The position numbers were made by a program, and so were the translations under genes. A DNA stretch of 64,000 bases, from contig JADGJL010000016.1 of the NCBI GenBank assembly GCA_027600665.1, positions 37,241 to 101,240 on the forward strand, written 5' to 3'. This document shows, in pieces, positions 1 to 64,000 of this stretch; positions within the stretch are counted from its first letter, which is position 1; the number at the start of each line of letters is the position of its first letter. The notes beneath the pieces were generated by a model. That model did no database searches. It saw only the letters and a program-made list of their open reading frames with translations, and was not told the origin of the DNA. The DNA comes from Irineochytrium annulatum. Lineage: Eukaryota; Chytridiomycota; Chytridiomycetes; Chytridiales; Chytridiaceae.

Positions 1-6
1 GAGACG

Positions 7-41
7 ATGGGCATCCGTTGAGACTCTCGACGGATGCCCAT
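7..41. repeat. near-perfect 35-base hairpin
   Basis: Bases 7-18 and 30-41 are a perfect 12-base inverted repeat. The pairing continues inward through one T-G pair (19/29) and three Watson-Crick pairs (20-22 with 26-28), leaving a three-base loop at 23-25. This makes a stem of about 16 pairs. No gene is recognised on either side, so its role is unknown; it could be an RNA hairpin or the end of an element cut by the window edge. Confidence 0.75.
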
Positions 42-418
42 TCAAGGCGGCATATATTCAAACTCCAGTCGTTCTGAGCGGGCTTTGGACGGCAGATTGA
101 TTGCTTCACCATTTCGATCATTTGTCCTCCACACTTGCATGTGTACATCTTGATAAACACTCGTTTTTTCAGGTCTTGGAAAGCACCCATTGACCTCCCT
201 GATTTCTATCGCGAGCACGATAGTATTTTTGTTCAAGCTAGGAACGCCATCAGCATCGCTACTGGCGAGCTGCTACCTGGCACCTGTTTGGGCAGATAAC
301 GCCGCCGCGGACGCGACGATGGTCAAGGGTCCCCATCACGGATAACGACGGGGAGCAGGACGAGGTCGAGGACGCGCGCACGCGTGCGAAGGGGCCGCGG
401 CGCGATGGGCATGGGGGT

Positions 419-607
419 GTGCGCGCGATGCGCGTCGATGAGGTCGACAGCGTCGACAGCGAGTCTGAGTTCGAGGTACAGGAAGGTGAAGATGACGACG
501 AGGAGGAGGAGTTCGTCGAGGTCGAGCGACTGCTAGCGAATTTGAGGCCGAGGAGCGGCGGACTCTCAGGAGAGCGGGTGGAATCGTTGCGGACAGGATC
601 GCGATGA
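419..607 (+). CDS. possible acidic protein fragment, unassigned
   Basis: An open frame on the plus strand, open upstream to about base 300 without another ATG, encodes a strongly acidic stretch with a run of Asp and Glu, then ends at a TGA. Codon choice resembles the real genes of this window, but no domain, intron chain or upstream exon could be found. A second frame (about 530-665) also looks protein-like, so a frameshift or an unrecognised intron is possible. I do not recognise it and it may not be a gene. Confidence 0.2.
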   Translation: MRAMRVDEVDSVDSESEFEVQEGEDDDEEEEFVEVERLLANLRPRSGGLSGERVESLRTGSR

Positions 608-1814
608 TGGGGGATGTCGTCGTTGTGGAAAGGGGTGAGGGTGAGGTGGAGGAGGGCAGCTGGTAAGACGTCCCTCCGCCGGCTCCATAAGCATCCCCGG
701 ACGCGGACTCCCTCGCGGCCCATTCCCGGCAGGGCCGTCAGCGCGAGATTCCACCATGAGCACAACGAACCCGTGTTTTTATGCTAAGGATCTCGTGACC
801 TAAGCGATGCACGATGCCGTCGGGCCGCCAGTGACGCCGCTGGAGAGGACGACAGCGCGATGGTGGACGGGAAGCGTGATGACGCAGGCGATGATCCACT
901 TCGTCCCATTTCAACGCGTCATCCTATTACCTTGCTTGGTTTAGGGTTAGGCCTCTCGTTGCTTCCCGATCTACACACAGATAACTAAAAGGCGGCTAGT
1001 AAGAGGCCGACCACCAAAATGTCGTGGTGTAATCCAAGTTTGGTTAACTTTGTCATCGAGTGGTGTACTTGCATAACCAGTAACTAAGTAACACAAATCG
1101 AATAACTAATATATAGAGTTCTTTTCTTTATTTTTCTTTTGCTCGTTTGGAAGGAGAGCACCAGCTTGGATTATTTAGCCTGAATTAATACTACGCTAGT
1201 GTTTTTGACTACGAAATGGAGCCGAAAAAGTTTATACGGAATGGTACCCTTGTATATCTCTCTTTTAAGCCTGTTCATTCCTTCTCTCTTTGCACTGAAT
1301 TTTTACCTTTACTTTTTAACGGGGGACGGTATCTCTGTGGGATGGACGACTTACACACCTTCCTATCAGCACAATGGAGACAGACCTGCGCTACCCACTG
1401 TTATTATTTCTGTATTTCCTTTACATGCAGGCAACTCCGTCCCTTAGCGAAGAAAGAGTCGTCTCGAATTATGTTGATTTCCTCAATATACCTTGCCCTA
1501 ATAAATAAGAATTGGGGAGTCAATGATTCTGAAAGCGATGTAATGTTGTTGATCAATCATTTCTGGTCTTCGTGTAAGTAACATTTCCCACCACTTATTG
1601 ACAAAATGATACAGAGTAAAAAAATACATGTCGGAAGCGAGAATAACATCGATGACATCGAGTTTGCATGCGCTAACAAATACGAAACGGAAGATATTTA
1701 TATATGCCAACGCAGCGGATATTTCCATCCCAAGCATCTCTTGCATTCTCAATGCAATGACTTTAAAAAGGTATATTGGCGCCCAAACCATCCCTTCCCT
1801 CCACAATTGACCTT
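608..1814. other. intergenic, no gene recognised
   Basis: No family or intron chain is visible. The stretch is more AT-rich from about 1080 to 1800, and it holds one copy of a 75-base repeat (1395-1469). It lies downstream of the minus-strand gene ending at 1815. Confidence 0.5.
1395..1469. repeat. 75-base perfect direct repeat, copy 1
   Basis: These 75 bases are identical to 3430-3504, in the same orientation and about 2.0 kb apart. The two copies lie on either side of the M14-like gene. There are no terminal inverted repeats or open reading frames in the unit. Confidence 0.95.
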
Positions 1815-3397
1815 TTAGCGGTAGGTATGCCCAACCCCCTCATCGTCGTCGTCTAGGCCCCCCTCCAGCTCCAAATCGTCAAAGTTTAGATCCTCGTTGT
1901 CGTTCTCCTTTGCGCCCGTCGACAGCCCGCTGTAACGGCTTTGAAGGAATGCGCGCTGGAAGCGGAGCATGAAAGTGGTGAATCGCTCGACGATGCGATC
2001 GTAGCCGAGGTATCTCGCGATCCCGTACCCGAACAGCAGGGTTACGGCGAGGGCAAGGCCGAGGAAGAGCGGGATGAGCGAGACGGTGTATGCGATATGT
2101 GTCTTTGGCGTTTGTTTCGCAGGAAGCTTCGACGACATCTGCGCGAGAACGAGCGCAGGCTTCAAGTGCTAGAGCAACAATTTGAATGAGAATTAGTCTC
2201 GTGTAAGAAAGGGCACCATTACACAAACCTTCTCCAACAACGGCATCACATTTTCCTTGCGAGGCCAATAAGAGTTATCCGCCGTCCCAATCTGCACAAT
2301 TATAGACCATATTCCGGCCTCATCAAACGCCCAGTCGATCTCAGACCCGGAGATCGTCCGGTTCATCAACTCCCAAGCCGTCCCGATCTCATATTCATCC
2401 GTCGATTTCGGCCTATTGTCGTCCATCGAAGCCGTAATCGAATCGTACACGGTCAAATCCGCCTGACGCATCAGCCGACCCTTCTTATCTCCGCGGTGTG
2501 CAGACAGAAAGCTTTTGTGATACATGTAAGGCACAATTATCCGCGAAGTCTATACACAAGGTGAAAAATTAGCAACGGGGTTGAAAGAAAAGGTCTGACC
2601 TCCGATTTACTGCGACTATGGAAGAAGACGGCCGCCTTGGGCTTATGCTCCAAGATCAGATCCCTAATGGCCTGCGTCTCAGGCTCCGAGAATGCCGCGT
2701 CCCCACGGTAATTGTCATTGCACGGGTCGGTAAAGCCCTCCGGCGACGCCGGAGAGTCCCACATGAACCCGTAATTGTGCGCTAGATTCACCCCGCTCGC
2801 CGTCACGTTGTGCCCGCACGTCGGCCGCAGGTTCTTAACGATGTGCTCCCGAGTTCCGTCACTAGACGTGCTCTTCGCCTCCTGGAAGCCGTCAACATTG
2901 ATAATGGGCACTAGGATCGTCTGCGTGGTCGAGACGATGGACGTGACCAGCTGCGATTCTGACGACGAGTCGTTCCGAACCGTCTGTTTGACCATATGCT
3001 TCAACATGTACATGATCTGCATCGCGGAGAGAACCTCCCGCGGCTGCGTGGTCCCCGTGAATAGCACAGCCGGCCGCATGTCGATGCCGATGTGTTCCTC
3101 CTCCGTGTGCGGTTTCCGAGCGACGATTACGCCCGGGATTTCCCTGCCCTCCACCGTCTTGCCAACGGTAATAAACGAGACGAGATCCGGATGCTCATTG
3201 GCAGCATCCTAAGCACATGGCCGTTAAGCAAACCTGCAAAAATCGACAATATCTACCCTCAGGTTCTTTTCCACTTCGCCATAGGAGTAGAACGACTTCA
3301 GCGACCCTGTAAGAAGGTCGTCGTCGGTCAGCCAAGATGCAATCGCTGCGGGCGTGCTCCACCAAAGGAGAGCTGGTACGATGAGCCTTGGCCACAT
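1815..3397 (-). CDS. M14 zinc carboxypeptidase-like membrane protein, probably catalytically dead
   Basis: Model: complement(join(1815..2168,2229..2549,2600..3208,3257..3397)), 474 residues, all junctions GT-AG and in frame. It begins with a signal peptide (MWPRLIVPALLWW) and ends with a transmembrane helix near residues 385-405 and a short acidic tail, so a type I membrane protein of the secretory pathway is expected. The M14 fold is clear: EHPDLVSFITVGKTVEGRE, a DPCxxNYRG segment, FFHSRS and DWAFDEAGI. Key residues are altered. The zinc motif HxxE reads QPRE (Q102), the substrate-binding NR of the GVNLxxNY segment is AH, and the catalytic Glu (FEL in active enzymes) is Gln336 in IIVQIG. Only E105 and H244 of the catalytic set remain. 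I infer a pseudopeptidase that may bind peptides without cleaving them. Confidence 0.85.
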
Positions 3398-3429
3398 TTG
3401 AAATGAGACGGCTTCCGAAACTTATCATG

Positions 3430-3504
3430 CCACTGTTATTATTTCTGTATTTCCTTTACATGCAGGCAACTCCGTCCCTTAGCGAAGAAAGAGTCGTCTC
3501 GAAT
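3430..3504. repeat. 75-base perfect direct repeat, copy 2
   Basis: Identical to 1395-1469. It fills most of the 117-base gap between the start codon of the M14-like gene (3397) and the stop codon of the ERJ5-like gene (3515). Confidence 0.95.
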
Positions 3505-3514
3505 CTGTTTAATT

Positions 3515-4952
3515 TCAATCATCTTTACGCGCCTGCTGCTGCTTAAGCTTGATCTGCTCGATGATGTCCTGCTTGCTCATCATCTTCTTCTTCCTCTTTT
3601 CCGCCGGTTTTTCAACCTCCTCCGTCTCCTCCGCGCCCTCATCCTTCTGCTTAATCTTACCGAGCCTCTCCAGCCTCTTCTTCTCCGACGGCTTCATTCC
3701 GGACTTTTTGTCCCCAGCGCCGGGCGCGGCCTTCTTGTCCGCGGTGGGCGCGACGTGGCCCGATCTTGCTTGTGCGCCGCCGCCGCCTCCGCGCGGGGTC
3801 GCCTCCTCCTCCTCCACCGCGTCCTCGTCCGGCACGAACTCTGCGTCATCGTCGACGGCCTTCTTCTTCCCCCCGAACAGACCGCGGAGCATGTTAAAGG
3901 CGCCAATCGGGATCTGACAAATGAGCGTGTCGGAGAGCCTTGGCGCCTCCATCTCCGCGACCTCCTCCTTGTGCACCTCCTTCCCGGCCCTCCCGATGTC
4001 GACGGCCTCGCCCTCTAGCTTGCCGTCCGCCAGGAGCTTCACGATCTCCGCGGGAGGTACGCCGTCCTTAATGGCCTTTTTCAGGGCGGGGCTCTCGGCC
4101 ACGCCGGCGCGCTTCAGCTTCTTGCGGATCTGGGCGTAGGTGAGGTTCGAGTCCGCCGAGTCCTCCGACTCGGCAGGCGCAACCCGTCGCTGATGGAACA
4201 TGATGTACTGAATCAGGTACTGGGCGACGCTAATCATTCCGATGATGAAGGTCACGATGAAGGCGACCCCCGGCTTGTACCTAGGGACGCAAATGCACAT
4301 GATCAACTCCGCGGATATTGCAATGAAGCGCGAGAATCGAAAGCGTACTTGGCGAGGAAGTATCCTGTCCCCCTCCAAGTCGGGATCCCACGAGCGCGGT
4401 GACGGTCGTAACGCTCGCGGCTTTCGGCATCCTTTAAGATTGCCTGGATGGACGTCAGTAGCGCGTATCTGTTCGTTACACTTGGTTAACTAATTGAATG
4501 GCATGAGAGGGCGATCTCACAATGCGTTCGACTCGGGGTCCGGGTTCTTGTCCGGGTGAATATTCAGAGACATTTTGCGGTAGGCCCTCGTGATCTGTGA
4601 CTGGGTGGCTGAGGGGCCGACCTCAAGGACCGAGTAGAAGTCAATCTTCTCCCCATTCGGGCCTTTCTCGCCCTTGATCTTCATGAGGGAGTCATGCTGC
4701 AAGAGTAATCAGTGGATGCCTTAGAATGCGTTCAAGAGGTCAAGCGGTCGGAACGCGTCCAGTTAACGGCCGGCGGTCCCGTTCCGTTCACACCGCGGTC
4801 GGGCAATTTAGTTCTTCAAGGGAGCCGTCAAGACATCCAGCCCGCGTCCTCACCAGGTCGAAGATCTCGAAGTCCTCCTTCTCCCAGGCGAGGGCCGAGG
4901 CCGCGAACGCGAACAAAGCCAGGAGGCCGGCGATGAGGACCTGTGCGCGCAT
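3515..4952 (-). CDS. ERJ5: ER membrane J-domain protein, ERJ5 type
   Basis: Model: complement(join(3515..4280,4349..4468,4521..4696,4854..4952)), 386 residues. A signal peptide (MRAQVLIAGLLALFAF) is followed directly by a J-domain with FYSVLEVGPSATQSQITRAY and the essential HPD in NIHPDKNP. Next comes the conserved ILKDAESRERYDRH ... WRGTGYF segment that marks ERJ5-like proteins, and one transmembrane helix (about VAFIVTFIIGMISVAQYLI). The long C-terminal part is cytosolic by this topology, very charged, and ends in a Lys/Glu-rich stretch. ERJ5-type proteins stimulate the ER Hsp70 (Kar2/BiP) from the lumen. The third exon was placed by an acceptor at 4470/4469, which keeps the J-domain in frame. 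The gene starts only about 1.1 kb from the next gene, also on the minus strand. Confidence 0.9.
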
Positions 4953-6057
4953 TTTCGAAAGCGCAAAAAAGCCCTGCTGTCGACCACACAACCTCGTGAT
5001 AGTTTTACTTCATCTTTATATCACCGCAACGGGCATGTCTAACTTTTTCTTCTCTATTCCTCTTTTCAAACTCCTCGATCCCCCTCTGACCAGTGTTCAT
5101 CTTCGTGCTGTCCATAGTTTCTATTTGTAAGTAGCGTTAACATTCACAATGAAGGTTGCCTGGGAGGCGTAGCGTGCTGATAATTGAAAGTTCTTGCATA
5201 CTTCTTGCATACTTCGTAGCCTGTATTTGTGTTTTTTTCCTTTAAGCGAATGGTCCCAAGATAAAGCATAGCCTCGTTGCACCCTCTAGAAGAGCACTGT
5301 AGTAGTATTTGTCCACCGAGGTCGGGTTGGTGTCACTGTCAAGCTCGATAATCAGTAGGTACAGAGGGGGCGGGTTCCAAGGGTGCTGAAAACATCTTAG
5401 TTGAAGCCAACGATGCAGAATCTCTCACATTTGAGGCTGTCCGGGACCGCCACGAGTCCTCATAAGCCTTGGCGCCACCCATGTTCTCAGCGTACTTGCA
5501 CACTCGGATGTCACCTGAAATCTTGTCGTTGACGAGGAAGCTATTATTGTCCACGCTCCCGCGTCGCAACGCGACCGGTCGGAAGTTGAGCAGCAGGGCA
5601 GTATTATATTTGGGAACGGGCAGTAACTAAAAGCTTTATCCCAAATTTATCAGGCGGACCACCTTCGTGACGATTCACCCGTTCGAACGCCGAAGGAGGC
5701 GGGTAGAGATTTGGTATTAGTCCGAAGTGTTGGACCCTTGCTCCAGTTTCTCCCCTTTCAGCAAGTGCTTTTCTTCGACTTCGAGGTAGAATGTAGATGA
5801 AGCGTAGTCGATGAGGCGAAAGAAGAGACAACGGATAATAGCTATGGAAAAGTAAGAAAAGAGGAAATAAATGAGTAGAAAACAGCGTTCCAACGAACAA
5901 ACTAAAGCGATAACAGGACATGGTTCGACCTTTAAATAACTCGGAACAACACCTTAACAGAGTGTCCAGGGTCCCCCAATATATAAGTGGTTGATGGTAA
6001 CACAGATAACTTAAGAGGTGGAAGGTGACAGAAGCAGGAGGCAGATAATAATGCAAC
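4953..6057. other. intergenic region with a possible gene fragment
   Basis: Between the ERJ5-like start and the stop of the seven-span protein. It contains a short direct duplication of cttgcatactt near 5193-5217 and the weak candidate described at 5242-5611. Nothing else is recognisable. Confidence 0.5.
5242..5611 (-). CDS. possible 3' end of an unassigned gene
   Basis: Two open stretches on the minus strand can be joined by a GT-AG intron: about 5611 to 5429 (motifs NSFLVNDKISGDIRVCKY and AENMGGAKAYEDSW) and 5343 to 5242 (SDTNPTSVDKYYYSALLEG, then a stop). The composition looks like protein rather than random translation, but no start, upstream exon or family was recognised. It may be a decayed gene or the last exons of one whose 5' part I cannot see. 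Confidence 0.25.
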
Positions 6058-7211
6058 TTAAATAAGTTCCTGGGCATCGGCTGAGGGCGCCTGCATAATC
6101 GCGACCACGATGGTACCCGTGGCGATGGCGAGGGAGACCATGATGTAGAACATCTCGGTAATCGTGGTTGGTTTGAACCGAAGAATCTTGTCGTTCGGAA
6201 CAAGTGAGTAGACTGAAGAAGGTATGCAGAGTGTTAGGGAGATAAGATAAGGCACGACGGAGAACGCTAACTCACCAAAGTACCCGTATAGCGGGTAGGC
6301 GATCGCGTAGCAGAGCGAGAAGCAGATCTGGACCCACACCGACAGGTCGACGGTGGCGGCGATGTTCCCGAACGCATGAATGAAAGAGGCGGCGATCACG
6401 AGTTTCAGCCTGTTTGCGATGGGCGACGGCGACGGCGCGCGCTCGCCCGTCTCCACCTGCTCCGGCAAAAGCGGTTGCCCGTCGGCCGTGGGGGCCGGGA
6501 CGTCCTTGTTGGCGTGATACAGGCGGATAGCGTTGAAGAACGTGAGGCAGTCGAATGTCAGACCTGTTGAGTCGCCAATAGGTAAGACCTGGGAAGCACG
6601 TCGTCGTTCATGCCCCAAAAAAGACCGAACTCACCCTGCCACTTAAAGTACAGCCCGTCAACGGGCCAGCTCGCCAAGCTGCACACGCTCCACAAGCTAA
6701 GCACATAGAACCCCATGACGGGGAAGAGTACCTTGACGCCGTCCCTTCTCTGCAGCACCAGGCACATGACGACCTCGCTCGCGTTGTGCAGCGCCCCGAT
6801 GACCATGAACATCTTGCTGATGTCGAACACGAGGACTAGCACGGCCGACCCAATCGTCGCGGCAATGTACGCGGCCAGGATGCTCGCGACCAGGATCAGA
6901 GGGATCTGCTTCTCAAGCTGACCCGAGTGGGAGGGGAGAGCGACGGTGAGGGAGGCGGAGCGGCGGAGGGTTATGAGGTTAATTCGGAGGGCCAGAAGAA
7001 GTCCGAAGGTCATGGACACCACCGCGATGAAAGCGGCGGCGAGGGACTGGTTCAGGTCATAGCCTGTTGAATGACGAGGGCGAAGCGAAGGTGAATAAGC
7101 ATTGAGCATTAAGGTTATGAGAGATGGAGCAGCGAAGACCGTACCAGGGACGGGGATGCGCCAGGTCGGGAGGCCGACGATGCTAGTAGCCACGGGTGGG
7201 ACGGGGAACAT
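6058..7211 (-). CDS. seven-span membrane protein, unknown function
   Basis: Model: complement(join(6058..6212,6276..6563,6635..7063,7145..7211)), 312 residues, all junctions consistent. Hydrophobic segments include AAAFIAVVSMTFGLLLAL, IPLILVASILAAYIAATIGS, VLFPVMGFYVLSLWSVCS, LVIAASFIHAFG, VWVQICFSLCYAIAYPLY and EMFYIMVSLAIATGTIVVAI, about seven in all. The loop between the fifth and sixth is rich in Pro and charged residues (about 190-215). There is no signal peptide; the N-terminus is short and Pro-rich. No receptor or transporter signature was recognised. A receptor-like or small transporter-like role is possible but unsupported. Confidence 0.75.
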
Positions 7212-8189
7212 TTCGATATGCTGTTAAAGTGCTTTAGAGGATGCAGGATGCGGGTAATATGAGATAGAAGGCGAACGGTGGCAGCGAGGATCTCGCCGCA
7301 TCATCCCCATCTTGGCATGCAATTTGGAACGTTCGTAAGGCTCGAGCACACATCGACGATTGCACTCGTAGCCTCTCAAGAACGGCCCAGGCGTTTACAG
7401 GGAGCATACCTGGGGCGACGCGGCGACGATTGTTTGCACCTCGCGAAATGAAAGAAGCTGCACGCTAAACTTTGACACCGGACACGCCTTCAGCTTCACA
7501 TACGCCCGAGAAAGGCCTTGTAAACGAGGCGTCGATCGTAGGACTATGTTGGGGCAGATGGGGTAATTAGTCAATTCGTTTATCATGTAACTTAATTGGA
7601 AACAAGGGGATACACGCCGTAGGAGGTTTAAGTTTTTTTTTTCGTTTTTGTGTTGCCCATCTAAGCTATTGGTTCTACCGCCCGCGCCTCAGATGTGTAA
7701 GGATGGTCAGAATAACGATAGCATATGTTTTAATAACTGTTCTACTCGCTCTATCTTCCAAAACTCAGACCTAAAAATATCATTATCAACAAATTAATAT
7801 TGCTTTGTAATTGCAAAATAACTCCACACATGTGATCACCTAGAGCTGTCTCTCAGCAGCAGCACCTTGGAATTCCACGAAAGGATGCCGCGACGCGACA
7901 AAGTCGACCGGGGACATGCATGACCTGAACATTTCTGGGTGAGCAAGTAAAATGATGAAAGTAGTTGAAACGTCATGTATACACTATCGATGCGACAATA
8001 AAAAACGTTGCTTACCAATTCTGCACCAATTACAAGGATAGGTTTAATGCCTACCAACAGTTCTTGCGTCATCCGAATCGCAAATCTTGAAGATCATCAC
8101 CAGCTGTCAAAGTACTGACGCCCTCCAACCCATCAGGGTGAAGCCCGGCTCTCCCAACGGACCTTCTCCCCCGCTCCTCCCTATCCCTG
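7212..8189. other. divergent intergenic region
   Basis: It separates the minus-strand seven-span gene from the plus-strand ACT-domain gene and so presumably holds both promoters. A poly-T tract lies near 7627-7638. No coding signal was recognised. Confidence 0.5.
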
Positions 8190-10072
8190 ATGCGCTCCAA
8201 CGCCACCCCCGCCTCGGCGACCCTCTCAGCGCCGTCCGCTCCCGTCGCCATCTCCAACTCGTCCATCTCCTCAAACCAGTCGATTTCTATTCTCCCGGAT
8301 AGGCTGCATCTTATCACATTCCCCAAGGATTACCTCGCTGCCGTGATGCATCCTCTTGTCCGTAATCTCTTCCTCAGCAAGTAAGTCCCCTCGAGTTTTG
8401 CCGGTGACCCACCTGTTTAATCATGTACAAAAAGCTCGACCGCGTTCTTCTCCTACACCGAAAACTCGCGCGAGGTGACCGTCATTGCCGGCACGGAAGT
8501 GATAAAAGAATTCCCGACCAAGAAAGAGTGCGAATGGATTTCTATCTCCCAAGATATCTTCAAAGCCTTGCAGATAGACAGCGCCGAGGGATTAGGTGAG
8601 ATTGTGGGACGCGATGGTTCTGCTTATCGGTCTCGTGCTTACGATTTGGCCTTTTGCAGAGACCTCGGGCAAACGAATCAACGATCTCTCCAGCCCTCTC
8701 GCCCACGCGGGCATCTCCATCTTCTACCTCTCTACATACCTGACCGATTTCATCTTTGTCAAGGAGAAGCGTTTACCTCTCGTCATCGCCACATTACGTG
8801 ACTGCGACTTCCTCTTCCTCGACGTCTCGCCCAGCCTCGAGCGCATCAACTTCACGCCACCACTTCACGCCGAATCCCCGCTGCGGTCTTCATTTACGAG
8901 CGCGACAAGCTCCGCGATGATGCAGCAGCTGCAGAGGAGGGAGCCCGTCGAAGACGATGAGGTGCTACGGCAGCGGTTCAGCCTTAACAACCAGAAGCGG
9001 GCGTCAACATCTACGATACCGCCGGGAGGGAGCGCGGGACCGGGTGGTGGTAGTAACGGTGACGGAGGGAGTGTAGCGGCGGCCGTCAATACGCCGGATC
9101 CGGAGCTCCTGGCCGACGCGAGGAAGCTGGACAAGCGGTTACTTGAGGGACCGTCCCTCAGGCTTGTCGGCCTCAACAGGGACTATATGGACCAATGGAT
9201 GATGCACGTCATGAAGGTGCTGTTCTACTCAACACCGCAACCTAAACGCCGAAGCCGGGAAGGGGACTTAGGCGACGACGACGATGGCGATGAAGGGGGC
9301 TCGAAGGATGTCCCCAAGAACCGGTTTTTTTCGTACACGATCACGGAGGAGGGGATCTCACTCGTGGCCGACTCGACCATCCTGGACGGGCTGGAGGAGC
9401 ACTTCCTATTTGGGTCGACGGAGCCCGCGGGTCTGAGGTGCATCCAGGTCGATCTGACCGAGTTTGGGCTGGACCGGTATGGGATTGTGTGGAGCATGTC
9501 GCAACCTCTTGTCGCGAGCGGGGTCAACTTGCTCTACCTTAGTACCGCGAGCGCGGCGAACATCCTGGTCAGTTTTTGTGACTGGGGTTCCTTGGAGGCG
9601 TTCTCCTTTGTCCGTTTGCTGACAGTAGTCCCGGGAATAGGTGGACGAAGAAGATCTGGCGCGGACTCTTCGAATCCTCTCGGTTTTGCAAGACTCTCGC
9701 AACAACAAGCCGACAGAGCCCCTAGCCCTTGCTTCAAACGATGTCGATGTCGACGCAGATGCTGGCACGGACGCTCAGTCTCGCGCTTCACCCACTGTAC
9801 CCCAATATCTGACCGGTTCCATGCCTTCCACGAGCGGCGCGCCCAGCGCTATCGGGTCGTGGAACGCGCGGTCGGGCATTGGCGCTTTTGCGACGGGGGG
9901 ATCGAACACTCGGAGCGACAGCTTCGTCGAGAGCGTCGCGTCGAGCTCGCGGATGACTGGGCGGACCGAGGACGAGGAGCGAGGATGGGAGGCCGATGTC
10001 GATGAGGCTAGCGAGATGGAGAGGCGGGAGGAGGGGATTGCGAGGACGCAATTTGAGGTTGAGCTTGTGTGA
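8190..10072 (+). CDS. CASTOR-like ACT-domain protein (putative amino-acid sensor)
   Basis: Model: join(8190..8380,8435..8595,8660..9567,9641..10072), 563 residues. Two ACT-type halves are visible. The first has SILPDRLHLITFPKDYLAAV, TAFFSYTENSREVTVIAG and HAGISIFYLSTYLTDFIFVK. The second has RFFSYTITEEGISLVAD, LRCIQVDLTEFGLDRYGIV and VASGVNLLYLSTASAANILV. The paired pattern of an A-F-F-x-Y-T strand, a long insert, then SxLYLSTxxxxxILV is that of the CASTOR/GATS-like family (ACT_7), which in animals senses arginine upstream of mTORC1. The linkers are rich in Ser, Gly and acidic residues and the C-terminal 140 residues look disordered. ATG 8190 is the first in the open frame. Arginine binding cannot be read from the sequence. 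The MLKL-like gene follows on the same strand 307 bases later. Confidence 0.8.
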
Positions 10073-10379
10073 GTGCGGTTCTGGAGGGGTTGCAGCAACG
10101 GGCTTTGTTATGCGTCATTTTGCCGGGCGTTTAGCTACTTATTTTTATCATCACCATAGTGAAATTCAGTAACGTGACGGACCCATTGTAGAATTTAATG
10201 AAGTGGGAGGAAGGTCATTGCAGATATTGGAAGGCTGGGATCCGCTCCCCTTTGACGACGTTTTTGATAATTGTTAGATATTGGAAGGCTGAGGACCTTC
10301 GTCGCTGATGAATTAGACACAAATCACCCCTGGTGCCTTGTCTACCACGTCTTCTTCCACCCTTGGTTGATCATTAGTC
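10073..10379 (+). other. intergenic, promoter region of the MLKL-like gene
   Basis: 307 bases between two plus-strand genes. It contains a 16-base direct duplication (agatattggaaggctg at 10222-10237 and 10276-10291). Nothing else is recognised. Confidence 0.5.
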
Positions 10380-12833
10380 ATGCCTCTAGCCGCCCTGGGG
10401 GCGCTAGTCACCGCCTTCCACACCATCTACGAGGCTGTGGTTCAGAAAAAGGTCAACGAGAAGACCCTGGTGCTGCTCAAGGTGCGTTTTGGGCTTCTTG
10501 ATCTCGGCTGGTGCATCATCTGATTCCTTGTTGCCAACAGGATCGGGTTCAGATCCTGGAGAAGTCCATCAACCAAGTTGCCACGGAGTCCAAGGCAATC
10601 CAGCAGGTCTTCCAGGCCTTCCAGGAGCTGGTTCGAAGGTTCGAGGCCGCAATCCAGTCGGCCATCGTCCTTCTGGAGCAGCAGCAGAACTGCTTTCAGC
10701 TTTGCAAGTACCTGAATTGGCGCAGGCACTCGGAGGCGCTCGCGATGTGCTATCGTGAGTTGGAGGTATGCATGACCACTCATTTGATTATCCGGATCGG
10801 TTTTTTTGTAATTCTTTTGCGTGCTTGCGCAGGGCTGCATAAACGACTTGAACGTGATCATTTCCATGAAGACATACGCCAACTCTGTGCAGTCGGCCGA
10901 CACCGCGAACAACGTCAGGCAAACGCTGGCGATGGTGAACAACCTTGGCCTCAACCTCGCCCAGGCGCAAGCCGCCGACCGGAAGGTTAACGAAGCGCAG
11001 TACCGGGACATTGTCGCGCGGACGGAGGAGCAGGCGGCAAAGAACGCTGCCTTCTTTCAAAGGACAAACGCGAAGCTAGATGGCATCCGTGGCGACTTGC
11101 ACGCCGTGGGCGGGCAGGTTGACCGGTTGGGCAACCGCATAAATGCCGTGGATCAGAAGCTCGGACAGATGGACGGGCGGCTTGGCAGGATCGACAATGG
11201 CGTTAACGAACTCAACAACAAGATGGACGGCCTTGCGGTTAATGTTGCGAACGGGATGAACGACCTTCACGGCCACATGGACCACCTCGGCAAGCATCAG
11301 GAGTTGGCCTTCGCGGAGGTTCACGCGCACCTGAATGACGATGCGGATAGGACGCGGAAGGAGCTGGAGAAGATGCTCCTGGAGTTGAAGAGGGCCGGAA
11401 ATCAGGCGAAGCTGCTGCCACCTCTTGAAACCATCCACCCGGAGCAAGTCTTGGGCGAGTTGGAGCTCCTTTGCCCACGGCCACGGCAGAACATCTTCCG
11501 CATCACGATGAAGCGGAACAATACCGATGTCCGGTGCATTTTCAAGGCGATCAAGCCGGGCGCCATGCAAGAGATCCGACCGCAGGATCTCGCCCGCAGT
11601 GAGGCGGAGAGGCTCGCCCTGCTGAAGTTGACGTTCTCGCCTTACTTCCCGGATATTATCGGGAGTTTCCGCTACAACCCGTTCACCACCGGCTTCATCA
11701 CCGAAGGAGTCTGGTTTCATGCTGCGGACGAGCGGGCCATGACACTCCGCGAGTACCTGCAGGCCCACATCGTCGAGTGGTCCGGCCGCATCAGGCTCAT
11801 GCGCCAAGTTGCGTCCGCGGTCGCATTCATGCACTCGAAGACAAACTCGATCGTCCACGGCGGCTTAACGACGCGGGAGATCCTTGTAAGCAGGGACGCG
11901 AAAATGGGCGGCGATTTTATCAAGGTTATCGACTTTGACAAGGCCCTTCACGTCGGGGGCCAGAGCGCCATCATGGCCGATATCTCTTTTGATAGGGACG
12001 ACCACCCCTTCGTCGCGCCGGAGCTCTTCTCCAACAATCGCCCCGTCGTCACGTTCGCTTCCGACATCTTCGCCACCGGCACGATCCTCTGGGAGCTCGC
12101 CTGCAACTCCATCCCGTTCGAGCACATCCCCCCAGAGACGCCCATTCGGGACCTCATCGTCAGCGGCGTGCGCGAGCAGATTCCTCGCAACGGTATGAGT
12201 GCTTGCCCTGTCGACGTGGCGGACGCCGTCGCAAGGTGCTGGGAGCCCGTGCCGAGCGCCCGGCCAACGGCCGAAATGCTCGAGGACCAGCTCTTTAACG
12301 TTTACCGCGCGAACGTGGCGTCGACACCGCGCGTTAACGACGACTTTCTCGCGAAGATGGCGGCCGAGCCCGAGATGGTCCGGGTGCTGGGATGGCGGGA
12401 GATGTACCTCAGGGGCCGGATGGGCATGTCGGAGGACGACCTTCGGTGCGTCCGGTACGTGGCGGAGCTGCTGACGCACCCGCAATTCCCGCCGTCGTAT
12501 GGGAGGACACGACAGCAGAGGGTTGACGAGGCCGTCAGGCTGCTCGTGATCGCGGTGGATCAGTACAACGACGGCGGGGCGGCGGAATACCTGGCGTCGA
12601 AGCTCTATGGGGAGAACAAGGCGATGAAGGATCAGTGGATGATGAAGGCGAAGGACCTGTCGCATCCGGCCGCGTCGCTCGCGTGGGCGAAGGACGCATA
12701 CCAGAGGGGAGAGATTTCAAAGGAGAAGTACGTCGCGACGTACAATATGGTGAAAGAGCTCAACGACTTCAAGACGAGCTCGATGCAGAAGAGGATGGAG
12801 TCGAGGCGCTCGGAAGCGAGATTTAGTTCATGA
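10380..12833 (+). CDS. MLKL-like pseudokinase with N-terminal helical bundle and Sel1-like tail
   Basis: Model: join(10380..10481,10541..10765,10833..12833), 775 residues. Residues 1-135 form amphipathic helices in the pattern of the MLKL/HeLo-type four-helix bundle (ALGALVTAFHTIYEAV; VQILEKSINQVATESKAIQQ; CYRELEGCINDLNVII). Residues about 160-300 are a long coiled coil with L/I/V heptads. A TKL-type kinase fold follows (about 310-600) but lacks key residues: HRD is HGG (451-453), the catalytic Asp and the following K and N are missing, and DFG is DFD (476-478). APE (504-506) is kept, and a possible VAIK lysine lies in CIFKAIK (K347). The C-terminal 150 residues resemble Sel1 repeats (AAEYLASKLYG, HPAASLAWAKDAYQRG). 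The order bundle, brace, pseudokinase matches MLKL, a membrane-permeabilising effector of necroptosis. Cell-death function here is inference. Confidence 0.8.
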
Positions 12834-15331
<2,498 letters not shown>

Positions 15332-16525
15332 GGAGATGAGTTATAAGAGTTGGGGGGAGAGACTTTTGCCGATGGGTTTGAAGGCGCCGATGTAAATTAT
15401 ATTCATTTTTGTCTTCTCCATTTTTTCCCCGTCGTGAGTTTTATTTTTAGGGGGGAAATATTCACTCGTTAATTCCTTTTGCATTCGTTTCCTTCGCCTC
15501 CTACACCCACACCAGATATCGTGCTTCTATCTTTGTGTTTTGCCTAAGCCAAGGCTATGTCCTCTTCTATTGCGTTTAATATACTGCAAAATAGAATGCA
15601 AGCTTCCGTGGAATACAAAGGTATTCGATGGCGTGGCACTTACCTCGTCATCTACGTTTTGCAGCACTCATCTGTGGCTTGCGTTCAAACAAGGATTGAT
15701 AACGACGTAGATTGAAGCTGCATTGAAGGCATTGTCAGCGCGGAGGAAAATACATGATCAAGTCGATGCAGACAAATATTATATTACGTCGCAATAATCC
15801 ACAATGTCCAATAAAAGCTTTACTTCTCCATTAAAGAAAACATCCCTCAAAGTTAGAAAACCTTAAGGGGATAAATGTCTCTTAAAACATGGTGAAAGCT
15901 TGTAGAGAAAGTTTACGAAAGTGTACGAAGGAAGCGAAGAAACCGAAGGTAAAAAGATGCTAGGGAATAACGGGGGATGGTAGATACAATCAATAAATAG
16001 TCGAACGAGCGCTTGCAGTTTTACAAATAAATGATCACAGGAAACAATAGGGAGGAAAGCAAGCGACGGGTCGAGATTGTTCGGTACCAGAGTGCTAAGA
16101 GAGTGAGGAGGAAAACAGGAGGGGAGAGTGGGGAGGGTAAAAAGGTCTGCTCATAATAGGGGGGCCAGGTCAACATCGTGTCCTTAGGATCGAGTACAGA
16201 AGGTAGATGGAAACGACAAGGGAAAAATGATCTCTGGGCGCGGGAGCATAGGCCCCCGGCCCTTATAAATACTGCACGTGCTGAAATGCACGGCTAACGG
16301 TAGGCACTAAAAAGAAATACACATTGACGGAAAAAAGAGGAGAAAAAAAAAGTCTGATACAGAGAAGAAACCGAAACAAAAACCAATGATCGCGCCGAGA
16401 AGTATTGAGATAAATAGGTAGTGGAGGGTCTTGCGTGAAAGAAGAAAAACGCCAAAAAATAAACCGCCGACATATCCATTATAAAATCCAATATCAAAAT
16501 ACCTCATACGAAACCCCGGAGGTGA
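15332..16525. other. convergent intergenic region
   Basis: Between the 3' ends of homocitrate synthase (+) and the Ser/Pro/Gln-rich gene (-). AT-rich, with several A-rich runs (for example 16332-16350). No gene seen. Confidence 0.5.
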
Positions 16526-18356
16526 TTACCAAAAAAATTGGGTCTGGTTGTTTGCCGACAGCAGCAGTGACGGATTCACTTAAAAAGGGGAAAGCGGGTC
16601 AGCAAGTTAAACAAATGGTGAACTACAAAGTAGATCCACTCACTCAAATCAGCGCTATCAAACAGTCCATCCTTCTGCCCCGGGGACGGCGGCGGCGATT
16701 GCAGGTTCAGCGGCCCGGCCTTCGACGACGAACCCGCCAGCGCACTCTCTCCCTCCTTCGCTAGCCTCGCCCTCGGCGGCGTTGGGTAAGCCCCGGCACC
16801 CTTCCCATCTCCGGCAACCCCAAACACCGGGTTCTCAGCCCCCTCGCCCATGATCGCGTCCTCCAAACCCTCCGTAGCGCCGTAGTTCGCAAACCCAACC
16901 ATCCCACCGTCGACCGCTCCAAACGCGCCGGCGCGCCACGGGTCTGCAGAGACCGCAGCGGAGGCAGCGTCCAGGTCAACGAGGTGCGTGAAGTCCATGA
17001 GCGCCCCTCGCATGCGCTCGTCCTCGGCCTGGTCCACGGCCGCGCACGACGCCGCCGCGAGGGCCTCCAGCTCGGCGCTGAGCGGGTCCGGAGAGTGGTC
17101 CATACACATGGGGTCGTCCATCGTGACGGGTACGGCGGGCTGCTGGCGCTGCTGCTGCTGCTGCTGCTGCGGCGTGGACATGGGTGTGGGCTGGGAGAAG
17201 GGGTCCATGAACTGGGACGAGAGTGATGAGAGCGTGAAGAAATCTCCAGCGGGGACGAGGAGCGGCTGCTGCTGCGGGTGCTGTTGCTGGTGGTCGGGGC
17301 AGCCTGTCATGTCGACGGCGTGCGCCGGCGGAGGTTGCGTCAAGGTCTGCGTGGCCGACATTGGCGGCGTGATCGGGCTCATGGGACCGCGTGGTTCGGC
17401 CGGCTCGCCAACGCGGAGGTTAAGCGACATGCGCGCGGCCTGGAGTGCGAGGTCGAGCGCCGTCGAGGTTGGAATCGCGCCGTCGGGGCTTACGGCGTGC
17501 AATGGCGACGTCGGGTGCGACATCGACGAAGGCGGCGGCGAGGAAGCGAGTCCGACGAGCGGGCTCAGATCCGGCAGGCTCGCCCTCCTCCTCGCGCTGC
17601 ATCCCATGACCGTGTCAAGCGCGGACCTGTACCGCTGCACCGATGCCTCCGAGGGCACCCGCTCATTTCCAGTGCTCCGGGCCACGACGGCGCCGTCCGG
17701 TATCGCGCGGCTCGTTTCTGCGCCGGGGACGATGGTGAGGCGTCCTGAGGACATCATACGCGGGTTGTGGATGCGATGGGCGACGGCGCCGGCGTGCTGC
17801 CTCGAGGACGGGGGATTCGCGCCGGACGAAGCCGAGGACGGGGAGCAAGGGGTGATAGGCTCGAGGTGGTTTTGTTGGAGGAACGAGGCGGATGCCGCGG
17901 GGGTCGGCGATGGTGAGACCTGTCGTTGGAGCGGGGAATTAGAGACGGAAGCTTTTGGTTGGAGTGCTTGGACAAACCTCTTTGAATAGTGCGGACTTCC
18001 TGGCCGACCCTGCGCCAGCGGCCGCGTGGGCCCTCGCCGCGTCACGTTCCTTAGTAGCGCGAGGGTGGTTAGAACGGAGAGCGCTCAGTAATGGGCCGCA
18101 GTCCACTCACCAGCGGGCTCAACATGGCCGAGTACCCCTGCTGTCGCGCGTACACATTTGCGGGCCGGGCGCCGGCGGCATTGACAGCGGTGGAGAGACC
18201 GGCCGCGACGGCAGCGGTTGCTGACTTGGCGGCATTCCTGCGGTGGTGCTGCAGGAGCGCGAGGTTGGGGATTACGATGGGTGGCGGCAGCGGTGGGATG
18301 ATGGAGATGGGCGGGTTCAGGTGCGAAAGCGTCGGTTGGGACCTGGCAGCTGTCAT
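16526..18356 (-). CDS. Ser/Pro/Gln-rich low-complexity protein, possible transcriptional regulator
   Basis: Model: complement(join(16526..16578,16644..17919,17978..18049,18111..18356)), 548 residues. Almost all of it is low complexity: Pro- and Ser-rich stretches, a poly-Gln run (TPQQQQQQQQRQQ), a basic patch (SARRRASLP) and an acidic, Ala/Gly-rich C-terminal third. No DNA-binding domain, catalytic motif or membrane segment is recognised. The four exons were joined by frame; the 72-base second exon and the 53-base last exon are less certain than the main one. The composition resembles fungal transcriptional coregulators, which is a weak argument. Upstream exons cannot be excluded. Confidence 0.6.
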
Positions 18357-19407
18357 GGCCGGTCTCGACGGGCGGGGTGCGAAGCGAGGTGAGTCTGTCG
18401 AGACGCCGGCAGCGACGAGGAAGGGAGAGGGTTGGAATAGAGTTTGGCAGGCCTGTGAAGAAGACGAGGGGAGAGATGATCTTGGGGGAGGAACGAGCTA
18501 ACCGGGGTCCTGGTCCTGGCCTCGCGTAGAATCGATTCAGGCCGTCAGTCCTCCGCGACCAGGGTGAAGTCCGCTCACCAGCGCGAGTCGGAGTCAAGCT
18601 TCCACACCCCTTTTCGTCGCGCTGTCTAAGCTGCTGGTTGCTGACATGCTAACACCGCTGACATCGCATGGCTGCAGGGCTGCTCTCTGAAGGCCTCTTC
18701 GACGATATACTGGTCCGCCACTTCACGAAGTCCCAGCGCTACACGTAGCCGAAAAGAAATGGACTTTATTCGGTCACCCTGTATGGGTCAACCGCTTCCA
18801 TCGGCATCGCCATCGACGTTGGCCATCCGCTGCCTCTCCGTGCATTGAGAGGCGCATGGACTCGTCGGTAGCTCAGGCTCAACAGTGGCTCAAAGGACGA
18901 AGTGGGCTCAACAGTGGCTCAAAGGACGAAGCGGGGCTGGCCATCCCTTGACGAACACGCTCTCGCCATCCAGGCTGCATCTCGTTCCATCCTTTTCATG
19001 CAAAGAATGAACGATGGCTGATTGCCGAGACTCATTTGCAAACGGGGTGGCCGGCGAATGGGAGTTTGGAGACCATCCTGTATTGTAATTCCAGTCGCAA
19101 CTGCGTAATCGCACGGACGTGCAGACGGACGCTGCCTGTTTCCCGTTTACCGGTCGCTGTTGGGCCTTCACTACTCCAGAAGCTCGTGGTCTTCTGTACT
19201 TGAGGCACGGGACTGCAAGACAGCGAGTCCCCGTCAACCCGCATCCCGCCGGTCCCCAATCGCAACCGCAGCGGGCCTCTCGCCGGGGTCTCTAACCTCC
19301 GTCAGCCCGGGATCCATTGCCAATCCACCATCGTGCGAGACACATCGGCTTTTTCACCCCCTGCCAACGATTGCCTTCCAGGTCCCCGTTAGCAGGCAGC
19401 AACCGTG
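18357..19407. other. divergent intergenic region
   Basis: About 1 kb between two divergent genes, presumably with both promoters. It contains a 29-base tandem duplication (18876-18933). No coding signal recognised. Confidence 0.5.
18876..18933. repeat. 29-base tandem duplication
   Basis: Bases 18876-18904 are repeated at 18905-18933 with one mismatch. Each unit itself contains two copies of ggctcaa. Confidence 0.9.
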
Positions 19408-22400
19408 ATGGAGTCCCACCACGATCATCGATACCAGCCGCAACAGCAACAGCAGCGGTATGAGGACGGGAACGAACAGGACGACGGCGACCTGGACCCG
19501 GAAGTGACCTTGGACTCCGTGATCGGCGAGCGGGACGAGCTTCGGGCACAGAACGAGAACCTCTGGAAGATCATCGAGCGCCAGCGGACGATCATTCACG
19601 AGCTGAAGGCCCAGCTCGGGAAGTTCCAGGCCGCCCCGACCTCGCCCAGCGTTGCGATCTCGGGAGGTGGCGTTGATTCCAGCCCGCCGTCCCCGCGCCA
19701 GTACCCTCATCCGCACAAGCCGAGGTCAACGTCCGTCAACCGGGAGCGGGAGGACTCCCGCGAGCGATCGCACTCCGAAGCACATACGCATCATGGTACC
19801 AGCTCGCCCCACCATCATCAGAACCAGCCTTCTGTCGGCACGAACTTGGCCTCGACGCCAAATGACACCCCTCCTGCGGATGAGGAGTACATGCCGCCGA
19901 CACCATCCTCCTCGTCCGCCCAGCCTCCGCCACCAAGGCGGCCCGACCGCCAACAGTCCAATTCGCCCTATCACCACCAGCAGCAGCAGCGTCAGGCCCC
20001 ACCACGGAAGCAGTCTGATCCGGATCACGCTCGTAGCGTCAGCCGTGTGACGCCGGACCCGGACAGCGATACTCAGGGCTACCGGTCCCCACCCATGCCG
20101 ATCCACGCCCGCTCGACGTCCATTACGGAGATGGAAAGTCCCGCGGAGGCGGCGTCGGAGACCACGCCGGAGCTCGACCCCGCGCCGCCGGCTCCGCCAC
20201 AGCAACAGCAAGGCGGTGGTTCGAGGCAGAACCAGCAACAACCGCCGCCTCTTTCTGTCTCGATGAACCAGTGGTCGAAGCCATCACTTTACGGCGGCGC
20301 TCCGATGTCTTCGCAGCAGATACATCAGCTTCAAGTCCAATATCAGCAGCCGGGCTTCCAGTCGCCGTCGCCGCAGCTGAACCCGCAGCACCCGGACGCA
20401 ACATACGAGCCTCAACAGCAACAGCAGCAGGACGTCCAGCAGCTGGCACAGACCCAGCCGGCGCCGCCGCATCAGTCGTGGCAGCAGGACGGCTCGAGCA
20501 GCGACGGGCAGCAGCAGCAACAACACCACCAACTGCAGCGTCAACATTCGAACCCGAGTCATGGACATCAACAGCAGCCGCACGGGACGCCGTCGAACGC
20601 GCCAGGCGATATGGGACACGCTGAGCAGCAGAGACACCAGCCGCAGCAACCGTGGAACCAACCAACGAAGATCCCGTCGGACGAACAGCAGCAGCAGCCG
20701 TGGTTGCAGCCGACGACGCTTGACGGACCCGCAGCATCGAATGCTCAGGCCGGCGGTTCCAGCATCCAATCGACATCCGGCGTGCAAATCCACGTGCTGT
20801 CGTCCACGCTCCTGGGCGGCGAGAAGGGCCGGGGTGATATCGTCAGCTTTTCCTTTGGCGTGCGTGGTGGCCAAGCGGGGGCCGGTGGTTGGATAATCGA
20901 GAAAACGTATGCGGACGTCGCCGCGTTGGATCACAAGGTTTGTGTGTGTTTTCCGCCCATTGGGGCATGCTGCCCCGTTGCGAGTGGTTTATTTGTTATC
21001 TTATTTTTCATTTTCCGTTGTTTAGTTAAGGACTACCGTCAACAGGGCCGTTATTGCGAAGGTCGGAAAGCCCCCGGAGCGGTCGCTGTTTACGACGCTA
21101 AACCCCGCGAAGAGCGATCAGCGCAGGGTGAGTTTTTATTTTTCCAAATCCTTTTTTTTGTTTTATTAATTGCTTGTGAAGGTCGCGCTAGAGCTATTCC
21201 TCCAACGGGTTATCGACGTGTTGCCGGATTCAAAGGACGTTATCGAGTTCGTCACGACCAATGTCGCTTCCGGTGCAGGCGGGTTAGGAAACACAAGCGT
21301 TGTTGGAAACGCGACCGCGGGGGCTCCGGCTGGTGGTGCTATGGAGTCAACGGAGAAGTCACCGCCGTCGACAAAGAAGAACAGCGCGATTAAGGAGGGG
21401 TATTTAGTCAAAAAAGGCAAGAACTTTGGAGGGTGGAAGACGCGGTACTTCAAGTGCCGGACGACGGTGCTGGAGTACTACGACTCGTCGGTGAGTGCAT
21501 TTGTGGACTTCAAAAACCCAATTCTGATGATTGGTGTTTAGGGACGCGAGCTTATGGGCTCAATTAGGCTCAAGTGTTGTTTGATTGCCCGAAATGCGAA
21601 CGAGCGCGATGCCAAATCCCACCACTCGTTCACCCTTACCGAATACAAACCAGAAGCTTTCCAGCCACCGATTGGAAGCGCAGACTCGGTCCCGTCCGAA
21701 TCCCGAGTTGTCGCTCGCCATACGTTATCCTCCGAGTCGGACGTAGAACGCGACGACTGGGTCCGCGCGATTTCTGCGCAAATCCTGAAAAACCGGCCCG
21801 GCGCGAGGATTGACCCCACAATATTAAATGCCATCCACCCAATGCCGGAGTTGCCGATGCCCGCGGATTTGCAGCGGTCTGGTTCGCAACAGCAGCATCC
21901 GCAGGCGATGCGGTTCCGGGACAACAGCACCTCCTCGATTCAATCGAACGCGTCCCACAACCAAGGCGGGCAGGAATCGCCGCGCGGGAACGGGTCGACT
22001 GCGTCTGTGCCACAGCACAGGCCAAGTGGCGACCAACAGCAACAACAGCAGCAGCCGCGGAACGTCGGCGAGGCCCAAGCCGCCGCGCTGCAGTACCTCG
22101 CGATCCACAACCCAGCCAACCGCATCGGCTTTGCAAATGGCGCCGCCGGCTCCGGACCACCGAGTCCCGGCCTACCCCACCATCAGCCTCCCTCGCCCGG
22201 TGGCGGCGGTCGAAGCGGCTACGTCGACGACACGGCGCGGATTCTACAACAAAACCCACCGCCCTTAATCACGCGCGAGGTTCAGGAGATGATGAGCGCG
22301 CGCTCACTCGGCGCCAAGCCTTCGGGGAACTTGTCGGGTGGTGACGACCGTCGGAATAAGCGGATGACGACCTTTAACTGGGGCAAGAAGGCCGGTCCGG

Positions 22401-23773
22401 GCGGCGCTCCAGTCGCTGGCGGTGCGGGCCACCCCGGAGGTCCAAACGGCGTCGACGAGGCTCGGCGCGTGGTGTTTGGCGTACCGCTGGATCAGAGCGT
22501 TGCGGTATCACGCGTTAACGATGCGTACGAGCTCCCGAGCGTTGTGTATCGATGCATCGAGTATTTAGATGCGATGCGCGCTTGGGAGGAGGAGGGTATT
22601 TACCGGCTCTCGGGCCTCACGAGCCTGATCCAGCAGCTGAAGGAGCGGTTTAACACCGAGGGGGATGTTGACCTCCTGGGTTCGGGGGAGCCGTATGACG
22701 TGCACGCGATCGCTGGCCTGCTTAAACTGTACCTCCGCGAGCTGCAGACGCAGCAACCGGTCCTGACAAAGCAGCTGCAGTCCGAGTTTGTGCACGTTAC
22801 GGATTTGGCGGACAGAAACGACCGCGTGAACGAGCTGTCGAGGCTAGTGGGGCGGATGCCGCTAGCGAACTACACGTTGCTTAGGGTCGTTATAGCGCAT
22901 TTGATTAAGGTCGTCCAGCGATCCGGTGTGAACAAGATGAGCGTTCGGAACGTTGGGATCGTATTCACGCCGACGCTGGGAGTGCCCGTGGTCGTGCTGA
23001 CGCTCATGATGGCTGAGTACGATACAATCTTTTGCTGGGGCGACCCGGAGCGCGCGAGGATCGCGAGGGAGAGGGAGAGGGAGCGCGAGATAGCGGGGCG
23101 GGAGCAGAGGGAGCAGATGGAGAGGCGGCAGAGGGAGTTTGAGGAGGAGGTTGCGAGCAACGACCGGGAGAGGGAGCGTGAGCAGCAGAACATTAAGATT
23201 TCGATCATGAACGGAGCTGTTGGGGGCGAGACGAGCTGGGAGGGGAACGCCGGATCCGCGCCAGCGGTAATGATTATGGGGGAGAATGGGTCGGAGGTTT
23301 TGGACGAGGAGGCGGCCAGGAGGGAGAGGAAGAGCAGGGCTAGAAGGAGTATGGTAGCGCCTGGGACTCTCGGCGTGACGGGCCTGAAGGAACCGGGGAA
23401 CGAGAAATCGAGTAGGCCAAACAACCGGAACAGCTTCGTGAACATGGCGACGTGGGTTTTATATTTCCCCTTTCGTTTCGCGTAACTTTTTAACACCTTT
23501 TTCAGCGTCCAACCCTCTCGGCCTGATACGCCAGAGGAGTCTGACATGCTGGACATGTATGACGGGAGCGCGGGGCGGCCAGAGCATCGTGGTGGGACGG
23601 GAGGGGGCCATGACGGGGAGGTGATGGTAGAGGAGGCGGAGGTCCCGAATTACCGGCTTTCGCGGATGAGCGCCTATTTCGCGAGGTATGATAAAGGAGG
23701 CAACGATGGCGGAGGTGGAGACAGTGGTGAGGGGGAAGATCAACGGGATGAGAATGGGTTGGACTGGGGGTGA
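19408..23773 (+). CDS. BEM3: PX-PH-RhoGAP protein, Bem3-like Rho/Cdc42 GTPase activator
   Basis: Model: join(19408..20937,21026..21127,21182..21490,21542..23451,23506..23773), 1,372 residues. Order: an N-terminal short coiled coil (about 40-80, GERDELRAQNENLWKIIERQ), a long Gln/Pro/Ser-rich linker, a PX domain split over three exons (about 450-590), a PH domain (from residue 613, IKEGYLVKKGKNFGGWKTRYF, ending near DDWVRAISAQI), another Gln-rich linker, and a RhoGAP domain (about 955-1155) with the arginine finger in EEGIYRLSG (R1002). The tail is a charged coiled coil (about 1160-1210). The PX-PH-RhoGAP order is that of yeast Bem3, which stimulates GTP hydrolysis by Cdc42 and is targeted to polarised membranes. 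The two lipid-binding domains fit that location. Confidence 0.9.
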
Positions 23774-24393
23774 GGGCTTACAATTTGATGAGAGTTTGAT
23801 TCACTGTTTTGGGCCTGGTTTTTTTATTTTTTTATTTTTCTTTTTCGTTCCTTTTTCGTTTGTGCCTTTCTTATTGGTTTGATGATAACTATATTTTTGC
23901 ATACGATTTTGCTTAAAAATATCCCATTACGAACGCTAGTCTTGCGTTTTGTACGCCTTTGCGCCGATATGCGGATTCGTTTCGTTCATACTCCTCGATC
24001 TCTTACTTGTGTGTGAATCCAAAATTGTATTCTCCACGTTCATTTACGTCTTCCACCTCCTGTAGCTATTGTTGTCGTGGTATATTTATGATCGGTCGAT
24101 AGCAGGAACGCAGTATCTTCTGGGAACTATCCGGAGCTGAATGACTTGCCCCTCAATGACGCCTGCCTCATTCACACAAGAAAGGCAAACTTCAATCTTT
24201 GTTGGTAAAATAAAAAAAATCGAAGAGGAGAACAAATTAATGAGGCAGATGTTGTCTAAAAGCTCCATCGTGATGGCGGTTGACTTCAAATTGGGAGGGG
24301 TTGACTGTGATGCATTTATTGTTTAAGGCTTCAACCGCTTGCAAATACGAAGGTAGGGTAGGGAAGACAGGACAGAGATGCAGACATGGCCGT
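23774..24393. other. convergent intergenic region
   Basis: Between the 3' ends of the RhoGAP gene (+) and the NDUFA4-like gene (-). A long T-rich tract (23817-23860) follows the RhoGAP stop. No gene seen. Confidence 0.5.
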
Positions 24394-24816
24394 TTAAAGC
24401 GTCGTCCGAGTCCACCGCCCAGCGAAGCGGCCGTTAGGATCGTGAATTTTTGTCGTCATGCCCTGCTCGACGGTGAGGGCAGGGGCGGAGTGACGCGTGC
24501 TTCGGGTCCACGCGACGTCGGGGCCGCGGGCGAGACGGACGAGGTACCATGAGGCGCTGGATGAAGGTCAGAGGGCGACACGTCACGCAAAAAAAGCAAA
24601 GAAAGGAATATGTGCTCACCCGCCGACGGCGACGGCCATGATACCGAAGAGCGGGTAGACGCCTGTGAGGAAAGAAAGAATGGTCAGTACATCTAGTATC
24701 GCGGACCGTCAGCGACGACGGTGGAGGAGCGGGTCCATATGGCAATCCAGCATCCCCGGCCCCATCGCAGTCGGTCGAAGGGGACGCTCACCGGAGGGAA
24801 AGTAGTTGCGAGGCAT
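24394..24816 (-). CDS. NDUFA4/MLRQ-like small respiratory-chain subunit
   Basis: Model: complement(join(24394..24556,24620..24662,24792..24816)), 76 residues from three very short exons. The protein starts MPRNYFPSGVYPLFGI, has a single transmembrane helix (about YPLFGIMAVAVGGASWYLV), then RLARGPDVAW and a short tail with IHDPNGRF. This is the MLRQ/NDUFA4 pattern: a small inner-mitochondrial-membrane protein first assigned to complex I and later to cytochrome c oxidase. No cleavable presequence is seen, as usual for the family. The first exon codes for only eight residues plus one base. Confidence 0.85.
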
Positions 24817-25271
24817 GTTGCGGGGTGGGCTGGTGGATGCGATGCGAGTTGATGGGAGTTGATGGGAGTTCTCGAGCTGACTTGGATTCTGCGATGACGT
24901 TCCGGAACTCCCCGGGCTTCACATACGTCACCGCCTGTAAAAAAAAATTTAACCCACTTCGCCGTTATACTTCTTACATCATCGCTTTCAAGTTGCAGAG
25001 TTGCAGACTTGGATGCTACTCTGGAAAATAGCAATTGCAAGTGCATACGCTTCACGTTTCTCAAGAGTACCTGAACATCAGGTATGTTGCAATCTTAAAG
25101 TACCTGCAGCAAACAATGAATAAGAGAATTATAGAAGGATTAGGCGCTATAGCATACTTAAGCTACCATTTATGGATAAGGTGCATGTAATATGAAGTCT
25201 TAACTAATCAATACGAAGGAAAAATTGTGTGCACTCCAATACACCATATCGCGCCCGTGAATGGCATCACT
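24817..25271 (-). other. intergenic, promoter region of the NDUFA4-like gene
   Basis: About 450 bases between two minus-strand genes; AT-rich from 24930 to 25250. No gene seen. Confidence 0.5.
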
Positions 25272-27089
25272 TCAAGGAGCGGGCGACCGGCCGTCCTTCG
25301 CATCACCGCCCGCCGCTCTCGGACCTTCCACCACCACCACCGGCACGCTGATCTCCATCTCCCTCTCCCTTCTATACCCCTGCATCCCGACATTTCCCCC
25401 GACGCGCGCGACCCTGTATTTCACCCTCACGAGCACGCAGTGGCTCCTCCGCACCTCCCTCAGCCGACTCGAGGGGAGATACTCTGCCCGCGCGGACGCG
25501 TCGCGAGGCGCCAGAGGTACTTTGAGCGTGATGCGCACGGCGCCAGGCGACGGCGTAGTCGACGTGGCCGCTGACGAGGAGGAAGAGAGAAGGAAGTCAT
25601 CAGAGCGCGAGGAGGGGGAGTGACCCGGGGTCGGGTATGCGTCCGATGAGGTGTCGGAGCACAGAGGGGATCCGCGGCCGCCCCGAAACAGCCTCACGAC
25701 CCCTCCCCAAAGCCCGCTTCTCGTGCCACAGTCCCTCCCGCTCCGGTCTACCTCAAACAGATTCGCTGTCGCGACTCTACCAGCGGCCAAGACATCCACA
25801 CTGACGCCCCTCCCCACTTTCACTCGGTGCACGACCATGGCGCCAAGCCTGTCCACCTCCCTCGTGACGCCGTCCTCCCTCAGGGCCGTGACGCGGAAAT
25901 GAGTCGCCTGGCGCAGCTGGGCCGTAGCGGACGTGATCTTCTCGACGCGCTCGCGTGCGCGGGTGATAGTGCCGGGGTGGAGCGTCAGGGTCAAGGGAAG
26001 CGTCGCGGCCCCAGAGGTGGTGTGGTAAATCTGCGGTGAGTGGGAGAGCGTGTAGCGGAGGAGTTTGTCGGCGCTCTGGCCGCGGAGAGTGCGGGGCAGG
26101 GTGATGGGGGTAGTGGCGCGGTGGATGGTGATGGCGTGCTTGTGTTGAAGAGCTGCCGGGCGCGAGGGGTGGGAGATGGGGAGGGCAGGAATTGCGTCGA
26201 GGGGCACGGGGACGGGCGTGAGAGGGGTAAGAGGTGTCGTGGTGTCGGCCGTGAGGGCAATGTTGCCTACGGTGAAGAGCCGGGCAGTCAGTGCGTAGGA
26301 GATGCTGTAGAAGGGCGTCGAGACAGACGAGGGGCAGTTTCGCGAGACGCGGAGGGCGAACGGGAAGGTGTGCTGTTAATATACGAATTAGCGTCATGAA
26401 AACTCAAACAAGCACGTATGTACCTCGCCTGCCTTCAAACCCGTCGCGCCGTACATACGAGACGACCAGATCGTCGTCTTCTCGCGGCAGAGGCGTCGCT
26501 GGATCGGGATGGCCGCGGGTGTCCCTACGCGCATGTTGGCGGGACCGCCCCGGACCCATCCACGGGCGACCTTGTCGGCGTCGACGTCGAGTGTGCCTGT
26601 TGAATCATTTACGTTGGCATAATTTGCAGAACACGTCGTAAGGAAACGGTTACCGAGGAAATTCAAGTCCAAGCTCTCGAGGTCGGGCTCGTCCCTCGCC
26701 AGCGTAACGACCACCCGTCCACGCAAGACTTGATGCGTGCGACCACCACCCGCCGGAACCTCGCTCAGCCCCAACGTCCTGGCCCTACAACTTCCTTCAT
26801 CGTCCTCGTCATCCTCGCTGCCGTCGTCCTCAACATCCAGCCTCCTCCTTCTGCCCTTCTCCCTCCTGGCATGCTGCTCCTTGGCTCTCCTCTTCACCTC
26901 CTGCACAATCGCCACGTCTGATCCTCCGTCAACGTCAACGCGGACTGCCACCCTCGACGGCAGGCCCGCGATCCTCCTCCTCGGGACGACCCCGGCTCCG
27001 GGCAAGTTCGCGGTCGACGCGGCGGACAGCAGGCCCGTCATCATCTTGGTGGCGGCCGTCGTGGCGGCGGGGGCGATGAGGACGTTCAT
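25272..27089 (-). CDS. arrestin-domain protein (alpha-arrestin-like)
   Basis: Model: complement(join(25272..26372,26424..26596,26654..27089)), 569 residues. The arrestin N domain starts near residue 120 with VLRGRVVVTLARD and ESLDLNFLG, and continues with the hallmark HTFPFALRVSRNCPSSVSTP followed by SISYALTARLF. The C-domain region begins with PALPISHPSR, but its match to the family is weaker. Two inserts are unusual: a basic then acidic stretch at about 65-105 (EKGRRRRLDVEDDGSEDDEDDE) before the N domain, and a Ser/Pro-rich insert near 455-495. Fungal alpha-arrestins act as adaptors that bring Rsp5-type ubiquitin ligases to membrane transporters; no PPxY motif was noticed, so that role is not shown. 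The start is the first ATG of the open frame. Confidence 0.8.
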
Positions 27090-28054
27090 TGCTCGTCGGG
27101 GGTATGCGGGGTCCCTAGTGGTGCTGGTAATTGGCAGGCCATTGGAGGGAGCGCCTGTGCTCTATAAAAACGTGTCGCCGGAGGTCCTTCATCGTCGTTT
27201 GAAGGAGTGCTCGAGGAACCATGACGAAACGCCTTCAAGCCGACTAGGCATTTGAGGTAACAAGCCGCGTGGCTTGAAGAATTGATGTATAAGGGACAAA
27301 AAGGTAGACTCGTGCCCATATTACGAGCGGTCGTCTTAGACATCATCTACAAAATATCAGAGTTTAGTCAGGTTGCTTCAATTCTTGCTCGTTGCAAGGC
27401 AGCCAATGCAGCACATGTCTTCGCAAAAAGGAAAGAACTTCAATATGTATTGTCATCTAAGGCTCGTAGGTCTCGTGTCGTCGCCTTGGATGAATCTGGA
27501 GCAACATGGGGACAAAAAATCGGTGAGAACGCCTTTCTCGCTTGACCAAATGCCATGAATCTACAAAATATAAACATGGCGTATCGACGAGGACGACAAG
27601 GAGGTCGACATATCAGCTTAGGACTGAGAGCACGAGTTCCTTTCGAGGGTGCAATCCTGCCTTTAGGGACCCTGCAGCTCCAGCTTGGCTTTACCGCATC
27701 CCGAGCCCAGGCTACGCTTGAGGCCACAGCAGAGCCCCGTCGCACTCCCTACCGCCACCGCCTCCGGCTCCTCTTCTGCCCACACCTCCGACAGCTTCAC
27801 CACCGCCGCTGCCGTCCTCTCTCGCCCCACCCGCGTCGTCTCGGTCACTACGCCTATCATCACCTCGTCCACCGCCTCACCGTCGCGAGGACGACGGCGG
27901 CGATAGTGAGGCAGTAAACGGGGTGGTGAAGGGCGGGGGTGACGGAGAGCACGCCGATGGGGCGGGAGAGGACGGCAGTGAGGTTGCTTAACAATTCCAC
28001 ATAATAAGAAACCAAGTCTGTCCGAAAGTAGACTTGTCACCTTCATTTGCTGGA
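27090..28054. other. divergent intergenic region with unassigned open stretches
   Basis: Between the arrestin gene (-) and IMA1 (+). On the minus strand, 27663-27990 has two adjoining open stretches in different frames: a hydrophobic one (TLHHPVYC-like, with CLTIAAVVLATV) and a polar one (DEVMIGVVTETTRVGRERT). They could be a frameshifted small membrane-protein gene or chance. An upstream exon of IMA1 may also lie here, but none was found. Confidence 0.35.
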
Positions 28055-30160
28055 ATGCCGCCGTGGACGATGGAGCCGACCGTCTCCGCGGTTGGGCAGG
28101 AAAAGAAGGACGAGCCGCCACCCGCCTTTTGCCCGACCTGCATTCACAACCAAAATATTGTCCTCCAGCTCCTCGCCGCCTACGATCCGGGCGACGATGT
28201 AAATATCCACAACGCTTTCCACGCGGAGGAAACGACCTTCTGACTTTGCGATTGATGACAGGACTACTACGACGAGACGATCCCGCACTACAAACAGCGC
28301 CTCGAGCGGCTGTACCCGTTCCCCTGCAGCCAGTGCGCGCCGACCGTGTTGGCCGCGCTCAGAGCCGTCGAGCGGCGCGTGAGGGCGTGGAACTTGAACG
28401 AGGGGTTGAAGAGGAGCAGCGGTTCGGATGTTGCGGACGTCGTGGAAAGAAGGAGGGTGTTCGGGGGAGCGGTGGAGAACACGGGCTGGCGTTGGTGGTG
28501 TTGGAGGATCGCGTGGGTCGGGGCGATGGCCATCAATTGCGGGTGGTGGGTTGTTATGGGAGTTGGTTTCCTTGCAGGTACGATTGGCATTACTTGATAA
28601 ATCGGCTACTGTCGTTGTTCTGATTTTAGCATTTCAACAGCGTCCCTCTTCCCCCTGACCGTTCACCCCTTCACCTGCCAGCACCGCCCCCCGCGAACGC
28701 TTCCCTCCGTCCACTCGCCGACATGCGACCCTTTCCGATCCCTTTGGTCCCCTTCCTCCCCCACCTCTTGCCCTTCCCCATCCGCGCTCGTCGACGCCCT
28801 CCTGGCGCGCCTGGACCCCGTCCGATTCATCTGCGGGCGCTCATGGCTGACCTGGACACTCTTGACGGCCCCCTGTATCTTCTTCAACCCGGAGTGGCCG
28901 AGGCGTTTCGGGAGGATCGATACGACCGTCGGGGGCGTCGGAAGGAGGGTGGATAAGGCCAGCTACTTGGTGTGAGCTTGATGCATTAGTTTTGGGATGT
29001 GTTTGTAAGGCTGTTCCTGACCTATGACACATGTGCTAGGCCTCGCAGGTGGCGCTGCTGCTCATTCGGTTTGCGGCGGCTTTGCTCTACCGCTTGTTGG
29101 ACTGGAGTAACGCGACGTGGTGTGTTATGAACGTCGCCTTTCTCGCCGTGACGGCCTTCGTAAGTGTCCCTTGCCTTCGTTGATCGTATCTTCGCTCACG
29201 AAGGCTGGTGATTAAAAAAACAGGCATTGCAGAAGCTGCGCGCGACCCTCGTTCACGATGGTGGGCCTCACAAACCCAGGCGGCAAGACAGCTCGGAATT
29301 GCGGCGTACATCGGCGATTTCTCAAAGTAGCGATCAAAATGGCTACTCGGTCATGAGGGGCGCGCTGGCGCCACCGCCACCGGGCTTAAGGAAGCGGACT
29401 GCATCGGGGTTGTCCAATGATATGGTTGATGAGCTCAGCGGGGAGGTTTGCTTGAATTTCATGGTTGTGCATTTTTGACGCAATCAGATGTCCGGTCTAC
29501 TCGGCATAGAGCTCGCCCTCGCGTCCAGCTCCGTCGGTACCGATGTGGAAGCGGACGTGGTCCACTTTCGCGCTCGGAAGCGGGGAGCGGACCTCATTCG
29601 CTCATTGGCTAGGCTGGTATTGGCGGCGACATTTGTGCTTGCTTTTTGGAGAGCCTTTGAGCTGGCGAGTGTCGCGGAGGTGCCGCGTCGCCCGCCGTTG
29701 GAAGACGGCTCGCCGGAATGGTTTGCTGAGGTGGCGGCGTTGGCCTTTTCGGCGGGGTTAATTGCTTGGTGGAGGGTAAGGGTGCGTGAAATTATCAGCG
29801 TGGGGGCGACGGAGGATAGCTTTTGGGTACGTCAACTGACCTTTTAGGATATATTTCCCTGTCACTGATGTGCTCTACCGTCAGAATTGGTGCATCGGAG
29901 CGCTCACAATACTCCTCGTAATCAGCCTCGCCTCGATAATGCCATTGCCCGTCGCGGCGGTGTCGACGGCCGTCGCGACGGGGTGGCAAGTCGCTCGGTG
30001 GCCACCGCTGCCGTTTGATCCGGGGTTAATTTTTGCCGAGGTCAGAAAGACGTTTTTGGAGACGCCAGAAGGGTTGTGGTGGCTGCGGGTGAGCCCGCCG
30101 TTGATGGACGCGACGTTGGTCGGGGTGTGTGGGGTTGCAACGTATGTCTTCAGGAGGTAG
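28055..30160 (+). CDS. IMA1: inner nuclear membrane protein, Ima1/Samp1 (TMEM201) family
   Basis: Model: join(28055..28198,28262..28577,28641..28969,29040..29159,29224..29445,29488..29826,29885..30160), 581 residues, seven exons, all in frame. The Ima1 N-terminal zinc domain is clear: FCPTCIHNQNIVLQLLAAYD, DYYDETIPHYKQRLERLYP and PCSQCAPTV, giving two CxxC pairs. Several transmembrane helices follow (WWVVMGVGFLA, WLTWTLLTAPCIFF, VMNVAFLAVTAF, LVLAATFVLAFW, IGALTILLVISLAS). Family members sit in the inner nuclear membrane and connect the nucleus, centromeres or LINC complexes to the cytoskeleton. Other members have an additional CxxC pair before FCPTC; it is absent from this model, so a 5' exon may be missing and the start is uncertain. 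Confidence 0.85.
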
Positions 30161-30363
30161 TTTTGTTTCCTAAAAGAGCTTTTCTCCTTTTTAAAGTGGT
30201 GTATGTATTGCATGCTTGATCTTAGTAATTGCATTCGACCCGAATGGTTCAGTATCTAGGGATTGTGGACGAGTGAGTATATACTACAAAGTTGACAATA
30301 ATATAATTGCAATGGACAAGTTGTCCGCAAGCAAGCAGGACCGGCTACAAGTCGATGTTTTTC

Positions 30364-31779
30364 TTAACACGCCTGCGGAACCATTTGTAAGTCAAACCGG
30401 AACAACTCACGTAAGATAGTTTTCACGTACTTTCTTCCGACAATCGGAATCTCCAACGGCTTAGAGAAGAGGAGCTCCGGCTTTGCGGGCCTCCGGCTAC
30501 TCGAAGTAGGCGAGCTGTCCCTCGCATCGTCCGCCTGGGTCTGCGAGTCCAAGTTTATGGGCGACCTGTCCCTCCGCGACCTCTTCACCGTCGACTTCTC
30601 GCCGTCCCCGGCAATAGTTGAACCATCGGAGGCCGGCGTGGCGCGCGGCCGATGTGACGCCGCCGTCTTCGGCGTCCCAGCTTCCGTTGCTGAAACATTT
30701 ACTCAGTTACAGCATGTGGCAAGACGGGAAGCCACAGCAAGGATGCGTACCATCGTCGACCTCTTCAACCTTGACCCTCGACCCATCCGTCAGCAGCCGT
30801 TCGGTGTCCTCCTCGGCCGCCTTCCGCATGCGCTCGTGCTCCTCCAAGGCCTTCAGGAGCGCACGTATCTTTGCCTTCTTCTCATTAAGGATCGCCACAA
30901 ACTAAATGAATACAACTACCAAGATTAGCTACGGAACAAACGGTGGACGGAAAATTAGTTCCCAACCTTTCGGTACAGCTGGGCCTCGTTCTTCTTCTGA
31001 TGGGTTGTTCGCCAGCCGTCGAAGTTGGCTCGCGTCGTGTCGAGGTCGATCGTTGTCATCTCCTTCTCCCGTTCGAGGTCTGCAAGCCGTGACTACAGAT
31101 CTAGTTTGGCGCAAAGTGGTAGGTTCGAGTGCGTACCTTCATATCAGCGCGATCCCCCACCAACCGCGTCAACATGTCCGTCCACACCTCTGAGTTTGTA
31201 TCTTTTCGCATAGCGCGTACAGGGATAATCATCAAATCAAACTGTGCGACATCAATTCGTTACACCACAACAAAAGATATCTAGTGCCTACCTCAATTTC
31301 GGTCTCGGCATCCTGCACGAACAGAACGAGCTCGCGGTCCTGACAGCAGTTTAACATGCGCCACGCAGAGCTGCCCGAACCATTCCCGCGCCAGCCTTGA
31401 CCGCCACCCCCGTCTTCATCCCGCGCGGGTCCGCTTTCCCAGCCAGGGCAGCCCGCACGCAATCCGCAAAGGCTGCAACGTCCATTTCGCCCCGGCCCGT
31501 CGCATCCCGCAGGTCCTGCACCTTCACTGAATGACGAAGAAGTTTGTTAAAGCCGCTTCCAGCACATTAGTCTTTGAAAGGAAACTGTGGATGAACGGGC
31601 TACACACCGGTTGCCTCCCAGCTCTGAGTTAGCGGCACGTCCACGACCTGCACCTTCGCCACGGGCCTGCTCCCTCCGCCGCCACCTGCCGAGGTTGCGG
31701 ACGCGTTCCAGGTGCTGCAGACGATGTGGTCCCCGGTGTCGTTGAAGCCGCTGTCGATGCGCAGGAACTCGTCCTGCAT
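30364..31779 (-). CDS. XRCC4: XRCC4, DNA ligase IV cofactor, with an apparent one-base deletion
   Basis: Model: complement(join(30364..30689,30751..30901,30967..31092,31137..31241,31292..31526,31608..31779)). The head domain shows VPLTQSWEATVKVQDL and MDVAAFADCVRAALAG, then ELVLFVQDAETEIEFDLM. The stalk is a coiled coil (RLADLEREKEM; KFVAILNEKKAKIRALLKAL), whose last part closely matches the XRCC4 stalk. A Ser/basic-rich tail follows. XRCC4 holds DNA ligase IV in non-homologous end joining in the nucleus. The exon at 31292-31526 is 235 bases; frame is kept only if it is 236. The break lies between GKADPRG and GGGGQGW, at a run of five C (31407-31411; G on the coding strand), so a missing base in that run explains it. 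The start is uncertain; the frame stays open to 31824. Confidence 0.85.
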
Positions 31780-32558
31780 GTTGAAGTGGCAGTTTGTCAA
31801 GTTGATTTCGCTCGGCAGCGCCTGTTATGGGCGATCGTGGCCCAGATCACCCCCTGGTACGTTCGTGAGCGGATCCAGATTACCTGCCGAGTCACGATGA
31901 CCAAGTCTCACTGTGGACCTACAGTGGCATCGTGTCTCGGGGGCGGTCAGCGGCCTGCCGACGTTGGACCAAGCGATCACTTTCCAGGTCTACATCGACT
32001 TGCTTGTTGGTTAGAACGCGTCTCTTGTCAATCTCGTGGCCGCTGATGATTGTTTTATCAGCTAAGGAATGGCAGAGTTTGAACATCGTTAGGACTCCGT
32101 CGTTGATGCGTGCTGTTTGTTATGGGGCGAAAACGGAGGCGGTACTAGGCCAGCGCGTTGATTTTGTACTTACGCGGCATCATAAGTAGGACGATACGGT
32201 CGTGGTGGTGCCGATTTCTGCCAAAGATACCTGGACGGTGGATAGGTAACAAGCGTTGATTCCTCTTCATCTTACGAGTCTGGTCAAAAGCATATTGTCG
32301 GACATAGGGTTTGTTCGCGACGGTCTTCCGGAAACTGTTCAGAATTGCAGGTTCGTTATCTCCACCGGCGAACGTTGTGTCGACCTCTGTTTCCCTTGCA
32401 GGGCGGTTATTGCTGTCGTAGCGAGTGATAGCACCATTATGTACTACTACGTCAATTGCTGAAAATTAATCGAACTGCACATAGCACTGTAACATCCCTC
32501 TCTCTTGAATAAATTACACATTACTTCTAGTCTAACATTGGATGCGAATAAAGTTCAG
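31780..32558. other. intergenic region with possible 5' exons
   Basis: Upstream of XRCC4 and downstream of the NDK-repeat gene. An open minus-strand stretch at about 31920-32062 (ISGHEIDKRRVLTNKQVDVD) can be joined to a short ATG exon near 32179 by a GT-AG intron, but it could not be connected in frame to XRCC4. Otherwise nothing is recognised. Confidence 0.35.
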
Positions 32559-35500
32559 CTACAAATCTCGAACTGACGGCGCCTTCGACACCGGTTTGGA
32601 GGCCGGCTTTGATGCAGGCTTGGAGGATGGGCGCGTCGCGGGCTTCGACGCCGGTTTCGATGCTGGCCGTGTCGCAGGCTTCGACGATGGGCGAGTCGCC
32701 GGTTTTGAATTCGGCTGGGCCCCCGGAGGCGGCGTCCCAGCTGCGCTTGCTCTTTTCGACGCGCCCCTCTTCGGGGTTCCCCCCCCGCCTGGTGCAGTTG
32801 ACGGCGGCCGAGGGGTTAGTGCGTCGGCGGCGTCTTGGGCGGTGGGACGGTCGGTGGCGTCTTGGGTAGCAGGATGGACAGCCGCGGCTTCATTTGCGGC
32901 CTCAGCCGCTTCCGGCACCTTCTCTCCAGTCTCTGCCACCCCAGCCATCGCCTCCGTAGCCTCCGGAGCCGCCGCCCTCTCAGCATCCTCGTTGGTCTCA
33001 GCCGAAGCCTCCACAGCCTCCGTCCCGGGAGCAGGCACTTCCGAAGCTTCCGCATGCGCAGTTTCAGCAATCCCAGCCTCCTCAGTTCCCGGCTCCGTTC
33101 CCGACGTCTCCGGCACGGCCTCCGCGTTCGCCGTCCTCGCCGTATTCTCCGGGGCGGACATAGTGGTATCCGCAGCGGCTGCTTCGGCAGGAGTAGATTC
33201 GCCTAGAGCGGTATTACTGTCCCCAAACACAATATTAATTTCCCTCTCGGCCGATGGAGCAGAGTCGGAGCCATGCACGGCATTTTTGGAACCGTCCGTG
33301 CCGTACAATGCACGGATCGACTCGGGGGCCGACTCGCGCGCCTTTTCCGAGTTGGTGGGGCCGGCTAGGCTTCTCCATCCAGAGATGGCCTCATCTCCCT
33401 CTAGTTCGATAGCGTAGATAGGGGAGCTACCGACGTCATTAGTGGCCGGATTGTATACGGCAGTTCCCAATGCTTACCTGCTCATCCATGTGGTAAGATC
33501 CTCGTAGAAGGGTTTGCCAAGATGTTCTTTATAAAATTCCTCGGCTTTTGCCTTCGTAAACGTGACCTCCATCTCGCGGACGACTTTAAGCCCAGCCGCC
33601 AAAATCCTCTCCATAATCGAGTCTTTCTTCCCAGGGTACGCGTCGGGCTTGATGAGCGCTAAGGTCCGCTGCACTGTCTCCGTCTTTGGTGTTGACGCGT
33701 GAATTCTAACGGACCTCTGCCCATGGTCCACTGGCCGGTCGTCGCCCCCGAACAGGACCCGAATCTCCCGCGCCGCCGAGATGATTGAGTCGGAGCCATG
33801 CACGGCGTTGTGGGTACCATCCGTGCCGAAGAGCGCTCGGATCGATTCGGGTGCCGTCTCCCGCGCCTTGTCCGAGTTCGTCGGCCCCGCCAGCGCCCTC
33901 CACGCCTTTATACCGTCTACCTTCTCCAGCACGATACCGTATATTGGCGCCGAGCTCATCCACTCCGTCAACTCCTTGTAAAACGCTTTCTCCGCGTGCT
34001 CCTTGTAGAACTCCTCCGCCTTCTCCTTCGAAAGCGTCACAGCTGACTCCCTAATGACTCTAAACTTCTCCGCCCGGATGCGGTCCATAATCTCGGTTGT
34101 GTGGTCCGGGTGGGCATCGGGCTTGATCAAGGCCAACGTGCGCTCGAGCCTCGGCGCGTTGGGTGAAACGGCGCTGCCAAAGACGACGGCAATCTCGCGG
34201 GCGGCTGAGGCGAGCGAGTCGGACCCGTGGACGGCGTTTTGGGACCCGTCCGTGCCGTAGAGCGCGCGGATAGAGTCTGGGTGCGTCTCGCGGGCCTTCT
34301 CGGAGTTTGTCGGACCCGCGAGGGCACGCCAGCCGCTCACAGCCGACGTCCTCTGGAGGACAATGGCGTAAATCGGGGCGCTGCTCATCCACGTCGTCAA
34401 CGTCTCGTAAAACTCCTTGCCCAGATGCTCCTTGTAGAACTCCTCGGCTTTCTCCTTCGTGAACACGACCTCCGCCTCGTGGATGATGCTGAAACCGTCG
34501 GCCTTGATCTTCTCAATAACATCGTCTTTCTTAGCGGGGTAGATATCAGGCTTAATGAGCGCCAACGTGCGCTCCTCAGGGTGCGACGGAGTGTGATGCC
34601 TGGACTGCCTCGACTCCCTTCTGGATTCCCTATGCTTTGAGTGATGCGCGGCGGGCGGCGCCGGGGCCATCGCAGGGACGGTATCGCCAAAAATGACGCC
34701 GATCTCCCGAGCGGCGGACTCGGGCGAATCGGAGCCATGGACGGCGTTTTTCGAGCCATCTGTACCGTACAGCGCCCGAATCGTTTCCGGGGCGGTCTCC
34801 TTTGCCTTCTCCGAATTTGTCGGACCGGCGAGCGCCCTCCATCCGCTTATCGCAGATGCCTTTTCGAGAACCATCGCGTAAATCGGAGCGCCGCTCATCC
34901 AAGTGGTCAGGGTGTCGTAAAACTCCTTGCCCTTGTGCTCCTGGTAAAACTCCTCCGCCATCTCTTTCGTCATCGAAATCTCGGACTCCTGGACGACGGT
35001 GAACCCATCTGCCAGTATCTTCTCAAGGATCGCGTCCTTCTGCTGCGGGTACGCGTCGGGCTTGATGAGCGCCAACGTTCGTTCGGTGACATTATGAGCT
35101 TCCCCGTCACGGGCGGATTGGCTTGGGGCGGGAGCTGTGGGCGATATCGCATCTCCAAACATCACGCCGATTTCACGAGCAGCCGAGGCCGGCGAATCGG
35201 ACCCGTGAACCGCGTTCTTCGAACCGTCGGTTCCGAACAGCGCGCGAATAGACTCTGGTGACTCCTCGCGTGCCTTCTCCGAGTTCGTCGGCCCGGCTAG
35301 CGCTCTCCACCCCGTAATGCCCGACGCCTTTTGCAGCACTAACGCGTAAATCGGCGCCGAGCTCATCCACGTCGTGAGATCCTCATAGAAGCCCTTCCCT
35401 TCATGCTCTTTGTAAAACTCCTGAGCTTTCTCCTTCGTCATTTCAACCTCCGCCTCGTGGACGATTGTGAAACCGTCCGCCTTAATCTTCTCCAGGATCG

Positions 35501-38116
35501 CATCCTTATGCGCCGGGTACGCGTCCGGCTTAATTAGCGCCAGAGTTCTCTCCTCCGCTTGCTGCGCGGTCGGGGCTTGGGCGGAGATGGAGGCCGCGGC
35601 GGGGGCGACCGCAGACACAGCGTCCTCAAAAACGACCTTTATCTCCCTTTCAGCCGAGGCAGGCGAGTCCGAACCGTGAACGGCATTTTGGGAACCATCA
35701 GTGCCGTAGAGAGCCCGGATACTATATAAAATTAATCATTATGTCGCTTTCGCATCGTTATACCTTTCTGGGCTCTCTTCGCGCGCCTTTTCTGAGTTTG
35801 TGGGCCCTGCCAACTTTCGCCACCCAATAATAGCGTCGACCTTCTCCAAAACCATTGCATAAATGGGAGCGCTAATGACACAAGTAATTAACACAAACGA
35901 AGTAAATACATAAAGCTTGCATACCTGCTCATCCAGGTCGTGAGCGTCTCATAAAACGCCTTCCCTTCATGCTCTTGATAGAACTTTTGCGCGGTCTCTA
36001 GCGAGAATTGTACTTCCGCCTCGTGCACGATCGTAAATCCGTCGTTCCGGATCTTCTCCAAAATCGCCTCCTTCTTGTCCGGGTAAGCGTCCGGCTTAAT
36101 CAATGCCAGGGTCCTCTCCGTCGACGGCGTCACCGTCGCGGACGCTGCCATGTCTGCCTTCGAGGCGTATCTGCTGACCGCTCTACTCGCGGCCATCGAC
36201 GCCGTTCCAGACATCGTAAGTGTCGAGTTCCGGTTCGTTCCAGGGCGCGACTCAAACAGGGATACCATCGAGGCGCCGCTATATAGGTAATGGGGGAAGA
36301 TGTACTGGATCTCGCGAATCGCGTTCTCGATGGACTCGGAGCCATGGACGGCGTTTCGAATTCGATCGGTACCGTAAAGCGCGTGAAGACTGAAATCACC
36401 CATTAGACACACCACCGGGACAAAGGAGGGGTCTAAATACTCACGAAAGGGGGAACTTCTCCTTAGCTTCCTCCGGGTCGTCTGGACCCATAAGCTCCTG
36501 CCAAGCGTAAATAACGTCCTCTCCCTTCAGCACCAAGCAGACGACCGGCCCGCTAGTGATAAAGTTCACTAGGTTATGATACAAGTCCTCATCATCGGCC
36601 CAGGCCGCGTAAAGCTCCTGAGCGTTCTCGATCGGCATAATAATCTCCTCCCTCTTCTGTACTTTCAAGCCGCGGAGAATGATGCGGGCAATAATATCCT
36701 CGGCCACCTCGATCGCATCCGGCTTAATGATAGCTAGCGTCTTCTGAAGCGACGCGCTACGCGCGGCGAAAGCGTCGTGGCTCTCCGGGTTGAAGGGAAT
36801 CTCGGTAATGCCAGAGGAGCCCTCCCCGAAAAAGATGGCGAGCTCACGGGGGGCCGAGACGGTACCGTCCGATGCGTGAAAGGAGTTGATGAGCGAGTCG
36901 ATGCCGTATGCTGCGCGAAGACTTAAAAGTATGAAAGTTAGCGTTTACTCGCCGAAAGCAAATCTACCTTCGCGGTGCGTCCATCTTCGCCTGACGCGGA
37001 TCCTTCGGGCCGACGACCTCCCTCCACAATGCGATAATGTTGACCTTAGCCAACTCCATGGCTAGCACCGGCGAGCTGGAACAAGATTAGTCATCGACGA
37101 GATCGCATGATGCAAACACGTGCCTCGTGATGTAGTTGATCAGTCTATCGAACCACTCCTTCTCTGCATGCTCGCGGTACAGCTCTGTCGCCTGCTCCTT
37201 CGACAACCACACCTTCTTCATGGCCACGACCCTGACGCGGTGCCTATGAATAGTCGAGAGCACCTCGTCGATCACAGACGGACGCATGGCATCGGGTTTG
37301 ATCAGGGCCAGTGTTCGCTCGACCGGCGTTTCGCCGTCGATAGTGTCCTCATCGTAGAACTCCTCAGGCTTTGATTGCCCGTGTGACGAGTGTTTCGCCT
37401 CGACCTGTTCGGGCGTCCCCTTCTGCGACGACGCTCTCATAGCGAGACTCAGCGACTCTACTCCGGGCGCCGTAAGATCCATCTAGCATCCGACAATAAG
37501 GAACCAATTCCAATGCAAAAAGAGACACGGAACGTACCACCGGGTGAGGCTGGTTGTTCTTCTCCAGCTCTAATTGTTCCTTTATACCCTTCTCCACCAG
37601 AGGGGAATTAGCTCCACGAACTAGCTTCACGGGCACGCCATTCTAGAGAAATCGTGATTAGAGAGGGCACAGTCAGAGATAGATTTATCACTCACATAAA
37701 AAAATAAAAAGTGCGGGCATGATTTGTTTCTAAAGCTCGAAAGGGCTTCTATGTTATCGGACTGGGCCTGTATGAAGGATACGCTGTCACCATAGTCCAA
37801 CTTAAGACGCTTAAAGATGGTCGTCATCGGTTCGCAGGGTCCTGCGAACTTGGCTGGATGCAACAAAAGGCCTCGTTAGGATCTAACGCCTCCCAGTGAA
37901 CGGCATGTTGGAGTGATCAACTACTCACAGAATACATCGAACACTGTTAATTCGGATCAGCGCAGTTAGCACCATGATCGGAAGCCGAAAGCAAAGAAGT
38001 TGACTGTCCAGGGACCCACCCTTCAATCCGGGCTTGTTGATGTGAGTGGCGAAGTCGACATCGGTCAAGGCGTTGGACGTGGCCGCGATCTCCACCTTCT
38101 TGGCGTGCGCCGACAT
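32559..38116 (-). CDS. NME8: thioredoxin-like plus eight nucleoside-diphosphate-kinase domains, NME8/TXNDC3-like flagellar protein
   Basis: Model: complement(join(32559..33426,33478..35721,35764..35871,35925..36389,36445..36921,36968..37075,37124..37482,37538..37642,37696..37853,37929..37943,38020..38116)), 1,667 residues. Residues 1-115 are a thioredoxin fold (KPGLKVFDVF, DSVSFIQAQSDN, CPHFLFFYNGVPV) whose WCGPC site reads FAGPC. Eight NDK domains follow, starting near 180, 340, 531, 688, 844, 1014, 1157 and 1315. Domains 3-8 carry RTLALIKPD, GWRALAGPTNSEKA-type and NAVHGSDS motifs with the active-site His; domains 1 and 2 are diverged (NSFHASD, NAVHGSES). A 215-residue Ala/Pro/Glu tail ends in SKPATRP repeats. 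Trx plus three NDK is the NME8 / sea-urchin outer-dynein-arm IC1 layout, so an axonemal role is likely. The intron after 37124 is GC-AG. Confidence 0.9.
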
Positions 38117-38709
38117 CTGAGCGTCGTCTCCCGCCGGATTAGGATCAGCGAGGCTCTCGAATGCCGACCGTCGGTCTGAGTTTGAATTCCAATCTGAGCA
38201 CGGCGTGCAGTATTCGGCGCTTGCTTCCTCGGCGGCTGCGGACGCGAGCGTGCGGGGCGTCGGATCGCGGTCAAATTCGAGGCAGCTGGGGATCCACAGG
38301 CAGACTACGAGGGCTGCGGTGTAGATCCTCCGGAGAAAAGTTCGCATCCGAAAAGGCCGACACCCCGACTTGGAGGCCTCCTCTCACAGAAGTCCGAGTC
38401 AAGTAGGCTTTGGGGCGCGATCCGGGACGCGTCGACGCGGTCGTCGCTGATCTCGCGGTGCCGTGCGATGCAGATTGTCAAATGCCCTCGTTATCCTGCA
38501 TTCCAAGTTTCAGAGATTGAAGAAGATGTAACAAGCTTTTAAGTTTTATTACTGCGAGAGTTTATTATTACGGCAGAGAATTGTTCTTCGTTGAACAGAC
38601 AGCAAAAAATGCAGTTCAGCTGTGCATATGCAGAAGACTCAGAACAAAAGGCAATGGAACCAAAATGAAAGCTACATCAATTAACGGCATCAACGAACAA
38701 AGATCTGAA
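38117..38709 (-). other. intergenic, promoter region of the NME8-like gene
   Basis: The first-exon frame stays open to 38347, where an upstream ATG would add a hydrophobic, signal-like segment (YTAALVVCLWIP). I prefer the start at 38116 because family members begin just before this point and an axonemal protein should lack a signal peptide. Nothing else is recognised up to the citrate-carrier stop at 38710. Confidence 0.45.
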
Positions 38710-40056
38710 CTACTTGAAAAGAGAGAAGACCTTCAAAACCTCCTCATAAACAAGGAATACGATGCCGCCACTGAAAATCAGTCGTCCCAACCTGATCACA
38801 ACAGTTAGTGCATGATTGAACAAATTGCAAAAACCTCGGCGTCGCTCCTTTCCAAAGCGCCGTAACCCCTTCTTCCCGAACCGTCTATCGAAAGGAAAAA
38901 AGGTTAACACGAACAAAAAAGGAACAAGTAAAAACCTTCATAAAACAATCCACGGTCCCCTTATAATGACTCTGCGCATCAATTCCTTGCATCTTCGTCT
39001 TCACCACATCCAAAGGCATCGTCGCGTAGACCGTAATAAACCCAGCCAAGGCCCCGATTCCAAAGGTCGTGTACCACGGCAGCGAGGCCGGCTTCGCCCC
39101 CGGAAGCGGTTCGGGCTTGCGGCCCAGGAACCAATCCTTCATCGTGGCGTACACCGTCAACCGGACAGCCGAGTTGGCGCCCTGCCGCATCATGACGGAC
39201 ACGACGCCCTGGTAGACGCCCTTGAGGCCGCTCTCCTTCACAATGGCCGTCGTGCCGCGAACAAGGCCGTTGTAGCGCGGTGCGGTGCCCGTCGCCTGTG
39301 CACGGATCTGGAAATCCACAAAGATGTTGTTAGAACACACGGGTGGGGTGCAATGTGGTCGAGTGCAGCCGACGCGATGACGTCCACATCAGAAAAATTG
39401 TTAAGAGAAAGCCAACGCACAGAGTCCTCGATGAGCTTGGTCTTGATGGTCTCCGTCGGCGTCACGACAAGAACGGCCTCAATCACGCCTGCCGAAATGG
39501 CAGCGAATATCATTCCCGGGAACGTAGGCTAATGGGACGCCGAACAAAAACAAGAGAAAGATGACCAAGAAAGAAACAAAAAATATCAGCGAACAAAGAA
39601 CACACGCTGAGCAATCCTCTCAGCATGCAAACCTTTCCCGTCTTCGGATCAGCCACCAGCTTTTTAATCTCATCAAAGACAAGGAATCTCACGGCAGCCT
39701 TCGAGGCGGTCCCAACAACAAGTGCAGACACACCCGTGTAGAGACCGCCAATGCCCCGGCTCTTTACCGTCGAGGTCACGATCTGCCATGGCGACAGAGC
39801 ATCCACTGCCGCCGCACCACCGGCCTTCACCGGCAACGAGGCGCCCGCCCGCTTCTTCTGCAGCTGCAGCCGAGTCTTGAGGTACTCGGTCGGATAGGTG
39901 ATGGTCGCCTCCACGGCCCCCGCGACGGCGCCCGCGAGGAACGACTCCACAGCTGAGACCTATGTGACGCCTTCCGTTAGATCCGTGAGGACGAAGGGGG
40001 TCCAAGCATCCCGTCGTATTGGGGCCATGTACCTTGTGAGCCTTGCTGGTGGACAT
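38710..40056 (-). CDS. CTP1: mitochondrial citrate (tricarboxylate) carrier
   Basis: Model: complement(join(38710..38791,38835..38884,38936..39307,39421..39528,39633..39959,40033..40056)), 320 residues. Three mitochondrial-carrier repeats each carry the Px[D/E]xx[K/R] signature: TYPTEYLKTRLQ, VTPTETIKTKLI and TMPLDVVKTKMQ. The segments KLIEDS, RGTTAIVKESGLKGVYQG, RQGANSAVRLTVY and GATPRLGRLIFSGGIVF match the SLC25A1/CTP1 subfamily rather than other carriers. It exchanges citrate for malate or other dicarboxylates across the inner mitochondrial membrane and supplies cytosolic acetyl-CoA. The first exon codes for only eight residues. Six exons, all junctions canonical. Confidence 0.93.
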
Positions 40057-40184
40057 CGAAGTTCGGAGCTGATCATCACCGGTTGACCGCAAAAGCGCGT
40101 GGTGCTTGGGGAATTTTCTGCAACATCTTTAAAATGGTTCTGCCATCCATCATCCTGTCATACTTCATCCGTGGTGTATTACTA

Positions 40185-43114
40185 TTACCAGTATGTCACT
40201 GGAGGCACCAAGTCGCTGTTACCACCTGCCGCTAGGGCCTTGTTCAGAACAACCCCAAGCAAGTTCGGCATATGATCAGGACCCATCGTCGCGCTTATGA
40301 TGATTTCGTTGATATCCGCTGGGTCCGCCCAGACGGCGTGGTAAAACGTCTTTCTCCTCCTCCGGGTGCCCAGCCTTAGCCGTCGCCGCCGCCTCATCCG
40401 ATCCCTGACGGCCCCGCCGCCCCTCCGCCCCGATTCCGCCCGATCCTGTTCATCCTCATCCCCGCTATCATCCTCCTCATCATAACTCTCGTCGCCACCC
40501 TGGTGAGTTGGGTCCACAAGCGCGCCCGTCCCGTCCACGAGCCTGCGCTCCTTCACGAAGTATAATACGCGTCCGGGCACGTGCATGACTACCGTCTCGG
40601 GCCGCACGAGTTCCTCCGATGCACCCGCCCTCAGCGGCACCGCGTCGTTCCCCGCAGTGGACTCTTGGCCGTCCACGCTCGCCCGTTCAACCGACCTGAA
40701 CCCTACCCCAACACCACCGCCGAACTCCTCATCCGCCGACGACCTCGGTGGCATCACTGGCCCCGCGGCCGTTAAGAACCCGTCCCTGCTACCGGTGCCC
40801 GTAAGCTGCCGATCCTCCCCATGGCCCGCCCCCACATCCCACCATTCATCGTCCCTCGCATCTAGGACGCCTGCGGCTTTGACGCCTAGCAAGTCCGAGA
40901 GCAAGAAGCCGCCAAGAACCTCAATTTTCCTCCTTCGGCATCCGGCGACGGCGTCTTTTACCTGCCGCTTAAGCATATGGATGGTGCGCCTATTCAATCG
41001 GGGCACTACGTCGTCGCCGAGGACGATGGAGGTGCAGAAGGAGGAAAAGAAGGGGACGCCTTCCGGCGTGGTGATGCAGCCAGGGGGTGAGTACGCGTAG
41101 CATATCGCGTCGTGACCCTGCACGCGGAGAAGGTATGCTAAGAGGGAAGCCGCGCCCTGTGTGTTACGTTGAGATTAGACCGTAAGCTTATGGGATGAAG
41201 AAACAATGAGATCAACCGCTCCAAGGGAATGCCCGCAAATAACTAGGCTGTATCCCGCGTATTGACTACTCGGATTCTTGAGCAGCTCTTCTAGCAGGCC
41301 GGCAATTTCATCCCGGATGTGCCCCGCCGTCATTAACATCCCCGCATGCGTCTTCGCGGCGATCGGCGGCCCGCCTGGCGTCAGCGGCGGCAGCTGGATA
41401 TTTGAAAGATCGCAATTCAGGTCGACCAAAACTAGAGGAAGACAAATTGGACATTGTACTGTTTAGCGAAGTCCTTACCATCTGCCGTGGACAACGTGCC
41501 CCGGACGGCAACGACGACCGCCTTCTTGTCGTGATCCAGCGCGACGATATAAGGCGAGCGGAAGATGCCGTTATCTAAGGAGATTGCCAACAAGTCCGTA
41601 TGCCGATTCCGCGGAGGTCGTTCCACGACACAGCAGAAGGGCCAGCCGGGCTTCCCTAAATGAGTCCTGACCGAATCGGCCACATTTTGCGCGGAGGGCG
41701 GGCCGCAGAACTGCGGACAAAGAAGGTACTTCACGCCAACGTAAAAGTTCGACAACATGTACAAAGGAAGACCTAACCATTAATAAGAAAACTGAAATCC
41801 AATTCACTGTACAATACGAACCATAAATGGCTTCAGCGTACTGAAAGTAATACACAATCTCCGCAAGCTCCTCCTTGGTAACCGGCGGCCGGCTCTTAAC
41901 GCTACCATCCCTCTCTGGCCCGGCGCTCATCAACGGTATCTCCCCATCCCGCCTCGAGCTCGGCATCGGGCTCGGCTTCCGCTGCGAAGCTTTGCTAAAC
42001 TGCCGCGCCGCCTCAACGCCATTCGCATATGCCACCTCTCCGTCCTCGTCCCGATCTTCCGCGATCCGAGCCACAGCCACCCCCGACGGCACGTTACTGG
42101 AATGGTTGGAGCGCAATGTCGAGGTAGAAGGGCTCTGGCGGGAAAGGCTGGCGCGGTTTCGCTCCTCACGGCGCGCGCGTTCAAGGTGTTGCTTCCGCCG
42201 GACGTAGAGCAACCCTACGAGAACCTGAATTCGCCGGAACGTCAAAAAAACCGTTCCCTATTAGCAAACTGCAGAATACCCACATCACTCGCGACCGTAT
42301 CCGCGTCCCTAAAGAAGTCCGCAAAAACCTTTGCTACATCCATCAACACATCGCGATCCCCAATCCTCGCTCGATCCTTGTGCCCAAAACACCAAAACTC
42401 GAGAGTCTTGACCCATTTCTCCCCTCCGTCGTCTTCTAGGGCGATGTCGATTGGTATGGACCGCACGTACGTGAAGAGCGCGAAGAGGAGCCAGCTGACG
42501 AGCGAGAGAAAGATCAGGGAGACGCTGATCCGGATGATGACGGCCACGGCGGGGTTGTCCGCGCAATTGAGGGGCGAGGGGCCGGCGATAACGTAGAAAC
42601 CAAGGCCTTGGGTTACCTGGTTTAGTGAGATTCGCAAGGCAGGCAAAGCAAGGACTCACGAAGTCGAGGAAGACGAGGAAGGCGTGAACGGGGACCCAGA
42701 GCCTCAAAGACTGACGCGGCCGGTCATCAGACACCTACAGCATCAAATAAGAATACATGCCAACAACGCGTTACTCTCACCGTGCCCCTTAACGAGACAA
42801 ACCCAATGACAAACTCGACCACAAGCTGGCACGCGCATATCGCCGCCCCGGCGTCCAGATACACAAACAGGAGGTACCGCGGCTGACATCCGGAGGAGCT
42901 TGAATTCCCCTCCGGGATCACGACGGTCGCGAGGATGGAGACGAACACGATCAGCCAGGCGCCGTGGATCATAAAGCCGATCATCGCGGGGAGGAGCAGG
43001 TCATCGCCGGCCACCTTGAAGAGACGTTCACGTGCTTAACCATCGACCGTATGGGAGAGAAAAGGCGGAAACGAATACCTGCCATCGGCGCCCGAAGGCC
43101 GTTAAGGCCGGCAT
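40185..43114 (-). CDS. sn1-specific diacylglycerol lipase (class 3 lipase with four N-terminal spans)
   Basis: Model: complement(join(40185..41156,41217..41431,41479..41772,41822..42224,42284..42616,42660..42734,42781..43014,43079..43114)), 853 residues. The N-terminus MPALTAFGRRWQVAGDDLLL matches the start of diacylglycerol lipases. Four transmembrane helices follow (for example WLIVFVSILATVV, IRISVSLIFLSLVSWLLFAL), then a charged linker and the lipase domain with VVVAVRGTLSTADVLVDLNCD and the nucleophile elbow CGHSLGAGAAS (Ser about 527). SIVLGDDVVPRLN supplies the likely Asp and GPDHMPNLL the likely His. A large Gly/acidic/basic insert (about 620-790) interrupts the C-terminal part. The enzyme releases 2-monoacylglycerol from diacylglycerol at the plasma membrane. 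Confidence 0.9.
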
Positions 43115-43931
43115 CGCGGTGATGGGAGGGTTGGAAGAGTTTAGATATTCCTGCGACGCACACGGACGCTTTAGATGCAGGGATTGCGGCAAGATCGCAG
43201 TCACGATCCCAACACCAATTCAGCTCTCGAGTCTCCCAAACGTCTTTATCTCAGAAATCTTGTCAGTTATGCAGCTGGACACTGAAGGCCTCAATTGAAG
43301 TAGACACCGGAGTAAAAATCTACTGTGGGCTTCCAACCCGTCATCGCAATACAATCGTGAGATTTTCTTTCTGCGCTGTTGTGACAAAACGGATGTTTGA
43401 ATGATGTTGACGGATGTTTAAATGATGTTGACGGATGTTTAATTGGTGTTATTACACTGAAGAATGATGTAAAGTCCATTAATATGCTAATTTGAACCCG
43501 CAACACCGTCGCCGCCTTTGCAAGGATAAAAATTAAGGAATGAATGTACTAAACCGAATTGTGGAATGGAACCCAAGCTCGTCGCCATGTATGTGGCAGT
43601 CGACCGGAATAAGTGATGGAGTGAAAAATGAAAAACATGCTAAAGAAAACGTCTCCCGCGCTTCATAATCTCCACAGATGTGACGAAACGACGCAATGGA
43701 CGTGATTAAATGAGTCCTCACAAAATGTTCAATCCCGACGACGTCGATGTGCCTATATAGGCTCCAACCGAATGTCCAGCACCCAGCACATATCATGTCC
43801 TTGTGATATCCCTTCCCAACCCACTCGCAATCGACATCGATCCCATCGCTCTCTTGGTTCCCAGCGCCATCGCTTTCTCTCCACACGGTCGCCCGCCGAC
43901 AACGTCGGCCCTTCTTGGTCCCCCTTTTCCC
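43115..43931. other. intergenic region
   Basis: Upstream of the lipase gene and downstream of the small membrane-protein gene. It contains three 21-base tandem repeats (43389-43451); otherwise AT-rich and without a coding signal. Confidence 0.5.
43389..43451. repeat. three tandem 21-base repeats
   Basis: The unit acggatgtttgaatgatgtt(g) occurs at 43389-43409 and 43410-43430 with one difference, and in a more diverged form at 43431-43451. Confidence 0.85.
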
Positions 43932-44341
43932 TCAAACTCCCGCAGCGGCCATAAAGCGATCACCCCTTCGCACGATGAAGTCCTCCGCACTCCCCTGGTC
44001 CCTCCTGACGGCCGCCGCCGTGGCCCCTGCCGTGGCCACTGCCGGCGCTGCCGACATCATGGGCCCAAAGTCGCCGCCGCCGGTCGTGGTGTTATCGTTC
44101 AGGCCGGCCAGCGCAGCCATCCTGGATTGGTAAACCAGGAGGGCGAGGTATGCGAGCCCTGCGACGGCGGCGCTGAGGGCGATCATGGCCTTGGTCCAGA
44201 AGAGAGCGTTGCAGAGCATGATGCGGGTTGACCTGTGGGAGAGTGATGATGACGTTAGATAGGCGGACGCGTGAAGCTCGATGGGAGCGGAAGGAGCGGA
44301 AATCATCGGGGCAACATTGAGAGAACAGCGTACCTGGCCAT
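43932..44341 (-). CDS. small single-span membrane protein, unknown
   Basis: Model: complement(join(43932..44232,44334..44341)), 102 residues; the first exon holds only ATG GCC AG. After MARSTRIMLCNALFW there is one transmembrane helix (AMIALSAAVAGLAYLALLVY), then an Asn/Thr/Gly linker, an Ala/Val-rich stretch and a charged end (RRDQGSAEDFIVRRGDRF). The positive N-terminus and single early helix would suit a small mitochondrial or ER membrane subunit, but I do not recognise the family. Confidence 0.6.
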
Positions 44342-44930
44342 AGTGGTGATGCGGAGTCGGAAGAGGAGGACGGTGGAGGGTGCGTGGGGTCCGGGTGGTG
44401 ATATGACGGTGAGGTGGTAACGCCAAGTCAATCGAAGCAATGGAAGCCGGGGTCGCACAATGCAAAGGACGGACTGAAGTGTCCGACTCTTGACACTTCC
44501 CTTGCCTGACACTTACACGATGCCGTTGTCCGTCATCAGCGACGTTTAAGCGGGACGAGCCTGGCAATTTGAAAGCGCGTGCGAGTTGGTCAGTGATTGA
44601 ACATGTTTCTTCGGGGCGGACGGCATGTGCAACGAAATTGCGGGACTTGTTTCCTTCGTGTAATTTAACACCGCCTGGACGTTCATTCTCTACTTCCCCA
44701 GGATGGCTACTTTAATTACTTTCTTGTATATTAGCTATGTATGTCATTTATTGGCGCTTTGTATTCGGTCGCTGACCTACCAAGCCGCCCGATCCTACAA
44801 TGATGCCATATATAATTAAGGATTGATAATGCCTGCTATGAAAATGATTTGTGAATCAGCCATACAACTGCCTGTCGCTCCCAACACCCGAATATAATCA
44901 CTCGGTTGGCACGCTATCCGATCGCACACG
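44342..44930 (-). other. intergenic region
   Basis: Lies between the small membrane-protein start and the stop of MRM1, both on the minus strand. AT-rich from 44690; no gene recognised. Confidence 0.5.
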
Positions 44931-45994
44931 TCAGCTTAAAAGGGTATGAATCAAGATTCCACATGCAACTCCGACGTTAAGCGAGTCCAACATCCGCTCG
45001 CTCTTATCCACCTGTATGCCCGCGTGCATTGCACCCCTTATCACGAGATTGGCATCGACACGCTTCGTGACGCCTTTGCTAACGCCCGAACTCTCCGAAC
45101 CCAGGACGAGAACAGTTGGGGCCGTAACGAGGCTGTAGCGCTTAATGCCGTCGCAAGAGATCGCGTAAGGATCGGATATATCCGTACCTGTCGTAACGAT
45201 GCGAAGTCAGTGCATTGCTGTGACCTTGCAGCAGATTATTCAAGACCTATTATCCGCCAGCCCGAATCTGAGGAGGTTGAGACAAAGTTGGGGAGATTTG
45301 TCGTCGCGAACAAATTCATGGATTCCATTGCTCCAGCACTCGCTTTAGATACGATAGGGCTGAAAGGCGCGCTGCACGCGTCGTTTTGGAACCATGCGTC
45401 AGTTGCTTAAAGAATGGACACACGACGTACGTATCGCGTTCCGTGACGACCACGCCATCAATTCCAAAAAATTGAGATGTCCTTAGGATGCTACCGAGGT
45501 TCTAGAGTGCATCTAGCTGAGTTAGTTCGCAAACTCATAAGGTGGAAAGGACTAAAAATTACCTGCGGATCCACTACGCCATCCACCGCCACCCACACAG
45601 GAAAGTCCCTCTTCCCTTTCAGGAACTCGAACTCGATAAAGTCCCTCTTCGACACCCAGGCCTGGTACAGGCCGTCCTTCTGGCCGAATCCCGCCATCCC
45701 CGTCAACCCCGTCACCTCCAACGGCCCCGCCTCCAGTATTAGCCCATTGTGCGGCCTATTTCCCGACATGCTGTCCATCCGCGACCGGGAGAGCCGGCTC
45801 ACGAGCACAGACCGGTGGTCGGCCAGCTCCAAAGCCCGCTCCACCAGGGACGAGTGATCTTTACCCTCCTCGTGAGCGCGATCGCGGTGAACGTCGAGGT
45901 TGAGAACATAGAGGCGGTGCAGGCGGCGGTTGTTGGCCTTGAGGGCCGCGAGGACCGAGGAGGAGCCGAAGAGCGCCTCGCGCGCCTTGCTCAT
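44931..45994 (-). CDS. MRM1: mitochondrial large-subunit rRNA ribose methyltransferase, SpoU/TrmH family
   Basis: Model: complement(join(44931..45187,45247..45371,45431..45501,45563..45994)), 294 residues. The substrate-binding part reads EALFGSSSVLAALKANNRRLHRLYV and HNGLILEAGPL. The SPOUT catalytic domain carries NLGSILRTSQFFGIDGVV (motif 1), APFSPIVSKASAGAMESM, VLVLGSESSGVSKGV (motif 2) and SLNVGVACGILIHTLL (motif 3). This set matches Mrm1, which 2'-O-methylates a conserved guanosine in the peptidyl-transferase loop of mitochondrial 21S rRNA using S-adenosylmethionine. No mitochondrial presequence is visible from the ATG at 45994. The frame is open to an in-frame ATG at 46060, so the true start or a 5' exon may lie upstream. 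Confidence 0.9.
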
Positions 45995-46388
45995 TTTTCT
46001 TCCATTATTTTGGACGAGAAGGTCCGGTGGTTGTTGACATCCTACATACACATATGGCATGCATCGCGGAGTGTATGCAAGCGTGCCAAGGGCTCGGCAT
46101 CATGGCCTTCGAGATCATCTTCATTTTTCGACACGCATCGGCCACCAGCTGGCGCCGAACTCGTCGGAAGCAAGCGCTTCCGGCTATGTGATTGCAATAA
46201 AAATAAAAACATTAACCGCGGAAGATGAACAAACCCAGCACACTCGAACCTGCGATGTAGTTGTCATATTTCCTCTTGTCTTCTTCCATATTGGGACGAT
46301 CACTCCACCAAGGAAAGAAGTTTCCGGGAGGAATCAGACACTCTCGGAATCACCTTTGTCACCCGATCCGATCCATTAACCTGCGGTC
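45995..46388. other. divergent intergenic region
   Basis: About 400 bases between MRM1 (-) and the coiled-coil gene (+), presumably with both promoters. Nothing specific recognised. Confidence 0.5.
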
Positions 46389-49300
46389 ATGCTAGACTCG
46401 TCGCGGCCTGAGCGCGACTTCGATGGCGACGAGGACGAGGACGAGGAAGAGGACGAGGAAGATGAGGAAGGCGACGAGGACGAGGAAGACGAGGAGGGTG
46501 AAGGGGGCGAGGAAGACGAGGAAGAGGAGGCGGTGGGTGACCACGTGAAGGCGAAGGACGACGGGAAGATCGATGGAGAGCACGCCGAGGTGCATGGGAA
46601 CGCCACCACACAAGTTACGGCCGAGGGCGACCCCGGCGCCAACGAATCTTTCAATCCAAAGCACGCGGAGGGGCTTGTTCAGGATAATGCGGTGGAGGAG
46701 GCGGATGATGAGCGCGTTCTGCAGGGCGAGGGCGAGGGAGATGTTAATGAACATCCGGGGGATCAGGTTGGCAACGGTGAGAGTGAAGCCGTTGGTCCTG
46801 ATGGTCAGGAGCACAAGGAAGTTGCCCCCCCGCATGGTGCAGTTGGGGAGAGCGAAGACGAAGAGGAGGACGGAGAAGACCTTCGTGAGTCCAACGTCGG
46901 TGTTGGAGCAGCCAGCGGACCTCTTGAAAGGGACTCCGATGGCCATGTCGGGGTAGGGGACGTTACGACACCAACGACTTTGGACGATTGTGCAGTGCTT
47001 GACGGTGAAGATGCCGCTCATCAGGAGGATGCGGCTGACGACGCGGCCGAGGGCCGTATCGGTTTGCTGGGCGTACATCACGAGGAAGTGGAAGACCAGG
47101 ACGTGGCAGCTAAGATGTCAGTCGAAGCGACGGGGGCCGAGGAATTCGTCGACAACAACTCAAATTCGGCGATTGGAATCGACGGCGCGGACGAGACCAG
47201 CGACGGAAATGCTACCGCTCCTCATGTGGCCACGATGCATCATTATGACGGGGAGGACTCTGGTGAGGACGTCATCGTGGAGGGAGGAGAAGGCGTGAAG
47301 GCTCAGGGTGATCATCAGGATGTGGAGCACGCGGAGGAGCATGGTAGCGCCGTCGAGGCGTCTACGTCGGCGGTGTCCGAGACTCCAGTCAGTTTTGACG
47401 ACTCGAAGGACGGTGTGAGGGAGAATATGGATGGGGATGTTCAGTTGACGAGGGAGACTATGGACCCGGAGGCGGTCAATGGCGGCCACCGGGTTGAAAA
47501 TTTCTTAGTGGTGGGACATGACAAAAATGCAAACGACGGGGTGGAAGATCCGGCGGCCCGCGGAGTGGACGATGCCGTTGTTGCAAATTCCCTTGTCGTG
47601 GAGCACCCCGAGGAAGTAGGTGACGCCAACGCGCCGCGGCATGGCCTCGACGGCGCAGACATGGGCGATCGTATGGAAGAAGATGCAGAAGCCCTCGAGG
47701 AGGATGCCGTCGCCGGTGATGCTTTGAACGTAGTCGCCGCGGACGTGCCGGCCGCCGAAGATGCCCGCCTTGTCCCGGACTCAGATTCAGCAAATACGGA
47801 GGGCGTTGGTGGACATATCGTTTCGGAGAATGTTGACGATGAAGAGGAAGGTGAGGACGACCTTGCGGAAGGGGACGGCCATGAGGGAGTGCTCACGAAC
47901 GCTGACGTGACGCTGACTATCCCCACCGTGGCCGAGACCGATGGCAGCGGTGCGTACAATGGGGAAGCTTCAAAGGGTGGCAGCATTCATGAGACAGCAG
48001 AACTTAAGAAAGTGAGTTTCCGCTGTTTCTCGTGCGCTGACAAAGTCGTTTCTACCAAGGTCGTTGACAATTTCGGGGCCTCGGAGGCTAGTGGTCTTGC
48101 GGAAGAAGTGAATCATGAAAAGAACGTTGATGAGCACCTCTCCGCTGGTGGCGCCCTGACTGGGGCAATCGGCGGCGAGGCCGACACCGATTACGATTAC
48201 GCGGAGAAGGCGGATATGGAAGATGCCGTCGGGTCTTCCTTTGGGGACAGCGCCGAGAAGGGCGAAGGCGATGACGACGGGATTGTTGTAAAGAAGGATA
48301 TCGAGGACGCGGAATGGGCTGTTTCGGCCGATGCCACAGCCGGCGTCCCTCATGTTCCCAGTTCACAACTGGACACTGTCATGGATGGCGCGGGGGCAGG
48401 CCTTGACGATAGCGAACGCGAAAGAGACGCTGATGAGGCGAGCGAAGTCGGTCACAAAAGCATTAAAGTCGGCGAACGGCCCGTGTCTACCGGCGATGAA
48501 GGAGAGGCGGAAGGGCATGCCGCTATCGCCGTCGTTGCCCAGCCGACAGAAGTTGATATCGTCGGTGGTGACTTTCCTTCGGAGCACCAAAACGTCGCCC
48601 GTTTGCACGATGCGAACAAGGAGCAAATTAGTGAGACCAACAACGGCCATGAGAGCTTTGATAATAGCGTAGATGGGGGCGTCGCGAAAGGTCTTCAGGA
48701 AGAGGGTGCGAACGTCGAGGTCGGGATCCGCGGCGGCAAGTACCTGGATGAAGGCGGGCACGAGGACGTGGCAGCCGATGCCGTCAAAGGGGACAACTTT
48801 GAACGTGTAGCTGCCGATGTCGCTCCGCCCCCGATTCTCGACGGAAACGACGCCAATGGCGATGATGACGTTGCGGTGCATGCGAAGGCCGTCCTTGTGG
48901 CTGAGGCAACCGAGCAGTTGGAAATGGACGAAGGTGTTTTGGCGGACGGGCAGGAGGTCGATCGGGTGGAAGAGCGCGCTGCTGCTGATGTTTCAACGAC
49001 GGCGATACTGACGGACAAAACTAACGTTGCTGATGCTCATGAGCTAACCCCAAAAGCAGTTCGCACACCTGATATGGACGTCGAGGTTTGTGATCTCCAT
49101 TTTCCCCTTATATTCTAGCTAACGATACTTATCTAAAGGCCGACGACGAGGCTTCTTCCGGCCCAGAGATGCACGACAAGCTAGAGGGTAACGACGGTTC
49201 CCGATCGGACGTCAGCGACTTTGCGAATTATTATCCAGAGGAGGACAATCAGAAATATGCCGGACATGACGCATTATTTAATCGAGTTGCCGCGACGGCG

Positions 49301-52300
49301 ACCGAGAACGACGCCGAAGCTATTCAAGTTCCGGAGCATATGGTACGGATTCGCATGTACGACGCGGCCCCTGTGGAAGAGCCGGTTTGGACCCGTGGAT
49401 TGCCGTCCGTAAAAGTAACCAGAACATTTTAAAAGAAAATATCGAACAAGGCCTCTGGCAAAGAGGCTTTCATGCGCGAAGCACACAAGTCCGCGTACTT
49501 CGGCCTTGCCACACCGCCACAAATTCACGCGGACGATGCCATCGATGACACCCTGACCGAGCGTGTTGCGGCTAACCGCGCGCATCTCGATATTATTGAC
49601 GCCGATATCGAGTCTGCTCGGGACGAGATAAGCGAGATTCGCGCGAGCTTGGCGAGCGGCGAGCACGAAGCCGAAGGGTCGGCTCAGGATTTGAAGGCGG
49701 ACGTGGCTACAATTAAGGAGGATCTCGCGGAAATGCAGATCGAGCGCGTGAACGTCGTGAAGGAGCTAGAAGGGATGGTGGGCGAGATGGAACCGGCTCA
49801 ACACCCCTCTGTCCTCGTGGTAGGTGATGGCGAACGGAGCAGGGAGGTCGACGGCGAGTCGAATGAGCGGGTCGATCTCAGCGACCAGGTCGATGGTGGC
49901 TCTGGCGTGGAACCCGGCGATGTGGCTCCGTCGGAGGAGCCCGCAGTGCGGGCATTGTTGGGACATTTCAGTACTGCCCACGAGGTTATTAACGAGCGTT
50001 CGCGGGGCTTTGGCGTGGCTAACGCCGATAAGGAGCGAAATGCTGAACTGAAGGCGGCCGATCCAGAAGCGTTTGCAAGCCTACAGGCGGTTCAAGCGTC
50101 TCAAAGCGAAGGAGCGGCTCTCGTCAGCACGCTTAAAGGAGACGTGGAATCAAGGAATGATCGCATCCGGGCACTTGAAGAAGCTGCGGCAGCGGCGGCA
50201 GCGGCCGACGCGAATTTGCGGACCGAGCACGCCAACGAAATTGCTGCGCTTCGTTTGCAGCTGGAGGAGGCGCAAAAGAATCATTATGAAGTCGCTGACG
50301 CGTACAAGCAGCTGCATCTGGCACACGACGAGAAATTAGCGACAATTAGCAACCTCGAAACCGAGGTAGAAAGGCATCGTGGCGTCATCGAGGAGCACCG
50401 GGGTCGCATTGCCGAGCTAGAGGTGGCGCACAGTGAAGCGGCGGGTAGTTTCCGGGAGATTCAAGCCGCTCACGACGAGAAAGCAACCCATATCGAGAGC
50501 TTAAAAGCCGATGTTGACGTGAAGGATGGCCGCATCCGAGAACTCGAACAACAGGTGGCGACGGCGGCGCAATCTCGGATTCGTGAAGACAGTGAAATCG
50601 CTGCCCTCCGCTTGAAGTTGGAGGAGTCGCAAACTGAAGAGCAGCGTGTCGTTGACGTGTGTAAGCAGCTGCAATCCGCGCACGATGAGAAAGCAGCGCA
50701 GGTTGGTGATCTCCAAGCCGAAGTAGAAAGCTATCGAGCTGCAGTCGAGGAGCATCGCGGTCGCATTGCTGACATCGAGGGGGCCCACCACGAAGTTTCG
50801 GCGAAGCTGCGGGATATTCAAGCGTCCGACGATGAGAAGGCGGCTCGAATTGAGAATTTGATGGCGGACGTTGATTTGAACTATGTGCGCGTTAGGGCCC
50901 TCGAAGAAGCTGTAGTTGTCGCGGAAGCGGCGTCGAGGGGCCATGAAGACGAAGCTGCGGAACTTCGCGTTCAAATGTCAGAGACTTTTAAAGCTTACGA
51001 GAAGTTGCAGACAGCGCATACGGAACAGGCTGCGAGGATGTCCGATCTTGAGGCCGAGCTGAACAGTCATAAAGTCGAAATTCAGGGCCATAGGGGTCGC
51101 ATCGCCGAGTTGGAGGCTGCATATGAAGAAGCATCTGGCGCTTTTAAAGAGTTCCAGGCCACTCTTGATGAAAAGACTGCTCACATAGAGATACTGACGG
51201 CAGAGCTTAACACCAAGCATCAGCGAATCAAGAGCCTTGAATCAACCGTTGCCACCGAAATGGCGCGGAGGGCCGACCAAGACGGTGAAATCGCCGAGTT
51301 ACGGTCGCAAGTCGAGGTCGCGCGAGCTAACTACCAACGAGCAAATGATGCCATGGAGCGCGTACAACAGATGCACGATGAGAAGGCGGCAAGGGTTGGA
51401 GAGCTTGAAAACAATGTTGAGGCCCATGTTACGCAACTTTCTCATCTTCAGAGCGAAATGGACAACCATCGCGACCGCCTCGGTCAAGTAACGGGGGACC
51501 ATAGTGATTTAACAGCTGCTCTTCGTGAATTACAGCTATCTCACGACGCGAAAGTTTCTCAAATTGGATTGCTAGAGGAGGACCTTGCTCAGCATCGGGT
51601 CAAAGTCCTAAAGCTTGCGAGTGAGCGCTCGGAGGTATATATTGTGCACCTTACAAGGCCTTTGTTTATATATCTTTTAGGCTCAGGATGTGGCTGCAAA
51701 GTTAATGGAGTCGCAACGTGTTGTCGAGACACTTCGAGACGAAGTTGCCGCGCTTTCAGAGAAACACAACGCTTCTTTAGACGAGTTAAATGAACTCCAT
51801 GCTGCCCACGCGGAGAAGGAGGCTCGCATTGAAAAGTTGACGGCCGAACGCGGCGTAAATCAAGAATACATTGCGGAGCTGCAGGCAACGCAGTCGTCCG
51901 CGGTGATGTTGGAGGACGAGGTGGTTAAGTTACGCGAAGATCTTGAGCGTTCAAAAGCACAACGCGAGACTCTCGCAAAGGAGATGGAGTTCCTGCTTGC
52001 GGCACATACTGAGAAAGACTCGCAGATTGGGGCTTTAGCGGTGGAGGTTGCGGATCATCGAAAGCGGGCATTGGAAGCTTCTGATGAGGTGCTTCCGCTG
52101 AAGGCAAAGATTCAAGAGCTACAGGAGTCTATCGAGACCTTCAAGAACCGCGCTGCTGAACTCACGCGTGCTCACGATGAGAAGGGAATGGAGAATGAGA
52201 CGTTGCGGCAGGAAACCGAATCGCATTTGGCTACCATTGCGGACCTCACGGCGGCCGCCGATAGCCGCCAACTAGTAAATGACCAGATGGCGGACAAAAT

Positions 52301-54752
52301 CAAAACTTTTTTGGAACAGCTTGGCCTGAAAACTGAAGAGGTAGTACTTCGCTGGACTTTCTTCGGTATTTCTTATTGTTTATCCTCAAGGCTTCGAAAG
52401 TCGGATTTTTGGATGCACAATTAGAAAGCGCCCGAGCTCGCTTCGAGAATGCGCTCCGCGAGCGGGAAGCATTGACAGAGTCATTACTGGAGAGTCAGGT
52501 TAAGATCGGCTCCCTGGAGGAAGAGATTAACGCACAGCGTGAACATATCCTTCTCCTAGAGGCGCGGGCGAACACAGCGATGCTGACGTCAATGTCCATG
52601 ACGCAGGAAGACAGAGACGTCGAGGGTCCTAAAGACTATATCCTTCCTCGCGAACTCGTTGATTTATCCGGAACGGTGGAAAAGGTAAGGGCTTATTACA
52701 TATAATTATGCTTAATGCAGCTTTCTTTCCCAAGTTGGCGGAGGCGGAGGTGGATAAACTGAAAATCGAGCTCGACGTTGCCCATAAGGAGTTGGAGGAG
52801 GTCAATGCTTCCTTGAATAAGCTACAAGTGACGTACGCCGCGAAATCACACGAGGCGGAAGTTCTGCAGGCGGAGGTGGAGAACCATCGACAGCGGATTC
52901 GGAAGCTGCCGATCCCGAACGTTGACGAGGAGGAGAAGCTGAAGGCGCATGTTTTGGAGTTAGAAGGGCAGCTGAGCGAGCAGATAGAGGAGTCAAAGGC
53001 TTTGCGCGAGACTGTGGCGTTTTTGGAGGAAGAAGGATTGTCGTACCAACAGATGCTTGACGAGTCAGCGGCCGAAGTTCAGGCGCTGCAGCAACGCCTG
53101 AGTAAGAACGAGCTTGAATTTAAGCAGGAGATGGAGGAACTGAAGATTGGCAACTTTAATGCATCGAAGAAAATTGTGAGACATGTAATTTGGTGCATTT
53201 ATTAACAAAATTTGAAGGATGAATCGGAGCCTTCGATTCAAAATCTTACACTCCGACTTGCCGAGTCAGAGACTGCCCGCCGTGAAGCCTCCGCCGTGGC
53301 CGACCGCCTCCGTATAGAACTGAGCGCGCTGCGGCGGCTGGACGCGGCACCTACCCTCAAGGACACCTTGAAGGACAGGAGTGTGCCGTCAGAGTTGGAG
53401 CGCATCGGAAGCCTCCAACGCGTTACGGGATCCGAGTTGCGCAGGTCATATTCTTCGTTTTCCTCTATCCAGAAGGAAGCGAGCGTGAGGTCGGAGAAGG
53501 GGAAAGAGCCGGTGCGTTATCCTCCGTTTGCCCGCAGGCCTATACTTATCACTTTTAGGTTCGATTCGAGGAGAGAACCGACCGCGAGGACACGACGTTC
53601 GCTACAGCCGCCGAGGAGGGTACGGATGCCTCGATGAGCGTGGTGGAGGACCCCGAGGGGTTGAATTCGACACCTACCGGGATGGACGTGAAAACCGTTA
53701 CAGACGTGTTTACCAGCAGTCCGAAGGACGTAACTCCCCCGGTGTCCGTACAGGGTGCCGTGAGTAAGGCTGATGGTAAGGCATTTGTGGATGCCGCCAT
53801 TCAGTATGAACTGGATCAAGTAGAGAAGGATCTGTTAATTGCAACGGCGGCCACTTCGGGGTCGTCGGAGCTTTCGGCCGATCAGAAACGAATTATGGAC
53901 CTTGAGCACCAAGTCGTCAAGCTGGAGGTGGACATTGCGTACATGCGGGCGTGCGCGTCGTTCGCTAAAATCGCCGGTCCGGCGCGCGCGTCTGGCGTTG
54001 GATCAGGGGTCGTGACGAGCGTGGCAGACCAGGCCAACCTGCGAAACTCTGCGAACGTGGAGTTTGACCTGAAACCTTCGTCAAGCTCGTCAGCCTCCGG
54101 CTCCACTTCTAAGCCAGCCATCCGTCGTGCCAAAACGAGCTCCCCACTCGTCTCACGCTCGTCGACAATGGACGCACGCGTTGCCCCCGGTGGCGTGCAC
54201 GAGGCGCCCATGGCGTATCGCTCCTTCAGTATGAGCGACGCGAGCGGCGTTCCCCGAGCGAGCTCCCCCGGCGGCGCGTCGATCGCCTCCGCGCCTCCCG
54301 CGATCCCGGACCGTGTCTCCTTCGAGGTCGACGATATGGACCCGCAACTGTTCCTGCCATCCGTGTTCTTCAACGACTTGGTCCCGCACGGCTCCGTCAT
54401 GCCGGCCGACGGGCCGGTCGATCACCCGCCTCACGCTCTCGTGGCCATGCAGCGTGTGTCGAGCATGAGCTCGCGGGAGTATACTGAGGAGCTGAGGAGG
54501 GAAGTCGTGGTGCTGGATAACAAGGTCGTGGAGTGCAAACGGAAGATCGCGGAGTTGCGGGCGAGGGTGACAGAGTTGGAGGGGAAGGTTGCAGAGCTGA
54601 GGGCGTCGGATGAGCAGGCGAGGACCTTAGCGGCCGAGGCGCAGAACAAGCTGACGGAGTCGGAGCTGAAGAGGGTGGATGTTGAGGCGAAGTTGAATGA
54701 CCTGGTGGATTTGAGGAGGCGGAAAAAGATGACTTGGTTCTTGCAGAAGTAG
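46389..54752 (+). CDS. giant acidic and coiled-coil protein, 2,677 residues, unknown
   Basis: Model: join(46389..49085,49139..49408,49451..51634,51681..52340,52391..52684,52735..53175,53218..53511,53559..54752); introns are 42-53 bases and all frames agree. Residues 1-990 are strikingly acidic: a run of Asp/Glu right after the start, then low-complexity sequence rich in Asp, Glu, Gly, Val, Ala and His without hydrophobic clusters. Residues about 1000-2150 are an almost continuous coiled coil. It holds diverged repeats marked by EEHRGRIAELE and about eleven copies of an AHDEKAxxI-type motif. A Ser/Ala-rich stretch follows, then a last coiled coil (about 2590-2670). The layout resembles golgins or centrosomal and cytoskeletal scaffolds, but no targeting domain was recognised. 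The join of acidic part and coiled coil relies on the 42-base intron 49409-49450. Confidence 0.75.
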
Positions 54753-54918
54753 TAATCCTTCCGGTCTATTGCCTGCACTGTAATGATGATATGTAGGAGC
54801 GGTTCTTTGCGTTTCTTTTGTTTCATCGTGATCTTTTTTCCTTTGGCTACAGATGAGCCAGTAGCGTGATAATATTAATTATAATAATAATAATAAAGGC
54901 GAACGAATTTTTGCAAAA

Positions 54919-56800
54919 TCAGGAAGAGTCTTTATTTCTCTCGAGTGTTTTTACTATTTGATCCCTCGTCCCTTCATCAACATAAACGAAACAATAGGCG
55001 TTTGAATCCTGCCCTGTCGTATCAGAAAATACCTCGTCCTCCGGCACCTCGCTAACCGTCGAATCGTTGTATTTTAACCACTTTTTCTTCGCGTGATCTC
55101 GAATGTATATCCAGTAGTGCCCATGCTGCGCGACCCCCTGATGCCTAATCGGAACAATAAAGCAATAAAGCAAATAAGAGACAAGAGCATCGCAAGAAAA
55201 AAGAAGACTGCATACCCAAACACCGCGTGAAGCTCATACGACTTGGTATCCATATCCTTATACACATTGTTCAGCTCTACCTCCGCAGCCCTTATCTCCC
55301 CCCGCACCGCCTCCGCGCCGCCCTCCGCCTCCCGCTGCAGCGCCTCCAAGTACCCAATCGTCTCCAAATACGCCCCGTCGTCACCCCCAGTGTCCGGCAA
55401 AGACAGGAGAGCGGCCAATGTGGGCTCGACCGCCGGGCTGGAGAGGAGCTCCTCCCTTTGCTTAAGCTCCGCGATCCGACTCGCTAGAGCCGCGAACGTC
55501 GTGCGCCGCTCGTCGGCCGCCGCGGCGTTCTCGGACATGAAGCGGTCCATCTGGATCGTACGGTGGAAGCGGACAAAGTCGTTGTTCTTAAAGGGCTCAT
55601 TGATGTTGAGATCGTATTGGACTCTCTGCAAATCAAAGCCGCGTTAGCGAGACTTTTATCATTCATGATCGATACTGACCCGCAGCGGCATGATGAGCAC
55701 GGGCGGAATCGTCGCGATTGACAACCGCATATCCACTATCTTCCCCTCAGACTCGACCTGGGACGTCTGAAAATACCGATCCAAACTCGTGTACAAATCC
55801 GGCGCGACCCCCAAAATCAGATTCGAAAACTCCTCGACCTTCTCTCTTGTCGGCAGATCCTTTGCGTGTAGCGTCTGCTTGGTAGTCCCGAAAAAGACTC
55901 GCTTAATAACGTTCCTCGCCTCGGCGTTGTTCAGCTTCAGGTACGCGGACTCGAGCAGCCCAAGGATGACGTCCATGCACTCGTTCACGTCCTGCTGGAG
56001 GCCGAAAATGCGCTCCTCGGCCGAGGAGTTGAGCGCAATCTCGGCAAGCTCGCGGTGTGGGGAGATGGCGGCGGATTGGGACGCCTCGAGGTCAGAGAAA
56101 AGCTGGGCGAGGAGGGACGCGAAGTGCTCTGTTGTCAATATTAGGTCTCAAAGGCGACATATGTGATGCCTCTAACCAGCCTTCAGCTTATCCTTCTCGC
56201 CCTCCGGTACCGCCGACAACTGTCGATCAAACTCTTCCTTGCAGTCCACCACACTCTTCCGCAACGGCACTATGGTGTGATAGAGCTGCAGGAGCGAGTT
56301 CAGATAACATGTGTTCCCGATGTTGTTCAATCCACAAGGTCTGAGATACCAAAAAGCGAATGTCAGCAGGTGATGCAAGAACCTCAGTATGAACCATACA
56401 TGCTCAAGTCCGCCGCCGTGATCATCATCGCGTCCACATCCACCGGGTCCGACGACAAAATCTGGCCCGTCTCGAGGTAGATCGCGATCATGGTGCTGCT
56501 CCGGGATGCGCCAATGATCCCCAGCGCCTCGCGGAGGTCTGCCACGTTCTCCCCGGCCGTCGCCATGGAGATCAGCATCTCGTCGGGGACGGCCTCATCC
56601 TCCTTGATCCCGAACTTGTCGTAGGCGCGAAGAACGGCGTCTCTGGGCGGCACCCCTGCGGCTAGGGAAGGATCGGCGACGACGAGGTCTTCCCAGCTCG
56701 TATTGCCTTCTTCGAGTCCAATTCGCATGGTTGCCGCAACGATGTCCCGCAGTGCGAGAAGAACGCGGAGGTGGAGGTCTTCGGTGGAGCGTCTTTTCAC
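54919..56800 (-). CDS. UBP2: ubiquitin-specific protease, Ubp2 type, N-terminus incomplete
   Basis: Model for the visible part: complement(join(54919..55144,55216..55625,55680..56128,56177..56340,56400..56800)). The catalytic Cys box is PCGLNNIGNTCYLNSLLQ, and a QQDVNECMDVIL segment follows. The His box is HQGVAQHGHYWIYIRD with KYNDSTVSEV after it, so both ends of the USP fold are intact. Before the Cys box, RDAVLRAYDKFGI with REALGII fits the short repeated domain typical of Ubp2-type enzymes. Between the boxes a coiled-coil insert (about 55240-55500) interrupts the fold, as in Ubp2/USP25/28. Ubp2 removes mainly Lys63-linked ubiquitin and opposes Rsp5. Yeast Ubp2 is over 1,200 residues; here about 550 are seen, and the first exon simply runs to the point where I lose the frame. 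Confidence 0.85.
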
Positions 56801-57775
56801 TCACATTCTGCAAGTCTTCTAAGACCTGCCGTGAGAACGCAAGTCAACAGCAGTGAGCGGAAGGAACGTCCGAAATTTCCTTAGGGAGGGTGCGTCGCAA
56901 TTGGAGGAGGGCGTAACGGCCAACACGACGCGTCGTTTGTTGCAAGCTGCGGAGCCTCTCGCATGGTCATCGAGACGGTGGCAATGTCAGGCCTCGGGCC
57001 AAACAGACCCAACATCATCATCAATCCTTCCGCGTTCCCGCCCTCTTCGCCGTCAAGCTTCGTCAGCGAAGCTTATGCTGGCCTTTAGCGACGAGATCAT
57101 CGATTGAACGTCATTGGATGGGTCCGCGTGGCGCCCGCCTTCCCGCGTATCGTCGGGAGAACGGGGAGAGCATCGAGATCCTCCTTCGAGGGGTGGAGTT
57201 GACAGAGGGCGGAAATGTCATGGACGCCATCCGTAGCTAAGCTGAAAGAAACGTGATAAACATATGGTTTACACATGTACGGATGTTATACCCGACGTGC
57301 GGCGTCGTCGCTGACGGTGGCACAGCCGCGAAGCCTGGACGTGGCGTGATAGACAATTACGTCGTCTAGTTTTCCGAGGAACTGCAGCAACCATTTGACT
57401 CACCTCCAAAACTCCTGCGCTTCAAGTAAACACACACGCCATCGTTGATCATCCGCTCCTCGCGGAGGCGTAGTCGAGCGCTAAGCACCTGGCATCCGCA
57501 GCCTTTGCGTCCCGAGGACAGGCCAGCTCCGCCAAGCTGCCCACCGACAAGCGCGCCTCGTCCGTCGCCTTCGCGCAGTCCGGCCCAACGATCCGCTGTG
57601 GAAGGTACGGGACGCCGGTGACTGGCGTAAAGACGAAGATAAGGACATATGCGTTGAATTAAAAATTGAGTCGCCGGCACGACACGGCTGCGCGCTGATA
57701 GGACGCAGGGGCGAAGGCGGAGTACCCGGATGGTAACAGGTAACAGATGCTACATATCATCGAATGTCCCGAGGC
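56801..57775 (-). other. possible N-terminal exons of the Ubp2-like gene
   Basis: Several open minus-strand stretches with plausible splice signals lie here: 57470-57660 (VFTPVTGVPYLPQRIVGPDC), 57295-57360 (DDVIVYHATSRLRGC, after an acceptor at 57366/57365) and 57120-57250 (ATDGVHDISALCQLHPSKED, after the acceptor tttctttcag). They could not be joined to each other or to the Ubp2 exons in one consistent frame. They may be missing N-terminal exons or a separate gene. Confidence 0.3.
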
Positions 57776-57972
57776 GCGGCAATAACGCAGCGAAAAGAGC
57801 GAAAAAAAAAAGTTAGTAAACTTATAATAGTCAAAAGTTAAGGCAGCAACTCTCGCGCGACCGCAACATATTGTCTGATGAACACCCTGCGCTCGCTCGA
57901 ACGGGCCAGTTATACACCCGTTCGGCGAGCACGCGTGCTCGACAGAGTTGCGGAGTGCTCGACGAGGTGTAC
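57776..57972. repeat. diverged tandem duplication, unit 1
   Basis: Similar to 58030-58221, offset about 250 bases. The best-kept core, 34 identical bases, starts at 57900. The core includes a hairpin: cgaacggg (57898-57905) and cccgttcg (57917-57924) around an 11-base loop. Confidence 0.8.
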
Positions 57973-58029
57973 TGCCGTGCAAATAATGAAAGAAACGACG
58001 ACGAACTTACTTGTCAATGGCCAGAGTGT

Positions 58030-58221
58030 GCGGCCATAACGCAGCTAAAGATCGAAAAAGAAGTTAGGATGAATAATGATAGTAGCGGTAACCCTCTCTC
58101 GCGCGACCGCAACAGAATGTCTATTGAGAACACCTTGCACTCGCTGAACGGGCCAGTTATACACCCGTTCGGCGAGCACGAGTCCTCGACTGGTGTTGCG
58201 GAGTGCTAGGAGGTGTGCTGC
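58030..58221. repeat. diverged tandem duplication, unit 2
   Basis: Second copy of the unit at 57776-57972, with the identical 34-base core starting at 58147. The hairpin is kept with a 7-base stem. Confidence 0.8.
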
Positions 58222-58959
58222 GTAACAGCGGCCCTAACACCAACCTCTGCTCCAGCGGCCGCTCCTCTCGTCTGCGCCTCCCCCACCGTACGTCAGCAAG
58301 TCCCTGCCTGAAAAGAAGCCTTGGCACTTTCGCCCCACCACCGGCCAGCGTGCATTTCGTCAACACCAATGCGGCAAGCTCTTCGTGCGAAGTGGGGCGC
58401 GGCGGAGTAGGTGGTCGTGACGTCCGCGGTCGCGACGGAAGAAAATGGCGACAGGGCGGAGAGAGAGGGAGGTGGAGACGGACGTGGCAATGGAGGTGAG
58501 GTTGGTGATCCCGGTTATGGAGGTAAAGTGATGGGCGTCTGCCAATTGCCAAGTTCACTTGACTGCTGGTGCCGAGCGAGAAGGGCGAGAAGTGGGCAAT
58601 TGAGCGACGCCCAAAATGGTGTTCAGGATGGATGGAGTGGCAGGTCGGAACAACACGTGGTCGAGGTCGATGCCGAAGTGCAGAGTGTCGAACGTCCTCA
58701 GTGCGGCGTCAGCGGAACCAGGCCGCGGCCGTCCAAAGGCCCAGGAGTAGATGGGAGCTGCCGACCGTAACGTGATTCAACAGCGGTGATCCATGACCCT
58801 CCATAGCAGCGGCCGAACGAGGCTAACGATCGATTTGGAATGATGACGGGATGATGGCGGGGACGGAGACATGCAGGATACTGGAAGCTCCATCGTCAGC
58901 TTCGACTCGACTTCAACAGCCGCCCAGCCGACCATAAGGGTTGATTCGTTGGGCATGGT

Positions 58960-59520
58960 GTGCGGCACTCGCCGTCCCAGCCGGCCGAGCCACCAGGTGC
59001 GGCTCCAGCTGCCGCTCCAACTCCAGCATCCCTCAGGGTCGAGGCGTTGGGGATGGTGTTGCTGATGGGCCGCCGCGTCGCAGGGATGATGATGGGGCGA
59101 GATAGAGGTGAATCAAGACTTCCGTCAAATTTGGTGCTTGAGCATAACCACCCAAGCTCAGTATGCAAGATTGGAGGATAAAAAGACATAAATATTAGGC
59201 ATTACAACAATAGTCAAATTTAAGAAATAATTTGCTGACTTCTAAAATGATACACATGGGTGCCGGGAATCACGAAAAGGCCCACCGGATGTGAAGCGGA
59301 GAAAGTATCCTGTCAGTAAGTGGTGCAAAAAAGTAAGAAGGACAACAAGAAACCGACCTCACCCTTTTGAAGTGTTGCCTCCCGCGATGCGTAAAACCGG
59401 GTATGCGCCAACAATCGTCGTCCCGTTGTTATGTCGATCAGGTATTCCTTGTCGACCCTGTCAGGGTAAAATACATTAGCTGCGCGTAAATCCTTCGAAT
59501 CTTCAAGATCAACGACCGCC
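58960..59520. repeat. dispersed repeat, copy A
   Basis: Similar in order and orientation to copy B (about 59930-60650). Shared landmarks: gcggctcca (58999 and 59971), agtatgcaagat with ggataaaaa (about 59160 and 60285), gtaaaaccgggta-like (about 59390 and 60525), and ttgtcgaccc (about 59449 and 60595). No long open frame, terminal repeats or target-site duplication was recognised. Boundaries are approximate. Confidence 0.7.
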
Positions 59521-59929
59521 AATCCGCAGCTCTGCGTCAACCGCGCAACGGGCGTCCGCCTGGGCCGCCGAAAAGACGGGGATGGCGAACTCAGCTCGAA
59601 AGCGTCGCGATCGGGAACTACGTGATGAAAAAGGGTTTAGCACAAATCAGGAAGAAGTAAAGAATGACAAAGCTGAAGGGCTCGCTTTGCGCATCTTCAA
59701 CTTCTAATAAGCAGGAAGAAAGTCCGACTCGTTCGCCTTCCCGTACAGCCGCTGCTAGCAGACCGCTGTGAGTTGACCCAGAGCCTGCCTCAGCTGCCCC
59801 AGCCTCACCCAGAGTCTCCAGCAGTCTCCCACCCCATCAGCCCCCGACGCACCTGTCGCGCCGGCCGCTCCCATCCCGAATGGTCGGCGTACCCTTTGGG
59901 CCCGCGCCACCACTCTGCCGGTGTGGCAC

Positions 59930-60650
59930 CCTCGATCCAAGCAAGGCTTGGTCCGGCCGCGTCTCCGGCTGCGGCTCCACCCGCCGCCGTCCCAGCTTCA
60001 GCCATCCCTCAGGTCGAGACGTCGGAGATGGTGTCGTCGACGGTGCCGCCGCGCGCCGCCTGGATGATTGCTGGTCCGCATTGGGAAGTGGATGTGGGGA
60101 CGATGACAGACGTGGACCTTCGCTGCTGACGTGCCGCGAGGACGGGGAAGGGGCCGAAGGGGACGGACGAGCAGGACGACGGCGGGGCCGAGGGATCAAG
60201 GCGCATTGTCGAGGACTTCACGTCAAATCACCCTGTTGACCAGCATGTGAAGTCTGGGTGGTTAAGCATAAACCCATTAAGCAGAGTATGCAAGATATGC
60301 AGGATAAAAAAGTATATTAAATTATTTTGAGCATCACAACAAAAGTAAATTTTCAACAAGTAAAGTCTGCTAATTTCCAAAGATGAATACATATGGCTGT
60401 CGAGATCTAGGGAGGTGGACCCCGGATTTGAACCAGGGAAGTTAGCATTTTAGCAAGAGGTGGGAAAAATGGGGAATAGCAAAAAATCTATCTCATCCCT
60501 CCACAAGTTGCTTCCGGCGACGGGTGTAAACCGGGTAGGCGCCAACAGTTGTCATCATCGTGGTCGTTGTGTCAATCAAGGGACTTGTAAATCTTTGTCG
60601 ACCCCCTTGATCACCCTCGAAAATCTTTCAAGATCAACAAAAGCGTAATA
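59930..60650. repeat. dispersed repeat, copy B
   Basis: Second copy of the unit at 58960-59520. The offset grows from about 970 to about 1,145 bases along the unit, so copy B carries about 170 bases of extra sequence in several indels. Between the copies, and before copy A (58222-58959), no gene was recognised. Confidence 0.7.
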
Positions 60651-61287
60651 TGGCCCTCTCACCCATGGTAGCGTCAGTACTGGGGAAAATCTTCGTCGAC
60701 TCTACAATAGAATGTAAATTTTTTGTTTGTAAATCGCGATGGCGTATAATAATATTACCCTCGGCTACCACCCGATCGGCCGCGACGGCATATCCTCGTC
60801 GTCGCGGGCGTTTTTAGCTCGCTGTAGTGCCCTTCTGTGACCCCTTGCAAGGATTTCGGCGAGATTTACGGAACTTCCACATATTGGCAGGGCACGCTCG
60901 GTCTCAGTGGAAGCCTAGTGGTAATAATAGACTGCTAGCGAGGACGCGCGGTTGTATTTGACCTCCAGTTGTCGGGGCGTAAAAATTCAAGGCTCTAAAA
61001 GGCACGTAACCATCGATTAGATTTGGACATCCTTCTTTGTGAATTGAACGAGACGACGAACAGACGAAGTGACCATTATCATCGAGATAATGTCCCGCAA
61101 CGCGACGACCCAGAGCCAGAACCAGCCCGCCGACCACGGCAGAGCTGATAGAAGTAAGTCTTGCGGTTGAAGGAAGGGAGGAGGAGGTTCAACCGTGGTG
61201 AGCTGACCCGTCCGAAAAGAGACAGCGACGACGAAGAGGACGACGGGGAAGCGATTCCCCGTGGCGAGAGATGGATTGCCTGTGTAA
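60651..61287. other. gene-poor region with a possible first exon
   Basis: No family recognised. A plus-strand ATG at 61090 opens MSRNATTQSQNQPADHGRAD and reaches a donor-like gtaagt at about 61155. A further open stretch (61170-61285, FNRGELTRPKRDSDDEEDDG) ends at a second gtaag near 61284. Both could belong to the Pro/Ala-rich gene that follows, but the first two cannot be spliced in frame with an intron of credible length. Confidence 0.3.
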
Positions 61288-62190
61288 GTGCTTCTTTTGA
61301 TCACTGCGAGGAAGGAGAAGGGATATCTTTCTCACCTCTTTCTTCCTTGCTTTCCTGGGCGAGTCCCATGTCCGACACCGGCGCCGTGTCGCGGCCCGTG
61401 CCAAGGCAGCGGCCGCATCACGAGCGGCGGTCTCTCGCCCGCGACCTGTCGGCATCGGTCCCCTGACCCGCGCCCAGAGTCGAGCCACGGGGACGGCGCC
61501 TCTGCCGGCGGACCCCGCTCAAGGCCTCCGCAGAGCCCGCGCCCGTGTCGCCACGACCCGCCCCGCCGCCGCCGACCCGCCCAACGCCGCCGACCTCCGG
61601 TCCCGAGCGCATCGGCCGCGGTGAGGGACCCTGCGGTCGTGGCCAAGCCCGCGCCAACCCAGGCCTTCGGACCCGCGCCGCGCAAGAAGCCCGACCTCCA
61701 CGTCCCCGCGGTGAGGGATTCGACGGTCGCGGCCAAGCCCGCGCCTGCCCAGGCCTTCGGACCCGCGCCACGCAAGAAGCCAAACCCTTCCGTCTCCGTG
61801 GTGAGAGACCCGACGGTTGTGGCCAGGCCCGCGCCAGCCCAGGCCTTCGGACCGGCGCGGCGCAAGCAGCCTGATCTTCCCGGCCGGATTGCGTCGGTGG
61901 AGTCGAACCTGCCGGCGATGGTCGCCGCCAATTCCTCGCCCGCCCAGAGGCACAGTCACCGAGTTGCCTTGACCCCACCTCGCGACATCCCTGTCCCGGG
62001 CGCGCCGGCCGCGTCGAGCCTTCCGGCGGCCGTCGCAGCCAACCGCTCGCCCGCCCAGGGGCACAGCCGCCGCGTTCCCTCAACCCCGTATCGCGACATC
62101 CCCATCCTGAGCGCGTTGAACGCGTCGAGCCTGCCGACGGCCGTCGCAGCCAATCCCTCGCCCGCGCAGAGGCACAGCCACGAGGTTTGA
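61288..62190 (+). CDS. Pro/Ala/Arg-rich repeat protein, unknown; start uncertain
   Basis: A 300-codon open frame ends at 62190; its upstream limit is probably an intron, not the true start. It is of low complexity and holds two in-frame tandem arrays. Three 30-residue repeats (AVRDPAVVAKPAPTQAFGP type, 61621-61890) are followed by two full and one partial 37-residue repeats (SSLPAAVAANRSPAQGHS type, 61903-62190). Both periods are multiples of three and no copy contains a stop, which supports translation. The extreme GC content also keeps the antisense frames open, so coding is likely but not certain. No domain is recognised; disordered, basic protein is the best description. Confidence 0.4.
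   Translation: MLLLITARKEKGYLSHLFLPCFPGRVPCPTPAPCRGPCQGSGRITSGGLSPATCRHRSPDPRPESSHGDGASAGGPRSRPPQSPRPCRHDPPRRRRPAQRRRPPVPSASAAVRDPAVVAKPAPTQAFGPAPRKKPDLHVPAVRDSTVAAKPAPAQAFGPAPRKKPNPSVSVVRDPTVVARPAPAQAFGPARRKQPDLPGRIASVESNLPAMVAANSSPAQRHSHRVALTPPRDIPVPGAPAASSLPAAVAANRSPAQGHSRRVPSTPYRDIPILSALNASSLPTAVAANPSPAQRHSHEV
61621..61890. repeat. three tandem 90-base repeats
   Basis: Copies start at 61621, 61711 and 61801, each 90 bases, with roughly 10-20 percent differences. They share gcccaggccttcggacc-like cores. Confidence 0.9.
61903..62190. repeat. tandem 111-base repeats, two full and one partial copy
   Basis: Copies start at 61903, 62014 and 62125 (period 111). Each begins tcga[a/g]cct and contains a tcgcccgcc[c]ag[a/g]ggcacag core; the third ends at the stop codon. 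Confidence 0.9.
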
Positions 62191-63596
62191 AAACATACAG
62201 GTTAGCAGCACACGCCCAAGGGGGCCTCTACGGGCCTCCCATCCGTCCCACCGTCATCCCAACGTCCGGCATGTGCCGACCGAGCCCGTGCAGTTTCTAC
62301 GCGCCGACCGCAACCGCCACCGCGCACGTCCTGTTCCAAATACAAGCAGTCAAGGAGAACATCCCTCAACGCTTTCCTCGCCGTCCTAACGTCCTTCCCA
62401 GCGTCCAGCGCGCCGGTGTTCATCACGCAGTAATCCGACGCAAAGCGAGCCGGCGGTCTATCATTCCACCCCAACATCGGTGACTGCATCCCACAAACAA
62501 CGCCATCCCGTACTGGCTCTGCGCGTCCACGGCAACAGCTAACTCCCGTCCCTAGCGCGCTTCCACAGTGGCAAGGCGCTGACCTGCGCAACGAGGCTTG
62601 CGCGTGCCGTCTCCGTGCCAGCGACTTACCGCCTGCAGAGCAAGCTCGGGCGCCTGGACGCATGGCTGGCTTCGACATCCCTGTTGAAGGGCACAGCGAC
62701 GGCGCTCGAAGGTGGCGCCAGAGCGCAGAGATGTCGACGCCAACGTCGCGCCGTATCCGCCGCAAGAGGGAACCGAAGAGGCAGGAGGGCAAAGTTGGAG
62801 CTGAGGGATGCCGCGGGCAGGAGAACGCGGGTCGCGGCAACAATTAGGCCTCCTTGAAAAAGAAAACTTGGAACTTTAGCGTAGACGCCCGTTCAGACCA
62901 ACCATGAAGTCAAGGACAACGGGAAGAAGGGAAGTAAGGATCCACTCATCGGAGTGAGAACAGGGGCGAGGCGAACCGCGTCCTTTTAAGAGTCCCGTCC
63001 ACACCGGCAAAACCGGCGTCACATCCAGGCGATGTGATGTCCCACCCGCAGCTGCAGATCCCTCTCGTTCAGCCCCACGTCTTTGGCTCGCCTAAGCAGG
63101 CTTCATCAGCACCGGAAGACGTCCAAGGAGGCACGGAGGTGAATCAAAGCGACGCGGTCGACGGTGCAGCAGACCGAAGGGGTTCGCCGAGGCCGTGAGC
63201 GAGAGGTGGATGCCGCCCTTGATACTCTGGTCGCCGTCGTCGAGGTGTCGAGGTGCGCAAGGCCGGCTCGAGCACCGCGTGGGAGCCGCGGCGGCCGAGC
63301 CCCCGCATCGGTCGCACGGTCGCGAGCCCGGGAGTGGTGGAAGTCGAAGAGATCGAATCTGCCTCAATTCATGTCAAAATAAAGCCAACGAAGAGAAGGC
63401 AGTCGCGGCAACATGGTAAAACGGCATCAATGCGCGATCAACTTGTCATCTTCGAGGGCGGAAGTTGAAATTTTAGCGAGACACGGCCAGGGAAAAGCCG
63501 GGTTCCACCCGTTGCAGCCCGCCAAGCCCGGCAAACCCAGCACCAGTCCTCAATAAAGAAGGCGCCTCCCCTCAAATTTTCTGCAATTCAATCTTG
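62191..63596. other. gene-poor region, nothing recognised
   Basis: Short open frames in all phases, as expected of GC-rich non-coding DNA; none has a recognisable domain, intron chain or consistent codon use. Confidence 0.5.
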
Positions 63597-64000
63597 ATGA
63601 TGGACGGGAGCAACACCACCACCACCAAGTCTCCAAAGGCCTCGCCGCCGCGGAGCGGCCAGGTGAGGACCAGCCCAGCGAGGTGAGGATGGCTGCTCTG
63701 AAGGAAGGAGCTTCGGCAGACGGCCGGGGGGGGGAACGCGGTCGTTATGATCCTGTATTAATCGCTTTGTCTAGTGACAGAAACTGTTCGCGCATGGACG
63801 TTGATCCAAAATCTCCGGCTCGTGGCCAAACCACGACTTACATGGACGTTGATTCAGCGTCTCCAAGGTCGATCTCCAAGTCGATCAACAGGTGAGGCCC
63901 AGAAGGCACACTGGGGGTTTTTTTTTTCTTTATTATCTTTTTTTGGACAGTGTTCTCACCGTTTTCTTTAACAGGGGCGTTTACAAGACACCTCCTCCCC
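63597..64000 (+). CDS. possible 5' part of a gene leaving the window
   Basis: An ATG at 63597 (a second follows in frame) opens MMDGSNTTTTKSPKASPPRS and reaches a donor-like gtgagg at 63663. A second open stretch (to 63890) encodes SRMDVDPKSPARGQ and TYMDVDSASPRSISKSIN and ends at a donor gtgagg (63891). After an acceptor (tttaacag, 63966-63973) it continues GVYKTPPP to the window edge in the same frame. The junction between the first and second exon is a guess. The two MDVD...SP motifs look like a small internal repeat. No family recognised. Confidence 0.3.

Follow-up and report, generated by a model that had tools for sequence, protein, structure and literature searches.

A chytrid pseudokinase family with an MLKL-like order of domains

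The gene, its neighbours and its family

The window analysed here is a stretch of 64,000 nucleotides of contig C170 in the 26.9 Mb Irineochytrium annulatum assembly. Its forward strand carries a gene at 10380..12833, for which the splice model gave three exons (10380-10481, 10541-10765, and 10833-12833), two introns, both GT-AG, and a product of 775 amino acids. A protein search showed that the product is identical over its full length to P0001, a public protein of I. annulatum (Chytridiaceae) that is filed under the name 'Leucine-rich repeat serine/threonine-protein kinase 2'. The kinase-like domain was the sole Pfam family over cut-off in the protein (70.3 bits for PF07714 and 61 for PF00069), and Pfam gave no match to a leucine-rich repeat at E<=1. 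Since there is no such match and the catalytic residues are missing, the public name is misleading, and the present analysis corrects it.

The neighbours of the gene in the window are of ordinary kinds and include, by Pfam, an ACT-domain protein, homocitrate synthase, a RhoGAP, and a carboxypeptidase. A preliminary description of this DNA, made from the letters of the sequence, had suggested a look among the neighbours for Toll- or NLR-type partners. Neither these nor other immune partners were found by Pfam in 20 of the 23 non-overlapping open frames of at least 220 aa in the window; the scan left aside the window gene and the frames at 41796-42593 and 43935-44711. The minus strand of the window also holds a poly-NDK at 32562-35735, with six nucleoside diphosphate kinase domains in a 753-aa frame and a partial one in the adjoining frame.

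Protein searches placed P0001 in a family of five. P0002 is a paralogue in the I. annulatum genome with 73% identity; its gene lies on a separate contig of the assembly and has introns placed as in the window gene. P0003 is one protein of Dinochytrium kinnereticum, and P0004 and P0008 are two proteins of Chytridium lagenaria. All three genera belong to the Chytridiaceae. Five members are a lower bound, the alignment search having been crowded by bacterial kinases to the point that P0003, P0004, and P0008 were not relisted. The relatives in chytrids of the same family, together with a paralogue on another contig with matching intron places, led us to reject contamination of the assembly; pseudogene decay was ruled out by the open frame and by an overall dN/dS of 0.38 between the two paralogues.

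The comparison of P0001 with P0002 was also made part by part, and gave a dN/dS of 0.26 for the pseudokinase, 0.14 for the coil, and 1.2 for the linker. The nearly frozen coil stands beside a variable linker (10881-11045). Identity between the paralogues was 93.6% in the coil (residues 181-258), the highest of all parts, and 62.4% in residues 1-125. Judged by these substitution ratios, the pseudokinase domain and the coil are under purifying selection, and the N-terminal domain, the coil, and the pseudokinase are kept together across the three genera.

Domains of the window protein

In the preliminary description, the protein had been read as an MLKL-like architecture made up of a helical bundle, a coiled-coil brace, a pseudokinase, and a Sel1-like tail. 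The gene, a homology of the MLKL_N type, the coil, and the pseudokinase were all recovered; the reading was confirmed only in part, with neither the bundle fold nor the Sel1 tail established.

The MLKL_N-type helical domain corresponds to residues 1-125 (10380..10880, plus strand, introns inside) and was assigned by a profile search of PDB with the family and by Pfam MLKL_N. Two of the relatives, P0003 (47.9 bits) and P0004 (46.8 bits), scored over the MLKL_N cut-off of 27. Residues 1-135 of the window protein reached 23.3 bits, under the cut-off, and the whole proteins scored 16.5 bits (window protein) and 11.8 bits (P0002, E 0.17). Two coil families outscored MLKL_N on the whole window protein and were likewise under cut-off. 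HeLo (PF14479) was not among the Pfam families of the window protein at E<=1. The claim of an MLKL-type N-terminus thus stands for the family profile and for P0003 and P0004, and falls short of the cut-off for the window protein taken alone. The hydropathy maximum of the N-terminus, 1.61, was found in a 19-residue span starting at residue 3.

A variable linker (residues 126-180, 10881..11045, plus strand) is followed by a heptad coiled coil (residues 181-258, 11046..11279, plus strand), in which the hydrophobic rhythm is 3.5 residues; none of 5000 shuffles was equally periodic. A long coiled coil between the N-terminal domain and the kinase-like domain, as first described, is therefore borne out. 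The region corresponding to the coil is shorter in the Dinochytrium and Chytridium relatives than in the window protein. The coil is placed like the brace of MLKL and may be called brace-like, a putative role suggested by its position in the sequence.

The pseudokinase domain covers residues 305-600 (11418..12305, plus strand), with the best PF07714 stretch at 413-596. The translation agreed with the motifs originally reported: HGG (11856..11864) replaces HRD, DFD (11931..11939) replaces DFG, and APE (residues 504-506, 12015..12023) is kept. In the alignment of the five family members, the beta3 lysine (Lys347, 11544..11546) and the alphaC glutamate (Glu368, assigned by alignment, 11607..11609) were invariant. 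The catalytic aspartate was absent in all five (HGG in three, HCG in two), the catalytic-loop asparagine was replaced in all five, and DFG was altered in all five to DFD or DLD, with the aspartate of this position retained throughout. No glycine loop was recognisable in this alignment. Relatives that keep HRD and DFG would be expected of an ordinary kinase family; either motif was kept in none of the five members.

By kinase-domain sequence profile, the nearest proteins were TYK2, EGFR, ABL1, RIPK1, and KIT, and MLKL was absent from the best 60 of 1970 matches. A Foldseek search with the model of the Dinochytrium protein placed MLKL in 10 of the 50 matches listed, amid many active kinases and with an rmsd of 12-13; one of these ten was chain B of the RIP3-MLKL complex.

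The C-terminal tail (residues 601-775, 12306..12830, plus strand) has no Pfam family near cut-off and includes a putative Sel1-like helical stretch (residues 668-750, 12507..12755, plus strand). Of the tail originally described as Sel1-like, a Sel1-type fold received moderate support, from weak structure models, and a sequence match did not emerge: the Sel1 profile (PF08238) matched none of the five family tails at E<=10. The profile comparison with the Rhizophagus tail was weak as well (probability 0.8). Genome-wide, with 150 of 188 candidates scored, 124 Sel1 matches were listed, none of them on the contig of the window gene or of the P0002 gene.

Genomic setting and possible roles

The I. 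annulatum genome contains a further MLKL_N protein, with intact kinase motifs, on the minus strand of contig C215 (2929-4383 and on; splice model and Pfam). Its MLKL_N match of 43.3 bits is over cut-off and covers only positions 49-141 of the 142 in the profile; its kinase domain is full (186 bits), with a GGFGEV glycine loop, HGD (HGDLKAIN), DFG, and APE. The MLKL_N search of the genome returned this protein alone and overlooked the window gene, and the count of MLKL_N proteins is therefore a lower bound. Profile searches of the genome, exon by exon, gave four NACHT matches and eleven TIR_2 matches, ten of the latter over cut-off, with no match to NB-ARC and none to HeLo at E<=0.1; because of this exon-by-exon reading, genes may be missed. 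On contig C388 (1885-3030, plus strand), TIR_2 is followed by NACHT in one 914-aa open frame, as in a receptor of the TIR-NACHT type. Contig C478 has, on its minus strand (5488-6279), a TIR_2 match with one internal stop near a Sel1 match in the same frame, with an open-frame length of 426 aa. Both the C215 kinase and the C388 frame are unlinked to the window gene. The C215 kinase and the NACHT and TIR_2 genes make an innate-immunity-like setting possible and nothing beyond that.

We put the chance that the window protein is a fungal MLKL-like membrane effector at about even, and infer from this reading that it might act on membranes, kill, and serve in immunity. In such an effector, the pseudokinase would be a nucleotide- or phosphorylation-sensitive switch that keeps the helical domain shut via the coil. 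The release signal would perhaps come from an active kinase, for which the C215 protein is a candidate upstream partner, or from a protein that binds the Sel1-like tail, the tail being a docking site. The coil would drive the formation of oligomers, and the hydrophobic first helix would act on the membrane, leading to cell death or to membrane signalling. An extension of this scheme, which we regard as unlikely, is a two-part necroptosis-like circuit, in which the C215 kinase would switch on the window protein and P0002, perhaps below TIR-NACHT receptors; a bundle executioner switched by a kinase would then be older than the divergence of zoosporic fungi from other fungi, and would be the defence of a single-celled fungus.

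It is also quite conceivable, and we hold it as a tentative alternative, that the protein is a non-lytic scaffold associated with the membrane or the cytoskeleton, in which the coil and the helical domain would localise and oligomerise the protein, and the pseudokinase and the Sel1-like tail would dock partners. Homology to MLKL is by itself no proof of killing, the presence of MLKL_N on the C215 protein with its intact kinase motifs suggests a module for targeting or assembly, and the coil is the best conserved part between the paralogues. On the other hand, according to the available part of PMC12881547, MLKL, HET-S, and plant ZAR1, which belong to the superfamily or are related to it, act on membranes; the same activity of other members is a hypothesis there.

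We see very little likelihood that the N-terminus is no more than a generic helical coil whose likeness to MLKL comes from its composition. Such a coil would fit the weak scores of the window protein and P0002, and the profile comparisons of the N-terminus with those of the Rhizophagus protein (probability 36, 31 columns) and the C215 protein (probability 9) were weak. The N-terminus of the window protein alone, when compared with PDB, gave no MLKL among three matches at E<=10. The predicted full-length models, built from 5 and 6 sequences, had a mean pLDDT of 41.9 (pTM 0.28) and 50.1 (pTM 0.31), respectively. Their N-termini were helical, yet of low confidence, and among the matches listed in the fold searches with the models there were no MLKL rows spanning the N-terminus, which excludes nothing. 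As this part of the models is unreliable, the bundle claim rests on sequence homology. That homology argues against a generic coil: among the families listed at E<=10, MLKL_N alone was shared by every N-terminus of the five, its best E being 8e-15, whereas the reversed N-termini of three of them gave no MLKL_N match (0/3; best chance matches at E 0.0025-0.0042). Furthermore, the five-protein N-terminal profile had 22 matches at E<=10 among all PDB sequences, and the top five were MLKL N-terminal domains (E 0.0089-0.016), the best of them colinear (profile 7-123 against residues 4-119); a sixth MLKL chain followed at E 0.12. With the best unrelated match close behind at E 0.04, the margin of MLKL is modest. 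Homology of the N-terminus to MLKL_N is thus supported at the level of the family.

A signalling kinase, with a catalytic domain that works in some unusual way and is not a switch, is a very improbable reading. In its favour, all five members retain the beta3 lysine, the alphaC glutamate, and the aspartate at the DFG position; against it, the catalytic aspartate and the catalytic-loop asparagine are replaced in every one and the glycine loop is not recognisable.

Should the helical domain be membrane-active, as in the effector reading, chytrids would provide an executioner switched by a kinase from beyond the animals, plants, and filamentous fungi. Such a case would bear on the question of whether death of the MLKL type is ancient in the fungal and animal lineage or arose by repeated assembly.

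Comparison with known MLKL-type proteins

Animal MLKL consists of a helical N-terminal domain, a helical brace, and a pseudokinase; the human protein reportedly perturbs budding yeast (PMC10205182). The window protein has its domains in the same order, its family matches MLKL in the N-terminal profile search, and the fold searches with the models match the MLKL pseudokinase, among other kinases. Unlike animal MLKL, it has a long heptad coil and an extra C-terminal tail, and its kinase domain is nearest to other proteins by sequence in the best 60 of the 1970 matches. Plant MLKLs join a helical domain of the HeLo type to a pseudokinase, a pairing that the window protein would share. The available text of PMC12881547 mentions plant MLKL homologues and treats animal MLKL as the executioner of necroptosis. 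Together with the part of PMC9815663 at hand, it assigns the HeLo, HeLo-like, and Goodbye-like domains of fungi to the superfamily that also includes the MLKL bundle. The window protein differs from the fungal HeLo proteins in having no HeLo match (E<=1), and the genome likewise has none (E<=0.1).

A parallel in domain content is the Glomeromycotina MLKL family with Sel1 repeats (TCDB 1.A.105), which the accessible portion of PMC8778642 reports as exclusive to Glomeromycotina. Rhizophagus irregularis P0006 has the domains of that family and, like the window protein, carries MLKL_N (33.0 bits) and a kinase-like domain, followed in P0006 by Sel1 repeats. The two proteins are remote relatives, with 24% identity across 25% of the query, and differ in that P0006 has true Pfam Sel1 repeats and, by alignment, HHD at the HRD position, with the aspartate kept, and NFS for DFG.

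Other fungal MLKL-like proteins are on record. The section of PMC11476962 available names a Basidiobolus MLKL, places fungal MLKL in a tree, and has a rotifer MLKL that clusters with fungal and plant MLKL and whose N-terminal domain shows necroptotic activity under some condition; PMC9815663, in the part at hand, reports 600 MLKL-like sequences of basidiomycetes at the N-termini of NLRs. The initial statement that such an effector in a zoosporic fungus would be new was thus too strong, fungal MLKL-like proteins, some with Sel1 or kinase or pseudokinase domains, having been published (PMC8778642, PMC12881547, and PMC11476962, as far as their available parts go). Among the open-licence papers listed in literature searches, no title or abstract opening reports this chytrid family. 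The present proteins extend the fungal MLKL family past the Glomeromycotina limit given in the portion of PMC8778642 cited above, a limit that the Basidiobolus protein in the corresponding section of PMC11476962 had already passed. Given these published proteins and no chytrid report among the papers listed, we class the family of the window protein as a new and conserved branch, in chytrids, of a kind already known from fungi.
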